A stretch of 64,000 nt of DNA from Maribacter dokdonensis DSW-8 (GTDB lineage: Bacteria; Bacteroidota; Bacteroidia; Flavobacteriales; Flavobacteriaceae). Below the pieces are notes generated by a model. The model saw nothing but the letters and a program-made list of their open reading frames with translations. It was not told where the DNA came from and searched no databases. A program made the translations under genes and the position numbers. This document shows, in pieces, positions 1 through 64,000 of this stretch (its first letter is position 1; every line of letters begins with the position of its first letter). The DNA is taken from positions 496,001 to 560,000 of the forward strand of contig NZ_LDPE01000002.1 in assembly GCF_001447995.1 (NCBI RefSeq). Reading direction: 5' to 3'.

Positions 1-2
1 TT

Positions 3-1430
3 AAAAAGGGTATTGTTCATTATTCAATAGAAAAGGATACCATTAATTTAATTAATAGTATTTGCCAATTGTCTGGTTTGTATGACAATGTATTGGATTA
101 TGGTAAGTCTTATGATGGGTATTGGGAGGCATTGATATTAGCCGATGAATCTAATGATGATATTTCTAAATCACGAATATATCAAGAACTGGGTTGGCTA
201 TATACCGCCTATAGAAAGGAAGAAGAATCTTTACGATACTTCAATATGTCGTTGGAGCTTAAGAAGAAACTAGTCGAGGAGAAAAAGATAAGTAGGGATT
301 ATCTGGTAAGTAACTACTTTGCCATAGTAAACTGCTATAGGGTAAATCGTAATTATGTCATGGCAAAAACATATTTGGATAGTTGTGAACTGTCATTAAA
401 AAAGATCAGTTCAGATAAAAGATCATATTACGTAGAGACAGAAAAGGGATATTTTGATGCGGTAGCGGGTAATTATGAAAAAGCCTTGAGCAAACTGAAC
501 GAGACCAAGCTATTTTTTGAAGAGAAAAACCCTTCATATTTAACGGTGGTTCATTTCTTAATGGGAGAGGTATATAAGTTTAGGGGAGAATATGATAAAG
601 CAATAAAAAATTACAAAGAATCGTTGAGGTTTTCAGAAATGTATAATAAACATCTGGGTTACAAACTATTCAATTATGAAGAGTTATCTAAGTTATATTA
701 TGATCAGAATAACTTTAAAGAAGCCTTTTTCTATAAAGACAAAGCACAAGCGTTAAATGAAAGCATATTTGGGAGAAAAAGTAAAAACCACAAACATTTA
801 TTTGGAATAAAAGATAGATATAGACTTCAAAAAGAAAAAGAAAAGGCATTACTAAAAGAGGTAAGAATAGAGAAGCTAGAAGACCAGAAAAGAATTGGTT
901 TTTTACAAAATATCTTAATGGGCGTGGTAGTGGTTTTTATGTTTTTGTACGGTGTTCTGTTTTTTAGAAATCTTAGGAGAAAACATAAACTTGAAAAACA
1001 AAAGACCAATGAGGTAATGATGCTTAAAAATAGAGAGCTAACGGCATCTGCCCTTCAGTTGATTGAAAAAGAAGAATTTATTTCTAAATTAAAACAGAAT
1101 ATCTCTAAGAGTGATGCTGTAGATACAAAGGCCATTCATAATATGCTGAAGGGTTTTCAAAACACCCCAGGTGGTAACTGGAAAGAATTTGAAGCCAGGT
1201 TTACTTCTATTAACGAAAGTTTTTATGAAAAGATTAGGGCTAAATATCCAAATTTGGGCCAAACGGATCTAAAATTGTGTGCTTTGGTCAAGTTGGGGTT
1301 TTCCAGTAAAGAAATGTCGTCTCTGTTGGGTATTACCATTGAAAGTGTACATACCTCAAGATATAGACTTCGTAAGAAACTAAATTTGGAAAAAGGTGAA
1401 AACCTAATAGATTTTATGTCTACTATTTAA
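3..1430 (+). CDS. TPR sensor-type transcriptional regulator with membrane helix and C-terminal HTH (5' truncated by window)
   Basis: The reading frame is open right to the left edge (upstream of the TTG at 69 it continues without a stop), so the true start lies outside the window. The visible part holds several tetratricopeptide-type helical repeats (to about residue 265 of the visible part), a coiled-coil stretch, one transmembrane helix (FLQNILMGVVVVFMFLYGVL), a second coiled coil and a C-terminal LuxR/GerE-like helix-turn-helix (LTDLKLCALVKLG-type region, KEMSSLLGITIESVHTSRYR). This architecture is common in Bacteroidota regulators that sense signals across or at the inner membrane and bind DNA with the C-terminal domain. 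It converges on the sus operon to its right, so a regulatory link is only a guess. Confidence 0.85.
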   Translation, partial: KKGIVHYSIEKDTINLINSICQLSGLYDNVLDYGKSYDGYWEALILADESNDDISKSRIYQELGWLYTAYRKEEESLRYFNMSLELKKKLVEEKKISRDYLVSNYFAIVNCYRVNRNYVMAKTYLDSCELSLKKISSDKRSYYVETEKGYFDAVAGNYEKALSKLNETKLFFEEKNPSYLTVVHFLMGEVYKFRGEYDKAIKNYKESLRFSEMYNKHLGYKLFNYEELSKLYYDQNNFKEAFFYKDKAQALNESIFGRKSKNHKHLFGIKDRYRLQKEKEKALLKEVRIEKLEDQKRIGFLQNILMGVVVVFMFLYGVLFFRNLRRKHKLEKQKTNEVMMLKNRELTASALQLIEKEEFISKLKQNISKSDAVDTKAIHNMLKGFQNTPGGNWKEFEARFTSINESFYEKIRAKYPNLGQTDLKLCALVKLGFSSKEMSSLLGITIESVHTSRYRLRKKLNLEKGENLIDFMSTI

Positions 1431-1824
1431 TTACTGTACAAATCTCTTTTTTAAGTAATTACTGTGTAAAGTTTAAGGCTTATAACATGAACAAATTGGT
1501 GTCAACAACCAAGCTTTAGTCTTATTTAAGCAGGTTTATATCCTTGTAGTTCATTTTGGTAGTTGAATTTGGTACTTACATGCCTGATCATAGGGTAATA
1601 TGGTAAGTTAAAAGTATTGTTCACAAAGATTTAATTGTTTTTGCCATCTCGCTGTAAATGACAATAGGGCAGAAAAGGTCTTTACGTACAGACACGTATT
1701 GCCGTTGGTTTTTCTAAAACCGTACCTGTAATGATGAGACTAAACATTGGCAAATAAAAAGGGCAGCCTATTTAAGGCTGCCCTTTTGTAATATTAAATA
1801 CACCAGTTATGGCGTAGTCTATAA
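1431..1824. other. Intergenic region between convergent regulator and sus operon
   Basis: About 390 bases without a plausible gene. The only clear element is the terminator hairpin at 1757-1787. The rest is AT-rich with no convincing open frame or repeat. Confidence 0.7.
1757..1787. terminator. Bidirectional intrinsic terminator
   Basis: A 12-bp perfect stem (AAAAGGGCAGCC / GGCTGCCCTTTT) with a 7-nt loop, A-run on one side and T-run on the other. It ends the minus-strand sus operon and could also end the plus-strand regulator transcript. Confidence 0.85.
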
Positions 1825-3423
1825 TTATGGCCTAACGGGAACTTCAGCTAAGAAAAAGTCATCTAAATAGAAGACAAGGTTATTGTCATGAAATTCGTTG
1901 TACCCTCTTATAAACCATGAGATATCTCTACCGGCACCTGCTTTGAATATTTGCTTTTGGTAGATCCACTTTCCTGTAGGCATGTCAGAAGTAAATGTAG
2001 TTGGTATCAAACCTGGTCCACCCCAGTCATCTGCATAAAGCTGAATATCTGCAGATTGGGTTCCGGTCGGTAAATTGGATAAATCACTTTCAATGTATAG
2101 CCAATAGCCAAATTCGTATGTTTTACCAGTTTCTAATGGAAATGTAATAGGATTTCCTCCAGACTCGGGTCTAATGATCATACCACCATTAGGTCTCAAA
2201 TTAACCTTAAGGCTTTGCGATCCTGTATGGGTATTCAATAAGTCCATACTTATATCAAATCCATCCCATGGTGCACCCCATCCTTGGTAAACATAATTAC
2301 TAACATTTGTTGTTTCAAAACCGTAATCATAAGAAGTAGTTGTATAAAAGTTATCTAGAGGATCAAATTCTGTTAATAGCGCATCGGAAATAGCTTCAGA
2401 CTCTACTTCGTCTACCGTTCTTAAGGCTCCGGGAGTGTAACTTACAAAAACTTGGTCGTCATTATAAAGCTGTTCTCCATCTAGTTCTAGGATAACAATA
2501 GTAGCTTCATCTTTATCCACGGTTGCCGATACAACTGTAGGAGTAAGTATTTTAGGATTCATTTCATCCGTATTGTTTTCTATTCTAACTGTAAAATCAC
2601 CAGCATTAACAGAAGTACCATCTATTTCTCTACTAAACTCTAGGGTAACTTTATCATTTCTTTCCGCTACTCTATCCAAAGTAACAGGCGCAGTAGAAGG
2701 AATAACCTTTATTACGTTTTCAAAAGAAAGGGTATCTGCATCTGTTGGTCTAAACCTAGAAGCAATATATTCAATATCCCAAGACCCTAATCTATTGAAT
2801 CTCATGTCTACATCAGAATCGTCGCTAATGGTTACGGCATTTGGCTTACCGCCTACAGACTTCCAAGATACACTTTGTGGCTCTCCTATAGCTGTATAAG
2901 ATAGACGAATAGAGTTGCTGGCTTCCAATTCATTTTCAGCACCGTCTGCCAAGTTGATTTCAGCACCGGTAGAACCATCAGGGTTTATTCTAAATGCTTT
3001 AAGTACCGATTGTATAGAATCAATAACCGTTACTACAATAGTGGTATCCAACTCTCTAGAGTCAATAGGTGATGTACTATCATCATTTGGGTATACATTA
3101 CCCTTAAATGTTTGGTTCAACACCACATCATATACGCCTGCTTTATTGAATATCGCTTTAACGACTTTTTCAGATGACGTTGTTCCACTTTCCCCAACAA
3201 TAAGGGCATTGCTAGGTAAGATCCAAGTTCTGGATTCTACACCACGTGAAATGTCTCCAAAGTCTATGTCCCCACCAACAATTACTTTGTTTTCAAAGTC
3301 CATTTCAGAGGTAACAATAATTCTGTGGTTAGGGTCATTTAAATTTAGTTCTTCTTGCTTTTCACAACTTACTAGAAGTAAGGTGAAAACAAAAAGTATA
3401 CTTAAAAACTTACATTTTTTCAT
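1825..3423 (-). CDS. Surface glycan-binding lipoprotein (SusE/F-position), PKD-like and C-terminal CBM-like domains
   Basis: Third gene of the sus operon, 11 bp after susD. It has a lipoprotein signal (LFVFTLLLVSC, cysteine near residue 20), then beta-rich modules: a PKD-like segment (about 60-150; FNKAGVYDVVL), a second Ig-like segment, a SwmB-like segment (about 245-350; VTLEFSREIDG, VFVSYTPGAL), and a C-terminal carbohydrate-binding-like jelly-roll (about 365-532; GSQSLKVNL, GKTYEFGYWLYIES, YLDDFFL). At 532 residues it fits surface glycan-binding proteins of flavobacterial polysaccharide utilisation loci, where the protein sits on the outer leaflet and hands glycan to SusCD. PKD-bearing proteins in this position are known from laminarin-type loci, but the substrate here cannot be read from sequence. 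Confidence 0.8.
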   Translation of the reverse strand: MKKCKFLSILFVFTLLLVSCEKQEELNLNDPNHRIIVTSEMDFENKVIVGGDIDFGDISRGVESRTWILPSNALIVGESGTTSSEKVVKAIFNKAGVYDVVLNQTFKGNVYPNDDSTSPIDSRELDTTIVVTVIDSIQSVLKAFRINPDGSTGAEINLADGAENELEASNSIRLSYTAIGEPQSVSWKSVGGKPNAVTISDDSDVDMRFNRLGSWDIEYIASRFRPTDADTLSFENVIKVIPSTAPVTLDRVAERNDKVTLEFSREIDGTSVNAGDFTVRIENNTDEMNPKILTPTVVSATVDKDEATIVILELDGEQLYNDDQVFVSYTPGALRTVDEVESEAISDALLTEFDPLDNFYTTTSYDYGFETTNVSNYVYQGWGAPWDGFDISMDLLNTHTGSQSLKVNLRPNGGMIIRPESGGNPITFPLETGKTYEFGYWLYIESDLSNLPTGTQSADIQLYADDWGGPGLIPTTFTSDMPTGKWIYQKQIFKAGAGRDISWFIRGYNEFHDNNLVFYLDDFFLAEVPVRP

Positions 3424-3434
3424 GTCTAGTAATT

Positions 3435-5162
3435 TTAGTTGTTAAAGTTTGGATTGTTTAATACTTCTCCTGAAGGAATAGGGAAATAGTTATGTTCTTC
3501 AGGTTTGTAGTTTTGAGATGATTGACTAAAATCTGGTCTTACCCTTCCTGAAATAAATAAAGGTGCTACACCTTGCCCGGTAATATCTAGATTTGTTTCT
3601 CTCCAAATTTCATCGGCACGTAAATCATCAAAAACTTCTTTTACGATACCCCAACGCACTAAATCCTTATAACGATGTCCTTCAAAACATAACTCAATGG
3701 CTCTTTCCACACGTTGAATATGTGTTAAAACAGTTTGCGCGTTAGCGGTAACCATTGGTTGATCGCCATGAACCTGCTTACTAACATGAAGCTGTGGAAA
3801 CATACCACCGTTCATATCCATATATTGCTGTAAAGTGACAACACCAGCTCTACTTCTCACCATATCAACATAGCTAATAGCTGTGGCAAAGTCACCGTTG
3901 GCATTAATTACAGCTTCTGCATACATTAGTAAAACATCGGCATAACGAATATGTCTAAAGTTGATACCGCTACGTCCACGTACAGGCTCACCGTCCATAT
4001 GATACCAGTTAGAGTGCTTTTTTACGTAAGCACTTTGTCCACCGCCCCAAGTTGCCTTTGCTTCAGAAAAAGGTGCTAGGTACCAATCTCCTTCACCGTT
4101 TCTAGGAGCAATGGTATAGTTCATTCTACGAGACTCTAGGTTGCCGTCATTAATTGAATTATTAGGGTCAACCTCGTCGTTCACCAACATTTCATGAAGG
4201 TTATATGAAGCCAATACGGTATTAAAAGCACCGTACTGAATATGACCAACTTCTGTACTTAGTGTGGTAGATTCCGCACCTGCTCCACCGATAGAGGTAT
4301 CATCTTCTGCAAAACCACTATTTCCAGGATTTAAATCAAAAGAGTAGTTGACCTCAAAAATAGATTCTTCGTTAAACTCATTGAAATGCGTAAAGTTGTC
4401 TTCAATGTTTCTGGTTAAACTATATATACCTGAATCTATGACTTCTTTGAATAAACTAGCGGCTTGCGGCCATTGTTCATCATAAAGATATACTTTACCT
4501 AAAAGTGAAGTGGCAGCGCCCCAAGTAGCTCTACCTGCCGCGGTACTTTCCCAGGTTTCAGGTAAATTGCTCATTGCAAATTCTAAATCTGGAATAATAA
4601 TTTGTGCGTTCACATCTGCCGTAGAAGATAGCTCTTTACTTAACTCTTCTAGAGATTGTGCCACCTCATCATGAATCATTGCACCACCATAGGTGTGCAC
4701 AAGCTGAAAGTAAAAGAATGCTCTTAAAAAGCGGGCTTGAGCTTCTATTTCAGTTTTAGTTGTCTCATCTAAAATATCTTCGTCAACTGTTTGTAGCTGA
4801 GTAAGAATTGTATTTGCCCTAAAAATACCAACATATAGCTCTTGCCACTTTTCCGATAAGTGATTTTGACCGTTGGTATAGGTTAAATTTCTAAACGGAA
4901 ACGGTCTATACCAAGCTTCTGTGCCAGCTAAATCTGACATTACAAACTCCTGTACCAATTCAGAGCCACTAACAGAACGGTATTGCAACGCACCATATAC
5001 TGATGTAAGTGCAGAGTTAAAATGGCTCTCTGTTTTCCAAAAGCTAGCTTCTGTAAGCGCATTTGGATTTGGTTCGTCTAAAAATGTGTTTTCGTTACAA
5101 CTAACACCAACCAGCGTAAGAAGAACAAAACTTTTTACAATTATTTTTTTTAATGATTTCAT
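3435..5162 (-). CDS. susD-like: SusD/RagB family outer-membrane glycan-binding lipoprotein
   Basis: 575 residues with lipoprotein signal (FVLLTLVGVSC) followed by the typical SusD N-terminus (FLDEPNPNALTEASFW), TPR-like helices (ARFLRAFFYFQLV) and the conserved C-terminal segments (HIRYADVLLMYAEA, RVERAIELCFEGHRYKDL, HNYFPIPSGEV). SusD caps the SusC channel and captures oligosaccharide. It lies 10 bp downstream of susC and 11 bp upstream of the surface lipoprotein gene, so the three are one transcription unit. Confidence 0.96.
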   Translation of the reverse strand: MKSLKKIIVKSFVLLTLVGVSCNENTFLDEPNPNALTEASFWKTESHFNSALTSVYGALQYRSVSGSELVQEFVMSDLAGTEAWYRPFPFRNLTYTNGQNHLSEKWQELYVGIFRANTILTQLQTVDEDILDETTKTEIEAQARFLRAFFYFQLVHTYGGAMIHDEVAQSLEELSKELSSTADVNAQIIIPDLEFAMSNLPETWESTAAGRATWGAATSLLGKVYLYDEQWPQAASLFKEVIDSGIYSLTRNIEDNFTHFNEFNEESIFEVNYSFDLNPGNSGFAEDDTSIGGAGAESTTLSTEVGHIQYGAFNTVLASYNLHEMLVNDEVDPNNSINDGNLESRRMNYTIAPRNGEGDWYLAPFSEAKATWGGGQSAYVKKHSNWYHMDGEPVRGRSGINFRHIRYADVLLMYAEAVINANGDFATAISYVDMVRSRAGVVTLQQYMDMNGGMFPQLHVSKQVHGDQPMVTANAQTVLTHIQRVERAIELCFEGHRYKDLVRWGIVKEVFDDLRADEIWRETNLDITGQGVAPLFISGRVRPDFSQSSQNYKPEEHNYFPIPSGEVLNNPNFNN

Positions 5163-5172
5163 AGTCTTTTTT

Positions 5173-8100
5173 TTAGAAACTTAATTGAACTCCCATTATA
5201 AACTGGCGCGTAATTGGGTAATTACCATTATCTACACCTCTTTGAAATAGGTTATCGCCACCCACTTCTGGATCATATCCTGTATAATTTGTAAACGTAA
5301 AAGGGTTTACGGAATTTAAATACAGTCTTATTTTATCTACGCCGAAATCCTGTGTGTTTGGAATAGTGTATCCTATAGATATGTTACGTATACGTAGGTA
5401 GGTTCCATCTTCTAGGAAATAATCTGAAAATGCCCTAACATTAGAGTGGGTACCACTTTGTCTATAGGTAGGAATATCAGAATCAGGGTTTTGAGGTGTC
5501 CATTGAAATACTTGCTCTTGATGGCGTCCACCGGCAAAAGCTATTTGCCTACCACCGTTATAAATTTCTGCACCGTATGCCAAATAACTTTGCACACCAA
5601 AATCCCAGCCTTTATAACCTAAATCAAAATTTAGACCGGCTTCCCATTGTGGAATACCAGAACCTGAGAATACACGGTCACTATCATTAATAGCGCCATC
5701 ACCGTTGGCATCAATATATTTTATATCCCCTAGTTGTGGGCTACTAACTGCGCTTAAATCTAATTGTTGGTACTCTTCCAACTCTTCTTGAGTTTTAATT
5801 ACACCGTCATTTTGGATCAAGTAGAATGATCCCGCTGGGTCTCCAACGCTTAAAAAAGTAGTGGGGTCACTACCTGTACTACCATCTGCATTGGTAAGCG
5901 TACCGCCAGAAGCACCAAGTGTTTTACCATTTAAATTGGTGATCTTGTTATCGTTAAGTGTCCAGGTACCTGAAAATCCAAAGGTTAAATCATCACCAAT
6001 GCTACCCTTATAGTTTGCGGCTACCTCAACACCCTTATTCTGCATGTTACCGGCATTGACCGCCACGGCACCATAAACGCTTTGCGCTCGTGGTTGCCAT
6101 AAACCGGCAGAAGGAGGGGATAACTCATTAATTAACATATCCTTCTTATCATTTCTATAGACATCTGCCGTAAGGTTTAACTTGTTGTTGAACATGCCTA
6201 ACTCAAAACCAATGTTAGATGAAATTTGGGTTTCCCATTGTACATTAACATTAGGAAATCTACGTTGTACTAGACCGTTTTGTAAATCTTCATCAGCGCC
6301 AAATGGATAATTTACACCAGGTTCTATTACGGGTATGTAAGAGTAATCTGGAATACCGTTAAAACCTACTTGGGCCCAACTACCGCGAATTTTAAAATTG
6401 TTTACAGTACCTGAGTTAAACCAATTTTCATCGCTTACGTTCCAACCTGCTGAAAAACCATAGAAGTTATTGTTTCTGTTTTCAGGAGCAAATTTAGAAG
6501 AACCATCACGTCTAATACTTGCACTTAAAAGATACTTACTATCATAATTGTACTGTATTCTACCTAGTTTACCAGCTAACGTATTAACATTTCTGAATTC
6601 ACTTGGAGTTGTAGGATTAGCTCCTGCATTTAGTACTTGCACGTCATTTGAAGCATCGTCGGCAAAAACCGTACCCGTGTTCAAGGTTCTATATTTGTAC
6701 TTTTCGTAAGAAGCAACCGCTAAGAAATCTAAATTGTGCTTTCCAAAAGATTTTTTATAGTTTAAAATGTGCTCAATGGTTTCTCTTGTTGAAAACCATT
6801 GGTTGTATTGTAGAATAGCATTGGGTGTAGAAGCGGATAAACTTAACTCCCCGTTACGATCTAAAGCTAAATACTGAGGCTGAAAGAACTTTCTGAAATA
6901 CTGACTCTCATTACGTCCTATATTAACTTTGTAGGTTAACCCATCTAAAATTTCGTATTCCAAATTCAAGGCAATACTATTGCTTTTGTTTTCCCTTTCA
7001 TCAATATTGTCTAACTGGCGCGCTAAAAAGCCATAAAATATTTCGTTTTGTACGCTTAACTGAACTGTATTTTGCCCATTAGGTTGAAATACGCTAAAAG
7101 GCGCACTGTGGGGTGCATTACCAATAGCAAAACCGAATATATTCCAAGGTTCTTGCTCACGATTTTCTGTAGTTAAACTAGCGGAAGCAAAAGCTTTAAA
7201 TTTTCCTTTGGTGAACTGCCCTGTAAGTCGGTTGGTTAAACGATCAAAACCAGAATTGATCAAAACCCCTTCTTGTTCGTAAAAAGTAGTATTGTAGTTA
7301 TACGTTAAATTTTCAGCACCACCAGATAAGTTTACATTGAAATTTCGCACTACGGCGTTATCGTTTTGTACTTCATCAACAAAGTTTGTATCCCAATCCA
7401 ATACGTTGCTATCTATTAAAAAATTTAGTGGCTCATCACCCCCAGCTTCTGCACTGGTCTCCGTAACGTAAAGAAAATCGGTTGTGTTAGATAATGGTGT
7501 ACCAGAGGTAATGTTTTGGATACCTGTAAACATATTTACGTCTACCTTCATTTTACCTTTTTTACCACGTTTTGTTGTAATCAAGATTACACCACCGGCA
7601 CCACGCACACCGTATACCGATGCAGAGGCACCATCCTTTAAGATGTCTATAGACTCAATTTGTTCAGGAGCAAGATTTGGATTTCCTTCTTGGGGTATGT
7701 TATCTACCACGTATAGCGGTTCTCCACCGTTCAAGGAAACTAATCCACGAATTTGTACGTTTGCGGCTTCCCCTGGACGACCACTTGCCGCTTGTATGTT
7801 TACACCGGCAACTTTACCTTGAATGGCAGCTCCAATGTCAGATACAGGTATTTTAACCAGTTCGTCAGAATCTACTTTAGCAACCGCACCGGTAACTTCT
7901 TTCTTCTTCTGTGTACCGTAACCCACAACAACGACCTCTTCTAATTGTTGGGAGTCTTCTTCCAAGGCTAAGTTCATGGTACTGGTATTAGCGGAAACTA
8001 CTTGTTTTATAGTTTTAAAACCTAAGTAAGAGAACACTAAAGTTTCGCCTACGTTGGCATTAATGGTATAATTACCATCAAAATCGGTTACGGCTCCCTT

Positions 8101-8262
8101 GCCTGATCCTTCAACAACTATGGAGACGCCCGGCAATGGGGTGTTTTGTTGGTCCGTTACCACACCTGAAACGGTTTTCTGTGCGTAAGCCCAGCCTATT
8201 CCTAAAAATAGGTAGAGCACAAAGGCACTCATTTTCATAAATTTTGGTTTTTGTCCTTTCAT
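5173..8262 (-). CDS. susC-like: SusC/RagA family TonB-dependent outer-membrane transporter
   Basis: 1029 residues. Signal peptide (ends about AYAQ), then a carboxypeptidase-regulatory-like domain (VSGVVTDQQNTPLPGVSI), the SusC signature before the plug (EEVVVVGYGTQKKKEVTG), a plug domain (VQIRGLVSLNGGEPLYVVDN) and a long beta-barrel ending in an aromatic C-terminus (FIMGVQLSF). It imports oligosaccharides across the outer membrane with TonB energy, paired with the SusD-like protein encoded next. First gene of the operon; the long upstream gap suggests promoter and leader control. No glycoside hydrolase, lyase or sulfatase gene follows within the window. Confidence 0.97.
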   Translation of the reverse strand: MKGQKPKFMKMSAFVLYLFLGIGWAYAQKTVSGVVTDQQNTPLPGVSIVVEGSGKGAVTDFDGNYTINANVGETLVFSYLGFKTIKQVVSANTSTMNLALEEDSQQLEEVVVVGYGTQKKKEVTGAVAKVDSDELVKIPVSDIGAAIQGKVAGVNIQAASGRPGEAANVQIRGLVSLNGGEPLYVVDNIPQEGNPNLAPEQIESIDILKDGASASVYGVRGAGGVILITTKRGKKGKMKVDVNMFTGIQNITSGTPLSNTTDFLYVTETSAEAGGDEPLNFLIDSNVLDWDTNFVDEVQNDNAVVRNFNVNLSGGAENLTYNYNTTFYEQEGVLINSGFDRLTNRLTGQFTKGKFKAFASASLTTENREQEPWNIFGFAIGNAPHSAPFSVFQPNGQNTVQLSVQNEIFYGFLARQLDNIDERENKSNSIALNLEYEILDGLTYKVNIGRNESQYFRKFFQPQYLALDRNGELSLSASTPNAILQYNQWFSTRETIEHILNYKKSFGKHNLDFLAVASYEKYKYRTLNTGTVFADDASNDVQVLNAGANPTTPSEFRNVNTLAGKLGRIQYNYDSKYLLSASIRRDGSSKFAPENRNNNFYGFSAGWNVSDENWFNSGTVNNFKIRGSWAQVGFNGIPDYSYIPVIEPGVNYPFGADEDLQNGLVQRRFPNVNVQWETQISSNIGFELGMFNNKLNLTADVYRNDKKDMLINELSPPSAGLWQPRAQSVYGAVAVNAGNMQNKGVEVAANYKGSIGDDLTFGFSGTWTLNDNKITNLNGKTLGASGGTLTNADGSTGSDPTTFLSVGDPAGSFYLIQNDGVIKTQEELEEYQQLDLSAVSSPQLGDIKYIDANGDGAINDSDRVFSGSGIPQWEAGLNFDLGYKGWDFGVQSYLAYGAEIYNGGRQIAFAGGRHQEQVFQWTPQNPDSDIPTYRQSGTHSNVRAFSDYFLEDGTYLRIRNISIGYTIPNTQDFGVDKIRLYLNSVNPFTFTNYTGYDPEVGGDNLFQRGVDNGNYPITRQFIMGVQLSF

Positions 8263-9082
8263 AATGATGAGTTAGGTAGTTGGTATTTTAATGACACTAT
8301 TAATATGTCATTGAAATAGATTAATAATTTAATTATTGAAAAAAATTCAGGTATGAAATTATCATATTATGAAAAGGAGTAATAAAAAACGCCCTCAATA
8401 AAAACTAGACACTGTTTTACTATTTTTAATCTTGGGCTATTTTTAAACAAAGAATTCAGAATATTTGGCAGGTTCTTTTTTGTGTATTCTTAAAATTTTT
8501 GAATTTCAGTATTTGTTGATTTTTTTGCCAAGTAAAAATTGCGGAAAACAAAGCTATTTCTGCATTTTACTGTAGGTTTAGCGGTATTTGGAAATAGCAT
8601 AAAGAGTGCTGGTCTAGGTAGTATGTTCAGGTTTTGTTCAGATGTTCAATGTTATTTTAAGCTTAGGTTTTTGTCAAATTATGAAGCATCTTATTTATAT
8701 GGCAAAACCTGCTAATATTTATCAATTTGATGGCTGTATAACCGTATTTAATGCCCAAATGGTGTAAAAAATTCAACGACACCTGAACAGATGCTTGCAG
8801 TTTGTTTAGAATAGAGTGGTGAAAAATAGGGTATTATCACTTAAAAGGTTGCCATTTTGACGAATACGAAAAGTGTAGCACTTATGTTGAACTTTTAACT
8901 TCTTACCTCATACCTTTTTTCTCTTTCTTTTACGGTTACCCGTAATTTTCCATGGAAGAAAAATACTACCTTGTTGGTCGGTTCTAAAACACTACTTCCC
9001 CCTGCCGTTTTGGAGTTTAAATTTAGGTATGAATTAATTAGATGCTTTATACAGTTGTTGGCATTCATTTTAAACAAGCATT
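8263..9082. other. Long leader/intergenic region upstream of susC
   Basis: 820 AT-rich bases between susC (minus) and the EEP nuclease (plus). Visible elements: an inverted repeat at 8290-8312 close to the susC start, a TAGCTTTG -7-like box on the minus strand at 8549-8556, and a cluster of three TGTTCA hexamers (8624-8648) with an inverted TGAACA at 8784-8789. A 60-codon minus-strand frame at 8895-9077 is not convincing as a gene. Confidence 0.6.
8290..8312. repeat. Inverted repeat in the susC leader
   Basis: AATGACA, 9-nt loop, TGTCATT (7-bp perfect stem), about 30 bp upstream of the susC start codon. It could form a hairpin in the mRNA leader or be a protein-binding site. Confidence 0.5.
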
Positions 9083-9793
9083 TTGAAAATTATAACTTGG
9101 AATTGTAACGGAGCTTTAAGAAATAAGTTTAAACACTTACTAGACTTCGATGCCGACATATGCGTAATTCAAGAATGTGAAAATCCATTAGAAACTAAAC
9201 ATACAGAATATAAGAATTGGGCTGAAAATCATATTTGGATTGGGGACACAAAAAATAAGGGAATTGGAATTTTCGCGAAGAAGGGTATAGAATTAGATAA
9301 AAAAAATTGGACAGACGTTTATCGAGACTTAAGAGTAAAGCATTTTTTACCCTGTAGAGTCAATAATGATTTTGATTTATTGGCAGTTTGGACTCATAGT
9401 AATAAATCACCAACATTTGGTTACATTGGTCAATTGTGGAAATATCTTCAAATTCACAAACCGAAACTCCGCAAAAGTTTAATTCTGGGAGATTTTAATA
9501 GCAATGTGTGTTGGGATAAATTGGACAGATGGTGGAATCATTCGGATGTGGTAAAAGAACTTGAAGAAATAGGAATTAAAAGTCTTTATCACCACTATTG
9601 GAATGAGAAGCAAGGCGAAGAATCTCAACCAACATTTTTTCTTCATCGGAAAATAGAAAAACCTTATCATATTGATTATATTTTTGGGAGTTTGGACTTT
9701 CAAAATGGAATCAAAAAAATGGAGGTTGGTGCTTTGGAAAAATGGATTGTGGTTAGCGACCATTTACCAATTGTTTGTGAATTCAAAACGTAA
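9083..9793 (+). CDS. Endonuclease/exonuclease/phosphatase (EEP) family protein
   Basis: 236 residues. EEP-fold motifs are present in order: TWNCNG near the N-terminus, VIQECE (metal-binding Glu), LILGDFNSN (catalytic Asp/Asn), YHIDYIFGS and the terminal SDHLPIV. The family cleaves phosphodiester bonds in nucleic acids or phospho-lipids/sugars; the exact substrate is unknown. The start is TTG at 9083, since an in-frame stop lies just upstream and there is no ATG nearby. No signal peptide is evident. It stands alone next to a decayed gene remnant, which suggests an accessory gene. Confidence 0.88.
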   Translation: MKIITWNCNGALRNKFKHLLDFDADICVIQECENPLETKHTEYKNWAENHIWIGDTKNKGIGIFAKKGIELDKKNWTDVYRDLRVKHFLPCRVNNDFDLLAVWTHSNKSPTFGYIGQLWKYLQIHKPKLRKSLILGDFNSNVCWDKLDRWWNHSDVVKELEEIGIKSLYHHYWNEKQGEESQPTFFLHRKIEKPYHIDYIFGSLDFQNGIKKMEVGALEKWIVVSDHLPIVCEFKT

Positions 9794-10392
9794 AAAATAA
9801 CCAATACTAACACAACCTATGAACAATAAAGGCTTCGGGCTTAAACGAAAGGTTTGTGTATATTTATGATGTAACTAAAGTTTTTGTATTTAGCTTTGGA
9901 CAAGGCAAAATAAAATTAGACAATAAGTTATAGCTGCGTCCGAAGACGGAAACGTAAAATTTTCATGCCTCAGCATTCTGCTTAGGTCAAATGTTGTACA
10001 TAATTGTAATCAAGATTCATCAGAGGTTTTTCTAACAAACGAAATGCTTCAAATAATGCAAAAGAATTTTACAATTAAAAAGCAAGTAAACTTACAGGAT
10101 TACCTAAAGAAGAAATTAAGATTTTTTATTTAAACGTTAGATTTAGAATAACAAAAGGCGCAATTAATTTCTACATTGTGTACCTTTTTATAGGTTACAT
10201 ATTTACATTTGTTGGTTATAAATCATTAGTGGAGGAATCGAGTACATATTTTTTAAAAGGAATGTTTTTTGTTTGAGTATCTGGAACACTATTATTCTGG
10301 ACTCATAGATTCTAACATCAGATTCTTTGACATTATTATTATATGTATCTAGACAAAGTACTCCACTTAACCTTAATCCTTATTATTAGATA
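9794..10392. other. Intergenic region with gene remnant and palindromic segment
   Basis: About 600 bases without an intact gene. It holds a small overlapping palindrome (CGTCCGAAGACG and TCCGAAGACGGA, around 9936-9950) following the nuclease gene, and an open remnant without a start codon at 10079-10276. The remainder shows nothing recognisable. Confidence 0.55.
10079..10276 (+). pseudogene. Possible remnant of a small membrane-protein gene
   Basis: A 65-codon open stretch begins directly after a stop and lacks a usable ATG. Its translation looks protein-like (GLPKEEIKIFYLNV, then a hydrophobic helix INFYIVYLFIGYIFTFVGY). A separate short frame begins with ATG at 10043 and runs into the same region in another phase (MLQIMQKNFTIKKQ, LQDYLKKK), as if one frameshift separated the two. 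It may be a decayed gene; it may also be chance. Confidence 0.35.
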
Positions 10393-10965
10393 ATGAAAGA
10401 AGGCTTTATAAAAGATACCTATGAATTAATTATAAAAGAAATACAGACTGTTATTACGGTTTGTTATCTAGTGGCTGTTGGTATAGGTATGATTTTTAAT
10501 TATAAAAAGTATGCTGAGTTTGGTATAAATATTTTTGATTACGGAGACGTTTTTGATTTTTTAATAGCTCCATTTGCAGATGTTTATATCATTTTTTTTG
10601 CAGCCGCATCTACATTATTTATTTCCATGCTATTTTACCTTGATTATGTTTGGTTAAAGAGATGGCCTAAATCATATTCAAAAATGAATTTTGGGCGCGA
10701 TAAAAAGAAGTGGTTTAAACAATACCGAATTACAGTAATAGCTATAAGTTTTATTATATACTTGTTTTTATCTGCTGGTTTTTACGGTAAATACACGAAG
10801 AAAAAAATAACCAATCAAATAGATATTACCATTACTATGGTAGATAATGAAATGAAGAAGGGTAAACTCATTGGCAAAACCAAGGATATTGTTTTTTTAT
10901 TGAATGATGACGGTGTTTTTGCAATACCCCTTACTTCTGTGGTAAAACAGATAAAAATAAAGTAA
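10393..10965 (+). CDS. Uncharacterised membrane protein, three predicted helices
   Basis: 190 residues, family not recognised. Hydrophobic helices lie at about 20-37 (VITVCYLVAVGIGMIF), 57-83 (LIAPFADVYIIFFAAASTLF) and 116-135 (ITVIAISFIIYLFLSAGFY), followed by a soluble C-terminal domain of about 55 residues (KGKLIGKTKDIVFLL). The stop overlaps the next gene's ATG (TAATG), so the two are translationally coupled. The function is unknown. Confidence 0.75.
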   Translation: MKEGFIKDTYELIIKEIQTVITVCYLVAVGIGMIFNYKKYAEFGINIFDYGDVFDFLIAPFADVYIIFFAAASTLFISMLFYLDYVWLKRWPKSYSKMNFGRDKKKWFKQYRITVIAISFIIYLFLSAGFYGKYTKKKITNQIDITITMVDNEMKKGKLIGKTKDIVFLLNDDGVFAIPLTSVVKQIKIK

Positions 10966-11582
10966 TGAGCATTTTCGGTATGTCTAAAAAAGGGAGTAGT
11001 AAGTCCCATGTATTAAATACGGACAATGGCATTTTAGGTCCCACTTTTCTTGAAGGTTTTACCAATCATATTGAAAATCCTAAAGAGTTACACTCGTATG
11101 AATGGTGCAGAAAATTGAAATCTACATCAGGTAACAATAAATTTAAAATTAAATACTACGGAGAACTTCACGAAGATTATAATTACCTTATTGTCGAAAC
11201 TAATTTTGCACCTGCTTTGCTAATAGCTGTTGATGTAATTTCAGGTGAAGAAATTTTGTTATTCGATGGTTGCAAACATGGTTACAATGCTATGTTTTGC
11301 GATACATTTACACAAGAGGAAATTACCAATAGACCATTAGAGCATCTGTATAAGGATAGTAATGGCAATGAAATTTTTGAAATAACTATAAGCACTTACT
11401 ATGGTATTGATTATGAAGATGAGTTTAGAGAAGAGGTAGATGAGAATGGGCTGTTAGAACTCATAGACGGTACTAAAATAGATTTTGAAAGTGTAAAACG
11501 TAATGGCTATGATTCATTACATATTTGGGCAACAAATGATAACGGAGAAATTATAGAATTCGTATCTGAAGAATTGGCTTAA
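10965..11582 (+). CDS. Uncharacterised soluble protein coupled to the membrane protein upstream
   Basis: 205 residues, no recognised family, no signal peptide or membrane segment. It is rich in acidic and aromatic residues (YYGIDYEDEFREEVDENG), typical of a small alpha/beta cytosolic protein. It begins one base inside the preceding stop codon, so co-translation with the membrane protein is very likely. Downstream, 33 bp away, is the lipoyl-like gene. A partner or immunity-like role is possible but not shown. Confidence 0.75.
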   Translation: MSIFGMSKKGSSKSHVLNTDNGILGPTFLEGFTNHIENPKELHSYEWCRKLKSTSGNNKFKIKYYGELHEDYNYLIVETNFAPALLIAVDVISGEEILLFDGCKHGYNAMFCDTFTQEEITNRPLEHLYKDSNGNEIFEITISTYYGIDYEDEFREEVDENGLLELIDGTKIDFESVKRNGYDSLHIWATNDNGEIIEFVSEELA

Positions 11583-11615
11583 ATATGTTCACCTTAAAAG
11601 TAAACCATATACAAT

Positions 11616-12017
11616 TTGAGAAAAATAATAGAAGCATATTTAGCTAAGCTTTTTGAGTATAATAAGAAAAACGCCCAATATATGGAGGATTTTAAAGCTA
11701 ATCCTCATTTTAAGACTAGGGAAGAAATAGGGAGAGAAGGTCCAAAACCGAATAGGGTGGTCATTCCAGAACTAAAAACAGGAGAAGTAAGTGTATGTAC
11801 AACTCCAGATTTAGGAAATCAGATGCCTTTGGTTTTAGAAAAGTGGTATGTAAAAGTTGGCGATAAGGTAAATTCTGGTGATGTGTTATGTGAATTAGGG
11901 AATGAAGCCGTTACCATAGAATTTGAAAGTTTCTATAATGGAAAAGTAATTTGGGTTTGTGAACATAAAAAAGACTTGGTTCCAGGAGATGAGCTATGTA
12001 AATTAGAAGGTATTTAA
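11616..12017 (+). CDS. Biotin/lipoyl-domain-like protein lacking the modified lysine
   Basis: 133 residues: a helical N-terminal 45 residues, then a lipoyl/biotinyl-like beta fold (about 55-131): WYVKVGDKVNSGDVLCELGNEAVTIEFESFYNG, split here as VKVGDKVNSGDVLCEL and AVTIEFES. In genuine lipoyl and biotinyl domains the hairpin reads like ETDKATVE with a modified Lys; the matching position here is Ala98. The fold therefore looks kept and the attachment site lost. The start is TTG at 11616, as the first in-frame ATG (residue 23) would remove a plausible helix; either is possible. Last gene of a three-gene group. Confidence 0.75.
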   Translation: MRKIIEAYLAKLFEYNKKNAQYMEDFKANPHFKTREEIGREGPKPNRVVIPELKTGEVSVCTTPDLGNQMPLVLEKWYVKVGDKVNSGDVLCELGNEAVTIEFESFYNGKVIWVCEHKKDLVPGDELCKLEGI

Positions 12018-12024
12018 TATTCTC

Positions 12025-12091
12025 CACTATCCCACTATCCCACTATCCCACTATCCCACTATCCCACTATCCCACTATCCCACTATCCCAC
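12025..12091. repeat. Octanucleotide tandem repeat (CACTATCC x 8)
   Basis: Eight perfect consecutive copies of CACTATCC (12025-12088) plus a partial ninth copy. It lies 8 bp after the lipoyl-like gene and about 100 bp before the SDR gene. Perfect identity between copies implies recent slippage. Confidence 0.97.
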
Positions 12092-12188
12092 CAAAAAGTA
12101 CACAACATTCGAAAATGTGTGTAAGTCCTAACGGCAACTTCGCATATACCTTTGTCCTATTCTTTTAGACATTTAAAAAATAGGCGAT

Positions 12189-13139
12189 ATGAGTACAACA
12201 CAATTTGGTAAAAAAGGGTGGACCCCAGATAGAATCAAAAGCCTCAAGGGCAAAACATTCATAATTACCGGTACAACCAGTGGTACTGGTTTTGAGGCGG
12301 CAAGAATACTGTTGAAAAAAGGGGCTAAAGTGGTCATGCTAAACCGTAACCCCAAAAAGGTTGCCGATACGTTGTCAACCTTAAAACAAGAACTTGGCAA
12401 TGCCATACCGGTAAGCAATATAGAAATGGACTTGGCATCATTGGCATCGGTTAGGAAAGCTGCAGATGAAATACTGAAAAACGTTCCACAAATAGATGCA
12501 CTAATGTGCAATGCCGCCATTGCGCAAGTACCCAAACAAACATTTACGGAAGATGGTTTTGAAAGTCAGTTAGGGGTAAACCATTACGGTAATTTCTTAT
12601 TACAGGCTTTGCTGTACCCACGTATAGAAGAATCAAAAGGGCGAATAGTGACCGTGGGCAGTATGGGCTACAATTTGGGCATAAAGACCATACAGTTCAA
12701 TGATATGAACTGGGACAAGAACTACAGCCCAAACGGCGTGTACAGTCAAAGTAAATTGGCACAGATCATGACCGTTTATGAATTGCAAGATAGACTTAAG
12801 GCGGCGGGCAAAACAGGTGTAAAGTCATACGCATGCCACCCGGGTGCATCTTCAACATCATTGATCAAGACCAGCGGTAGCTTGTTGACAAGATTTATTT
12901 GGCAGATCATGAAATTAACGCCCATGGTACAATCTGCAGAGAAAGGGGCATACCCAGAAGTCATGTGTGCCACCGAGCCAGATTTAGATCAATCTGGTTT
13001 TTATGGGCCAACAGGTAAAAATTATTGGACAGGTCCCGTAGGGGAGTGCAAATTAGAACCTCACGCCAAGGACAAACCCGTTATGGAAAAACTGTGGGAA
13101 GTTTCAGAAGAAGCCGTTGGTTATGAATGGAACGTGTAG
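12189..13139 (+). CDS. Short-chain dehydrogenase/reductase (protochlorophyllide-reductase-like subfamily)
   Basis: 316 residues. Rossmann cofactor motif at about 27-34 (TGTTSGTG, a variant of TGxxxGIG), NxAG-type motif CNAAIAQ near 107, and catalytic YSQSK (Tyr/Lys) near 190. Length and the long C-terminal part match the retinol-dehydrogenase/protochlorophyllide-reductase-like group of SDRs; chlorophyll synthesis itself is not implied in this organism. It is an NAD(P)H-dependent oxidoreductase of unknown substrate. First gene of a four-gene operon with a START-domain protein, a membrane protein and an AraC regulator, suggesting a lipid or hydrophobic substrate. Confidence 0.9.
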   Translation: MSTTQFGKKGWTPDRIKSLKGKTFIITGTTSGTGFEAARILLKKGAKVVMLNRNPKKVADTLSTLKQELGNAIPVSNIEMDLASLASVRKAADEILKNVPQIDALMCNAAIAQVPKQTFTEDGFESQLGVNHYGNFLLQALLYPRIEESKGRIVTVGSMGYNLGIKTIQFNDMNWDKNYSPNGVYSQSKLAQIMTVYELQDRLKAAGKTGVKSYACHPGASSTSLIKTSGSLLTRFIWQIMKLTPMVQSAEKGAYPEVMCATEPDLDQSGFYGPTGKNYWTGPVGECKLEPHAKDKPVMEKLWEVSEEAVGYEWNV

Positions 13140-13168
13140 TAGTTAACTAATAATGAAATAGGAATAAA

Positions 13169-13774
13169 ATGAAGAGGATAAAAACCATTGGTATCGTAGT
13201 AATGCTATTAGCATCACTACACGTTTTTTCACAAGAAAGAAACTGGAAGACCGAAACTGCTAAGGACGGTAAAACGATAGTAAAATACGAATTGGTAAAG
13301 GAAGAAGAAGGAACGCATTTTTATTATGTTGCCCAGACCACTGCCAATATAAGTTTAGAAGCGCTAGATGCCTATTTTTCAAATACGGCCAACCATAAAA
13401 ACTTCTTGGAGAGAACCCCGGTAACCCATGAGATAGAAAAAGTGTCGGAAAATGCATGGTTGGCCTACTATTATTTTGATGCCCCATGGCCCATGGCAGA
13501 TAGTGATATTGTGATAAAAATCAATAGGACAAAGCAAGAGGATAAACTTGTTTTTACAGCCATAGCTGCTGCAAATGATTACAAGAAAGATGATGTAAAA
13601 AGAATGACGGACTATAAAGTTGTTTACGAATTTGAAAAGGTAGACAATACAAGCACTAAAATCACCTATAATGCAGATTATGTTCCGGTGGGTTCGGTTC
13701 CTAATTTCTTGGCAAAAACATGGTTTCCAGAAGGTCCGGCAAAAATTGTAAATAATATAGGGTCTAGGAAATAG
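13169..13774 (+). CDS. Secreted START/lipid-transfer-domain protein
   Basis: 201 residues. Signal peptide (IVVMLLASLHVFSQ), then a START-like domain (about 25-200): THFYYVAQTTANISLEA, AWLAYYYFDAPWPMADSD and DYKVVYEFEKVDN are typical of StAR-related lipid-binding proteins. START domains hold a lipid or sterol-like ligand in a deep cavity. It lies 29 bp after the SDR gene and is likely periplasmic, so the two could act on the same hydrophobic compound in different compartments; that is inference. Confidence 0.8.
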   Translation: MKRIKTIGIVVMLLASLHVFSQERNWKTETAKDGKTIVKYELVKEEEGTHFYYVAQTTANISLEALDAYFSNTANHKNFLERTPVTHEIEKVSENAWLAYYYFDAPWPMADSDIVIKINRTKQEDKLVFTAIAAANDYKKDDVKRMTDYKVVYEFEKVDNTSTKITYNADYVPVGSVPNFLAKTWFPEGPAKIVNNIGSRK

Positions 13775-13832
13775 ACAAAAACAATAGATTAAATTTTAAT
13801 TTAGTAGAATAGAGCAATTAAATCATAGAGAC

Positions 13833-14345
13833 ATGGATATATTAAAAGCGGCAACAGATTGGGCAAAGGCAGAACTATTTTCAACTCCGTTCTTCATGCT
13901 CTTCGGTCTGGCATTTTTAGTGGCAAGCTTGGGGTTTTGGCAATTGGGTAAAACAGATATCGCCAGAGCATATATAATTCCTACATTGGTAGCGGGCAGT
14001 TTACTTTTAATCATTGGTGTTGGGTTGTTTTTTACCAATAAATCAAGAATTCCCCAATTTGAAAAAGCCTACCAAACGGATGCACCGGCGTTTGTAGCAT
14101 CAGAATTAGAACGCGCCGAAGCTACTTTAAAAGAATACGATACTATTGTCTTTAAGGCGATACCTATCATAATCATAGCTTGTGCCATACTACTGTTGTT
14201 TGTAAGCACACCGGTTTGGAGAGCAAGTATGATTACCACCATAGCCATGTTGACGGTTATTTTATTGGTAGATGGTACTGCCCACGCAAGAATAGATGGG
14301 TATAATAAACAATTACAATTGGCAGCTAAAGAAATGAACAAGTAG
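13833..14345 (+). CDS. Uncharacterised four-helix inner-membrane protein
   Basis: 170 residues with four predicted helices in two pairs: about 17-36 (FFMLFGLAFLVASLGFWQLG) and 47-66 (IIPTLVAGSLLLIIGVGLFF), then 109-125 (AIPIIIIACAILLLFV) and 130-146 (MITTIAMLTVILLV). The central 40-residue loop is amphipathic. The family is not recognised. It lies within the SDR-START-AraC operon and ends 1 bp before the AraC start codon. Confidence 0.8.
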   Translation: MDILKAATDWAKAELFSTPFFMLFGLAFLVASLGFWQLGKTDIARAYIIPTLVAGSLLLIIGVGLFFTNKSRIPQFEKAYQTDAPAFVASELERAEATLKEYDTIVFKAIPIIIIACAILLLFVSTPVWRASMITTIAMLTVILLVDGTAHARIDGYNKQLQLAAKEMNK

Positions 14346-14346
14346 T

Positions 14347-15258
14347 ATGCAGCATTTTAAAACATTATCGTCCTATATAGCGTATTTGGAACTACCTGGT
14401 CCGGAACATCCTATGTTGAGTGTATTTTCGGCAACGGGAGATGGTTTTTTACCTTGCCCCAAGGAAAGTTCGCCACCCATTACCAACGATTGTTATACCA
14501 TTAGTTTTAAGAAGTTTGTACAGGGCGATTTAAACTATGGGCGTACAAAATACGATTTCAATAACGGAGCGCTATTTTTTATTGCACCAAGGCAAGTATT
14601 GCAATGGAACGAGGCAGCGGTATTTGAACAAAAAGGGTTTTCGATCAGCTTTCACGAGGACTTTTTAAAAGGAACGGAGTTGGCGCATCAAATCAAAAAA
14701 TATGGTTTCTTTTCGTACTCGGTCAATGAGGCATTGCACCTTTCACCAAAAGAAGAAAAGCAGATAGAATCCATTGTCGAGAATATTGAAATTGAATATC
14801 AAAACAATCAAGACGAGTTCAGTAAGGACATTATTGTATCTCAATTGAGCACCCTGTTGAAATACGCCAATCGATTTTATGAGCGTCAATTTTTAAACAG
14901 AAAAGAACTTTCTACAAGTTTGTTAGAACAGTTTAATACGCAGTTGTTGGAGTACGTAGAATCTGGTCAGCTACAGGAAAATGGTATACCTAGCATAGAA
15001 CAGATTGCCGATAAAATGGCAATTTCGCAACGTTATCTTAGCGATACCTTAAAAAAGGAGACCGGTAAGACCACCACGGAACATTTGCAGTTGTTGTTAA
15101 TAGATGAAGCAAAGAATATGTTGTTGCATCCCAGTAAAAGTATTGCTGAGGTAGCTTATGAGTTGGGTTTTGAATATCCGCATTATTTCTCAAGGTTGTT
15201 CAAAAAGAAAGAAGGTATTAGCCCAACGGCTTATCGTGAAAAGTTTAGTGTGAATTAG
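14347..15258 (+). CDS. AraC family transcriptional regulator
   Basis: 303 residues: a cupin-like N-terminal sensing half and a C-terminal double HTH (about 205-300): IEQIADKMAISQRYLSDTLK and SIAEVAYELGFEYPHYFSRL, ending in GISPTAYREKF, the classic AraC/XylS signature. It is the last gene of the SDR-START-membrane operon with only 1 bp between it and the previous stop, so it probably regulates that operon in response to a metabolite. Confidence 0.93.
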   Translation: MQHFKTLSSYIAYLELPGPEHPMLSVFSATGDGFLPCPKESSPPITNDCYTISFKKFVQGDLNYGRTKYDFNNGALFFIAPRQVLQWNEAAVFEQKGFSISFHEDFLKGTELAHQIKKYGFFSYSVNEALHLSPKEEKQIESIVENIEIEYQNNQDEFSKDIIVSQLSTLLKYANRFYERQFLNRKELSTSLLEQFNTQLLEYVESGQLQENGIPSIEQIADKMAISQRYLSDTLKKETGKTTTEHLQLLLIDEAKNMLLHPSKSIAEVAYELGFEYPHYFSRLFKKKEGISPTAYREKFSVN

Positions 15259-15288
15259 ATACTTCCATTACTATTAAAGGGAAAAGAC

Positions 15289-15326
15289 TACAAAGCCCTC
15301 ATTACAGATGTAACGAGGGCTTTGTA
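15289..15326. terminator. Bidirectional intrinsic terminator
   Basis: A 12-bp perfect outer stem (TACAAAGCCCTC / GAGGGCTTTGTA) with a further 4-bp inner pairing. It lies between the convergent AraC and MFS genes. Confidence 0.85.
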
Positions 15327-15354
15327 ATTGATGAATATTTAACAGGTTGATGTT

Positions 15355-16695
15355 TTATTCTTTCACCAATTCCTTGCTCAATTCCTCTAAAGAAACTCCT
15401 TTGGTTTCCGGCATTTTGGTCATTGCCCAAATAAGTTGCAATACCATCATTGCACAGAAGAAGTAGTAGATATACCAAACATGGTCTTTAAGAACACCTT
15501 GGGTAGCATCTAGGAAAAAGGGAGTGATCAATGTAATGATCGCGGCAAATACCCAATGTACACTAACACCCCAAGACTGCCCGTAAGCACGAACACTGTT
15601 CGGGAATATTTCTGATATAAAGACCCATATTACCGCACCTTGCCCAATGGCATGAGAGGCAACAAAAGTACAGATGAAGGTAAGTGTAAGGGTAGATCCC
15701 AGATCCATTTGAAAACAGAGACCCACCATAACCAAACTAATAATGTAGCCTATAGAACCAATAATAATCAGTTGTCGTCTTCCTAGTTTATCCAATAAGC
15801 GAATTCCAATAAAGGTGAATACAAGATTTACGATACCAATGGCGATCGAGTTGAAAAGAGACTCTTTACCGCCTAACCCGGCTTGCTCTAAAATTTCAGG
15901 GGCATAATACAGTACAAAGTTGATGCCTGATAATTGATTAAAGAATGCTATAAAGAAAGCGAGCCAAAGTACTTTTGAGTATTTCTTTTGAAAAAGGCTT
16001 TCACTTTTGGTGCTGTGCTGTAAATCGGTCTTAATCTCTGCCAATTGTAGCGCGGCCTTTTCTTTAGAGTGTATGATCTCTAATATTTTTAAGGCGCCTG
16101 CATCATCCTTTTTGTGTAAAGCCAACCAACGAGGGCTTTCAGGTACGGTAAATACCATTGCGGTGTAAATGAAAGCGGGTATGGCTTCTACACCAAGCAT
16201 CCAACGCCAATCATTTGCACCATCAAAACCTTTTAATAACCAGTTAGATACAAAGGCGATTAAAATACCGAATACCAACCAAAATTGGTAAAGTCCGCCA
16301 AGCTTTCCACGATTCTCCTTAGATGTAATTTCAGAAATGTAAATAGGAGCGGCAACCGAAGAAATACCGACACCTACACCACCAATAAAACGAAATAGGG
16401 AAAATGAATATGGATCTTGCGCCAAGGCAGAGCCAAGTGCGGAGACCAGAAACAGAATACCTACCCATAACAGCGTTTTCTTACGCCCTAGGTTTTTGGT
16501 GGGAATGCCACCAAAAAGAGAGCCTACTACGGTACCCCAGAGTGCCATACTCATGATAAAGGTGCCGTGAAATAAAGGTGATGTGTTCCAAATTTGTTTA
16601 ATAGGTTCATTTGCGCCGCTGATGACAACGGTGTCAAAACCAAATAAAAATCCTGCGAGGGCCACGGTAATGGACCATACGATAATTCTGTTCAT
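15355..16695 (-). CDS. MFS sugar:proton symporter (SP family, XylE-like)
   Basis: 446 residues, twelve predicted helices. Sugar-porter signatures: GFDTVVISG in helix 1, GRKK loop, RFIGGVGVG, PIYISEI, PESPRWL after helix 6, QLSGINFVLYYAPEIL in helix 7, LGRR repeat, and PETKG at the end of helix 12. These mark a monosaccharide:H+ symporter of the inner membrane (xylose, glucose or galactose class; the exact sugar is not deducible). It is transcribed alone and diverges from the SDR gene to its right. Confidence 0.93.
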   Translation of the reverse strand: MNRIIVWSITVALAGFLFGFDTVVISGANEPIKQIWNTSPLFHGTFIMSMALWGTVVGSLFGGIPTKNLGRKKTLLWVGILFLVSALGSALAQDPYSFSLFRFIGGVGVGISSVAAPIYISEITSKENRGKLGGLYQFWLVFGILIAFVSNWLLKGFDGANDWRWMLGVEAIPAFIYTAMVFTVPESPRWLALHKKDDAGALKILEIIHSKEKAALQLAEIKTDLQHSTKSESLFQKKYSKVLWLAFFIAFFNQLSGINFVLYYAPEILEQAGLGGKESLFNSIAIGIVNLVFTFIGIRLLDKLGRRQLIIIGSIGYIISLVMVGLCFQMDLGSTLTLTFICTFVASHAIGQGAVIWVFISEIFPNSVRAYGQSWGVSVHWVFAAIITLITPFFLDATQGVLKDHVWYIYYFFCAMMVLQLIWAMTKMPETKGVSLEELSKELVKE

Positions 16696-16810
16696 TGTTG
16701 AGTGTTAAGTTGTTGTTAAATATAATGAATGAAAATCGTAAAATCATAATCTTTTGGGTTAACATAAAAATCAAAGAATTGGTAACTTGTATCAATTTTA
16801 AAATTGAACA

Positions 16811-17521
16811 ATGAAAGATTTAAAAAATAAAGTAGCTTATATAACTGGAGGCACTAAGGGAATAGGCTTTGCCGTAGCACAAACATTATTGGGTCAAGGC
16901 ATGAAAGTGGCCATTAGCGGTAGATCTCAAGAAAGTGTAGATCAGGCGTTAAAAGATTTTAATAACGATAATGTTTTAGGAATTGTATCTAATGTAGCTA
17001 AACTTTCAGACGAAGAAAATGCCGTAGCTAAAATAACGGATAAATGGGGTCAAGTAGATGTTGTTCTAGCAAATGCCGGTGTAGGTAATTTTGCACCCAT
17101 AGATGAAATGACCGAAGAACAATGGCACCAAATGATAGATGTTAACCTTAGTGGTGTTTTTCATACCCTAAAAGCATCTGTAGCGTCCCTGAAGAAAACA
17201 GAAGGATATTATATTACCCTAGCAAGTTTGGCAGGTACCAATTTCTTTGCTCAAGGTGCTGGGTATAATGCATCAAAATTTGGTGTGGTAGGCTTTACAC
17301 AAGCGGCAATGCTAGATCTTAGACAGTACGGTATAAAAGTATCTACCATAATGCCGGGTTCTGTGGCAACACATTTTAACCATAATGAGCCAGGTGATAA
17401 AGATGCATGGAAAATTCAACCAGAGGACATTGGTGAATTGGTGTTAGATCTATTACAGATGAACGAAAGAACCTTACCTAGTAAAATAGAGGTAAGGCCA
17501 ACAAGACCGGACAAGAAATAA
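16811..17521 (+). CDS. Short-chain dehydrogenase/reductase (classical SDR)
   Basis: 236 residues with TGGTKGIG (cofactor glycine motif, about 12-19), LANAGVG (NAG motif), ASLAG with the catalytic Ser and YNASK with the catalytic Tyr/Lys (about 153-157), followed by PGSVAT. A cytosolic NAD(P)-dependent oxidoreductase of undetermined substrate. Its stop is 2 bp from the 3' end of the convergent nuclease gene with no terminator between them. Confidence 0.92.
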   Translation: MKDLKNKVAYITGGTKGIGFAVAQTLLGQGMKVAISGRSQESVDQALKDFNNDNVLGIVSNVAKLSDEENAVAKITDKWGQVDVVLANAGVGNFAPIDEMTEEQWHQMIDVNLSGVFHTLKASVASLKKTEGYYITLASLAGTNFFAQGAGYNASKFGVVGFTQAAMLDLRQYGIKVSTIMPGSVATHFNHNEPGDKDAWKIQPEDIGELVLDLLQMNERTLPSKIEVRPTRPDKK

Positions 17522-17523
17522 GT

Positions 17524-20265
17524 TTAGACTTCTTTTTCAGTAAAAGGAATGTCGGCATTACAGATTTCTGTAATTAACTGACCAAGTAGCTGCTCGAAAT
17601 CAGAAATGACCTCATTGGTAATAAGGTGATTTTTGGGTCCTCGGGCAGTTTCTTTTTGCGCGAACAACAACGTACCATCGGCAAAATTCTTCAAAGAAAT
17701 AATACCTGCTTGAATGGTTAAGTTATCTGCAGGATGCATTTTAAAAAACATTAATCCGTAACAAAGCAATTGAAAAGCCTTGCTAAATTGATAATCTTCG
17801 GTAAGTACGTCCCAATCCATTAATTCAACATTTCGTCGTTCTACCTTACCTGTTTTGTAATCGATAATTCGGGTAACGCCATCAAATTCATCAACACGGT
17901 CTAATTTTCCTTTTAAGGTGATGGGGAAGTCCAAACCGGCAATTTCCAGGGGTACTGATAGTGACTGTTCCAGTGCAATTATTTTAATGCTATGGTCTTT
18001 AATAGCGGTTATTTCCGCATCTATAAATGTTTGAATGTACTTAAGGATGACATGAAAAGAAATATAGTTTTTACCAGAACTGATGTTCCCTTCCTTATAC
18101 GTTTTTTCAAAGTTACGGGCTACCGAGGTAGTTACATTTTTACGGATATCGTTTAGAGACTCTTTGGTAAGGGTTGTGCCAACTAAAGGTGTATACAACT
18201 CTTCTAAGCTATCATGGACAATAGTACCAAAAGTATTAGGGGCAAGGGTCTCTTCAACCTGCATGACCTCATTGATATTCAATAGATTCTGCTTATAGAA
18301 ATCAATTGGGTTTCTAATGTAGTTGCTCAAAGAGCTTGGCGAAAATCCTTTAGCGGCTTTTTCACGAATAAGTTGTGTAAGCGTAGTTGTCTTTGCTATC
18401 TGCTCAATTTCTTTGGCAATAGGTTGTATGGTAGGTGTGGCTATGACTTCTTTGATATCGCTTCTATTATCATCCGTTAGTAATTGGGTGATCAACCTAC
18501 TACGTTCTCCACCTTCTAAAGCATCTGGCTCAGTATTATATAAGATGTATACGTTTCTGGCACGCTGTAATAATCGATAAAAGTGATAGGTGTACACCGC
18601 ATCTTTTTCTTTGTAGGTGGGTAATCCGTTTTTCGTCTTTAAGTCGAACGGAATAAAGGAATTATTGGATTTTCCCGATGGTAGTACACCTTCGTTTACA
18701 GACGTGATGATAATGGTCTCAAAATCCAACAACCTACTTTCTAGCATACCCATAATCTGTATGCCTTCTATAGGATTTCCTTGAAAATCTAAGGTTTCTG
18801 AGCTTAACAACTGTTTAAAAAGGTGTTTTAGACTTTTTAAATTGTTTATGTAGGTAAAGTTATTGCAAAGATCCTTGAGCTGATTGAACAAGGTATAGAA
18901 TTTATATAACTGCTCTAACAATAATGAATTCTGTTTTACCGCCTCTATGCTTCTCATAGAAGTGATTAAGGCTAGAAAGTTTTCTAAAAGTTTATTGGGG
19001 TCGTTGCTGATCTCTTCAAATAATAAAGAAACAGTGGCATGCTCAGGTAAAAGCGCATTTATTTGTCCATGGTTGATATAGGTCCAATTATTCAACTTTA
19101 TTTTTGAAATTAATTGGTGGGTAGAAACCTCATTTGCATCGAATAATATGACAGTATATGAATGCGTCAAAAGATTCAATAGGTGTTTATAGAACCAGCC
19201 ACGATCTGTTTTTTGTTCATGAAATTCTATGAGGTTTATAAAAAAACTTGCTAGGGTAGTAGACTCTAGCTTTTGACCCATGGTAATATTCGTTGCCGGA
19301 ATATGATCCGGTATAGAATTTAATAGTGGGTTTAATAATTCTTCATTACCAAGAACAATGGCTGAGTTTTGCAATGTTTCTGGTGCGTTACCTTGAATGT
19401 GATTTAAAATATCACCTACATAATTCACCTGGGATACATTTTTGGGTACACCAATAATTTCTATGTGCTTATCAGTATTGTAGTAATTGGTTAGACCGGC
19501 AAGAGGTTTGTCTTTTAGAACATTCCATGTTTTTTGATACTGGCGGATAAAGTATCCGGCATCATGAATATTGTCTTTTAGAAAATAAGGGTCAATATCC
19601 CAATAGATAGCGGCATCTGTTTTTTCAAGAATGGTTTGTATAAGAATACTTTCGGCAGTGTTCAAGGCATTAAAGCCAAGAAAAATATGTTTCTTGCTGT
19701 TGGATTCAAGATAACCAGATAGTTGGGATACCGATGTTTTATATATAAGACCTTGATGTCCCAAACCTTTTTGTATGAGGTTATTATTGAATTTGGTATA
19801 TATTTCTTCAAGATGGCGCCAAAAATGAAGGTAATTTTCGATCATTTCAGATTTGTCACTGTTCAATGACCAATGATTTACCTCTTGTATAGCGGCAACA
19901 TTTTGATACAGACCAGTGGCATCTACTAAGTAGCGATCCACTTCATTAAAATCTTGTAATAGTATCTGTCCCCATTTCAAAAAAGAATCAAAAGATTCTT
20001 TGTCATAGTCACCAACGCTCAAGTAAGCATTATACAGTTCAAATAACTGGGTAGTAGTATTGGCTGTTACCAGGTTGGATACTTTTTCAATGAAGTCTTC
20101 AATACTGTAAATTTCAGGAGCAAGTATGGTTTTGGTCAATGATTTGGATAGTGCTTTCTTAAGAAAGACACCAGCCCGTTTACTGGGTAAGATAAAAATG
20201 GTATTGGCAATGTTAGAATTGTGTTTTAAAACATCCTGTACTACATCTTGTATAAAGCTCTGCAT
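17524..20265 (-). CDS. AddB-like PD-(D/E)XK nuclease
   Basis: 913 residues. The N-terminal half resembles an inactivated UvrD-like helicase (TIFILPSKRAGVFLKKAL in place of a Walker A motif; no GKT). The C-terminal RecB-type nuclease domain (about 640-913) has FGTIVHDSLEELY, then GKLDRVDEF and IIDYKTGKVE, giving the H, D and DxK residues of the family. It probably partners with the AddA-like helicase at 22997 in end resection for recombinational repair. The cysteine pattern of the iron-sulfur cluster known in Firmicutes AddB is not visible. It follows the ompA terminator. Confidence 0.85.
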   Translation of the reverse strand: MQSFIQDVVQDVLKHNSNIANTIFILPSKRAGVFLKKALSKSLTKTILAPEIYSIEDFIEKVSNLVTANTTTQLFELYNAYLSVGDYDKESFDSFLKWGQILLQDFNEVDRYLVDATGLYQNVAAIQEVNHWSLNSDKSEMIENYLHFWRHLEEIYTKFNNNLIQKGLGHQGLIYKTSVSQLSGYLESNSKKHIFLGFNALNTAESILIQTILEKTDAAIYWDIDPYFLKDNIHDAGYFIRQYQKTWNVLKDKPLAGLTNYYNTDKHIEIIGVPKNVSQVNYVGDILNHIQGNAPETLQNSAIVLGNEELLNPLLNSIPDHIPATNITMGQKLESTTLASFFINLIEFHEQKTDRGWFYKHLLNLLTHSYTVILFDANEVSTHQLISKIKLNNWTYINHGQINALLPEHATVSLLFEEISNDPNKLLENFLALITSMRSIEAVKQNSLLLEQLYKFYTLFNQLKDLCNNFTYINNLKSLKHLFKQLLSSETLDFQGNPIEGIQIMGMLESRLLDFETIIITSVNEGVLPSGKSNNSFIPFDLKTKNGLPTYKEKDAVYTYHFYRLLQRARNVYILYNTEPDALEGGERSRLITQLLTDDNRSDIKEVIATPTIQPIAKEIEQIAKTTTLTQLIREKAAKGFSPSSLSNYIRNPIDFYKQNLLNINEVMQVEETLAPNTFGTIVHDSLEELYTPLVGTTLTKESLNDIRKNVTTSVARNFEKTYKEGNISSGKNYISFHVILKYIQTFIDAEITAIKDHSIKIIALEQSLSVPLEIAGLDFPITLKGKLDRVDEFDGVTRIIDYKTGKVERRNVELMDWDVLTEDYQFSKAFQLLCYGLMFFKMHPADNLTIQAGIISLKNFADGTLLFAQKETARGPKNHLITNEVISDFEQLLGQLITEICNADIPFTEKEV

Positions 20266-20278
20266 GATGTAAAAATAA

Positions 20279-20306
20279 AAAAGCTCCGCAATATTGCGGA
20301 GCTTTT
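20279..20306 (-). terminator. Intrinsic terminator of ompA
   Basis: Perfect 24-bp palindrome (AAGCTCCGCAAT / ATTGCGGAGCTT) with flanking A/T runs, located 33 bp after the ompA stop and directly before the AddB-like gene on the same strand. Confidence 0.88.
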
Positions 20307-20338
20307 ATTTTATTAAAACACTTAGGTATGTTTTTTAC

Positions 20339-21682
20339 TTATTTTACTAAGTTGATTTCTACCCTTCTGTTTTGAGTTCTACCAGCTCTAGTGTTGTTTG
20401 TTGCGATAGGCTTAGACTCACCGTAACCAACTGCAGATAATCTGAACTCTTCTATTCCTTTGTCAACTAAGAATTCTTTTACAGAAAGAGCTCTTGACTC
20501 AGAAAGACTTTGGTTTAATTTTTCGCTACCTACGCTATCAGTGTGACCTTCAACTGTAAATTTAGCGTTAGGGTATTCTTTAAGGATAGTGATAATGTCA
20601 ACCATTACTGAAGTAGACTCAGCTTTGATAGAAGATTTACCAGTATCAAATAAGATAGTTCTAGCGTAATCGTTCAATTGCTTTTGAACTTCTTCAGTTA
20701 CTTCAGGACAACCAGCGTTAGCTACAGTACCAGCAACTTCAGGACATTGATCGTCTTTGTCCAATACACCGTCACCGTCAGTATCAGGCCATGGGCAACC
20801 TTTGTTCTCAGCAGGACCTGCTTCAGAAGGACAAGCATCATCTTTATCAGCAACACCGTCACCGTCAGCATCTGGACAACCAGCTAAAGCAGCAACACCA
20901 GCTTCGTTAGGACAAGCGTCATCTTTGTCAGCAACACCGTCACCGTCAGCATCAGGACATCCGTTCATTTCTTTAGAACCAGCTTCGTTAGGACAAGCAT
21001 CTTTGCTGTCTTCTATACCGTCACCGTCAGAATCTGGACAACCGTTGAATGCTTCAAGACCAGCAACTTCTGGACAAGCATCATCTTTATCGTAGATACC
21101 GTCACCGTCAGTGTCAGTACCACCAAACTTAACTGAGATACCAGCTAAATGTTGGAAATGAGGAGCTAAGTAATCTTCGAAAGCATGCTTATAAGAAGAT
21201 TGTAAAGTAAGACCTAAGTTCTCAGAGAACCAGATGTTAAGACCAACACCACCGTTTGCAGTACCAGCACCGATTTCATCGATCCAAGTATAACCACCAC
21301 CTATTTCGATGAATGGGTCAAGAACAGTTTGTCTTTTTATGATATCATATTTAATTGTACCATCTATAGCGTAGTGAGATAGATCGTCAACACTAACGTC
21401 ACCTAATTTGCTAATTTTGTTAAGAGAACCTCTAGCTCCAACAGAGAAACCATCTCCTATAGATTTAGATACTCCTACATAAGAAATAGAAGGTAAGATA
21501 TTCCAGTGATCGTTTGCATTGAAGAATTCATTACCGAAAGAACTTACATCCGAAGTTGGATATACGTCAATGGCATTAACCCCAAATTGCACTTGCCAAG
21601 GGTTATTCTCGTCTTGCGCTTGTATGTTGTTGATACCTACAACAAGTAGTACAACAACCAATAATTTGCTAAGATGTTTCAT
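20339..21682 (-). CDS. ompA-like: OmpA family outer-membrane protein with thrombospondin type-3 repeats
   Basis: About 447 residues from the ATG at 21682 (an upstream TTG at 21688 is less likely). Signal peptide ([14 protein letters not shown]), an N-terminal 8-strand-type beta-barrel (about 25-190), five calcium-binding thrombospondin type-3-like repeats of about 27 residues ([15 protein letters not shown]), then an OmpA C-terminal peptidoglycan-binding domain ([47 protein letters not shown]). It anchors the outer membrane to peptidoglycan and is usually abundant. It has its own promoter (21717-21747) and strong terminator, consistent with high expression independent of the neighbours. Confidence 0.95.
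20709..21117 (-). repeat. Coding tandem repeats (five thrombospondin type-3 units)
   Basis: Five units of about 27 codons (81 bp; one is slightly longer) within ompA, with recurrent DxDGDGxxDxxDxCP and GCP elements. Boundaries are approximate. Confidence 0.85.
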
Positions 21683-21716
21683 GTTCAAATTTTTAAGTTT
21701 AAGTGTTTATTAGCTG

Positions 21717-21747
21717 CAAATGTAACTTGTTAAATATTATTAACAAA
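21717..21747 (-). promoter_or_regulatory. Bacteroidota-type promoter of ompA
   Basis: On the minus strand: TTTG (21744-21747), 19-nt spacer, TACATTTG (21717-21724), about 35 bp upstream of the ompA ATG. It fits the TTTG / TAnnTTTG consensus exactly. Confidence 0.85.
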
Positions 21748-21795
21748 ATCAATTTCCTATTTTTTTTAATGCATTTAATAGATTAAATGGTGCAT

Positions 21796-22989
21796 TTAAA
21801 CGATTTTTAATTCCTTGCCTACCTCTGTGAATGCGGTAATGGCAGCGTCTAAATGCTCTTTTGAATGCGCGGCTGAAAGTTGTACCCTAATACGAGCTTT
21901 GTCTTTTGGAACAACAGGGTAGAAAAACCCGATAACATAAATGCCTTTTTCCAAAAGTTTATTTGCCATTTCTTGAGATAGTTTGGCATCATATAACATT
22001 ACCGGTACAATGGCAGAATCGCCATCAACAATGTCGAAACCAGCCGCTATCATGCCTTTTTTGAAGTATGCAGTATTTTCTTGCAACTTATCTCTTAAAG
22101 AAGTGTCGTTCTCCAACATATCAAATACCTTTATAGAGGCACCTACAATGGCGGGTGCCAAGGAATTTGAAAATAGGTAAGGTCTAGAGCGTTGTCTCAA
22201 TAACGTAATGATTTCCTTTTTTCCTGTAGTATAACCGCCCATGGCACCACCTAAGGCTTTGCCCAGCGTGCCGGTTATAATATCAATTCTACCCATTACC
22301 CCTTTTTCTTCTAAGGTACCTTTTCCTTTTTCGCCTATAAAACCGGCTGCATGGCATTCGTCTATCATCACCAGGGCATCGTACTTATCGGCTAGATCAC
22401 ATATTTGGTCCAGCGGGGCAACAATGCCATCCATGGAGAATACACCGTCCGTAACAATGATCTTAAAACGTGCCCCGTCTTCGTTTGCCTTAATAAGTTG
22501 TGCTTCTAGATCTGCCATATCACTATTGGCATATCTATAACGTTTTGCTTTACATAAACGAACACCATCTATGATTGAGGCATGGTTCAACGAATCTGAT
22601 ATGATGGCATCTTCTGCGGTAAGCAAAGGTTCAAATACGCCACCGTTGGCATCAAATGCAGCGGCATACAAAATAGTGTCTTCGGTACCATAGAAATGAG
22701 CTATTTTTTGCTCCAATTCTTTATGGATATCTTGTGTACCGCAAATGAACCTTACAGATGACATACCAAAGCCATGGGTATCCATAGCGTCTTTTGCCGC
22801 TTGTATAACCTCTGGATGTGATGATAAACCTAAATAGTTATTGGCGCAAAAATTAATGACCTCTTGCCCGGTATTTATTTTAATGACGGCATCTTGTGGA
22901 GAAACAATAATTCTTTCCTCTTTAAAAAGTCCGTCCTTTTTAATCGTTTCAATTTCTTGCTGTAAATGTTCTTTGATTTTTCCGTACAT
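21796..22989 (-). CDS. kbl: Glycine C-acetyltransferase (2-amino-3-ketobutyrate CoA ligase)
   Basis: 397 residues, the usual length for KBL. A PLP-dependent alpha-oxoamine synthase: conserved [55 protein letters not shown] and the PLP-lysine segment [14 protein letters not shown]. It converts 2-amino-3-oxobutyrate and CoA to glycine and acetyl-CoA in threonine degradation. No threonine dehydrogenase gene is beside it. It lies 7 bp after the AddA-like gene on the same strand. Confidence 0.95.
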
Positions 22990-22996
22990 ATTCCTT

Positions 22997-25900
22997 CTAT
23001 ATATAATCTAGTTCTATTTCAGTATTAATATACACAATGATTTTGTGATCAATGGTGTAGCCCATATTTGAAAAACTTTGGGCATAGGCGTTCACCTGTT
23101 GGTGATAGTACTTATTGCGTTCACCGGTTTTATAATCTATAATGGTTGCATGGTTATCTTTAAGCACAACCCTATCTGGTCTTTGGGTAGAACCGTCTGC
23201 CATTAAAAGATCTCTTTCGTTCAGCACCTCAAAATCTTGAGTGTAAAATTGCGATAAATCTTTATGATAGATGACCTTTTTTACAACTTCCTTTATCTCA
23301 TTGACTTCTTGTTCCTTGATCAGACCTTTTTGTAATGCCAGTTGCATGGCTCTTTCCAGGTCTTTTGCGGTATGGATGGCACCCAGTATAAAATGTATAA
23401 CATTACCTTGATTAATGGCAATATCTAAACCTTCATCCCAAAGGGTTCCTGCCAGTGCCAGTATTTTAAAATCTTCCCTGTCTTTATTGGTATATATATA
23501 AGGTATGGTCAGAGGATCGTTATCCAGATCTTTTTTGGCTTGATTAAGTGGGAACTCACCAAAATGGTAATCTAATTTATCTTGTTGGTACGCACCAATA
23601 CTTTTTAGGAAATGAATGAATAGCCCAGAGTAGTAATTGGTATTGTGTTCCCCTTTCTTATCAAGTTTGTTTTCGCTAATTATGAAAAGTGCCTTTACGG
23701 CTCTGGTTAAAACAACATATAAAAGGTTGAACGCATCTAGCTGTAATTTTTGGTGATCAAGGGAATACAACAAGGCTTCGGTTTCTCCGTATTCTTGAAC
23801 TTCCTGTTTCTTATTGATCAGTATTTCAGAAAAGCCAAGAAACTCATCTTTATCAACCGGCAGCCATAATTTAGGGTCTATTTCTTCAAATATGTTTGAA
23901 TTTGCATAGGGGAAAATGACCACTGGAAACTCCAGACCTTTAGATTTGTGAATGGTCATTATCTGTACAGATTCAATATTTTCTGGTGTGCTAATGCTTG
24001 CCGAATGTCCTTTTTTGTCCCAGTAATCTAAAAAAGACTGCATATCTGAGCCAAATTTCTGCTCTACATCAAAAACAAGATCCATAAAAGCAGTCAAGTG
24101 AGCATCTGAAGTAGGTATAAGGTCAAAGGTTTTAATGGCATATGACAATCCATCATAAACAGATGTTTGTCGTAATCTAGAAGAATCAAAGCCGTAAACG
24201 TTTAGGAAATGGTTGTTTAGATTATCTAGGTTCTCATAAATATAAGCGTGTTTGTCAGCTTTGTTTTCAGAAAGGAAATGAAGTAATTCATATTGAATTT
24301 CCAATTCCGTGGGTTGTACCAAGTGCCTAATTAGCTGTACAAGAAAAATAACCTTTTTGCTCTCGCTCAACAATAAAGAGTCTGAGGAAACTACCGGTAT
24401 ATTATGCTGCATCAACTGATCTGCAAGCAATAGACCGTGTTTCTTTTTTCTGATAATAATGCAGATGTCACTATAGGTATAACCTTGTGCTATACATTTT
24501 TGAATGGTCGCTAAAGTGGTTTCGGCATAAAGCTCATCGTCATCCTCTTCCAAAAGAGATATATGAACATAGCCACCTTCTTTATGGTTGATTTCCTGTT
24601 GGTTGCCTATTTTAAAAAATTCTTGATAAACCTCATTTTCCAAAAAAGGACTCACACTTTGAAAGAAGTTGTTGTTGAAGTTAATGACTTCCGCGTAACT
24701 TCTATAATTCTTTGGTAATGTAACCAAATCAGATGGTACGGTAAAAGGGTGTGTTTTATGGGTCGCCAATTCTAAAAATTGTTCGGCCTTACCGCCACGC
24801 CATCTGTAGATGGCTTGTTTGGGATCACCCACAAGAAATAGAGAACCCGTATTGCCTAACTCATCTTGGCCTTCCATGGCATTCCCTATAAGAGGAATAA
24901 GGTTTTCCCATTGCATTTGCGAGGTATCTTGAAATTCATCAATAAAATAATGGCGGTATTTTTCTCCCAAGCGTTCATAAATAAAAGGGGCAGGTTGATC
25001 CTTTACTTCCTTTGCAATTAATGTGTTGAATTCAGATATGGATAACTGATCCTTTTCTTCTTGAATGATTTTTAATTCTTTTTGAATAGCGTTCAAGAGC
25101 GCAAAAGGAACAATGTTTCTGTTAATATTGGCAAACAGCCCTCTTTTGTAAATAAGTTGCTTTATAGTTTGATAATAAACTAAAAGTTGAGGTGCTAAAT
25201 CAATAGGGGCATTTTTTACCGTGGCTTTTAGAATTTTACCTTCAATTAAATTGTCTTCTAGTTTATTGTTGTAAAGTTGAGTTGGTAAATAGTTGCCGGC
25301 AACTATTTTTTTAAAATGATTGGGTAAGGTTTCCCTTGGAAAATCTTTAAAATCCAATCCGGCATTGGTAATGAGTTCAAGACAAGCGGTTGCAAGTTCC
25401 TCAACTTTTTTTTCTATATCCTTAGTTTGTTTTTTAAGGTGATTTTGAAGTTTTAAAAAATCACCTAGCTCAATAGCATTTAAGCTCTTTAAATGTGCAG
25501 CATTGTTTTCGTCGAAAATTAATTTTCCGATTTTTAAAAGGTCAAAACCAATGTCCCAACTTCTATCGTCCTCTATTTTTTCTAGTGCAAAATCTAAAAG
25601 AACCTTGGTAAATTCAGGATCTTCACCAGCTTTGCCTATGACGCGCTCTACGGCTTCTTGTAAAAGCAGGTCCACATCTAGAACCACTTCAAAATTTTGA
25701 GGGATCTTTAAATCCTTGGCGAATGTTCTAATAAGCCTATGGGTAAACTTATCTATGGTAGAAATATCAAAGAAAGCATAGTTGTGCAAAATTTGCTTTA
25801 AACGCAGTTTGCTCAAAGCGGGCAATTCCTCAAAAGTATAATCGGTCTCATTCAGTATATCTTTGAACAATGGTGCTGCATGGTCCATAGAAGTCGTTTT

Positions 25901-26092
25901 TGAAAACTCAAAAAGACTGTTAAGAATACGATGTTTCATTTCATTTACCGCCTTATTGGTAAAAGTGATCGCTAATATTTTTCTGAAATTTTGAGGAGAA
26001 GCCAGTATAATCTTCAAGTACACCTTGGCAAGCGCATACGTTTTGCCTGATCCGGCAGAAGCATTATATATGGTAAACGGATAATTAGACAC
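22997..26092 (-). CDS. AddA-like UvrD/RecB-type helicase-nuclease
   Basis: 1031 residues. UvrD-family helicase: Walker A at the N-terminus (ASAGSGKT), motif Ia [11 protein letters not shown], Walker [23 protein letters not shown], motif [19 protein letters not shown] and motif [15 protein letters not shown]. The C-terminal RecB nuclease motif is RPDRVV followed by [14 protein letters not shown]-driven 3'-5' unwinding plus nuclease at double-strand ends; likely partner is the AddB-like protein encoded at 17524-20265. The start is GTG. First gene of a minus-strand run followed by kbl. Confidence 0.92.
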
Positions 26093-26167
26093 TGATTTTT
26101 ACTGCAAATTAAGGATTACTGTACAGTTCTTAACAAATTATTACGTGAATATAAATGTTAAAATCCG

Positions 26168-26175
26168 TAACTTTG
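26168..26175 (+). promoter_or_regulatory. -7 element upstream of sodA
   Basis: TAACTTTG, exact match to TAnnTTTG, 36 bp before the sodA ATG. No clear -33 element at standard distance. Confidence 0.6.
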
Positions 26176-26211
26176 AAATACAATTAATATAAATCTAAAA
26201 ACACATAAATT

Positions 26212-26820
26212 ATGGCTTTTGAATTACCAAAATTGCCTTACGCTTATGATGCTCTTGAGCCTCATATTGATGCAAGGACGATGGAAATACATCATACAAA
26301 ACATCATAACGGATATACAACTAAGTTAAATGCCGCTATTGAAGGTACAGATCTAGAAGGAAAATCTATTGAAGATATCTTAACAGGTTTGGATATGAGT
26401 AATGGTGCAGTTAGAAACAACGGAGGTGGTTTTTATAACCACTCATTATTCTGGACTATATTATCACCAAACGGTGGTGGTAAGCCTAGTGGAGAATTAG
26501 CATCTGCTATTGATAGTGCTTTTGGTTCTTTTGAAGAGTTTAAAAGCAAGTTTACTGCTGCTGCAGGTACTAGATTTGGTTCTGGTTGGGCATGGTTATG
26601 TGTTCATGAAGGTGGTAAAGTAGAAGTTTGTTCTACACCAAATCAAGACAATCCGTTAATGCCAGGAGTAGAATGTGGTGGGCAACCTATCTTAGGATTA
26701 GATGTATGGGAGCATGCATATTACCTAAATTATCAAAATAAGAGACCAGATTATATTGAAGCGTTTTTTAATATTATCAACTGGGATGAGGTATCTAAAC
26801 TTTATGCTAGTAACAAATAA
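26212..26820 (+). CDS. sodA: Superoxide dismutase, Mn-type
   Basis: 202 residues, full length. Metal ligands are visible: His27 (MEIHHTKHH), His77 (NHSLFW), Asp164 and His168 (DVWEHAYY). Gly in RNNGGG and Gln145 in TPNQDNPLM are the residues that distinguish Mn-type from Fe-type enzymes (Fe-type carries Gln near the former and Ala-Gly at the latter). It dismutates superoxide to peroxide and oxygen; no signal peptide, hence cytosolic. Monocistronic, with its own -7 element and terminator. Confidence 0.96.
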
Positions 26821-26855
26821 GGAAAAGGTAAAGTAAATCCTAACTAACTTGTAGG

Positions 26856-26890
26856 AAACCACTTGTGAAAATTTCATAGGTGGTTTTTTT
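26856..26890 (+). terminator. Intrinsic terminator of sodA
   Basis: AAACCAC...GTGGTTT stem with an interior partially paired region, followed by a run of seven T, 36 bp after the sodA stop. Confidence 0.8.
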
Positions 26891-26898
26891 GTTTTTAA

Positions 26899-26975
26899 AA
26901 TAGAAAAGGGCGGAGAAGTCTCCACCCTTTTCGTCCCAAATCTTACCATAAACTTAACCTACTTATGCTATGGCG
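26899..26975 (-). ncRNA. Predicted small RNA, array copy 1 (most diverged)
   Basis: Minus-strand unit of about 75 nt: a conserved 5' block (GCCATAGCATAAGTAGGTTA then AGTTTATGGTAAGATTTGGG) and a terminator hairpin (GGGTGGAG / CTCCGCCC with a U-G pair) ending in CTTTTCTATTTT. The 5' G in place of A keeps pairing with the downstream ATGGT as a G-U wobble. A weak -7-like TAATTTAG lies 4 nt upstream. Confidence 0.6.
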
Positions 26976-27109
26976 ATACTAAATTACTGGTATTGAGTAA
27001 ATAAAAAAAGGAATTTTAAGAAAAAAATTCACTTTTATTTATGTCGTGTTATATTTCTCTTAGTGAATTATGATAGATAACAGCCTGAAAGTAAACTAGG
27101 TTGCATTAA

Positions 27110-27182
27110 AATAAAAAGACGGAGCATAGCCCCGTCTTTTCCCCAAATCTTACCATGAACTTAACCTACTTATGCTATGGTT
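27110..27182 (-). ncRNA. Predicted small RNA, array copy 2
   Basis: Minus strand: conserved block starting ACCATAGCATAAGTAGGTTA and ending GATTTGGGG, then hairpin GACGGGGC-TAT-GCTCCGTC followed by TTTTTATTTT. The block's ACCAT can pair with its ATGGT. Upstream is a -7-like TATATTTA (27186-27193), with a TTG 21 nt further up. Confidence 0.68.
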
Positions 27183-27309
27183 CTGTAAATATAAATGATG
27201 TTACTGTGGTTGGGCAAGCTAATCGATGTACGTCGTAAACCTAGGTTGTACTACTATTTTAGATGAAAATGATACTTAGGTAACGAGAGCTTTGATGAAA
27301 TAGGTTCAA

Positions 27310-27384
27310 AAATAAAAAGACGGAGCATTGCTCCGCCTTTTTCCCCAAATCTTACCATGAACTTAACCTACTTATGCTATGGTT
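27310..27384 (-). ncRNA. Predicted small RNA, array copy 3
   Basis: Same conserved 40-nt block as copy 2 and a hairpin GGCGGAGC-AAT-GCTCCGTC (one G-U pair) followed by TTTTTATTTTT. A -7-like TACATTTA lies at 27388-27395, in the same position relative to the block as in copy 2. Confidence 0.68.
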
Positions 27385-27502
27385 CTGTAAATGTAATATG
27401 CTTAACTACAATTGAAAATAGTACTAGTTAAACGTACCGTTAAAACGTTAAAGGGGGCTTTGTGAAGAATTGGATTACAAAATAACAATCTGTAATCTGT
27501 AT

Positions 27503-27580
27503 AAAATAAAAAAGGCGGAGAAGTCTCCACCTTTTTTGCCCCAAATCTTACCATGAACTTAACCTACTTATGCTATGGTA
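27503..27580 (-). ncRNA. Predicted small RNA, array copy 4
   Basis: Same conserved 40-nt block, then hairpin GGTGGAG-ACTT-CTCCGCC (one U-G pair) followed by TTTTTTATTTTAT. A -7-like TACTTTTA lies at 27585-27592. This is the copy nearest the purF end. Confidence 0.68.
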
Positions 27581-27641
27581 GCTTTAAAAGTAAACAGGGT
27601 TAAGTCAAAACGACTATTCAGTCGTTAAAATGCTATATTCG

Positions 27642-27676
27642 TCGATGAAATACATAAAAAGTGTGCATTTCATCGA
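27642..27676 (-). terminator. Hairpin downstream of purF
   Basis: 10-bp perfect stem (TCGATGAAAT / ATTTCATCGA) with a 15-nt loop, 9 bp after the purF stop. A second 6-bp hairpin (AACGAC / GTCGTT, 27609-27626) followed by TTTT on the minus strand lies just beyond, so one or both can end the purF transcript before the sRNA array. Confidence 0.6.
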
Positions 27677-27684
27677 ATTATTAT

Positions 27685-29583
27685 TTAATAAGCGCGTTCA
27701 TTGTTTCCTTCGTAGAAGTTGATGAACGCTCTATTTACAACTCTATTTCCACCAGGCGTTGGGTAGTTGCCGGTAAAATACCAATCACCTAAATTCTTAG
27801 GGCAAGCCTCATGTAAGCTAGATATGGTTTGGTATATTATGGAAACTTCTGCATTGATATCATCTGGACTCAACAGCTCTCCGATCTTTTTAGAAATTTC
27901 TTTTGCAGTGAATGGAGCATAGAAATCCTTTACATAGTTAATGACATCTTGATCACGGCTCTCTACTTGTGTTAAGCATTTTTTATAAATTTCCTCTACA
28001 ATATGCATGGAGTTGTTGTCCTCGTGCAACGCCAAGGCTGCTTTAAAGGCAATAAAATCTTCAAGCTTTGCCATATCTATACCATAACAATCTGGGTAGC
28101 GGATTTGTGGTGCAGATGATACAACTATTATTTTCTTTGGAGATAACCTGTCCAAAATTCTAAGAATACTCTTTTTCAAGGTAGTACCCCTTACAATACT
28201 ATCATCTATAATAACAAGGTTGTCTCCTTTTTTTACAGAACCATAAGAAATGTCATATACATGTGCCACTAGGTCATCTCTACTGCTATCTTGCGTAATA
28301 AAGGTTCTTAGCTTGGCGTCTTTAATGGCTACTTTTTCAATTCTTGGACGAACCTCTAGTATTTCATGAAGTTGCTCGCCGGTAATTGCAGGTCCTAATG
28401 CAAGTATTTGTTCTTCTTTTTTCTGGTTCAAATAGTTTTGAGCCTCTTTTACCATACCGTAAAAAGAAGTTTCTGCAGTATTCGGTATATAGGAGAAGAC
28501 AGTGTTTTTGATATCTTCATTTATAGATTCCAATATCTGTGGAAATACCAATTTACCTAAAGCTTTACGTTCTTGATAAATCTCCTTATCGCTACCTCTA
28601 GAAAAGTAAATACGTTCAAAAGAACATGCTTTACGTTCTTTAGGTTCCTGAATTTGGTGAATGACGCTAGTACCGTTCTTTTTAATGATAATGGCGGCAC
28701 CAGGGTCAAGTTCTTTTACCTCGTCATAAGGTACGTTGAATACCGTTTGTATAGCAGGTCTTTCTGAGGCAACTACAACAACTTCATCATCCCTGTAATA
28801 ATAAGCCGGTCTAATACCACTAGGATCCCGTAAGACAAAAGCATCACCATGGCCTAACAAACCTGCCATGGCATAACCACCATCAAAATTCTTGGCGGCT
28901 CTTTTTAATATCTTGTACACCTTTAAACGTTCTGCAATAATAGGCGAAGCTTGTTGTTTGGTGTATCCTTCTTTTTTTATCTGCTTATATAGTTTAGCAA
29001 CGGCATCATCAAGAAAATGACCTATTTTTTCCATTACCGTAACGGTATCTGCCATCTCTTTAGGATGCTGGCCAAGTTGAACCAGGTTGTCAAAAAGCTC
29101 ATGAACATTGGTCATATTAAAATTACCGGCAACAATTAAGTTACGGTGCATCCAGTTGTTCTGTCTTAAGAAAGGATGAACACTCTCAATGCTGTTTTTG
29201 CCAAAGGTACCGTAACGCACATGACCTAAAAGGAGTTCACCTATATAAGGTATATTCTTTTTTTGCAAGGCAACATTATGCTCATACTCCGGATGCTCTT
29301 TCATCTCGGTATTGATACGCTCATTTATTTGTGCAAAAATGTCCTGTATAGGCTGTTGCTGGCAAGAACGAACACGGCTCATGTAACGTTCACCTGCCTT
29401 AACATCTAATTTAATGCTGGCAAAACCTGCACCGTCTTGACCACGGTTATGTTGTTTTTCCATCATTAAGTACATTTTATTTACACCATAAAATGCTGTT
29501 CCATACTTTTCCTTGTAATACTCTAAAGGTTTTAATAACCGTATTACAGATATACCACACTCATGCTTAATTGCGTCACTCAT
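27685..29583 (-). CDS. purF: Amidophosphoribosyltransferase (long Bacteroidota form)
   Basis: 632 residues, longer than the about 470-510 of typical PurF. Class II glutamine amidotransferase domain with the nucleophile Cys9 (KHECGISV; a short propeptide would be removed), HNRGQDGAGF and GHVRYGTFG, then the phosphoribosyltransferase domain with PRPP loop VIIDDSIVRGTTLK. It catalyses the first step of purine synthesis, PRPP plus glutamine to phosphoribosylamine. The extra length sits in insertions and a C-terminal extension of about 100 residues. purN is in the same minus-strand run, though the kinase terminator separates the transcripts. Confidence 0.9.
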   Translation of the reverse strand: MSDAIKHECGISVIRLLKPLEYYKEKYGTAFYGVNKMYLMMEKQHNRGQDGAGFASIKLDVKAGERYMSRVRSCQQQPIQDIFAQINERINTEMKEHPEYEHNVALQKKNIPYIGELLLGHVRYGTFGKNSIESVHPFLRQNNWMHRNLIVAGNFNMTNVHELFDNLVQLGQHPKEMADTVTVMEKIGHFLDDAVAKLYKQIKKEGYTKQQASPIIAERLKVYKILKRAAKNFDGGYAMAGLLGHGDAFVLRDPSGIRPAYYYRDDEVVVVASERPAIQTVFNVPYDEVKELDPGAAIIIKKNGTSVIHQIQEPKERKACSFERIYFSRGSDKEIYQERKALGKLVFPQILESINEDIKNTVFSYIPNTAETSFYGMVKEAQNYLNQKKEEQILALGPAITGEQLHEILEVRPRIEKVAIKDAKLRTFITQDSSRDDLVAHVYDISYGSVKKGDNLVIIDDSIVRGTTLKKSILRILDRLSPKKIIVVSSAPQIRYPDCYGIDMAKLEDFIAFKAALALHEDNNSMHIVEEIYKKCLTQVESRDQDVINYVKDFYAPFTAKEISKKIGELLSPDDINAEVSIIYQTISSLHEACPKNLGDWYFTGNYPTPGGNRVVNRAFINFYEGNNERAY

Positions 29584-29603
29584 TGTTTTTGGTATTAAAA
29601 AAA

Positions 29604-29621
29604 CCCCAAAATATTTTGGGG
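29604..29621 (-). terminator. Intrinsic terminator of the PfkB kinase gene
   Basis: Perfect palindrome CCCCAAAATATTTTGGGG followed by TTTTTTT on the minus strand, 8 bp after the kinase stop and 20 bp before purF. Confidence 0.88.
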
Positions 29622-29629
29622 CTAGGGGA

Positions 29630-30556
29630 TTATTGTAATTCTATGTCAAACTGGGTCAATTTCTTAAACTGATGCAGTCTTTCTCTAATTTCTTTTCGGT
29701 CTAACTGTAACATTCTTTCCGCTCCAAATTTCTCTACACTAAAGGATGCCAGATTAGAACCGTGTATAATTGCCTTCTTCATATTCTCAAAAGAGCTATC
29801 TCCGCTTGCTGCCAAATAGCCTGAAAAACCACCGGCAAAGGTATCTCCGGCACCAGTAGGATCAAATACTTCTTCTAAAGGTAGCGCCGGTGCAAAAAAG
29901 ATCTGATCTTCATTGAACAAAAGTGCGCCATGCTCTCCTTTTTTGATCACTACATACTTAGGCCCCATGGTAAAAATCTTTTGCGCTGCCTTAACAAGTG
30001 AATATTCACCGGTTAATTGTCTGGCCTCTTCATCATTAATAGTTATTACATCTATATGTTTAATAACGTTCATTAAATCATCTAAAGCATTGTCCATCCA
30101 AAAATTCATGGTATCCAATACTATTAACTTTGGTCGCTTTTTCATCTGGTTGATTACACCCATTTGAACAATTGGGTGAAGATTACCAAGCATAACCACA
30201 TCTGCATCATTATAACTTTCCGGTACAACAGGATTAAAGTCCTCTAAAGTATTTAACTCCGTTACTAAGGTGTCTCTGGTATTTAGGTCGTTGTGGTATT
30301 TTCCTTTCCAGTAAAAGGTTTTACCGCCTTCAACAATTTCCAAGGCAGAAATGTCAATACCGCGATCGGTTAAAAGGTCTAAATATTCTTTAGGCATGTC
30401 ATCACCTACAATAGAAATGATAGCAGAATCAACATCAAATTGAGATGCCGCTAAGCCAATATAGGTAGCTGCGCCGCCCAATATTTTATCCGTTTTACCA
30501 AAAGGAGTTTCTATTGCATCAAAAGCGACAGTACCTACTATTAAAAGCTTGCCCAT
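29630..30556 (-). CDS. PfkB family carbohydrate/nucleoside kinase
   Basis: 308 residues. The signature DPTGAGDTFAGGF (about 240-252) carries the catalytic Asp and anion hole; the N-terminal GGAATYIGLAASQF is the sugar-binding segment. PfkB enzymes phosphorylate ribose, adenosine, fructose-phosphate and relatives; the substrate here is not decidable, though placement between purF and purN suggests a ribose or nucleoside link. It is preceded by a perfect -7 box and followed by its own terminator. Confidence 0.9.
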   Translation of the reverse strand: MGKLLIVGTVAFDAIETPFGKTDKILGGAATYIGLAASQFDVDSAIISIVGDDMPKEYLDLLTDRGIDISALEIVEGGKTFYWKGKYHNDLNTRDTLVTELNTLEDFNPVVPESYNDADVVMLGNLHPIVQMGVINQMKKRPKLIVLDTMNFWMDNALDDLMNVIKHIDVITINDEEARQLTGEYSLVKAAQKIFTMGPKYVVIKKGEHGALLFNEDQIFFAPALPLEEVFDPTGAGDTFAGGFSGYLAASGDSSFENMKKAIIHGSNLASFSVEKFGAERMLQLDRKEIRERLHQFKKLTQFDIELQ

Positions 30557-30578
30557 AAATGTGAAAAAATTTAAGCTG

Positions 30579-30586
30579 CAAATATA
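30579..30586 (-). promoter_or_regulatory. -7 element of the PfkB kinase gene
   Basis: TATATTTG on the minus strand, exact TAnnTTTG match, 22 bp upstream of the start codon. Confidence 0.65.
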
Positions 30587-30670
30587 CGATTTTGATAAGC
30601 TAATTAAAACGGTTTATGGAATACAAATTGTAATAGTTATCAAAGGCGAATTGTTGATATAAATTGCCAT

Positions 30671-31306
30671 TTATTTCCTACCGAAATCTGCAGGAATTTC
30701 TCCCCATGCTTTCGTTTCCCATTTGACGATAACGGTTTTGTATTCATTCTTGTTCAGCCAATCTACCGCTCTATCAATAAATTCAAAAAGTGTTTTGTTC
30801 TTTGCGTTAGGAGTAAGTTTGGTGTTGCACTTTTTTTTACGCACCCAGCTCATGGCCGTTCTAGAATCTGTATAAATGATACGGGCGCTATTATGTTTTT
30901 TCAGAAAAGCTAAACCATGGACAATGGCTAAAAATTCACCAATATTATTGGTTCCATTAGGAAAAGGACCTTGTTTAAATAATTTTTTACCAGTTTTGGT
31001 ATCAACCCCTTGGTATTCCATAATACCGGGATTGCCGCTAGAAGCAGCATCAACAGAAATGGAATGATAATTTGGTAGCCCAATTCTTTCTAATTCTGCT
31101 TTGGATAAAGTAGGTGCAGTTTTTTTCTTTCCCTTGAAATCTGCGTAAGTGCCATTAAATGCCTTTTTGGCTACCTCAAAAGATTCAAATGATTTGTATT
31201 CGGCACCGGCATGGCCGTCAATGGATTTTTTACATTCTTTCCATGTTTCATAAATACCCGGCTTTTTACCTTTCCAAACAACATAGAACTTTTTCTTTTT
31301 GCCCAT
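30671..31306 (-). CDS. rnhA-like: Ribonuclease H with N-terminal viroplasmin domain
   Basis: 211 residues. The N-terminal viroplasmin-type RNA/DNA hybrid-binding domain (about 1-55: FYVVWKGKKPGIYETWKEC, FESFEVAKKAFNG) is followed by an RNase H domain with SVDAASSGNPG (first Asp), NIGEFLAIVHGL (Glu), IYTDSRTAMSWV (Asp) and the final Asp in IPADFGRK. It degrades RNA in RNA-DNA hybrids. Its ATG overlaps the purN stop by one base (TAATG), so it is translationally coupled to purN. Confidence 0.93.
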   Translation of the reverse strand: MGKKKKFYVVWKGKKPGIYETWKECKKSIDGHAGAEYKSFESFEVAKKAFNGTYADFKGKKKTAPTLSKAELERIGLPNYHSISVDAASSGNPGIMEYQGVDTKTGKKLFKQGPFPNGTNNIGEFLAIVHGLAFLKKHNSARIIYTDSRTAMSWVRKKKCNTKLTPNAKNKTLFEFIDRAVDWLNKNEYKTVIVKWETKAWGEIPADFGRK

Positions 31307-31881
31307 TACTGCTTAGATAATAATTCGTCTATGACCTTTGGAAAAAATTCATATTCCAACAGATGTACTTTTGATGCGATATCCTCGGGCGAATCTTTTG
31401 GGTTCACTACAGTTTTTACCTGTTGTATAATAGCGCCCTCATCATAATGTGCATTAACGAAATGAATGGTAATACCGGTTTCCGCCTCTTTAGCCTCTTT
31501 TACGGCATTATGAACATGCATACCGTACATACCTTTACCGCCGTATTTTGGTAGTAGGGCAGGATGTATGTTTATAATTTTATTGGGGAAGGCATTGGTA
31601 ATGGCTTCGGGTATTTTCCATAGAAAGCCGGCCAACACTATTAGGTCCGGTTCTAGTGATTGTAGCATATCTAGAATAAAATTACTCTTTGAAAATGCTT
31701 GCCTATTAAAAAACAAGGCGTTGATTCCAAGTCTGTTACAACGCTCAATGACTTTGGCATCGCTTTTGTTAGTAAGTACGCAGCATATAGTAACATCTTT
31801 GCGAATCTTAAAATAATTGGCAATGTTTTCAACATTAGATCCGGAACCTGAGGCAAATAGTATAATTTTCTTGGTTTTCAA
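31306..31881 (-). CDS. purN: Phosphoribosylglycinamide formyltransferase
   Basis: 191 residues. GAR transformylase motifs: FASGSGSNVENI (phosphate loop), NIHPALLPKYGGKGMYG (catalytic Asn/His with the folate-proximal loop) and ETGITIHFVNAHYDEGAII (catalytic Asp). It transfers formyl from 10-formyl-THF to GAR in purine synthesis. The start is TTG at 31881: a stop lies six codons upstream and no ATG occurs in between. It is followed in overlap by the RNase H gene. Confidence 0.94.
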   Translation of the reverse strand: MKTKKIILFASGSGSNVENIANYFKIRKDVTICCVLTNKSDAKVIERCNRLGINALFFNRQAFSKSNFILDMLQSLEPDLIVLAGFLWKIPEAITNAFPNKIINIHPALLPKYGGKGMYGMHVHNAVKEAKEAETGITIHFVNAHYDEGAIIQQVKTVVNPKDSPEDIASKVHLLEYEFFPKVIDELLSKQ

Positions 31882-31935
31882 TAGAAAGGGTCTTTATAAG
31901 ATAACGAACAATGAAATTAAGTTTGGCAAATAAAG

Positions 31936-31943
31936 CAAATTTA
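31936..31943 (-). promoter_or_regulatory. -7 element of purN-rnhA
   Basis: TAAATTTG on the minus strand, exact TAnnTTTG match, 54 bp upstream of the purN start. Confidence 0.55.
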
Positions 31944-32130
31944 AAGCTTGTCAGAATTTAGAAAAAAAACGATTAAATAGAATAGTTCTAATACCTCACT
32001 ACTTTTCAATACCTTTAATCAACGTTACCGAAACAAAATATTAATACGGTAAAATTACAGCACATGTCTTTAATTTTATTAAATTACCATACATTTTAAC
32101 GACAATTAGTGTAATTAAACCAAAGTTTTT

Positions 32131-32138
32131 TATTTTTG
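32131..32138 (+). promoter_or_regulatory. -7 element of acpP
   Basis: TATTTTTG, exact TAnnTTTG match, 33 bp upstream of the acpP ATG. Confidence 0.65.
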
Positions 32139-32171
32139 CCTTCAATTTAAATTTTTAAAACAAATATTATT

Positions 32172-32405
32172 ATGTCAGACATTGCATCAAGAGTTAAAGC
32201 TATCATCGTTGATAAATTAGGAGTTGATGAGAACGAAGTGGTAACCGAGGCTAGCTTTACTAACGATTTAGGCGCAGATTCATTAGACACGGTAGAGTTG
32301 ATAATGGAGTTCGAAAAAGAATTTGATATTCAAATTCCAGACGATCAAGCTGAGAATATCGCAACTGTTGGTCAAGCCATCAGCTATATAGAAGAAGCTA
32401 AGTAA
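32172..32405 (+). CDS. acpP: Acyl carrier protein
   Basis: 77 residues, standard length and strongly acidic. The phosphopantetheine site is Ser37 in [10 protein letters not shown]. It carries acyl chains in fatty-acid synthesis. It is followed by a strong hairpin and then fabF, the usual partner. Confidence 0.97.
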
Positions 32406-32429
32406 AACATGTTTTCTTAAATAGAATTC

Positions 32430-32472
32430 AAATTATCCATGTGGTAAATGCTCCGCATGGATAATTTTTTTT
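32430..32472 (+). terminator. Intrinsic (attenuating) terminator between acpP and fabF
   Basis: 12-bp perfect stem AAATTATCCATG / CATGGATAATTT, extended inside by three more pairs, followed by a T run. It would let acpP be transcribed more than fabF. Confidence 0.85.
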
Positions 32473-32512
32473 AATTTACGCTTGGTTTAGATTTAAACAA
32501 ATACAAAGTTAA

Positions 32513-33763
32513 ATGCAGTTAAAGCGAGTTGTAGTTACAGGTTTGGGGGCACTTACCCCAATTGGTAATAATATTGAAGAGTATTGGGATGCTTTGGTAA
32601 ACGGTAAAAGTGGATCAGCGCCCATTACTTATTACGATACAGAAAAATTCAAAGTAAAATTCGCTTGTGAGCTTAAGAATTACAAGACAGAAGATCACTT
32701 TGATAGAAAAGAAGGCCGTAAGCTGGATAGATTTGCGCAGTACGCACTTGTATCTTCAGATGAAGCTATTCGTGATTCTAAATTAGATTTAGAGAAATTA
32801 GACAAATTTCGCGTAGGCGTTATTTGGGGAGCGGGTATTGGAGGTTTGGAAACTTTTCAGAACGAGGTAATGAATTTTGCCAACGGAGATGGTACACCAA
32901 GATTCAATCCGTTCTTTATTCCAAAAATGATCGCTGATATTGCCCCGGGGAACATATCCATTAAGCATGGTTTTATGGGACCTAATTACACTACCGTTTC
33001 CGCTTGTGCATCATCGGCAAATGCAATGATCGATGCCTTGAACTATATACGATTGGGTCATTGCGATGTCATTGTAACAGGTGGTAGTGAAGCGGCAGTA
33101 ACTATTGCAGGTATGGGCGGTTTTGGTGCAATGCACGCATTATCAACAAGAAACGATAGTCCTGAAACAGCTTCAAGACCTTTTGATGCAACCAGGGATG
33201 GTTTTGTTCTAGGTGAAGGTGCAGGAGCCTTGGTTCTTGAAGAGTATGAGCATGCCGTTGCCAGAGGAGCAAAAATATATGCAGAAGTTGCCGGTGGAGG
33301 TATGTCAAGTGATGCTTACCATATGACCGCACCGCATCCAGATGGTATAGGGGTAGTTAGGGTAATGGAAAATTGTCTAAGGGATGCAGGCTTGTCCATA
33401 GAAGATGTAGACGCTATAAACACTCACGGTACATCTACCCCTTTGGGAGATGTGGCAGAGTTAAAAGCGATTACTCAAGTATTTGGGGAGCATGCTAAAG
33501 ACATAAACATTAATTCTACCAAGTCAATGACCGGTCATTTGTTAGGTGCTGCGGGCGCTATTGAAGCAATTGCTTCAATATTGGCCATGGAGCATGGTAT
33601 GGTACCACCTACCATAAACCATACTACGGTAGATGAGAATATAGATCCTAGTTTAAACTTAACGTTGAACAAGGCACAAAAACGAGATGTTAAAGTTGCA
33701 ATGAGCAATACATTTGGTTTTGGTGGGCATAATGCATGTGTAGTTTTTAAGAAAATTGATTAA
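32513..33763 (+). CDS. fabF: Beta-ketoacyl-ACP synthase II
   Basis: 416 residues. Condensing-enzyme triad: Cys in VSACASSANAMI, His in NTHGTSTPLGD and His in KSMTGHLLGAAG; start motif RVVVTGLGALTPIG. It condenses acyl-ACP with malonyl-ACP in chain elongation. It lies in the acpP-fabF-rnc order seen widely in bacteria, with only 8 bp to rnc. Confidence 0.97.
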   Translation: MQLKRVVVTGLGALTPIGNNIEEYWDALVNGKSGSAPITYYDTEKFKVKFACELKNYKTEDHFDRKEGRKLDRFAQYALVSSDEAIRDSKLDLEKLDKFRVGVIWGAGIGGLETFQNEVMNFANGDGTPRFNPFFIPKMIADIAPGNISIKHGFMGPNYTTVSACASSANAMIDALNYIRLGHCDVIVTGGSEAAVTIAGMGGFGAMHALSTRNDSPETASRPFDATRDGFVLGEGAGALVLEEYEHAVARGAKIYAEVAGGGMSSDAYHMTAPHPDGIGVVRVMENCLRDAGLSIEDVDAINTHGTSTPLGDVAELKAITQVFGEHAKDININSTKSMTGHLLGAAGAIEAIASILAMEHGMVPPTINHTTVDENIDPSLNLTLNKAQKRDVKVAMSNTFGFGGHNACVVFKKID

Positions 33764-33771
33764 TTTTTTAT

Positions 33772-34506
33772 ATGCCTTTTCCCACGAACTTATTTAATTC
33801 CCATCCTAAAGAGGATGGGGATTTTTTTTGGGGAATTACCAAAATTTTAGGTTTCAAACCTAAAACCTTATCTATTTATAAAAAGGCCTTTCTTCATAGG
33901 TCAATGAACAAAAAGGATGATAAGGGTAATGCAATGAATTATGAGCGCCTAGAGTTTTTGGGAGATTCAATGCTAGGTACCATAATATCTAAACATTTAT
34001 ACAGCGAGGTACCTGCAGGGGATGAAGGCTACCTTACTAAAATGCGATCTAAAATAGTAAGTAGAGAGCATTTAAATGAGTTGGGTAAAGACTTGGGATT
34101 AATAGATTTTGTACAGAGTAGAATACCTAAATCCCATTTTGGACAGAACATACACGGCAATGTTTTTGAAGCATTGGTAGGTGCCATTTATTTAGATCGC
34201 GGTTATAAATACTGTGAAAAGTTCATTCAAAAAAGGGTGGTAGAACCTTACGTAGATATAGAACAGTTAGAAGGCCGGGTCATTAGTTATAAGAGTTTGG
34301 TGATCGAATGGTGTCAGAAACAAAAGAAGTCTTTTGATTTTGATGTTTATGAAGATACCGGAAATGATCCTTTAAAACATTTTGCCGTTAAACTCTCCAT
34401 TGGGGGAGATGTAGTTGCAAAAGCAAGAGCCACCTCAAAGAAAAAAGCGGAAGAAAGAGCAGCTAAAAGGGCCTTTTTTGCACTGCAGGATAAAATGGAT
34501 AGCTGA
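33772..34506 (+). CDS. rnc: Ribonuclease III
   Basis: 244 residues. RNase III signature NYERLEFLGDSMLGTI (catalytic Glu/Asp) and second catalytic segment NVFEALVGAIYLD, then a C-terminal dsRNA-binding domain (about 165-240; DPLKHFAVKLSIGG, KKKAEERAAKRAFFAL). It processes rRNA precursors and double-stranded RNA. The N-terminal extension (PKEDGDFFWGITKILGFKP) resembles other flavobacterial RNase III proteins, so the start at 33772 is credible although a terminator-like hairpin lies inside these codons. Confidence 0.95.
   Translation: MPFPTNLFNSHPKEDGDFFWGITKILGFKPKTLSIYKKAFLHRSMNKKDDKGNAMNYERLEFLGDSMLGTIISKHLYSEVPAGDEGYLTKMRSKIVSREHLNELGKDLGLIDFVQSRIPKSHFGQNIHGNVFEALVGAIYLDRGYKYCEKFIQKRVVEPYVDIEQLEGRVISYKSLVIEWCQKQKKSFDFDVYEDTGNDPLKHFAVKLSIGGDVVAKARATSKKKAEERAAKRAFFALQDKMDS
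33796..33829 (+). terminator. Intrinsic-terminator-like hairpin inside the 5' end of rnc
   Basis: AATTCCCATCCT / AGGATGGGGATT: twelve pairs (one T-G) with a 4-nt loop AAAG, followed by eight T. It lies at codons 9-20 of rnc, 33 bp after the fabF stop, and is positioned exactly like a fabF terminator. Confidence 0.75.
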
Positions 34507-34507
34507 T

Positions 34508-34529
34508 CATTTTACCAAAAGGTAAAATG
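34508..34529 (+). other. Perfect hairpin at the 3' end of rnc
   Basis: CATTTTACC-AAAA-GGTAAAATG, 9-bp perfect stem starting immediately after the rnc stop. There is no T run, so it is a weak terminator candidate; it may stabilise the mRNA or be a processing site. Confidence 0.6.
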
Positions 34530-34621
34530 CTAACATTTTAATAACTTTTAGAGTGTTTTTATCAATTTATGAAACTAGGCATTATAGCTTAGAAGTTCTA
34601 TATTTACCCTTTTGTTGAGTT

Positions 34622-35086
34622 ATGGCTGCAACTATTAAAATAAATGATGATTTTTACGATGAATCCTTTAGCCTTATAGCTTTACACACTACCTTAGAAG
34701 ATTTTGCTTTGGCCTACGGTTTAAACCAAAGTATGAAGGCAAAATTTGTAAGGGCAAAAAAGAATTTTAATCTTGCTGAAAATAAATCGTTTCCAATCTT
34801 TGAATGGGATGACGAGTATAATGATATGTACTGGGTGTTGATTGCCAACCATAGCAGTGAAAAAGAAAGCATTGTACATGACGATTTATTTAAGAACGAA
34901 ACAACATTTAAGACGCCAAGGTTACTTCCTGAGTATAAAGATGTTGATTATCTTCTAAAGATTGAAACGGATAAGGATTTAGATATAAATTCTATTATTA
35001 AGAACATACAATCGTTGCCAAGAATTATGGCAGCGTATGAAATAAGTACAGAGAAACTAAAATCAAAGAACAATCTAATTTTTTAA
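34622..35086 (+). CDS. IPExxxVDY family protein
   Basis: 154 residues. The family signature appears as LLPEYKDVDYLLKI (about 102-115). These small cytosolic proteins are found in Bacteroidota and usually sit directly before pyk, as here (2 bp gap); their biochemical role is unknown. A -7-like TATATTTA lies at 34599-34606. Confidence 0.9.
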   Translation: MAATIKINDDFYDESFSLIALHTTLEDFALAYGLNQSMKAKFVRAKKNFNLAENKSFPIFEWDDEYNDMYWVLIANHSSEKESIVHDDLFKNETTFKTPRLLPEYKDVDYLLKIETDKDLDINSIIKNIQSLPRIMAAYEISTEKLKSKNNLIF

Positions 35087-35088
35087 AT

Positions 35089-36531
35089 ATGCCAACTGTA
35101 AAAAAGACGAAAATTGTAGCGACCCTGGGTCCTGCAACTAGCAAGAAAGAGGTGCTCAGGAGCATGATTGATGCTGGAGTAGATGTATTCAGGATAAACT
35201 TTTCACATGCTGATTATGAAGATGTTAAGGAGCGTGTAAATATGATACGTGAGTTAAATGCCGAAATGGAAACCAACACTTCTATTTTAGCGGATTTACA
35301 AGGCCCTAAATTGCGTGTAGGCGTAATGGCAGGTGACGTTGTAGTGAGCCCTGGTGATGAGATAACATTTGTAACAGGTGAGCCTTTTGAAGGTAGTGCA
35401 GAACGTGTTTACATGAATTACAAGGAGTTTCCTAGAGATGTTAAAGCTGGGGAGCGTATTTTATTGGATGACGGTAAATTAATGTTCGAGGTTGTAAAGA
35501 CCAATGGTGAAGACGAAGTTTTGGCCAAAGTAATTCAAGGCGGACCTTTAAAATCCAAGAAAGGGGTAAACTTGCCCAATACCAATATTTCTTTACCTGC
35601 ACTTACCAAAAAAGATATTAAGGATGCGGAATTTGCAATTTCATTGGAAGTAGATTGGATCGCACTTTCTTTTGTGAGATTCAGTCAAGACCTTATTGAT
35701 CTACAGAATATCATCAACAAACATTCTGATCATAAAATTCCGATTATTGCAAAAATAGAAAAGCCGGAAGCTGTTGAGAATATAGATAAGATCGTTGCAT
35801 ACTGTGACGGTTTAATGGTTGCTCGTGGAGATTTAGGTGTTGAAGTTCCTGCACAAGAGGTTCCATTAATTCAAAAGCAATTGGTGTTGCGTGCTAAAAA
35901 GGCCAGAATACCTGTAATTATAGCCACTCAAATGATGGAAACTATGATTACAAGTCTTACACCAACAAGAGCAGAGGTAAATGACGTTGCCAACTCGGTA
36001 ATGGATGGTGCGGATGCGGTAATGTTATCTGGAGAAACATCGGTGGGTAATTACCCGGTACAGGTAATTGAAAAGATGTCTAGCATTTTAGAGAGCGTTG
36101 AAGGTTCAGATTTAATTCAGGTACCACAAAATCCGCCACACATTCGTACTAAAAGATTTATCACAAAATCTATATGCTATCATGCAGCCTTAATGGCCAA
36201 TGATATCAAGGCTAAAGCAATTTCTACATTGACCAATAGTGGATATACCGCTTTTCAGATTTCTGCATGGAGACCTAGTGCTTACATTTTAGTATTTACA
36301 TCCAATAAGCGAATTTTAACGCAACTGAATCTATTGTGGGGTGTTAAAGCATTCTATTATGATAAATTCGTATCAACGGATGATACCATAGAAGATGTTA
36401 ACCACATTGCTTTTAATAAAGGACATTTACAGGTTGGAGATATGGTAATTAGTCTTGCGGCCATGCCTATTAAAGAAAAAGGAATGGTAAATACCTTAAG
36501 GGTTACTGAAATTGAATCCAAGGATATCTAA
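35089..36531 (+). CDS. pyk: Pyruvate kinase
   Basis: 480 residues, standard length. Motifs: KIVATLGPAT, GVDVFRINFSHAD, catalytic-lysine segment IIAKIEKPEAVENI, metal-binding GLMVARGDLGVEV, and ATQMMETMI followed by PTRAEVNDVANSVMDGADA. It converts phosphoenolpyruvate and ADP to pyruvate and ATP. Likely cotranscribed with the IPExxxVDY gene and ended by the hairpin at 36552. Confidence 0.97.
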   Translation: MPTVKKTKIVATLGPATSKKEVLRSMIDAGVDVFRINFSHADYEDVKERVNMIRELNAEMETNTSILADLQGPKLRVGVMAGDVVVSPGDEITFVTGEPFEGSAERVYMNYKEFPRDVKAGERILLDDGKLMFEVVKTNGEDEVLAKVIQGGPLKSKKGVNLPNTNISLPALTKKDIKDAEFAISLEVDWIALSFVRFSQDLIDLQNIINKHSDHKIPIIAKIEKPEAVENIDKIVAYCDGLMVARGDLGVEVPAQEVPLIQKQLVLRAKKARIPVIIATQMMETMITSLTPTRAEVNDVANSVMDGADAVMLSGETSVGNYPVQVIEKMSSILESVEGSDLIQVPQNPPHIRTKRFITKSICYHAALMANDIKAKAISTLTNSGYTAFQISAWRPSAYILVFTSNKRILTQLNLLWGVKAFYYDKFVSTDDTIEDVNHIAFNKGHLQVGDMVISLAAMPIKEKGMVNTLRVTEIESKDI

Positions 36532-36551
36532 TGAATCCATTTTCATAAAAT

Positions 36552-36582
36552 AAAAGGACCGCTAACTAGCGGTCCTTTTTTT
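36552..36582. terminator. Bidirectional intrinsic terminator
   Basis: 13-bp perfect stem (AAAAGGACCGCTA / TAGCGGTCCTTTT) with a 2-nt centre and T run; it lies between convergent pyk and the PAS gene. Confidence 0.9.
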
Positions 36583-36600
36583 ATGCTTTTTGTTTAAGTG

Positions 36601-37125
36601 TTAAGCAACTTCTTTTTCAAAGGCTATAAAATTAACCACCTTGCCATTATGGTCAAAAACGGGTTCTCCTTGTATTTTACAATTGTAGGTAGTACCGTCT
36701 TTTCTATAATTGACAACAGTAACTTCAAAAGGACTTTTTTCTTTTACTGCTCTTGAAACTATTTTTAATGTAGAATTAGAAGTTAAGTCGCCTTGAAACA
36801 TTTTAGGGTTCTTACCTACTATTTCATCAGGTCTATATTGGCTCATGTTCCACATGTTCTTTGTGGCAAAAACAATGTTTAGGTGAGTATCTGTTACAAC
36901 AACAATGTTTTTCTCTGTTCTTAATTTTCTATCTAAAATGCTTGTATCAATATTCCAAGAATTAGTAGAAACTAAAGATAACAATGAGTTATAATCTTCA
37001 TCAAGGTTTTTGATCTCCTCATAATTAGAAGCATAAAAATCCCATGAAAGAATAGGTAACATGGTGAATTTTAAGCTATTTCTAAACTTGATATGTGCAT
37101 TATCATAATCTCTTAATTCCATCAT
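36601..37125 (-). CDS. LOV-like PAS domain protein without photoactive cysteine
   Basis: 174 residues: an N-terminal helical part (1-65) and one PAS domain (about 70-172). Segments resemble LOV photoreceptors: YRPDEIVGKNPKMFQGD, FEVTVVNYRKDGTTYNCKI and GKVVNFIAFEKEV, with Asn residues like those that contact flavin. Where LOV has Cys in GRNCRFLQG, this has Pro107. No output domain is present, so it would signal through protein contacts or be a stand-alone sensor. Monocistronic, convergent with pyk. Confidence 0.82.
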   Translation of the reverse strand: MMELRDYDNAHIKFRNSLKFTMLPILSWDFYASNYEEIKNLDEDYNSLLSLVSTNSWNIDTSILDRKLRTEKNIVVVTDTHLNIVFATKNMWNMSQYRPDEIVGKNPKMFQGDLTSNSTLKIVSRAVKEKSPFEVTVVNYRKDGTTYNCKIQGEPVFDHNGKVVNFIAFEKEVA

Positions 37126-37324
37126 CTTGTATAGTTTAGATTAAAAATATCTATATTTTTTCATGGTTTTTGGAAGTTAAAGCTATGAAAAATACTTGCT
37201 ACGGGAATAACTTTAATAATGGTTTACTATAAATGTTTAAGTAATCCTTGATAATTGGGCAATAGATCTTTAAAAGGTTGAACAACCCATGGCCAAAATT
37301 TGTTGAAAATTGGTGGTTTTATAG

Positions 37325-37360
37325 AAATCCCCAATAGTGTGTTATCACTTTTGGGGATTT
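37325..37360. other. Long imperfect hairpin downstream of efflux operon 1
   Basis: AAATCCCCAA...TTGGGGATTT (10 bp) enclosing AGTG-TGTTAT-CACT (4 bp), separated by one mismatch. It lies 28 bp after the outer-membrane factor stop; the absence of a T run makes a weak terminator, or another structured element, possible. Confidence 0.55.
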
Positions 37361-37388
37361 ATCTGCTAAGTTTTCAACAAGAGTATTG

Positions 37389-38837
37389 CTAGTTCCACCC
37401 GCCACCAAGAGCTTGGTATACATTTATTTTTGCAAGTAACTGATCTTTTTTGGTTTCGATCAATTCCATTTTAGATTCCAATGCTTCACGTTGTGTCAAC
37501 AATACTTCAATATATTCTATCCTTGCAGATTGAAACAGCCGTGTAGACAAATCGATCGAAGCGGTCAAAGCTTCTACTTGGTCCTCTTTCAGCATATAAC
37601 TCTGCTCAAGATTTTCAATTTTAGAAAGCATATTTACAACTTCAATATAACCGCCTAAAACAGCTTTTTCATATTCATAGACTGCCTGTATTTGTTTGGA
37701 ATTTGCAGTATTGTAATCTGCTTTAATGGCATTTCTATTGATCAAAGGACCTACAATATCTCCAACGGCGCTATAAATCAAAGATTCTGGGGTATGTGTC
37801 AGGTATTTTGGTTTAAATGCCTGTAGCCCAACGCCAGCCTTCAATCCTATTGAAGGATAAAAATTTGCCCTGGCAACCTTTATATTCAATTTTGCCGCTT
37901 CCAGTTCAAATTCCGCTTGCCTAATATCCGGTCTATTTAAAAGCAACTGTGATGGTATACCGGCATCAATAGTATTTATTGCTGTTGCTATAAAATTATC
38001 TGAATTACGGGCAATATGCTGTGGTTGTCTACCTATCAAAAAATTCAGCTTATTTTCCATTTCAACAATTTCTTGGAGAACTTCAAATTTGTGGCTTTTG
38101 TTTTTAGCTACTTCTGCCTCAAATCTTTTTACCGCTAATTCGGTAGCTCTAGCTGCTTGCTTTTGTAGCCGGACCATAGTTAAGGCATTACCTTGTAATT
38201 CTAGATTTTGCTCAATGATTGCCAATTGATTATCCAATGCGATCAATTCGTAATATGATTGGGCTATTTCCGCAATTAACCTGGTAATCATAAAGTTTTT
38301 ACCTTCAATAGTAGATAGGTATTCTAAGGTGGCGGCCTTTTTGGAATTGCGTAGTTTTTTCCAAACATCCAATTCCCAGGTAGCAAATAGACCGGCGGAG
38401 TAATCTGTTAAAGGCTCAGGAAATTCTTCGCCTTCCCTGATATCCAAGTTTTTTTCAACAGCACCGTTACGGGTATATTCGCCAACTTTTTCTACTTCAG
38501 CTCCGGCACCATAATTTATAAAAGGCAAATATTCTCCTTTTCTTGCCTTCACTTCGTTCTGGGCAACATCAATTTGTTGCATCATAATGCGCAACTCTTG
38601 GTTATTTGCCAAGGCAGTATCTATCAATGCAATAAGATGCTCATCTTCAAAGAAATGGCTCCATTTTAATTGAGCACTATTTAAAGTATCTACGGGCAAA
38701 CCATTAAAACTTGAAGGTAAGTCCGTATTTGCCGATTTTAATTGCTTTGTGGGCACACAAGAATAGAAGAGACCCATTAGTATTAAAAATAGCAATAGGA
38801 TCTTACCATGCTTCATGGTATTGTTTATCTTAATCAT
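37389..38837 (-). CDS. RND efflux outer-membrane factor (NodT/OprM family lipoprotein)
   Basis: 482 residues. Lipoprotein signal LLLFLILMGLFYSC (from the second Met, residue 8, a better signal-peptide start), then two OEP/TolC-like repeats (AGLFATWELDVWKKLRN, LLNRPDIRQAEFELEAAKLN, RANFYPSIGLKAG) and the closing NVYQALGGGWN. It forms the trimeric exit duct of the pump. The first ATG overlaps the RND stop by 8 bp (ATGATTAA). Confidence 0.92.
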   Translation of the reverse strand: MIKINNTMKHGKILLLFLILMGLFYSCVPTKQLKSANTDLPSSFNGLPVDTLNSAQLKWSHFFEDEHLIALIDTALANNQELRIMMQQIDVAQNEVKARKGEYLPFINYGAGAEVEKVGEYTRNGAVEKNLDIREGEEFPEPLTDYSAGLFATWELDVWKKLRNSKKAATLEYLSTIEGKNFMITRLIAEIAQSYYELIALDNQLAIIEQNLELQGNALTMVRLQKQAARATELAVKRFEAEVAKNKSHKFEVLQEIVEMENKLNFLIGRQPQHIARNSDNFIATAINTIDAGIPSQLLLNRPDIRQAEFELEAAKLNIKVARANFYPSIGLKAGVGLQAFKPKYLTHTPESLIYSAVGDIVGPLINRNAIKADYNTANSKQIQAVYEYEKAVLGGYIEVVNMLSKIENLEQSYMLKEDQVEALTASIDLSTRLFQSARIEYIEVLLTQREALESKMELIETKKDQLLAKINVYQALGGGWN

Positions 38838-41800
38838 TATCTTCTTTTTTGGTTAGTTTTTTAATCATTTGCTTTAATTCGCGAAGCTTTTGGCGTGTTT
38901 TACTTTCACCTTCGCTTAGTCTCATAAACTCTTCCGATACGGGTTCGTCCGACTCCCCTTTAATAAGTCCACGACCATCTGCCATTTTTGCGAAAATGTA
39001 ATACAGGCCAGGGATAATAAGTACACCTATTAATGTACCCATAAGCATACCGCCCATTGCCGACCCACCAATGGTTCTATTGCCTATTGCCCCTGCGCCA
39101 TGTGCAATAACCAAAGGAATTAGTCCAGCTATAAAAGCAAAGGAAGTCATTAGAATAGGTCTAAAACGCACCTTTGCACCTTCAATGGCGGCTTCTAGAA
39201 TAGTGCTCCCCTGTCTTCTTTTTTGAACTGCGAATTCAACGATAAGCACGGCATTTTTACCCAGTAGGCCAACAAGCATAATGAGTCCGATTTGTGCATA
39301 AACATCATTTGCTAGTCCCATTGCCTTTAGCATAAAGAAAGACCCAAGAACACCTACCGGTAGTGATAGTATGATGGCGAACGGAAGTAGGAAACTTTCA
39401 TACTGGGCCGCTAGAACAAAGTATACGAAGATCAATACCACCATAAAAATGTAGAGCGATTCATTTCCTCTTTGCGCCTCATCATATGAAAGACCTTCCC
39501 AAGCCACATCAAAGCCTCTAGGTAAAGTTTGCTCTGCAACTTCGTTAATAGCTTGTATAGCATCACCACTGGTATAACCACTAGCAGGAAGCCCTCTTAT
39601 CGAAGCAGAATTGTATAAATTATATCTGGTGATCTCATTTGGTCCCAGTCTCTTTTCCATGGACATAAAGGCGGAATATGGAACCATTTCTCCCTCTTCG
39701 TTCTTTACGAACAGTTTTTCTAGATCAGAAGGCAATGCCCTGTATTCAGGAGCAGCTTGGGTGTACACCTTAAAAAATCTACCAAAGCGAATAAAACCTT
39801 GTTCATAGGTACTACCAATTAATATATTCAGGTTTTCCATGGCTTTATCAATGGAAACCCCTTTTTGCATGGCAATCTTATTGTTGATTTTTAATTCATA
39901 TTGAGGGTAATTGGCAGAGTAAAAAGTAAACAGTCCGGTAAGCTCATCCCGTTTAGACAACGCTTCCATAAAATCATTGTTGATTTTTTCAAATTCGTGA
40001 TAATCGGTTCCGTCCGTTTTATCTAAAAGACGCATGGAGAATCCGCCAGAGGATCCAAAACCGGGTACCGCAGGTGGTTCAAAGTATTCAATTACCGCAC
40101 CTAAATCTTTGGTTTCTTCCTCTAGCTCTTCCATGATTTCATGAACGGAATGATGACGTTGGCTCCAGGGTTTAAGGTTGATCAACACCGTACCGGCATT
40201 TGATCCACGCCCTTCGGTCATAATTTCATAACCAGCCAATGAAGAGGCGGACTCCACACCTTCGGTCTCTTCACAGATTTGCTGTAATTTATGGGCTACA
40301 TCATTGGTACGTTCTAAGGTAGAACCTGGTGGTGTTTGTATAATGGCATAAATCATACCTTGATCCTCATTTGGAATAAAACCAGCAGGTAAACTTTTGT
40401 TGGTGAAAAATATGGCGACACAAAAAGCACCCAGAATACCAAAGGTCAATACTCTTCTTGCAACAATTTTATTAAGGATGTTACCATACCTACCCGTAAG
40501 TTTTTCAAAACCTCTATTAAACCAATCAATGAATTTATCTACAATTGTTTTTTTACGTTGTTTACCATGGTTGTTTTTAAGAATCATGGCACAGAGCACA
40601 GGTGTTAAGGTTAGGGCTACAATAGCCGATAGAATTATTGAGCCTGCCATGGTTATAGAAAACTGACGGTAGAAAACCCCAACAGGTCCCGTCATAAAAG
40701 CAATAGGAATGAACACCGAAACCATTACCAAAGTAATGGCTATTATGGCACCCCCTATTTCGTTGACTACTAATTTTACGGCTTCATAAGGTCCCACATG
40801 GGTTTCTTCCATTTTGGCATGTACGGCTTCAACCACTACTATAGCATCATCAACCACAATACCAATGGCCAGTACCAATGCAAAAAGGGTAATTAGGTTA
40901 ATGGAGAGTCCAAATAACTGCATAATAAAAAATGCCCCGATCAAGGAAACGGGTACGGCAATAATGGGAATTAAGGTAGAGCGCCAATCGCCCAAAAAGA
41001 GAAATACAACTATGGCAACCAGAATAAAGGCATCTCTTAGTGTGTGTATTACTTGTTCTATAGATGCATTTAAAAAGTTGGAAACGTCATAACTAATTTT
41101 GTAATCCAGACCAGTGGGAAGGTCTTTTTTAAGTTCGTTCAACTTGGATTTTACTTCATCTATAACATCACTGGCATTACTACCAAAAGTTTGTTTCAAT
41201 ACTATAGATGCTGATGGTTTTCCATCTAGATTAGAGTAGATATCAAAAAATTCGCTACCAAGCTCCACGTCTGCTACATCACCAAGCGTTAAAATTTCGC
41301 CTTCGGCATTTGCCTTAAGAATAATGTCTTTGTATTGTTGAGGTTCATCATACCTATCTTGGTACATGAGAACATATTCCAGGGACTGTGAGGTTTTGCC
41401 GGAACTTTGCCCAATTCTACCGGGGCGTGCCAAAATACTTTGCTCTTCCATAGCCTCAAGAATTTCTTCGGCAGAAATATTATAGGCACGCATACGATCA
41501 GGCTTTAACCATACGCGCATGGCAAACTTACGGCTACCTAAGATCTGTGCACTTGCAATACCATCTATTCTTTGAATTTCAGGAATCATTTTGGTGTATG
41601 CATAGTTGTATAGAAACAGCTCGTGATCATCTGCATTGTCACTATACAAGTTTACGTACATAAGCATACTTGGCTGTACAGGAGTAATGATAACACCTTC
41701 ACGTTGTACCAGTTCTGGTAATAACGGCATTACTTGATCCACCCTTGTTTTGACCCTCACAACTGCTTGGTCAGGGTCTGTGCCAGGCTCAAAGATGATA

Positions 41801-42072
41801 CGGATGGTGCCTTCACCGGCACTTGTAGCATCAGAAGCAATATAGCGCATATCTTGTACACCATTAATTGCGGTTTCTAATGGAATAAGCGTTGATTTTA
41901 CCAATACGTCTGCACTAGAGCCCGGGTAGGCTATAAAGATATTGACCGTTGTGGGCGCAATATCCGGAAACTGTGAAATAGGTAATTGCTTTATGGAGAG
42001 CAACCCTACGAATACTATGATTACCGATATGACGATAGCCAATACCGGTCTTTTTATAAACTTACTGAACAT
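38830..42072 (-). CDS. RND multidrug efflux permease (HAE1/AcrB family)
   Basis: 1080 residues, twelve predicted helices and two large periplasmic loops. N-terminus FIKRPVLAIVISVIIVFVGL, proton-relay segment ALVLAIGIVVDDAIVVVEAV, GPVGVFYRQFSITMAGSI and NEDQGMIYAIIQTPPGSTL are AcrB hallmarks. Proton-driven export of hydrophobic compounds. A charged C-terminal tail of about 45 residues is longer than in the second pump. Middle gene of a fusion protein-permease-duct operon. Confidence 0.96.
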   Translation of the reverse strand: MFSKFIKRPVLAIVISVIIVFVGLLSIKQLPISQFPDIAPTTVNIFIAYPGSSADVLVKSTLIPLETAINGVQDMRYIASDATSAGEGTIRIIFEPGTDPDQAVVRVKTRVDQVMPLLPELVQREGVIITPVQPSMLMYVNLYSDNADDHELFLYNYAYTKMIPEIQRIDGIASAQILGSRKFAMRVWLKPDRMRAYNISAEEILEAMEEQSILARPGRIGQSSGKTSQSLEYVLMYQDRYDEPQQYKDIILKANAEGEILTLGDVADVELGSEFFDIYSNLDGKPSASIVLKQTFGSNASDVIDEVKSKLNELKKDLPTGLDYKISYDVSNFLNASIEQVIHTLRDAFILVAIVVFLFLGDWRSTLIPIIAVPVSLIGAFFIMQLFGLSINLITLFALVLAIGIVVDDAIVVVEAVHAKMEETHVGPYEAVKLVVNEIGGAIIAITLVMVSVFIPIAFMTGPVGVFYRQFSITMAGSIILSAIVALTLTPVLCAMILKNNHGKQRKKTIVDKFIDWFNRGFEKLTGRYGNILNKIVARRVLTFGILGAFCVAIFFTNKSLPAGFIPNEDQGMIYAIIQTPPGSTLERTNDVAHKLQQICEETEGVESASSLAGYEIMTEGRGSNAGTVLINLKPWSQRHHSVHEIMEELEEETKDLGAVIEYFEPPAVPGFGSSGGFSMRLLDKTDGTDYHEFEKINNDFMEALSKRDELTGLFTFYSANYPQYELKINNKIAMQKGVSIDKAMENLNILIGSTYEQGFIRFGRFFKVYTQAAPEYRALPSDLEKLFVKNEEGEMVPYSAFMSMEKRLGPNEITRYNLYNSASIRGLPASGYTSGDAIQAINEVAEQTLPRGFDVAWEGLSYDEAQRGNESLYIFMVVLIFVYFVLAAQYESFLLPFAIILSLPVGVLGSFFMLKAMGLANDVYAQIGLIMLVGLLGKNAVLIVEFAVQKRRQGSTILEAAIEGAKVRFRPILMTSFAFIAGLIPLVIAHGAGAIGNRTIGGSAMGGMLMGTLIGVLIIPGLYYIFAKMADGRGLIKGESDEPVSEEFMRLSEGESKTRQKLRELKQMIKKLTKKEDND

Positions 42073-42088
42073 GTTCTTTGTTTTTTGG

Positions 42089-43174
42089 TTATTCGGCGTA
42101 AACGGCCAATTTTGACATTACCTTGGTAGGTTCGGCAAATAGGGTTTCAATCTTTTCATTGTTTTTAACCATTCTGATACCGTCTACCAAAATTCTGTCT
42201 TTTAGTTGAAGACCTTTGTTGACTACAAAAAGGTGAGGCAATTCAGCGGCAACCGAAATTTCGGTTTGGTGAACAACATTATCATTATCAAGAACAAAAA
42301 CGTAGCGTTTGTCCAATATCTCAAAAGTTGCTTTTTGTGGTATGATCAAAGCTTCATTGAAAGGAATGGTCATGAGTACGCTACCGGTTTCACCGTGTCT
42401 TAAAATCTGATCTGGGTTAGGGAAAGTGGCCCTAAAGGCAATGTTACCGGTTTCATTATTGAATTCTCCTTCAATAGTTTCAACAATTCCCTTTTGGTTG
42501 AACCTTTTATTGTTGGCCATTAATAGTTGAACCTCTTTTTTAGAGTCTTTGTCCGTACTCATGATATAGTCTAGATACTCCGCCTCGGGTACATTGAAAT
42601 AGACCCACATTTTAGAATTATCGGATAAGGTGGTAAGTAGTTCTCCCTCGTCTAAAAGGCTACCTTCCCTAACATGTAAATGGTCCATGATACCATCAAA
42701 AGGAGCCCGAATATTGGTAAAGCCTAAATGGGTCTGTGCGAGAGAAACTTCTGCGTTGGCCTTATCAAAATTGGCTTTTGCCATGGATAATTCGTTTTCA
42801 GAAACCACATTTCCATCAGCTAAAAGTTGGGTATTTTGTAGTTCTATTTCGGCAACTTTAGCCTCTGCCTTTGCTTTTTGTAAATCTGCTTCATAAATGT
42901 TGGGCATTATATTGAACATTTTTTGCCCTTTTTTCACTATCTGTCCTTCGTCTACATGAATTTCGTTCAAATATCCTTTTTCAAGGGCCCTAAGTTCAAT
43001 GTGTTTAAATGAATGTATTTGACATACATAATCTTTGGTAATAGAAGTGTCTTTTTTAATTGGATTGGTAATTAAGAATTTGGTGTGCTCTTCTTTTTTT
43101 TCTTTTTTAGAATTACAGCTTGCCACAATGAACAAAGTGCATGCGGTAGCGATCAGGAGTACGCTCTTGGTCAT
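42089..43174 (-). CDS. RND efflux periplasmic adaptor (membrane fusion protein)
   Basis: 361 residues from the Met at 43174, which gives a clean lipoprotein signal (LLIATACTLFIVASC); an upstream Met at 43231 would add an unlikely 19 residues. Adaptor features: biotinyl-lipoyl-like GYLNEIHVDEGQIVKKGQ, helical hairpin (about 85-145), second lipoyl half NIRAPFDGIMDHLHVREGS, and beta-barrel/membrane-proximal domains. First gene of efflux operon 1, 16 bp before the permease. Confidence 0.92.
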   Translation of the reverse strand: MTKSVLLIATACTLFIVASCNSKKEKKEEHTKFLITNPIKKDTSITKDYVCQIHSFKHIELRALEKGYLNEIHVDEGQIVKKGQKMFNIMPNIYEADLQKAKAEAKVAEIELQNTQLLADGNVVSENELSMAKANFDKANAEVSLAQTHLGFTNIRAPFDGIMDHLHVREGSLLDEGELLTTLSDNSKMWVYFNVPEAEYLDYIMSTDKDSKKEVQLLMANNKRFNQKGIVETIEGEFNNETGNIAFRATFPNPDQILRHGETGSVLMTIPFNEALIIPQKATFEILDKRYVFVLDNDNVVHQTEISVAAELPHLFVVNKGLQLKDRILVDGIRMVKNNEKIETLFAEPTKVMSKLAVYAE

Positions 43175-43296
43175 AAGTATAATATTTAATTGATTGGAAA
43201 ATAAAATGTGAATATGTGGAGACACGCACAATTCATAAAGCAGAAGATGATTACATCTTAAAATTGGCTGCTGCTAAAAAAATGTAGACGTGTTTT

Positions 43297-43318
43297 GGGT
43301 CAAATAGAGACTTGACCT
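43297..43318. promoter_or_regulatory. Inverted repeat upstream of efflux operon 1
   Basis: GGTCAA-ATAGAGAC-TTGACC (6-bp arms, 8-nt spacer), about 120 bp upstream of the adaptor start and 10 bp past the stop of the small secreted protein. Spacing suits a dimeric regulator; no regulator gene of this operon is adjacent. Confidence 0.45.
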
Positions 43319-43327
43319 GAAGAAATT

Positions 43328-43747
43328 TTAAATACGAAATACCTGATATAGGACAAAGCGCCTATTTGCTATGGGTAGAAAAGTAAATAGCTTTTGTAGT
43401 GTGCTGCTATTTGTAAAATAGCTGAATAAGAATAAAACAGCTAATAAATAAAATGAAGCAGAAGCTTGTTGCTGCGCTACATCTTTTTGAAAATGAGATT
43501 GTTTACTTTCTTCTTCTTCAATTTCAATGGCCTCAATTGCCATTACCTTATCTAGGTTGCCAAATGAGTTTTTAAGAACAGTTTTGTGTAAAGCAACCGT
43601 TTCTTGAGTATTGCCTATAGCATGTTGAAATTGCTGAATGTTTTGAAAAGAGGTATGCTCTATATTGTAGTTACCGTATAGAGGGCTGTATATACCAGTT
43701 AGTAGTATACAGATGGAAAGAAGAAATTTTAAAAAACTCTTTTTCAT
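43328..43747 (-). CDS. Small secreted/membrane protein of unknown function
   Basis: 139 residues. Signal peptide (LLSICILLTGIYSPLYG), a soluble part with an acidic run (IEIEEEESKQSHFQK), and one C-terminal helix (SFYLLAVLFLFSYF) with a basic tail. No family recognised. It sits on the same strand upstream of efflux operon 1 with a 153-bp gap. Confidence 0.7.
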   Translation of the reverse strand: MKKSFLKFLLSICILLTGIYSPLYGNYNIEHTSFQNIQQFQHAIGNTQETVALHKTVLKNSFGNLDKVMAIEAIEIEEEESKQSHFQKDVAQQQASASFYLLAVLFLFSYFTNSSTLQKLFTFLPIANRRFVLYQVFRI

Positions 43748-43855
43748 TTAAGGAGCCAAAATTATTCTAGCTATAGTTGCTGTACAACTAAAAGCCGTTA
43801 ATTTTTGTTAACATTTTCAATTATTGGTCAAAAGGCGAAAAAATGGGGTGAATAA

Positions 43856-44959
43856 TTAAAAATCAAACTTTAATTGCACTAAAATCGATTTATCGTCAAC
43901 TTTTTTAGTTTTCTTATCTTCTGTATTTAAATTGGATAAGGAGATGCCTAATAGTCGAACAGAGTTTTGTAACTCCTCTTGATAGAGAAGATCTTTAGCC
44001 GTTTCTAAAATGAGGTCTTTGTCCGCAATAAAATAGGGCATAGTTTTACTTCTTGTGTTTAAAGTGAAATCGCTATATTTTATTTTTAGCGTAATAGTTT
44101 TTCCTGCTACCTTAGATTTCGTTAGTCTTCTTTCTAGTTCTTGAGCAATATGCTCTAACCTTTCCAGCATAAAAATTTCACTGCTGAGGTTTTCGTTGAA
44201 TGTACGTTCCGCTCCAACAGATTTTGGTATGCGGTGCGGTTTAACTTCACTATTATGAATGCCACGTACTACATGATAATAGTATGGACCGCTTTTGCCA
44301 AAATTTTCGGCAAGAAATTCAATGGATTTTGATTTTAAGTCCTTGCCCGTAAAAATGCCCAGCTTATACATTTTTTCTGCAGTAACCTTACCAACGCCAT
44401 AAAACTTGCGTATATCTAAATTTTCTAAAAACGGAATTACCTCTTCTGGATTAACCGTTTTTTGTCCGTTAGGTTTATTGATATCACTTGCTACTTTGGC
44501 TATAAATTTATTGATCGAAATTCCTGCGGATGCATTTAAGCCTGTCTTTTCTAGAATACGTTGCCGGATTTCTGTGGCAAGCATGGTGGCAGAAGGGTTT
44601 CCTTTTTTATTTATGGTTACATCTAGGTATGCTTCATCAAGTGACAATGGTTCTACCAAATCTGTGTATTCAAAGAAAATGGCCCGTATTTGTTTTGAGA
44701 TTTCCTTATAACGATCAAACCGGGGTTTTACAAAAATAAGGTGAGGACAGTTTTTTCTAGCTTGAAATCCGCTCATAGCACTACGCACACCAAATTTACG
44801 GGCTTCATAATTAGCTGCCGATACCACGCCTCTTTTCTCACTACCACCAACGGCCAAGGGCTTGCCCTTTAAATCTGGGTTGTCCAACTCTTCTACGGAC
44901 GCATAAAAGGCATCCATATCAACATGAATAATTTTTCGAAGAGGCATTTCATTGGGCAT
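43856..44959 (-). CDS. dinB: DNA polymerase IV (Y-family)
   Basis: About 367 residues from the ATG at 44959 (a TTG two codons earlier and an ATG at 44947 are alternatives). Y-family motifs: HVDMDAFYASVEE (metal-binding Asp), KRGVVSAANYEARKFGVRSAM, and SLDEAYLDVT (second metal-binding acidic pair), then the HhH and little-finger domains (FYGVGKVTAEKMYKLGI). Translesion synthesis. Length is slightly beyond E. coli DinB; the C-terminal beta-clamp-type end reads KSILVQLKFDF. Confidence 0.94.
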   Translation of the reverse strand: MPNEMPLRKIIHVDMDAFYASVEELDNPDLKGKPLAVGGSEKRGVVSAANYEARKFGVRSAMSGFQARKNCPHLIFVKPRFDRYKEISKQIRAIFFEYTDLVEPLSLDEAYLDVTINKKGNPSATMLATEIRQRILEKTGLNASAGISINKFIAKVASDINKPNGQKTVNPEEVIPFLENLDIRKFYGVGKVTAEKMYKLGIFTGKDLKSKSIEFLAENFGKSGPYYYHVVRGIHNSEVKPHRIPKSVGAERTFNENLSSEIFMLERLEHIAQELERRLTKSKVAGKTITLKIKYSDFTLNTRSKTMPYFIADKDLILETAKDLLYQEELQNSVRLLGISLSNLNTEDKKTKKVDDKSILVQLKFDF

Positions 44960-45011
44960 AAGCAAATTTAAGACTTATCTTAGTTTATGAATAGTAGTTT
45001 TATCCATTCAT

Positions 45012-45479
45012 ATGTTAGAAATAGAGCGTAAATTTTTGGTAGGATCAGAAGATTATAAATCTGAAGCAAGGTCTAAAACTAGAATAGTACAAGGCTTTTT
45101 AAATACAGATCCCAACAGAACGGTTAGAATTAGAATAAAGGGCGATACCGGATTTATTACCGTAAAGGGGAAATCCAATGCTTCAGGTACATCTAGGTTT
45201 GAATGGGAAAAGGAAATTTCTATAGTAGATGCTGAGCGTCTGTTGAAGTTGTGTGAAAAAGGAATTCTAGATAAATATAGATATGAAGTGCCGGTAGGGA
45301 ACCATGTTTATGAGGTAGATGAATTCCGTGATGAAAATGAAGGGTTGACAGTAGCTGAAATTGAATTGAACGATGAGAATGAATTATTTGAAAAACCAGC
45401 TTGGTTGGGGGTAGAGGTCACCGGTGAGGTAAAATATTATAACTCCCAATTAAGTAAAACACCTTTTAATCTATGGTAG
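45012..45479 (+). CDS. CYTH domain protein (inorganic triphosphatase-like)
   Basis: 155 residues. CYTH signature EIERKFLV at the N-terminus, then RTVRIRIKGDTGFITVKGK and AEIELNDENE, supplying the charged residues of the tunnel-fold active site. Prokaryotic homologues hydrolyse tripolyphosphate or act on other triphosphates; the substrate is not certain. It diverges from dinB and overlaps the next gene by 7 bp. Confidence 0.92.
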   Translation: MLEIERKFLVGSEDYKSEARSKTRIVQGFLNTDPNRTVRIRIKGDTGFITVKGKSNASGTSRFEWEKEISIVDAERLLKLCEKGILDKYRYEVPVGNHVYEVDEFRDENEGLTVAEIELNDENELFEKPAWLGVEVTGEVKYYNSQLSKTPFNLW

Positions 45480-45970
45480 GAAGTAAGAATCTTTTTTTTG
45501 GCATACTGGTATTGATGCTCATTTTGGCATGTAATCAAAAGAAAGTAGAATTAAGCCCTAACGTGCCCAATGAAGAAAAGAAATCGGCGACACAGTTGAA
45601 AACAGAACTAACTGAGAAGGGTTTTCAGATTTTTGATTATGTAGATGAGAAAACCAAAGACACGGTACTTATGCAGGAGTATTATATTGCTTTTTTAAAA
45701 AGTGGTCCAAACCGTAATCAGCCAAAAGCTGTAGCGGATAGTTTGCAAATGCTACATATGGCACACTTGGGTAAAATGTATGAATTGGGATATGCGGATA
45801 TTTCTGGACCATTTGGTGATGATGGCGATATAAGGGGAATAACCATTTACAATACACCAAGTATGGAAATTGCCGATAGTTTGGCCAACGCAGATCCCAT
45901 GGTAAAAGCGGGTAGATTAAAAATAGAAATTCACCCGTGGTGGGCGGCCAAAGGTTTTGGACTTCGGTAA
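45473..45970 (+). CDS. YciI-like domain lipoprotein
   Basis: 165 residues. Lipoprotein signal (FFGILVLMLILAC), then a YciI/EthD-like ferredoxin-type fold (about 70-155): YYIAFLKSGPNRNQ, HMAHLGKMYELGYADISGPF, EIADSLANADPMVKAGRLKIEIHPW. The family is small dimeric and often linked to unknown enzymology; a lipid-anchored form is unusual. It starts inside the CYTH gene, so the two are coupled. Confidence 0.82.
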   Translation: MVGSKNLFFGILVLMLILACNQKKVELSPNVPNEEKKSATQLKTELTEKGFQIFDYVDEKTKDTVLMQEYYIAFLKSGPNRNQPKAVADSLQMLHMAHLGKMYELGYADISGPFGDDGDIRGITIYNTPSMEIADSLANADPMVKAGRLKIEIHPWWAAKGFGLR

Positions 45971-45978
45971 TTCACATT

Positions 45979-46551
45979 TTATTTTTTGATACCATGTAAG
46001 GGTACCATAATTAAGTGTTCCAGTAGTTCCTCTGTACTGTAGCTATCAAAAAAGTCTCTATTTGGCAATATAACCTCATTTATTCGAATGAGAAATAACT
46101 CGCATATGAGCTTAAGATTGATATTATCTTTTAAAAGGCCTTTGTTCTTTGCCACTTCAAGCAAATCTAATACATAGGTCCAAACAACGGCTTGGGTAAA
46201 ATTTTCGTAAAGAATATAGGACTGGGGATAATATTTTTTTAAACTATAAAAAAATGTAGGACTCAGGTTTCTAAGTTCCTTAAGTCCTACATTATAAATA
46301 TGAATGATATTATTAAACGGATTTGGCTCTTGGTCAGAAATTTGAATAAACCTGCTTATTTTATCATGGGTACGATTAAGCAAAAGAGAAACACTTTCCT
46401 GAACTAGATTATTCTTATTTTCAAAAACTTCATATAATGTTTTTTTAGAGATGCCAAGGGTCTCAGCCACATCATCCATTCCGACCCTTTTGCATCCATA
46501 TTTAGAGAAAAGCAGTAATGCCTGTTCTATATATTCAGTTTTTTTCTGCAT
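45979..46551 (-). CDS. TetR family transcriptional regulator
   Basis: 190 residues. The N-terminal HTH (about 10-55): ALLLFSKYGCKRVGMDDVAETLGISKKTLYEVFENKNNLV, split as CKRVGMDDVAETLGISKK and TLYEVFENKN, is the TetR signature, followed by a helical ligand domain. It is the last gene of efflux operon 2 (17 bp after the outer-membrane factor), unlike the usual divergent position of pump repressors; it may autoregulate the operon. Confidence 0.92.
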   Translation of the reverse strand: MQKKTEYIEQALLLFSKYGCKRVGMDDVAETLGISKKTLYEVFENKNNLVQESVSLLLNRTHDKISRFIQISDQEPNPFNNIIHIYNVGLKELRNLSPTFFYSLKKYYPQSYILYENFTQAVVWTYVLDLLEVAKNKGLLKDNINLKLICELFLIRINEVILPNRDFFDSYSTEELLEHLIMVPLHGIKK

Positions 46552-46568
46552 TTTTTATGAGCAAAGAT

Positions 46569-47972
46569 TTATTGCCATCCGCCGCCAAGGGAACGATACA
46601 ATTCTACTGTAGCAGATAATTGATCAAGTTTGTTGTCCACTAAACTTAGTTCTGCGTTCAAAGAGTTTTCTCTTGCCGTTAATAGGTCCAAATACGTAAG
46701 GTAGCCACTGTTCAATAACTCTTCAGAATTATCTTCAGCTCTTTTCAAGGCAACAACTTGCTTGCTTACAAAAGCCTCTTTTTCAACAGATATATTGTAG
46801 TCATATAAGGCTTCGGACACTTCTTTTCCGGCAACCAAAAGCGATTGTTTAAAGCTTAATAGCGATTGCTCTTGTTGTGCTTTTGCTACTTCATAGGCAG
46901 TTCTTACTTTTCTGCCATTGAAAATAGGTTGGGTTAGACCGCCTACTAAATTTGCGAAAATAGAGCTGGAATCTATCCAATTATCCAATTCTAAACTTTG
47001 AAATCCACCTTGTGCGGATAGGGTAATGGATGGATAAAAGTTACTTCTGGCAACATTGGTCAATTCAAAACTATTTACCAATCCGTATTCCGCCTGCATA
47101 ATGTCTGGTCTGTTACGTAATAAAAGTGCAGGTACACCAAGTTGCATGTTGGCAGATAATTTTTGATCATCTAAAGTTCCACGGTCATAATCTTGTGGTG
47201 CCTCACTTAAAAGAATACTTAAAGTGTTTTCTGTTTTGTAAAGAGCATTTTTAAGATCCAATAATTGACTTTGTGCACTATACAATTGCGCTGCTGTTTG
47301 GTCTACGCCTACCTGGTTTTCTTGCCCGGCTTCTTTTAAAGCTGTAATGGTCTCTAAACTTTTAGAGCGGGTTTCAATAGTTTCTTCGGTAACTGAAATT
47401 TGTTTGTCCAAAGCCAATAATTGATAGTAGGTAGTTGCTATTTGTGATACCAGACTTGTCTTTACCACCCTATGAGCGGCAACAGTCTGTAAGTAACTTG
47501 CATCACTGGCCCTTTTTGTACTTCTGATCTTTCCCCAAATATCTGCCTCCCAAGACAATGTTCCAGAGGTTTCAAATTGGTTAAAAGGTTGCGTAAAAAA
47601 GCTACCGAATTGTCCGTTCTCACTAGTTCTAGCTGTTCTTGTAGCACTTGCGGCACCGTTCAAGGTAGGTAAATAACCAGCCTTGCCTTGTTTTACGTAA
47701 GCCTCTGCGGCCGCAATGTTCTGCAGTGCAATTCTTATATCTAAATTGTTCTGTAAACCTCTTTCAATATAAGTTCTTAGGTAAGTATCTGTAAAAAGAT
47801 CCTTGTAAGACACTGAGGCAAAAGAAATACTGTCTTGTGGCAGATTATCTGTTCTGTACAGATTCTCTGTTTCTACACTAGGGCGTTCATACGTTTTTGC
47901 CGTAAAGCAAGACTGTAATAACAGTGGCAGTATGGCTACCAGTATAAGTTTATTTGCTATTATTTTATTCAT
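46569..47972 (-). CDS. RND efflux outer-membrane factor (NodT family lipoprotein)
   Basis: 467 residues. Lipoprotein signal (LVAILPLLLQSC), two OEP repeats (GTLSWEADIWGKIRSTKRA, LLRNRPDIMQAEYGLVNSFE, RSNFYPSITLSAQGG) and the closing VELYRSLGGGWQ. It forms the exit duct of efflux pump 2 and lies 15 bp after its permease. Confidence 0.93.
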   Translation of the reverse strand: MNKIIANKLILVAILPLLLQSCFTAKTYERPSVETENLYRTDNLPQDSISFASVSYKDLFTDTYLRTYIERGLQNNLDIRIALQNIAAAEAYVKQGKAGYLPTLNGAASATRTARTSENGQFGSFFTQPFNQFETSGTLSWEADIWGKIRSTKRASDASYLQTVAAHRVVKTSLVSQIATTYYQLLALDKQISVTEETIETRSKSLETITALKEAGQENQVGVDQTAAQLYSAQSQLLDLKNALYKTENTLSILLSEAPQDYDRGTLDDQKLSANMQLGVPALLLRNRPDIMQAEYGLVNSFELTNVARSNFYPSITLSAQGGFQSLELDNWIDSSSIFANLVGGLTQPIFNGRKVRTAYEVAKAQQEQSLLSFKQSLLVAGKEVSEALYDYNISVEKEAFVSKQVVALKRAEDNSEELLNSGYLTYLDLLTARENSLNAELSLVDNKLDQLSATVELYRSLGGGWQ

Positions 47973-47987
47973 GATTTCTATAGTTCT

Positions 47988-50900
47988 TTATTTTTCTATG
48001 GCTTCTTTTGGAGCACCGGTAAATCTTTCTTGAATAGATTGGAAAATGACGTATAGTGCCGGTATTACGAATACACCGAAAATGGTACCGATCAACATAC
48101 CGCCAACGGCACTCATACCGATAGACCTGTTACCTACTGCGCCTATTCCACTGGATAGTGCCAATGGTAAAAGACCAAGGATAAAAGCAAAGGATGTCAT
48201 TAAAATTGGTCTAAGCCTTGCTTTTGCACCATCAATGGCAGATTCCATTATTGACATGCCGTGCTTTCTACGCTGAAGCGCAAACTCAACTATTAGAATG
48301 GCATTTTTAGATAGCAGACCAATTAACATGATTAATGCAATTTGAAAATAAATATTGTTTTCTAGACCAAACAGGCTAACAAACCCAATGGCACCTGCAA
48401 TACCTACCGGAAGCGATAATAAAATGGAGAATGGCAGTATATAAGATTCATACTGTGCACTTAACAAGAAATACACGAATACCAAACTCAATATAAATAT
48501 GATGATGGTTTGACTACCAGCGCTATTCTCTTCTTTGGTAAGTCCGGAGTACTCATAGGTGTAATTATTGGGTAATACCTGAGCAGACACTTCTTCTATA
48601 GCGGTAATGGCATCACCGGTACTATAACCTGGGTTCATGGCACCGTTAATCTTTACAGAATTCAGTAAGTTGAATCTACTAACAATTTCAGGACCATATA
48701 TTTTTTGTAGCGATACAAATTGAGACACCGCAACAGATTCTCCGTTGGCATTGGTCACAAAGATGTGGTTCAGTGACTCCTCATTCGCCCTATCTTCGGG
48801 TTTCGCCTGTATCATGACACGATATTGCTTACCAAACTTATTAAAGTCGGTAGTATACAGTCCTCCATAATATCCTTGCATAGCATTGAATACATCAGTT
48901 ACTGCTAAACCTGCAGACTTGGTTTTTTCAATATCTACTTGCAGCTCATATTGTGGGAAATTAGGGTTAAAGGAAGTAATAGCATATTGAACTTCCGGAC
49001 GTGCATTTAAAGCTGCCAAAAACTCATTGGTCGTTTGACCAATAGACTGCCAATCTTCTGCATCTTTATTCTGTAGATTCAGCTCAAAACCGGCCGAGTT
49101 ACCAAAACCTCTAACCGCTGGAGGTGTAAAGAAAAAGATACGGGCATTTTTTAACCCTGCCGTTTTAGCAAAAAGCTGGCCAATGGTAGCCTCTACTGTT
49201 TGTGAAGGTTCTGTTCTTTCTTCCCAATCTTGTAAACGAATTACAGAGAAGCCGTAAGAACCCCCGTTAACACTGTTTAATATACTAAAGCCAGTAATGT
49301 TCATTCTTGCTTTAACAATATCCATTGATTCATAAATAGAATCTAATTGCTTAACGGTTTTTTGTGTTTCTTCCAATGTAGTACCAGGAGGCATAGTAAC
49401 ATCGGCAAAAATGATTCCTTTATCCTCATTTGGTATAAACCCGGTAGGTGTGGTCCTAAACATGAAAATGGTTAATACCGTGAATACTACTAAACTACCA
49501 ATGGTAAGCCATTTATTTTTGGCAAATACTTTTACGGATCCTACATATTTGTCGGTTATAGTGTCAAAACCGGTGTTAAAGGCTGTAAAGAAACGTTGCT
49601 TCAATCCTTTTTTATGTTCTTCTGATGGATTGTGTGGTTTTAAGAACAGTGCTGCTAATGCCGGACTCAAAGTCAAAGCGTTAACTGCTGAAATTAATAT
49701 GGCGATGGCCAATGTAATACCAAATTGTTGGTAGAATACCCCAGAAGAACCACTAATGAATGATACCGGAATAAATACTGCTGACATTACCAAAGTAATG
49801 GAAATAATGGCACCGGATATTTCGGACATCGCAGATTTCGTTGCCGTTTTTGCATTGGTGGCACCTTCCTCCATTTTAGCGTGAACCGCCTCTACAACTA
49901 CAATGGCATCATCTACAACAATACCAATAGCCAAAATCATAGCGAACAAGGTCAACATGTTAATAGAATAACCAAATAGGGATAGGAAGAAGAATGTTCC
50001 TATAATGGCCACAGGTACTGCAATTGCAGGAATTAAGGTGGATCTGAAATCCTGTAAGAACAGGAATACAACCAAGAATACAAGTAAAAAAGCTTCAATT
50101 AAGGTTTGTACTACGTGCTCTATTGAGGCACTTAAGAAGTCTTTTGTGTTATATGGAATTACATAATCTAATCCGTCAGGAAAATCTGGTTGACTCTCTT
50201 GTAATATAGACTGTATTTGGTCAATAATTTCGTTTGCATTTGACCCGGAAGTTTGAAAAACCCCAACTGCTGTTCCAGGGTTACCCATACCTTCATTTTT
50301 GGTACCGTAATTAAATGCTCCTAATTCTACCTCTGCAACATCTTTTAAGCGTAAAAACTGTCCGTTTTCTTGAGCTCTAATAATGATGTCCTCATATTCT
50401 GCTTCTTCAGAAAGTCTACCTTTATATTTAAGAACATATTCATAAACACCATCTGCATTTTCACCGATTTTACCAGTTGCTGCTTCAAGGTTTTGTTCGT
50501 TTAAGGCTGCTTGAATATCAGAAGGCATAAGCTTATAGGCGGCCATCTTAGCTGGGTCTAGCCAAATACGCATAGAATAATCTTTGGCACCAAAAACCGT
50601 TACGTTACCCACACCTTCTATACGTTGAAGCTTAGGTACTAGGTTAATACGAGCATAGTTTTCTACGAACGTAGCATCATAATTATCATTTTCTGAGAAT
50701 AATGAAAAGAACAGTAGTGCACTTGTTTGTGACTTTTGTGTAATTACACCTGTTTGTATTACAGCTTGCGGTAATACACTATTTGCCCTAGCTACTCTAT
50801 TTTGAACGTTAACCGCCGCAATATCTGGATCGGTTCCTAATTTAAAGTAGACATTTATGGTGGCACTACCATCGTTACTGGCATTAGATGTCATATACAG

Positions 50901-51125
50901 CATGTCTTCCACACCGTTTATCTGTTCTTCTAATGGTACTACTACACTTTTTAGTACGGTCTCTGCGTTGGCACCCGTGTAAGTACTAGTTACCTGTACT
51001 GTTGGCGGTGCAATTTCTGGATATTCCTCAATAGGTAAGGTACTTAAACCTAAGACACCTAGAATTACTATAATAATCGATATAACCGTAGATAATACGG
51101 GCCGATCAATAAATTTTTGAAACAT
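47988..51125 (-). CDS. RND multidrug efflux permease (HAE1/AcrB family)
   Basis: 1045 residues, AcrB length. FIDRPVLSTVISIIIVILGV at the N-terminus, proton-relay AMILAIGIVVDDAIVVVEAV, GSSGVFYQQFGITLAIAI and NEDKGIIFADVTMPPGTTL. Proton-driven trimeric transporter of the inner membrane with periplasmic porter domains. The second of two such pumps in this window; its sequence is clearly related to, but distinct from, the one at 38830-42072. Confidence 0.96.
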   Translation of the reverse strand: MFQKFIDRPVLSTVISIIIVILGVLGLSTLPIEEYPEIAPPTVQVTSTYTGANAETVLKSVVVPLEEQINGVEDMLYMTSNASNDGSATINVYFKLGTDPDIAAVNVQNRVARANSVLPQAVIQTGVITQKSQTSALLFFSLFSENDNYDATFVENYARINLVPKLQRIEGVGNVTVFGAKDYSMRIWLDPAKMAAYKLMPSDIQAALNEQNLEAATGKIGENADGVYEYVLKYKGRLSEEAEYEDIIIRAQENGQFLRLKDVAEVELGAFNYGTKNEGMGNPGTAVGVFQTSGSNANEIIDQIQSILQESQPDFPDGLDYVIPYNTKDFLSASIEHVVQTLIEAFLLVFLVVFLFLQDFRSTLIPAIAVPVAIIGTFFFLSLFGYSINMLTLFAMILAIGIVVDDAIVVVEAVHAKMEEGATNAKTATKSAMSEISGAIISITLVMSAVFIPVSFISGSSGVFYQQFGITLAIAILISAVNALTLSPALAALFLKPHNPSEEHKKGLKQRFFTAFNTGFDTITDKYVGSVKVFAKNKWLTIGSLVVFTVLTIFMFRTTPTGFIPNEDKGIIFADVTMPPGTTLEETQKTVKQLDSIYESMDIVKARMNITGFSILNSVNGGSYGFSVIRLQDWEERTEPSQTVEATIGQLFAKTAGLKNARIFFFTPPAVRGFGNSAGFELNLQNKDAEDWQSIGQTTNEFLAALNARPEVQYAITSFNPNFPQYELQVDIEKTKSAGLAVTDVFNAMQGYYGGLYTTDFNKFGKQYRVMIQAKPEDRANEESLNHIFVTNANGESVAVSQFVSLQKIYGPEIVSRFNLLNSVKINGAMNPGYSTGDAITAIEEVSAQVLPNNYTYEYSGLTKEENSAGSQTIIIFILSLVFVYFLLSAQYESYILPFSILLSLPVGIAGAIGFVSLFGLENNIYFQIALIMLIGLLSKNAILIVEFALQRRKHGMSIMESAIDGAKARLRPILMTSFAFILGLLPLALSSGIGAVGNRSIGMSAVGGMLIGTIFGVFVIPALYVIFQSIQERFTGAPKEAIEK

Positions 51126-51160
51126 TGTTCTTTATTTATGTATTATGAAATAGCGGATGT

Positions 51161-52246
51161 TTATTTAACCGGAGAAATGGTCATACCGTCTTTAATTTTT
51201 GTAACACCTTCAAGAACAATTTGTGTTCCTGGTTCCAATCCGTTTTTAATGATAAAACCATGTTGCGTATTTGCAATAATATTCAACGGTTGTGTGGTTA
51301 CTGTGTTATCATCCTCAAGAATGTAAACTAGTTTTTTACCCTGTAAATCTATGGTAGCAGATTGTGGTATTTCAAATGCATTTTCATAAACTGTGGGTAA
51401 TTTAATTTTACCGGTACTACCACTGCTTAGCATGTTGTTTTTATTGTCAAAATCCGCTCTAGCGGTAACACTGCCCGTTGAACTATTAATAATGTTATTG
51501 ATCATTGCAATTTTTCCTTCTTCGGGATATTCTTCGCCGTTGATCATAATTAAAGATACTTTAGGAGCTTGGCTAAGGTCCATTTGGTTCTTCTCATTTT
51601 TTGGCATAGACTCCTTAAGCTTCAAAAGCTCTTTTTCATTTAAGGAAAAGTATGCACGTACCTCACTAATATCAGAAACTGTAGTCAAAGGCTGGGTCAT
51701 ATTAGAGCTGACCAATGCGCCTACTTTAAATGGAATTTCACCAATATAACCGTCAACAGGACTAGTTATTCTAGAATAGCCAATATTAGAAGCTACACTT
51801 TCATAGTTGGCTTTTGCTTGAGCCAATTGGGCTTTTGCCGTTTCTAATTGAACTTCACTGATAATGTTCTTTTCAACAAGAGGCTTCAATTTATTTACTT
51901 CTACTTGTGCTACGTTAACAGAAGCCTTAGCAGCATTTGCATCTTGATTTAAGGTTTGGGTTTCTAATTTAAAAAGTAATTGTCCTTTCTTTATTTTCTG
52001 CCCTTCTTCAACATAAACTTCTTGTACAAATCCTGATACTTTTGGCCATATTTCAACATTTTGCTTTCCTTCTAAGGTGGTTGAAAATTCGTTGTAAACG
52101 GTTATAGTTTCGGGGCTTAGAGACGCTACTTTTAAACTAGGTGGCGGTGGTGCCGTAGCACCTTGTGCCGGTTGCTCAGATGAGCCAAAGCAAGAGCTCA
52201 ATAGTAGAGCAGAACTTAATATTCCTATAATCGATAATTTTTTCAT
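51161..52246 (-). CDS. RND efflux periplasmic adaptor (membrane fusion protein)
   Basis: 361 residues. Lipoprotein signal (IGILSSALLLSSC), lipoyl halves GFVQEVYVEEGQKIKKGQ and ITSPVDGYIGEIPFKVGAL flanking a helical hairpin (about 95-145), then beta-barrel and membrane-proximal domains (GLEPGTQIVLEGVTKIKDG). First gene of efflux operon 2, 35 bp before the permease. An 18-bp operator-like palindrome lies 61 bp upstream of its start. Confidence 0.93.
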   Translation of the reverse strand: MKKLSIIGILSSALLLSSCFGSSEQPAQGATAPPPPSLKVASLSPETITVYNEFSTTLEGKQNVEIWPKVSGFVQEVYVEEGQKIKKGQLLFKLETQTLNQDANAAKASVNVAQVEVNKLKPLVEKNIISEVQLETAKAQLAQAKANYESVASNIGYSRITSPVDGYIGEIPFKVGALVSSNMTQPLTTVSDISEVRAYFSLNEKELLKLKESMPKNEKNQMDLSQAPKVSLIMINGEEYPEEGKIAMINNIINSSTGSVTARADFDNKNNMLSSGSTGKIKLPTVYENAFEIPQSATIDLQGKKLVYILEDDNTVTTQPLNIIANTQHGFIIKNGLEPGTQIVLEGVTKIKDGMTISPVK

Positions 52247-52306
52247 GATAGATAGTTGTTGTTTGTATGATTGTTTTTGCGTGTTAAGGTTTTGTTAATT
52301 CTGTAA

Positions 52307-52324
52307 GTTCGGTAATAAACGAAC
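52307..52324. promoter_or_regulatory. Operator-like palindrome upstream of efflux operon 2
   Basis: GTTCG-GTAATAAA-CGAAC, perfect 5-bp arms. It shares 15 of 18 positions with the palindrome over the gbsR-type promoter at 52857-52874, so both are probably bound by the same regulator. Confidence 0.7.
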
Positions 52325-52340
52325 TAATTAAATAAAAAAA

Positions 52341-52826
52341 TTAGTCATCTAATTTTTTAAGATTATTAATAGTTTGTTTAAAAATCTTTCTAGTTTCTTC
52401 TAAACAGTTAAGGTAGATTTCTTTTTTCTCTTTGTTTTCCTCATATTTTGTAATGTTGTGCTCTTTATTATATTCAGCGACTTTATCAATCATTTTGCAT
52501 TCAGTTTCTAATTTTTTTAATGATTGTTTTAATTTGTTACTAAAGAATGCATCCTTTTCTGAAACTTTAAAATAACGTTTACGATCACCAGATTTAGTGA
52601 AATAGTTGATAAAACCAATTTGTTGTAAAAGGTTTAAAGATGTGGAAATAGAACTTTTACTAGCACCTCTTTTTTCAAGGCAATCATCAAACGTTAATCC
52701 ATCTTCATCGGTTACCACAAGATTGGCAAATATTCTGGCAGCAAGAGGTGGTAGATCATACTCTGTTTCAAAGTATACTCCTAACTCCTCTATTAACACT
52801 TGCTTTCTTTGTTCTTTGTTCATCAT
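52341..52826 (-). CDS. GbsR/MarR family transcriptional regulator
   Basis: 161 residues. A winged-HTH at about 22-90 (PLAARIFANLVVTDEDGLTF, EKRGASKSSISTSLNLLQQI, RKRYFKV) and a long C-terminal helical region for dimerisation, as in GbsR-type MarR relatives. It is divergently independent of, and directly upstream of, efflux operon 2 on the same strand; paired operator-like sites suggest it controls both itself and the pump. It probably senses choline-like or hydrophobic ligands, though the ligand cannot be inferred. Confidence 0.92.
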   Translation of the reverse strand: MMNKEQRKQVLIEELGVYFETEYDLPPLAARIFANLVVTDEDGLTFDDCLEKRGASKSSISTSLNLLQQIGFINYFTKSGDRKRYFKVSEKDAFFSNKLKQSLKKLETECKMIDKVAEYNKEHNITKYEENKEKKEIYLNCLEETRKIFKQTINNLKKLDD

Positions 52827-52842
52827 TCTTAATTTGAAAGCA

Positions 52843-52873
52843 CAAAGGTATGATTAGTTCGGTATCAAACAAA
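52843..52873 (-). promoter_or_regulatory. Bacteroidota-type promoter of the GbsR-family gene
   Basis: On the minus strand: TTTG (52870-52873), 19-nt spacer, TACCTTTG (52843-52850), ending 16 bp before the start codon. Exact consensus match. Confidence 0.85.
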
Positions 52874-52874
52874 C
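52857..52874. promoter_or_regulatory. Operator-like palindrome over the GbsR-family promoter
   Basis: GTTCG-GTATCAAA-CAAAC, near-copy of the site at 52307-52324 (GTTNG-N8-CNAAC). It covers the -33 element and spacer of the promoter, the position expected for autorepression. Confidence 0.72.
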
Positions 52875-52991
52875 CAAAAGAACTTAAAAAGTGTTAAAAT
52901 TATATTTTGTGCGGTATTTGGTAGAATATAATTTAAATAACTATCTGTTGTGTAGGCTTTTAATAGTAGTATGCTACAGTATTTACCATTG

Positions 52992-53453
52992 TTACTTGAC
53001 TACAGTAATTTTAAAAAAATCATCATTCTCGTTAGGCAGGATCTCATGATCGGCACCATTATAAGTAGCACTTTGAACTGCATAGTAGGGACCGCAGCAA
53101 ACGGAAGTTTGGTTCAATTCAACCAAATTGAGATTTAACGTATCAATTTCAGATTCTGAAAATCGTATGGTATAAATGCTTTCTCCACTTTTATCTTCAA
53201 CTATAAAATTTAGAAAATCGTTAGAGTTAAAGGGTATTAAATCTATTTTAGATTCATTAGTGGTTATTGATATTTCTGAAATCGCGTAGGTGTTGTTCGT
53301 TATCAAATTATTACCGTCATTATCGATCAACTCAACAGAAAATAATTGTCCAACTGCACAATCAACTAAAGCACAATCTGTTCCCTCCTGAGAAACATCA
53401 CAGGCATTGTTTAAAATAATGATGAATAATAAGATTACAATTTTAAGTTTCAT
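52992..53453 (-). CDS. Lipoprotein of unknown function
   Basis: 153 residues. Lipoprotein signal (IVILLFIIILNNAC) followed by a small beta-rich domain with several cysteines (DCALVDCAVGQLF, SVCCGPYY), which may form disulfides in the periplasm. No family recognised. Downstream of pheS on the same strand with a 49-bp gap to the preceding gene. Confidence 0.75.
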   Translation of the reverse strand: MKLKIVILLFIIILNNACDVSQEGTDCALVDCAVGQLFSVELIDNDGNNLITNNTYAISEISITTNESKIDLIPFNSNDFLNFIVEDKSGESIYTIRFSESEIDTLNLNLVELNQTSVCCGPYYAVQSATYNGADHEILPNENDDFFKITVVK

Positions 53454-53501
53454 GTTTTATTTACTAGATAGCCGCATGACGCATAGGTTGCTTTTAAAAT
53501 C

Positions 53502-53897
53502 TTACTTAGCCAAAATGCCCTCTTTATTGATTAATTGAATATTAACCAAGTTATTTTCTGTCACGGTATTCTTTTCAAACACAAAACGTTTTTCGTACAA
53601 TTTATTATCGGCATAAAATGTGACAAAAAATTCATTGTTCAAACCTAGAACATCTTCTTGAACAACTTCGATTTTTCTAAAAGACTTTGGTTGCATATCA
53701 CCAATGCCATGTCTCATAGTTGAAGATTTGCGATCTTTATCATATCCTTTTGAAACGACCATGGTCATCTCAATAGGTGTGGTGCGATCGTTAATGATAT
53801 AGGCATTCCAATCTTTATCCAAAAACTCTTTGTTCCATTCACGGATCATGGCAACATGGACATCTTTGGCAACCGGTATTTCAATATCTTTTTTCAC
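53502..53897 (-). CDS. Conserved hypothetical protein next to pheS
   Basis: 131 residues, no signal peptide or membrane helix; beta-rich (WNAYIINDRTTPIEMTMVV, NEFFVTFYADNKLYEKRFVF). The start is GTG at 53897. It lies 9 bp after pheS and is probably cotranscribed. The function is not recognised; homologues in this phylum are sometimes mislabelled as PheRS subunit because of this position, but it contains no synthetase motif. Confidence 0.78.
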   Translation of the reverse strand: MKKDIEIPVAKDVHVAMIREWNKEFLDKDWNAYIINDRTTPIEMTMVVSKGYDKDRKSSTMRHGIGDMQPKSFRKIEVVQEDVLGLNNEFFVTFYADNKLYEKRFVFEKNTVTENNLVNIQLINKEGILAK

Positions 53898-53906
53898 GTA
53901 ATGGTT

Positions 53907-54926
53907 TTACAGGGCGCTTTTAAATTGTTCTAAAAATCTAACATCATTTTCACTTAATAAACGAATGTCGGTAATTTGATGTAAAAGCATAGCAATACGA
54001 TCTATACCTACGCCAAAGGCGAAGCCAGAATATTCATTGGGGTCAATTTTACAGTTGGTCAATACATTTGGATCAACCATACCACAGCCACCAATTTCTA
54101 ACCAACCTGTACCTTTGGTTATTCTATAGTCTGCCTCTGATTCTAATCCCCAATAAACATCTACTTCTGCACTAGGTTCAGTAAATGGAAAATATGAAGG
54201 TCTTAGTCTAATTTTAGATTTCCCAAAAAGTTCAGAGGTAAAATATTGAAGTGTCTGTTTTAGATCCGCAAAAGAGACATCTTTATCTATATATAAGCCT
54301 TCAACTTGATGAAAGAAGCAATGTGATCTAGCCGAAATGGCTTCGTTTCTATATACTCTTCCAGGAGAAATAGTTCGTATAGGCGGCTTATTATTTTCCA
54401 TATAACGTACTTGAACCGATGAGGTATGGGTACGCAATAGTATATCTGGATCAGTTTGTACAAAGAATGTATCTTGCATATCTCTTGCCGGATGATATTC
54501 CGGTAAGTTCAATGCGGTGAAATTATGCCAATCATCTTCAATTTCAGGACCTTCTGAAACATTAAAACCTATTCTTGAGAAAATATCAATGATTCTATTC
54601 TTTACAATAGATATTGGATGGCGCGATCCTAATTCAATAGGATTGCCTGGTCTAGTCAAATCACCATATAACTGCTCATCTGTTTTTGAATTCTCTAAAG
54701 CCTCTTTTAATTCCTCAACTTTTGCGGTTGCAGCTTGCTTAAGTTCGTTAATGGTTTGCCCAAATTCCTTTTTTTGTTCATTGGGTACATTTTTAAATTC
54801 AGCAAAAAAGTCATTAAGAATACCCTTTTTACCAAGGTATTTAATTCTAAATGTCTCAACAGCGTCAATATTATCTGCTGTGAACGAAGCTACTGTGGCA
54901 ATTTCTTTCTTTATATTATCAATCAT
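53907..54926 (-). CDS. pheS: Phenylalanyl-tRNA synthetase alpha subunit
   Basis: 339 residues. N-terminal tRNA-binding coiled coil (about 1-90), then class II catalytic core: [38 protein letters not shown] (motif 1/2 region), [22 protein letters not shown] (motif 2), and motif 3 [17 protein letters not shown]. It charges tRNA-Phe together with the beta subunit, whose gene is not in this window. Confidence 0.97.
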
Positions 54927-55070
54927 AAATGTTGATTAAAGCCGCAAATTTAAAACTTTTACAAGAGGTTTAATATGTTTTTGGCGGTTTATATAGGTTA
55001 AGTAGAGTTTATAGAATTAAAATGATACAAATACCTTTATATTAAAAATGTAGATAGAACATTCATTAAT

Positions 55071-55102
55071 AAAAAAACCGATGTATGTACATCGGTTTTT
55101 TT
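55071..55102 (-). terminator. Intrinsic terminator after the carbonic anhydrase gene
   Basis: ACCGATGTA-TG-TACATCGGT perfect stem with A run and T run on either side, 28 bp after the stop. Confidence 0.88.
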
Positions 55103-55129
55103 AAATACTTTGTTAAAATGTATTTGCGG

Positions 55130-55759
55130 TTATGCATAAAATTCTACAGCTCCAGAAGCAATATCATACATAGCACCTACAATCTTAATTTCTCCGTTTT
55201 CTTCCATTTCTGCAAGTACCGGGCTTTGTTTTCTTATATTCTCTATAGTTAACTCCACGTTTTTAGCTGCTACTTTATCTACAAATTCTAAATTTTTTGA
55301 ATTTCTAATGCTTTCATCTGCTGGTTCAGTTACGGCTTCTACAGCTGGTTCAATTTTATTGATCAATGCCGTTAGGTTTCCTAGCCTTGCGTGATCACAA
55401 GCTCCCTTGATGGCACCACAACTGGTATGTCCTAGAACAACAATTAATTTGGTTCCGGCTAATTTGCAACCGAATTCCATGCTACCAAGAATATCTTCGT
55501 TTACAAAATTACCTGCAATTCTAACACTGAATATATCGCCAAGTCCTTGGTCGAAAACCAGTTCTGCAGAAACTCTAGAGTCAATACAACTTAATATGGT
55601 TGCAAATGGAAATTGTCCTTCACTAGTATCATTTACCTGCTCTAACAGATTTCTGTTTGCTTTAAGGTTGTTTTGAAATCTTTCATTGCCTTCCTTTAAA
55701 AAAGTTAATGACTTTTCAGGAGTCATTGTAGCCTGTGTTTCTTTAGTATGTGCTTTCAT
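55130..55759 (-). CDS. Beta-carbonic anhydrase
   Basis: 209 residues. Zinc site Cys58-x-Asp60-x-Arg62 (LSCIDSR) with His111 and Cys114 (GHTSCGAIKGAC), the beta-class set. It interconverts CO2 and bicarbonate. No signal peptide, so cytosolic. It lies directly after the SulP transporter gene on the same strand (136-bp gap containing two palindromes), a pairing that suggests bicarbonate supply. Confidence 0.95.
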   Translation of the reverse strand: MKAHTKETQATMTPEKSLTFLKEGNERFQNNLKANRNLLEQVNDTSEGQFPFATILSCIDSRVSAELVFDQGLGDIFSVRIAGNFVNEDILGSMEFGCKLAGTKLIVVLGHTSCGAIKGACDHARLGNLTALINKIEPAVEAVTEPADESIRNSKNLEFVDKVAAKNVELTIENIRKQSPVLAEMEENGEIKIVGAMYDIASGAVEFYA

Positions 55760-55808
55760 AATGTTTTTAATATTTTAATTTGTCCAGTAATTTTTTCCTA
55801 ATACTACT

Positions 55809-55842
55809 GCTATAATAGCGTTATAAACTTAAGCGTTTATAA
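55809..55842. promoter_or_regulatory. Two adjacent palindromes upstream of carbonic anhydrase
   Basis: GCTAT-A-ATAGC (55809-55819) and TTATAAAC-TTAAGC-GTTTATAA (55821-55842, 8-bp arms), 50-80 bp upstream of the carbonic anhydrase start. Candidate regulator binding sites; no consensus -7 box is apparent. Confidence 0.5.
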
Positions 55843-55895
55843 AGTTTGGGTAAGTCATATGGACATTATTTTTTATTGTGTGTTAAAGGTACTGT

Positions 55896-57488
55896 TTAAC
55901 TTAAGCTTAAATTAGATTTTGGTTTTTGCTTAAAAAACTCAATATAGCTAGGAGGGTTTTCAACCACACCTCTTTTGGAAATTAACTTAATATCAATATT
56001 TCTCTCCTTTGCCTTTAGGCTAAAATCCTCTAAAATTTCAATGATATCATAATCTAAATATCTAGTTTTCATAACATCCAATTCTAGGTAGGTGCCTTCT
56101 GGTAAACTGTCAAGTTCTTTTAAAATAGCTCCTTTGTTAATAAAAGTCACTTCTTCTGCTAAAGTCATTTTTATTTTGTTTTTACCATCACTATTATCTT
56201 CAATATGCAAAAAATGAGAGTTTTGGTAATTTTTTAAAAGAATAACGATAATACCAACAGCAAGACCTAAACTAATACCTATCAGTAAATCCGTAAATAC
56301 GATGCCTAATACGGTTACAAAAAATGGAATAGATTGTTTCCAGCCAAGTTTGTACATTTTCATGAATAACGATGGTTTTGCTAGTTTAAAACCTACAATA
56401 AATAAAATTGCAGCTAAAACCGATAGCGGAATCATATTCAACAAAGTTGGTATTAAAATCACCGAAATCAACAGCAAGAATCCATGTATGATAGCCGATA
56501 ACTTGGTTCTACCACCAGATTGAATGTTCGCGGAACTACGAACAATTACCTGTGTAATAGGCAAACCACCGATCAATCCAGATATGATGTTACCGGTACC
56601 TTGTGCTAATAATTCTCTGTTTGTTGGAGTAACATTTTTATGTGGATCTAACTTATCCGTAGCCTCAACACACAGTAATGTTTCTAAACTTGCTACCAAG
56701 GCAATGGTAAATCCTGTTACCCATACCTGAGGATTGGTTATGGCACTAAAGTTTGGAAAACTGAACTGACCAATAAATGATGCTGCATCTTCAGGAACTG
56801 GAACACTCACCAAATGATCTTTAGATATACCAAGTACTTCACTATCTTGGGTGACGATATAAAATATAATACCAACGGCAACCGCTACCAAAGGACCTTG
56901 TACCAATTGGAAGATTTTTCCTTTTTTAGACAGCACCTTATCCCATAGTAACAAAATAGATAGTCCTATAATTGCAATAAGGGTTGCACCCGGACTTATA
57001 TTGTTGATGGTATTTAGAATTTCTGAAAAGGTGTTCTCTCCATCAACTTGAAAAAATGCCCAATCACCTTCTGGGTCGGCGTCATATCCAAAAAAGTGAG
57101 GAATCTGTTTTAATATAATAATGATACCTATACCGGTAAGCATACCTTTAATAACAGAAGACGGAAAATAATAACCAATAACACCTGCTTTTAAAACACC
57201 GAAAATTAATTGGATAATTCCACCTAAAACCACGGCAACCAAGAAATTTTGATAACCGCCCAAAGTACCAATGGCAGTAAGTACTATTGCCGCCAATCCG
57301 GCAGCTGGACCACTAACACCAATTTTAGAGCCACTAAGTCCGCCGACTACGACACCTCCAATTATACCGGCAATTAAACCTGAAAACAAGGGAGCTCCAC
57401 TAGCTAATGCAATACCTAAACATAAAGGTAGCGCAACGAAAAATACAACGATACTCGCTGGAATATCACTTTTAATATGTTTGAACAT
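55896..57488 (-). CDS. SulP family anion transporter with STAS domain (probable bicarbonate transporter)
   Basis: 530 residues from the ATG at 57488 (an upstream TTG at 57497 is less likely). About eleven to fourteen predicted helices with SulP motifs (ALPLCLGIALASGAPLFSG, SGPAAGLAAIVLTAIG, ASLETLLCVEATDKLDP) and a C-terminal STAS domain (about 440-515; TYLELDVMKTRYLDYDIIEI). SulP proteins move sulfate, bicarbonate or other anions; the neighbouring carbonic anhydrase favours bicarbonate, as in BicA-like systems, but this is inference. Confidence 0.9.
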   Translation of the reverse strand: MFKHIKSDIPASIVVFFVALPLCLGIALASGAPLFSGLIAGIIGGVVVGGLSGSKIGVSGPAAGLAAIVLTAIGTLGGYQNFLVAVVLGGIIQLIFGVLKAGVIGYYFPSSVIKGMLTGIGIIIILKQIPHFFGYDADPEGDWAFFQVDGENTFSEILNTINNISPGATLIAIIGLSILLLWDKVLSKKGKIFQLVQGPLVAVAVGIIFYIVTQDSEVLGISKDHLVSVPVPEDAASFIGQFSFPNFSAITNPQVWVTGFTIALVASLETLLCVEATDKLDPHKNVTPTNRELLAQGTGNIISGLIGGLPITQVIVRSSANIQSGGRTKLSAIIHGFLLLISVILIPTLLNMIPLSVLAAILFIVGFKLAKPSLFMKMYKLGWKQSIPFFVTVLGIVFTDLLIGISLGLAVGIIVILLKNYQNSHFLHIEDNSDGKNKIKMTLAEEVTFINKGAILKELDSLPEGTYLELDVMKTRYLDYDIIEILEDFSLKAKERNIDIKLISKRGVVENPPSYIEFFKQKPKSNLSLS

Positions 57489-57549
57489 GAAATACAAAAT
57501 TTTGCCCTAAACTAAGGGCAGATTAGTTAAAATATTGAAAACGGTACAA

Positions 57550-57843
57550 TTAACTAATATAATCTGGCGGGGGAGAAAAGACTTCTAAATATAAATCTAG
57601 ATATCCTATTTTATTGTTGTTTCCAATTACGGAATTTTCATAAATTGAAATGAATGAAAAATCAATAAAATTTTCATTTACAAATTTTTCTTCCCCTAAG
57701 GATTTTTTACCGGATTCTTGCTCTTCTTCGTTTAAATTGGTAATAACAATAGGGTTTTCAACATCGCACAGGGTAATAATGCTTGGTGCAGTAATTGCAA
57801 AAAGCCAAAATATTAAAAGAGTTAAACGTGCGATTAATTGCAT
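57550..57843 (-). CDS. Small secreted protein of unknown function
   Basis: 97 residues. Signal peptide or helix at the N-terminus (LTLLIFWLFAITAPSI), then a short soluble tail with an acidic stretch (NLNEEEQESGKK) and the ending LEVFSPPPDYIS. No family recognised. It sits upstream of the SulP gene on the same strand (61-bp gap), resembling in layout the secreted protein upstream of efflux operon 1. Confidence 0.6.
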   Translation of the reverse strand: MQLIARLTLLIFWLFAITAPSIITLCDVENPIVITNLNEEEQESGKKSLGEEKFVNENFIDFSFISIYENSVIGNNNKIGYLDLYLEVFSPPPDYIS

Positions 57844-57902
57844 ATACTAAAATAAGAAAGGTAAAGATAGTACCCAAACGGGTATAAACTGTTAACAAGG
57901 TA

Positions 57903-58664
57903 CTAAAAATCCTTTAACAATCTTATATCATCTTGCGGTAACCAACCCGTTTTACCGTCCGTTAGTTTAATTTTTTTCCAGTCTTCCAATTGGTCTAGAA
58001 CATTCACCTTTGTACCGGCATGTATTACAAAAACTTCAGCGCTGGTGGTATTGGGTTCCGCTTTAACGGTACTCTCTTCTGCAAAAACAATTGCTGGTTG
58101 GTCTTTGTCAAAATCAGCTCTTTGCACGTAAGCAAACAATACCGAAATTATACAGAAAAACAGTGCGAGTAAACTACCAATAAACGTAAATCTTTTTCTA
58201 GTTGAATAGTTGGAATAATAAAATAAAATATAAAGTAGTACAAAAAGGATCATGAAGGTTATTCCCAAATATGCCCATTGGTCAAAGGTTAGTTTACCGG
58301 TAACGTTTTTATAAAGTCTAGCCAAACCAGTCTCGGGCATGGTATCAATAGCGTCTATGGTCATATTTTGAGCATAGCTAAGATTGGTTTTTATTTCTTG
58401 ATCATTTGGCGATAGTAGCAGGGCTTTTTCATAGAAATAGATACTTTCTGCAATCTTATTTTGTTTGTAATAAGCATTGCCCAGGTTATAATACAGGGCA
58501 GATGAATGCTTACCATTATCCAGGATATTGTTATAAAAACTTACCGCTTTCCCATAATCTCCCGCATTATATGCATCGGTAGCCTGCTCAAACAATTGAT
58601 CGTTCTGAGCGGTACACAGTAGAACCATAAATAGGCCAATAAGAGTAACTAGCTTTTTGAACAT
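57903..58664 (-). CDS. batE: BatE: TPR and SH3-like domain membrane protein
   Basis: 253 residues. Signal peptide (IGLFMVLLCTAQ), TPR units (about 25-100; ALYYNLGNAYYKQNKIAESI), two helices (about 130-150 and 160-182) and a C-terminal bacterial SH3 domain (VKAEPNTTSAEVFVIHAGTK). Last gene of the bat operon, 2 bp after batD. In Bacteroidota the Bat proteins form a periplasmic/inner-membrane complex linked to oxygen tolerance and envelope homeostasis. Confidence 0.88.
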   Translation of the reverse strand: MFKKLVTLIGLFMVLLCTAQNDQLFEQATDAYNAGDYGKAVSFYNNILDNGKHSSALYYNLGNAYYKQNKIAESIYFYEKALLLSPNDQEIKTNLSYAQNMTIDAIDTMPETGLARLYKNVTGKLTFDQWAYLGITFMILFVLLYILFYYSNYSTRKRFTFIGSLLALFFCIISVLFAYVQRADFDKDQPAIVFAEESTVKAEPNTTSAEVFVIHAGTKVNVLDQLEDWKKIKLTDGKTGWLPQDDIRLLKDF

Positions 58665-58666
58665 GT

Positions 58667-60457
58667 TTATAATTGTTTATCCATTATAGAAATTACTTCG
58701 CTCGCTTTATCATAATCTGCCTGCATCTGTACATTTGAAAAAGGGCTGTACCTAGCAGCTTCGCAGTTTTTAAGTAATGCTATAAAACTATCAACAGTGG
58801 TAGGGTCTATATTTTTTTCAGTGAGTAATTCGGTAATTTTATCTTTACTGAACTCTGAGGTCTCAATTTTTAACTTGGCTTTCAGGTAATTATGAAGAGC
58901 TCTTTCTAAGGCAATATAAAAGGAGTCTTTGTTACCCAATTCTTTTCTGGCCGCAGATAAATATTTACGTGCCAATTTGTTTGCCTTTCTTATTTTATTA
59001 CCTACAATATCGCCGGCCATTGCATCTCTCTTCTTTCTAAATACTATTGCAATAGGGATTAATAATAATGGGCATAACAACCAAAGGTAAAATGAGGTGG
59101 AACCAAAAAAATAGGAATAACCTTTTCCGGATAAATTAGGGTTCAACTTGATAAAATTGAATTGATTTCCACTGGCGACAACCGATTGTTTTTGATTATT
59201 GGTAGAAGCAGAAGCATTGAAAGATGCGCTTAGAGGTCCTTCTAAAACATTGATTACTATTTCATCTGAGGTAAGTGTGGCATATTTACCTGTTGATGGA
59301 TTAAAATAGCTAAAGTTTAAAGATGGAATTGGGTATTTTCCTCTAAATGATGGTACAATGGTATATTGGTTGCTTACCTTACCCTGCATGCCGGCCAATG
59401 TAGTTCTGACCCCTTCCGTAAATTCTGGCTCATAAACTTCTAAGGCACTTGGAAGTTCAAGTTCAGGAAGCTTAAACAGTTTAAGATTTCCTTTTCCACT
59501 AACTTCTACGGTAGCTTGCAAAGATTCAGAGGCATTTAAACTTGTTTTACTAGTAGTTACGGCAAAATCAAAATCCCCAACGGCGCCGTTAAAATTGGCG
59601 GGCTGATTATCTAATGGTAAAGGTTTCACATTAATAGTCCTATTACCGGCAGATACGGTTTTATTTGTTTGAGCGTACATACGCTGACCAAAGAAATCTC
59701 TTCTTCCTGTGGGTACGTCTACGGTAACATCTAGGGATAAGGGTTCTATATCTAGTTTACCGGATTTTTGGGGATACAATACTACACGTTTTAATATGAC
59801 ATAGCGATAAGGTTTTCCCTTATATATACCATTTTGGGCACTTAGGGCATTCACTTTAATGTCTTGGCTCCAAAAATTATTGTAAGTAGGATTGTCCAAC
59901 GGTTGATAGTTGGATACACTAATATTAGGACTCACATACAACTTGTAAATAACCGTAATAGCTTCGTTTAAATATGGGTTGGATTTAGAGACTTCTGCAA
60001 CTAAATGTAAATTTTCATCGGCAATATCATCAGCGGTCATTTGATCGCTTGGTTTGTCTACCGCGGCAGTAACCTCAACATCTTGCGCTAGTGATTTATA
60101 GGTCTCGCCACCAATAACAATAGTAGCCTGTTTTATGGTAAACTTACCCCTGGCGGTAGGTGCCAAGGTGTATGAATATGATTTGGAATAACTTCTAACC
60201 CCGTTGATCCAAGATGAACTTATAGATTGCGACGGACCCATAATAACTTTGAAACCAGTAAAGTCCGGAGGGCTAAAATTATCACCATCACGGTTCATGA
60301 CAAAGTCTACCCTTAACCTTTCATTGATGCCAAGCTTTGGTTTGCTCAACTTCATTTCAAAAGTAACGTCATTATTGCCTTGGGCCATCATCAAAACAGA
60401 TGATAGAAAAACGGTTAATACTAACCCTAGTTTAGTTATGGACTTAAAGTCTACCAA
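58667..60457 (-). CDS. batD: BatD: oxygen-tolerance protein, large periplasmic beta-domain protein
   Basis: 596 residues. N-terminal signal, BatD-type beta domains (FEMKLSKPKLGINERLRVDF, KSNPYLNEAITVIYKLYVS, KTSLNASESLQATVEVSGKG), one helix near 455-475 (SFYLWLLCPLLLIPIAIVF) and a cytosolic helical tail. The start is TTG at 60457, overlapping batC by 7 bp; the first ATG would remove the signal peptide. Middle-distal gene of the bat operon. Confidence 0.9.
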   Translation of the reverse strand: MVDFKSITKLGLVLTVFLSSVLMMAQGNNDVTFEMKLSKPKLGINERLRVDFVMNRDGDNFSPPDFTGFKVIMGPSQSISSSWINGVRSYSKSYSYTLAPTARGKFTIKQATIVIGGETYKSLAQDVEVTAAVDKPSDQMTADDIADENLHLVAEVSKSNPYLNEAITVIYKLYVSPNISVSNYQPLDNPTYNNFWSQDIKVNALSAQNGIYKGKPYRYVILKRVVLYPQKSGKLDIEPLSLDVTVDVPTGRRDFFGQRMYAQTNKTVSAGNRTINVKPLPLDNQPANFNGAVGDFDFAVTTSKTSLNASESLQATVEVSGKGNLKLFKLPELELPSALEVYEPEFTEGVRTTLAGMQGKVSNQYTIVPSFRGKYPIPSLNFSYFNPSTGKYATLTSDEIVINVLEGPLSASFNASASTNNQKQSVVASGNQFNFIKLNPNLSGKGYSYFFGSTSFYLWLLCPLLLIPIAIVFRKKRDAMAGDIVGNKIRKANKLARKYLSAARKELGNKDSFYIALERALHNYLKAKLKIETSEFSKDKITELLTEKNIDPTTVDSFIALLKNCEAARYSPFSNVQMQADYDKASEVISIMDKQL

Positions 60458-61323
60458 TCCTTTTCGTTTTTAATTTTAGCACCTTTTACTTTCTTGGCAT
60501 CAATTTTATCTTGAACCTTTTTCTCTGCATTTTGCATTGCCCTTAATAAGTTCTCAACTTGTTGCTTGGAAAGTTGGTTAGGTCTGGGTTGTTGTTGGTT
60601 CTGTTCATTTTCTCCATCACCTTGTTCAGGCTTTTTTTGTTGATCAGATTTATTGTCCCCGTCACCTTCACTATTATCATCTTTTTTCTCTTCATCTTGA
60701 TCCCCTTCATCACCCTTGTCACCGTCTTCACCTTGATCTTTCTTATCCTCGTTTTCTCCTTCGTCCTTTTTGTCTTGATCTTTATTCTCGTCTTGATTCT
60801 CTTTGTCCTTGTCCTTATCGTCTTGGTTCTGTTTATTTTCGTCTTGATCTTTTTTAAGAAGCTCTTTTGCCAAAGCTAGGTTATAACGGGTTTCCTCATC
60901 GGTTGGATCGTTACGCAATGCTTCCTTATATGCCTCAACAGCCTTGGCGTAATCTTTACGTTTCATGAAAACATTGCCCATATTATGGTAGGCTTTGTGT
61001 TTGTCAGCTTTGGAGGTAGAGGTCTCACCAGCTTCCTTAAACCTGCTAAATGCTTCATTATACGTTTCATTATTATAATAAGCATTACCTAAATTATAGG
61101 GTGCGGCGCTATTATCCGGGCTTTTGGAAATCGCTTTTCTGTAATCTACTTCGGCGGCAATAAAATTGTCTTCTGATAAAGCCTTGTTACCATCCCAAGT
61201 TAAATTGGTAGATAACCTTAAAGCTTTTTCTTTTTCCTTCTCGTCTACCTCTTGAGCAAAAGATGAAAAGCAAACAAGAAGTAATACTAAAATTGTGCTT
61301 GTGTTATTCATTTCTTTTCTCAT
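60451..61323 (-). CDS. batC: BatC: TPR protein with acidic low-complexity domain
   Basis: 290 residues. Signal peptide (ILVLLLVCFSSFAQ), three TPR units (about 45-150; AAPYNLGNAYYNNETYNEAF, AYHNMGNVFMKRKDYAKAV) and then about 95 residues rich in Asp, Glu, Lys, Gln and Asn (DKDKENQDENKDQDKKDEG), highly charged and disordered. The Met at residue 5 (61311) is an alternative start giving an 8-bp overlap with batB (ATGAATAA). Confidence 0.9.
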   Translation of the reverse strand: MRKEMNNTSTILVLLLVCFSSFAQEVDEKEKEKALRLSTNLTWDGNKALSEDNFIAAEVDYRKAISKSPDNSAAPYNLGNAYYNNETYNEAFSRFKEAGETSTSKADKHKAYHNMGNVFMKRKDYAKAVEAYKEALRNDPTDEETRYNLALAKELLKKDQDENKQNQDDKDKDKENQDENKDQDKKDEGENEDKKDQGEDGDKGDEGDQDEEKKDDNSEGDGDNKSDQQKKPEQGDGENEQNQQQPRPNQLSKQQVENLLRAMQNAEKKVQDKIDAKKVKGAKIKNEKDW

Positions 61324-62350
61324 TGAACAAATTGAGTTTCTTTAACCAGCTTGTCTTGCGGTCCAAGATAAAAATATCTAAAAAGAGAAGCAATAGTGCC
61401 CCGCCAATAAACCATTGAAACTGATCTTTATATTCTGCGAATTGTTTGGCTTCAAATTCTTTTTTATCCATTTTCAACAATTCTTCTTTTATGAACTCTA
61501 CGGCAGCATCAGTGTTAGACCCGTCAATATATTGTCCGTCACCTTCACTTGCTATATCTACTAGAACACTCTCGTTTAATTTTGTAATTACGGTTTCACC
61601 TTGACTATCTTTCTTCAGGCTTTCTAGTATACCGTTTCTTTTAATGGGTATAGGAGCTCCCTTTTCTTTACCAACACCAATAGTATAAATAATGATTCCT
61701 TCATCTGCAGCATCTTCAACAGCGTCTATAGTTGATCCTTCTGAGTGATCTTCACCGTCAGAAATTATAAATAGAACCCGGTTGGTTTGTTCGGCATCAT
61801 CGTAGTAAGTAGTGGCCAATTCAATAGCTTGGTCAATTGCCGTACCTTGTGATGTTAGCATATCTGTATTCATACTTTGCAAAAACATCTTTGCAGCACC
61901 ATAATCAGTGGTAATAGGTAGTTGCGGGTAGGCTTGACCGGCATAGGCAATTATACCTATTCTATCGCTTGCCAGTTGGTTGATAATTTCGGAGACCAAA
62001 CGTTTGGCCTTCTCCAAACGATTGGGGGCAATGTCTTCTGCCAGCATACTTTTACTGACATCAACAGCAAAAACAATATCTACACCTTCACGTTTAACGG
62101 TTTCTAGTTTTGTGCCAATTTTAGGGTTGACCAAACCAATGATCAATAAAGCCAAGGCCAATATAAATACCACAAGTTTAATACCACCTTTGTTGTATGA
62201 ACGGTTGGGCGTTAGCCTTTTTAATAGATCGGTATTTGCAAATTTTTTCTGTGTTCTCTTTTTCCAAACCAATAACAAAAGGAACAGTACCACTATCACC
62301 GGAATGATAATAAGCAAATAGAAATATATTTTTTCGTCGTACTGTATCAT
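61304..62350 (-). CDS. batB: BatB: membrane-anchored VWA-domain protein
   Basis: 348 residues from the ATG at 62350; an in-frame TTG at 62359 is less likely. N-terminal helices, then a von Willebrand A domain with MIDAS motif VFAVDVSKSML (DxSxS), and ITTDYGAAKMFL and ISDGEDHSEG for metal coordination; a helix near the C-terminus (FIGGALLLLFLDIFIL). Acts with BatA in the same complex. It starts 1 bp after the batA stop. Confidence 0.93.
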   Translation of the reverse strand: MIQYDEKIYFYLLIIIPVIVVLFLLLLVWKKRTQKKFANTDLLKRLTPNRSYNKGGIKLVVFILALALLIIGLVNPKIGTKLETVKREGVDIVFAVDVSKSMLAEDIAPNRLEKAKRLVSEIINQLASDRIGIIAYAGQAYPQLPITTDYGAAKMFLQSMNTDMLTSQGTAIDQAIELATTYYDDAEQTNRVLFIISDGEDHSEGSTIDAVEDAADEGIIIYTIGVGKEKGAPIPIKRNGILESLKKDSQGETVITKLNESVLVDIASEGDGQYIDGSNTDAAVEFIKEELLKMDKKEFEAKQFAEYKDQFQWFIGGALLLLFLDIFILDRKTSWLKKLNLFNEKRNE

Positions 62351-62351
62351 A

Positions 62352-63350
62352 TTATACAAAGCTTCTAAATACCGTGTTTCTTAATATCCATTCTAACAAA
62401 AGCAACCCTAGTGCCAAAAGTGCCCAAAATCTAAATTTCTCTTCGTAACGATAATATTTAAATTCCTCTACTTCGGTTTTTTCTAACTTATTGATCTCAT
62501 CGTAGATTTCTTCCAATGACTCATTGTCCGTAGCTCTAAAATATCTACCACCCGTAGCACTTGCAATGTCTTTTAGAAGATTTTCATCGATTTCTACTTG
62601 TCTCATGCCATATCTAAAAGAACCATCTGGATTGTATTGTATGGGAGTTAAAGCATTTCCGTTAGTTCCTATAGCGATGGTATACGTTTTAATGCCAAAT
62701 TCAATAGCTAGGTCTGCAGCCGTCTGCGGCTCTATAAAACCAGAATTGTTTACACCATCGGTCAATAAAATGATAATTTTACTTTTTGCCGTACTCTCTT
62801 TAAGTCGGTTTACAGAGGTTGCCAGCCCCATACCAATGGCAGTACCGTCATCCAATTGTCCATAAGTAATTTCAGACAGCGCGTTGAGCACTATAGATTT
62901 GTCTGTGGTAATAGGTGTTTTTGTGTAACCTTCACCGGCATATACAACAAGACCTATACGATCGTTTGGTCTCTCTTTTATAAAATCTGCGGCAACTTTC
63001 TTTAATGCCGATAATCTATTGGGTTTTAGATCGCGTGCCAACATACTTGAAGACACGTCTATGGCCATAACAATATCAATACCCTTTGTAGTTTTTGTTC
63101 TGGTAGAAATATCCTCGGTCTGTGGTCTTGCCAGCGCAACTATAATGGCGCCCAAAGCCAGTAATCTTAATAAGAAAAGTACTGGTTTAAGTTTTGGTAA
63201 AATACTGTTATGGCTAAATCCTTTGGCACTAGAAATTCGTAGTGATGCAGTTTGCTCTTTTTGTTTAAAGATATACCACACAATTGCCAATGGCAGTAAT
63301 AGGAACAGCCAAAAGAAATCAGGATTTGCAAATGATATATTATCGAACAT
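62352..63350 (-). CDS. batA: BatA: membrane-anchored VWA-domain protein
   Basis: 332 residues. Two N-terminal helices (FFWLFLLLPLAIVWYIF; LFLLRLLALGAIIVALA), a VWA domain with MIDAS MAIDVSSSML and LTDGVNNSGF, and a C-terminal helix (FWALLALGLLLLEWIL). Directly follows the edge gene (TAAATG). batA-batB is the core of this operon across the phylum. Confidence 0.93.
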   Translation of the reverse strand: MFDNISFANPDFFWLFLLLPLAIVWYIFKQKEQTASLRISSAKGFSHNSILPKLKPVLFLLRLLALGAIIVALARPQTEDISTRTKTTKGIDIVMAIDVSSSMLARDLKPNRLSALKKVAADFIKERPNDRIGLVVYAGEGYTKTPITTDKSIVLNALSEITYGQLDDGTAIGMGLATSVNRLKESTAKSKIIILLTDGVNNSGFIEPQTAADLAIEFGIKTYTIAIGTNGNALTPIQYNPDGSFRYGMRQVEIDENLLKDIASATGGRYFRATDNESLEEIYDEINKLEKTEVEEFKYYRYEEKFRFWALLALGLLLLEWILRNTVFRSFV

Positions 63351-64000
63351 TTATGCTTCTGTTTTTACTTCTACCGATGTTAAAATACGGTCTACTATTT
63401 CTTGTGCGTATGTGTCTTCTTCTAACCAGGTGAGTATTACATATTGTTGAAAGCCTTTTCCGCCAAAAAGTAATACTGCATATTCGCCATCAATTAATTC
63501 TTCCGATTCGGGCATAGGAAACTTGCCACTACCAAAAACCTTAACACCTTTTACCCCGCTAATAGTGCTAAATTCCTCTTGTTTGGTAATGATGTTCTTA
63601 GCTCCCTGACTTTCAAAATTTGATAGTATTTGTTCAATGGTCTTATCAAATTCTGGTTCTATATCTTGTTGTGCTAAAGTGATGCTGGTTGTACCAATGT
63701 TAAAAAGTGCAATTGGACTTCTATATTCAAAAGCTTGGATATCCGCTATGGCAGCTTTTGCTTCTGCCGGTAATTTTATCTTTTGGCGTACCAGTACTTG
63801 TGGGGTTTCTAATTGTATTGGCGGAAAACCATAGCTACTTTGTACCCATTCACCTTCTAAAAGCTCTTTTGTTGGGTGGCCCAGAACAGTGTCTTTTAAA
63901 TAACCGAAACCAAATTTAACACCGGCAATGGTAATACCTATCAATATTACTGCTACTGCGGATATTACTGCAATTTGTATTTTTTTCTTTTTTGCCTTTC
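63351..64000 (-). CDS. Membrane-anchored protein of unknown function (5' end beyond window)
   Basis: At least 216 residues visible. Upstream of the TTG at 63944 the frame stays open to the window edge and reads KAKKKKKIQIAVISAVAVI, a basic N-terminus plus a transmembrane helix continuing into LIGITIAGVKFGF, so the true start is probably a few codons outside. The remainder is a soluble alpha/beta domain (EFDKTIEQILSNFESQGAK, GVKGVKVFGSGKF). Its stop abuts the batA ATG, so it is part of the bat operon. No family recognised. Confidence 0.8.
   Translation of the reverse strand, partial: KAKKKKIQIAVISAVAVILIGITIAGVKFGFGYLKDTVLGHPTKELLEGEWVQSSYGFPPIQLETPQVLVRQKIKLPAEAKAAIADIQAFEYRSPIALFNIGTTSITLAQQDIEPEFDKTIEQILSNFESQGAKNIITKQEEFSTISGVKGVKVFGSGKFPMPESEELIDGEYAVLLFGGKGFQQYVILTWLEEDTYAQEIVDRILTSVEVKTEA

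Follow-up and report, generated by a model that had tools for sequence, protein, structure and literature searches.

Bacterial sRNA sponges, such as SroC and ChbB, are transcripts that carry sites complementary to an sRNA. Among multicopy sRNAs, the LhrC family of Listeria (LhrC1-5, Rli22, and Rli33-1) is partly clustered, has surface-protein targets, pairs at ribosome-binding sites, and has most of its members under two-component control (PMC8079631). In Flavobacterium psychrophilum, Rfp18 was reported to pair through its third stem-loop and to act on metalloproteases, and its deletion lowered the target mRNAs (PMC9723704). For F. columnare, sRNA candidates without Rfam matches were reported in a paper that describes the sRNA data for the Bacteroidota group as a paucity; the trans-acting sRNAs of the Bacteroidota are poorly known, above all outside Bacteroides (PMC5395568).

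The window analyzed here is a 64,000-nucleotide stretch of Maribacter dokdonensis DSW-8 (contig NZ_LDPE01000002.1, positions 496,001 to 560,000). A repeat search of the window revealed a four-copy direct-repeat family with spacings of 207, 202, and 196 bp. The units are located between sodA (26212-26820, plus strand) and purF (27685-29583, minus strand), both named from the reading frame and the earlier note, and all four are on the minus strand, i.e. downstream of purF on the purF strand and convergent with sodA. Unit 4, which is purF-proximal and ca. 76 nt long, occupies 27504..27579, unit 3 occupies 27310..27383, unit 2 occupies 27109..27181, and the sodA-proximal unit 1 occupies 26899..26974. 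When the minus-strand block RCCATAGCATAAGTAGGTTAAGTTYATGGTAAGATTTGGGR was aligned, 38 of the first 40 columns were identical across all four units. Folding gave every unit the same layout, in which an unpaired linker joins a 5' hairpin (ACCAU...AUGGU stem) to a terminator hairpin; compared to 200 dinucleotide shuffles each, the fold z ranged from -3.9 to -4.9 (-4.1, -4.9, -4.6, and -3.9 for units 4, 3, 2, and 1, respectively). When the four units were used to build a covariance model, R1, it scored them at 101.6, 92.9, 94.8, and 96.8 bits in the same order. These array copies were the only strong R1 matches in the 4.43-Mb genome (E 5e-19 to 5e-17); a fifth strong copy was absent from it, the next-best match having an E of 0.27. 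The initial annotation had described four units spaced by about 200 bp, each with a near-invariant 40-nt block and a terminator whose U-run faces the minus direction, and the repeat search, alignment, and folding confirmed all of this; little similarity was seen between the spacers, which it had called unconserved.

The minus-strand elements of unit 4 serve to describe the architecture. The 5' hairpin with the ACCAU...AUGGU stem (27550..27579) was defined by folding and by covariation helices 1 and 2. Its loop, UAAGUAGGUUAAG (27558..27570), is near-invariant and is complementary to the start regions of the predicted targets; it is termed pairing element 1. Pairing element 2 is the conserved, unpaired linker GAUUUGGG (27540..27547), which is complementary to CCCAAATC in target leaders. 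The intrinsic terminator hairpin (27508..27537) was defined by folding and by covariation helix 3. Unit 1 is of a distinct type (GCCATAG..TTTATGG..GGGACG) that was seen again in relatives. Taken with the comparisons presented below, the array quite probably encodes a multicopy, trans-acting, base-pairing sRNA that masks start codons in mRNAs regulated together with it; transcripts with several sites are its likely decoys.

A scan of window positions 26000-28500 against Rfam 15 gave 24 matches at E <= 10, none of them at the gathering score; that score was reached by no Rfam family, LhrC's included if present. Flavo-1, the name of which we take to point to a flavobacterial RNA, had been raised in the initial annotation as a possible identity. 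It was not among the 24 matches and was rejected, having no covariance-model match at E <= 10. STnc40 and sraA were also rejected, at 18.8-31.1 bits compared to gathering scores of 45 and 56; these weak matches fall around the window's terminator hairpins, some of them on the plus strand. Literature was searched for flavobacterial sRNAs linked to purF/sodA, Maribacter, or LytTR and for sponges of the Bacteroidota, and none of the openly licensed PMC papers found, taken without supplements, describes this RNA. The array is a real sRNA family, neither an artefact nor Flavo-1; the RNA is of a known kind, has no Rfam 15 family, and is undescribed in the literature found.

Relatives were inspected for loss of the block or of hairpin pairing, and the block was found to be conserved and the pairing kept, so the initial reading stood. 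Across 119 units, of which four are the window's and 115 come from 29 same-genus loci, hardly a letter differs in the 40-nt block, and the terminator stem varies by compensating changes. A further 58 loci supplied 145 units (107 distinct rows) for a covariation alignment, in which 97.9% of cells pair and 17 of 20 pairs changed on both sides, as opposed to a mean of 6.5 in shuffled alignments (0 of 500 as high) and 5 to 10 in slid controls; the fitting of this alignment to the model favors the result. Units with the same linker and terminator and another 5' hairpin are present in three loci (L068, L122, and L124; L, G, and C denote loci, genomes, and contigs). Within the sRNA array of L068 (ca. 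665-1230, minus strand), there are four repeats of ca. 150 bp that contain GATACCATTTGGGG and a terminator behind an unrelated 5' part, the fourth repeat being without a complete terminator. Three more diverged sRNA-like copies (43 to 52 bits) are located outside the main array at G153:C13:309722-310417; the small-ORF locus of G153, of a type described below, is without the site.

At E <= 0.1, R1 matched 41 of 60 genomes. These included 35 of the 36 genomes of the window's genus, its own among them (the exception, G008, is 83% complete), and the one other family member in the sample. Genomes of the same order in other families gave weak matches at this threshold in 5 of 23 cases (best E 0.0017); as out-of-family homologs these were rejected and left out of the homolog count, because the best of them, L061, retains little beyond a terminator. 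In a family sample, R1 at E <= 0.01 matched 319 of 397 genomes and 198 of 237 genera, with up to seven matches per genome among the matches listed. A DNA pattern scan of named genomes yielded at least 118 stretches with units. Among the matches listed, the genus-named stretches are from what we take to be Flavobacteriaceae (Maribacter, Zobellia, Winogradskyella, Aquimarina, Flavobacterium, and others); the remaining ones are MAGs whose names stop at the family or a higher rank. Both purF and sodA were present in 82 of the at least 118 stretches, and in 82 of 82 every exact unit lies between them, on the purF strand and convergent with sodA. The numbers of these listed loci having one to six exact copies were 33, 16, 16, 11, 5, and 1, respectively. 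One of the two genes was found in 32 stretches and neither in four, two of which have a unit within 150 bases of the stretch end. A viral contig collection gave no match to two exact patterns.

Promoter-like boxes precede all four units on the minus strand. The initial annotation had placed three of them 4 nt from the block and had called the fourth weaker. The 4-nt distance held for TATATTTA of unit 2 (27186..27193) and TACATTTA of unit 3 (27388..27395), whereas TACTTTTA of unit 4 (27585..27592) ends 5 nt before the block; the sodA-proximal box, TAATTTAG (26979..26986, 4 nt before the block), fits the family-wide profile. That profile was derived from 228 units at 104 of 118 loci among the matches listed, and it has T at.86, A at.88, T at.99, T at.93, and G at.75 at positions -12, -11, -8, -7, and -5, respectively. 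An exact TAnnTTTR was found within 18 nt of the unit in 120 of the 228, compared to 5 in shuffles. The unit-1 type has another promoter, CAATACCAGTAATTTAG. We infer that the units are separately transcribed short sRNA genes, as the initial annotation had proposed; conservation, covariation, and the box before each of the four back this at the level of sequence.

Farther upstream, repeats of the TTTCATC type are enriched. Within 120 nt of the 228 units, TTTCATCGA was counted upstream of 27 units in the forward and 26 in the reverse orientation, against 0 in one shuffle each, and TTC[AG]TC[GT]A of 75 and 37, respectively, against 4; [AG]CATCGA was without enrichment (1 and 2 vs. 5). Of 41 upstream occurrences of ATTTCATC, 29 were at -71/-72, and TTCATCTA and TTCGTCTA cluster at -49/-50. 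In the window, an operator-like TTTCATCGA starts at about -71 of unit 4 (27642..27650, minus strand), corresponding to the enriched position of ATTTCATC; a second TTTCATCGA, inverted relative to it (27668..27676, plus strand), completes an inverted repeat, and an operator-like TTTTCATCTAAAA is situated upstream of unit 2 (27257..27269, minus strand). Such repeats are missing from the promoter of the sodA-proximal unit. We take them to be AlgR/LytTR-like; AlgR, LytTR, and CCGTTCGTC are said to be found together in one paper. The LytTR-type layout features two direct AlgR-like repeats ca. 20 bp apart; here, ATTTCATC is mostly at -71/-72 and TTCRTCTA near -50. In the window's own genome, a strict two-repeat operator pattern matched at 3 sites, none of them at the array or the targets, and a reversed control matched at 1; the analysis relied on the single-repeat counts instead.

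Candidate targets were sought using R2, a sequence-only model of the block that also finds weaker non-array sites. It was run on 11 genomes, and 20 non-array sites were fetched from seven genus genomes; these were mostly the strongest, with L292 and L293 chosen for recurrence and at least one stronger row passed over. Eleven of the 20 are antisense at a start codon, and they fall into two orthologous groups, A and B; the other nine are within genes, elsewhere, or unclear. Group A is a 125-aa protein with a lipoprotein-like signal (read by eye) and the leader CCCAAATCCACCATAAAATTAACCTACTT-ATG, and group B is a 148-aa protein with the leader CCCCAAACCTTAAACTTAACCTATTA-ATG. Neither had a Pfam match above the cut-off; B homologs are named DUF559 or very-short-patch-repair endonuclease in some database entries (best 120 of 682). 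The B gene of the window's genome and an Nramp transporter gene are transcribed away from each other, and the contigs of A and B differ from that of the array. A protein search of 120 family genomes found A in 18 and B in 17, and all 17 of the latter also have A.

The leaders of A and B were then gathered by protein homology, not by complementarity, and were scored for two elements. The first is CCCAAATC, sought within 100 nt with one mismatch allowed; the second is TTAACCTACTTA, which had to follow at the ATG with no more than three mismatches. Of the 23 lipoprotein matches, 20 were scored; in the other three, no ATG was located. Both elements occurred in order in 12 of 17 B leaders (the other five lacked this order), in 11 of 20 scored A-family leaders, and in 0 of 577 other leaders; the count is strong but is not a clean probability, because the elements were defined from B and orthologs are not independent. 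The first element alone was present in 16/17 B, 15/20 A-family, and 20/577 other leaders, and the second in 13/17, 12/20, and 15/577, respectively. The spacer between the two sites in B leaders ranges from a few to ca. 40 nt. Using the window's block as the sole representative sRNA and 587 real leaders as background (mean -17.0, sd 4.1), duplex energies below the 5% quantile (-24.3) were obtained for 15 of the 17 leaders of B and for 11 of the 20 of the A family. The lipoprotein leaders are uneven in this respect: for nine of 20 the energy fails to fall below the quantile, and for three it equals or exceeds the background mean. Compared to their own shuffles, the B leaders reached z values of only -1.1 to -4.4, with 12 of 17 at -2.8 or below. 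A paralog of A in the window's own genome (L370), which was found by protein and has a different promoter, features the bipartite leader ATCCCAAATC..AAACTTAACCTAATATG, with a duplex of -31.0 (z -4.4; 1 of 587 leaders as low).

The predicted targets share upstream sequences with the sRNA units as well. In the 180 nt before the start, TTC[AG]TC[GT]A is present in 16/17 B, 4/20 A, and 2/577 other genes, and a relaxed operator form in 17/17, 13/20, and 18/577, respectively. Since TTTCATC-type repeats precede many sRNA units and targets, one regulator probably drives both. The suggestion of dedicated targets in the initial annotation has been made concrete by sequence comparison, which identified leaders complementary to the loop and linker elements, and this comparative evidence for the candidate targets is unusually direct. 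Separately, a 68-aa lipoprotein-like ORF at L006 (ca. 1640-1876; G000:C3:228647) has a start region with a 15-nt perfect complement to unit 1 (duplex -34.5, z -5.3); it was not seen elsewhere among the 11 genomes scanned with R2.

The antisense match to mRNA start regions implies that the sRNA probably switches those genes off. The opposite sign, in which pairing would activate the targets by opening leader structure or stabilizing the mRNA, is unlikely. It would accommodate the extra sequence between the sites of some B leaders (L296, L300, and L303), which by eye could form a hairpin, and the common upstream repeats, which suggest joint induction; the reported lowering of target mRNAs by the Rfp18 deletion would also fit (PMC9723704). 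However, the complementarity reaches the AUG in A, in B, and in many of the small-ORF leaders considered next, an arrangement that normally blocks initiation. Repression by start-codon masking is preferred.

Outside the genus, R2 was run on 18 genomes, and the 20 strongest non-array rows were fetched. One proved to be a variant sRNA unit (L331), and eight were no more than 10 nt from an ATG. By their flanks, six of the eight belong to one locus, which has a small-ORF transcript next to the gene of an ABC-transporter ATPase. This locus was subsequently fetched in 30 genera by the ATPase protein alone (the gene was present in 69 of 100 genomes, and the best 30 of 69 were taken). The sRNA is present in all 30 genomes. 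One representative sRNA block was tested for duplex formation against 40 shuffles, without choosing a frame, and the best duplex on the small-ORF strand had z < -4 in 25 of 30 loci; L389 and L406 show no pairing signal, and that of L390, L401, and L402 is weaker. The motif CCAAATYT occurs 36 times on the small-ORF (mRNA) strand and 0 times on the other, with at least one copy in 23/30 loci, at least two in 10/30, and three in L404. An AUG is followed by a second site within 12 nt at 17 of the 30. The upstream-type motif TTCRTCKA is found on the small-ORF strand in 15/30 loci and on the other strand in 2/30. Beside the ABC ATPase stop (L377-L406) lies a small ORF, 26-43 aa long in the six loci that were read. 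Its C-terminus resembles YLTKKIFML, and in several loci the ORF extends to the end of the ABC gene.

Two further observations concern sites of this kind. In Maribacter L292 and L293, at ca. 990-1100, there is a two-site stretch (CCCCAAATC..ACTTATG and CCCAAATTTTACGATAATTACTTAACC) with a terminator. It lies downstream of hflX (frame reading), between that gene and an outer-membrane-type gene, and could possibly be a decoy RNA or a 3' UTR. At L337 (G184), the start region of a dnaJ-like gene, GAACTTAACCTAATTATG, gave a duplex of -24.9; because its z is -2.7, this pairing may be due to chance.

Slightly less probable than activation is the notion that the small-ORF and other multi-site RNAs are neutralizers of the sRNA instead of targets, the real targets being other mRNAs. 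The loci with at least two CCAAATYT sites are compatible with it, as is L393, which has two full sites and a terminator and in which the usual small ORF is missing after the sites. Target B and the lipoproteins, on the other hand, are normal protein-coding genes, each having a single site, located at the start codon. A protein-binding RNA of the CsrB or 6S kind, in which the invariant motifs would bind a protein and the copies titrate it, is quite improbable: a multicopy array with invariant unpaired motifs shared by the four own-genome copies would fit, but titration fails to explain either the ordered reverse complements at orthologous start codons, seen in none of the 577 other leaders, or the 36-to-0 strand bias of CCAAATYT. 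Least probable of all is that the units are terminator-like repeats without promoters of their own, processed from purF readthrough, as their position downstream of purF on its strand in all 82 listed stretches might suggest. Against it stand the -7 box, found a constant distance before the units, and the repeats farther upstream, which also keep their positions.

Matched changes of the sRNA and its presumed partners were also examined. The linker has two forms, GGTAAGATTTGGGG and GGTAGATTTGGGG, the shorter of which is present in 27 of the 30 genomes. At the shorter-linker loci, CAAATCTAYC was counted 39 times (at least once in 24 of 27) and CAAATCTTAYC 0 times. The small-ORF loci of the three longer-linker genomes carry neither, and there is consequently no positive contrast at this locus. 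A homologous hairpin element carries CCCCAAATCTTACCATAACTTA in G001, whose linker is the longer one, and CCCCAAATCTACCATAACTTA in G089, whose linker is the shorter one. In both genomes, the duplex with the own type was the stronger (-46.6 vs. -40.6 and -43.8 vs. -43.0), although the two types differ by just 0.8 kcal/mol for L339. The sites at L288 and L339 fit their own host's version of the linker. In G133, a loop-variant sRNA and the changed small-ORF leader of that genome are complementary over 21 positions without a break (-31.5), and the canonical sRNA pairs as well with this leader (-33.9). The sRNA blocks were too uniform across genomes for a permutation of own versus other pairings. 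Few cases support matched changes, and the evidence for them is thin. The hairpin element itself (L288 1030-1134; L339 802-906) has a stem that differs between the two genera by compensating changes, and it starts with 15-16 nt complementary to the host's own linker and six more past a bulge. It adjoins a tRNA in L288, where nearby frames resemble mobilization proteins (frame reading); a mobile element may therefore carry an anti-sRNA decoy or an oriT-like hairpin.

Under the preferred reading, start-codon masking by a trans-acting sRNA, one to several tandem gene copies between purF and sodA would each be transcribed from a promoter of their own into an RNA of ca. 75 nt. The loop of the 5' hairpin would present UAAGUAGGUUAAG, the single-stranded linker would present GAUUUGGG, and the terminator would end the RNA. 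Together, loop and linker would act as a bipartite antisense to leaders, from CCCAAATC to the ACCUACUU(A)AUG start, and such pairing would block ribosome binding and promote mRNA decay. One regulator would induce both the sRNA and the target mRNA, and the sRNA would limit or delay the protein. Several copies would raise the dose, with the sodA-proximal copy adding its own input. Transcripts having at least two sites (the small-ORF locus and, in Maribacter, the hflX-side stretch) would buffer free sRNA; we infer this decoy role from the multiplicity of sites. As in other trans-acting sRNAs, at the level of sequence the units are short and intergenic, with a promoter-like box and an intrinsic terminator of their own, and their conserved unpaired elements are complementary to leaders of unlinked genes. 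A broader proposal is tentative and, on balance, doubtful, namely that a family-wide module exists in which one regulator drives the tandem sRNA, its antisense targets, and a dedicated multi-site decoy, in which the loop is swappable on a constant scaffold of GAUUUGGG plus terminator (variants in G133, G272, and G208/G389), and in which mobile elements carry host-adapted decoys.

About four fifths of the Flavobacteriaceae in the sample have the sRNA, and wherever both flanking genes are seen the locus is the same; the RNA belongs to no Rfam 15 family. With concrete predicted target sites down to the start codon, sRNA regulation in the phylum becomes directly testable, and the whole family is open to a comparison of the sRNA with its target and decoy transcripts.

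As for the described systems, Rfp18 resembles the present RNA in being flavobacterial, conserved, and active on a set of mRNAs (PMC9723704). It is described as having at least three stem-loops, whereas the window's units have two hairpins (PMC9723704). The identity of the present RNA with Rfp18 is not supported by this comparison of descriptions; another Rfp RNA may be its homolog. The predicted decoys resemble sponges, with the differences that their sites, several in number, lie on or around a small ORF and that half of the loci share the sRNA's upstream repeat type. In layout, the RNA resembles LhrC, which is also multicopy, has two stem-loops joined by a single strand, and carries pairing motifs in loop and linker; the resemblance is in working, not in descent. 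The LhrC motifs are UCCC, whereas the flavobacterial RNA has UAAGUAGGUUAAG and GAUUUGGG in a block without UCCC. LhrC RNAs are 105-121 nt long and belong to another phylum; the flavobacterial RNA is ca. 75 nt long, resides at one conserved locus, and is accompanied by transcripts with multiple predicted pairing sites.
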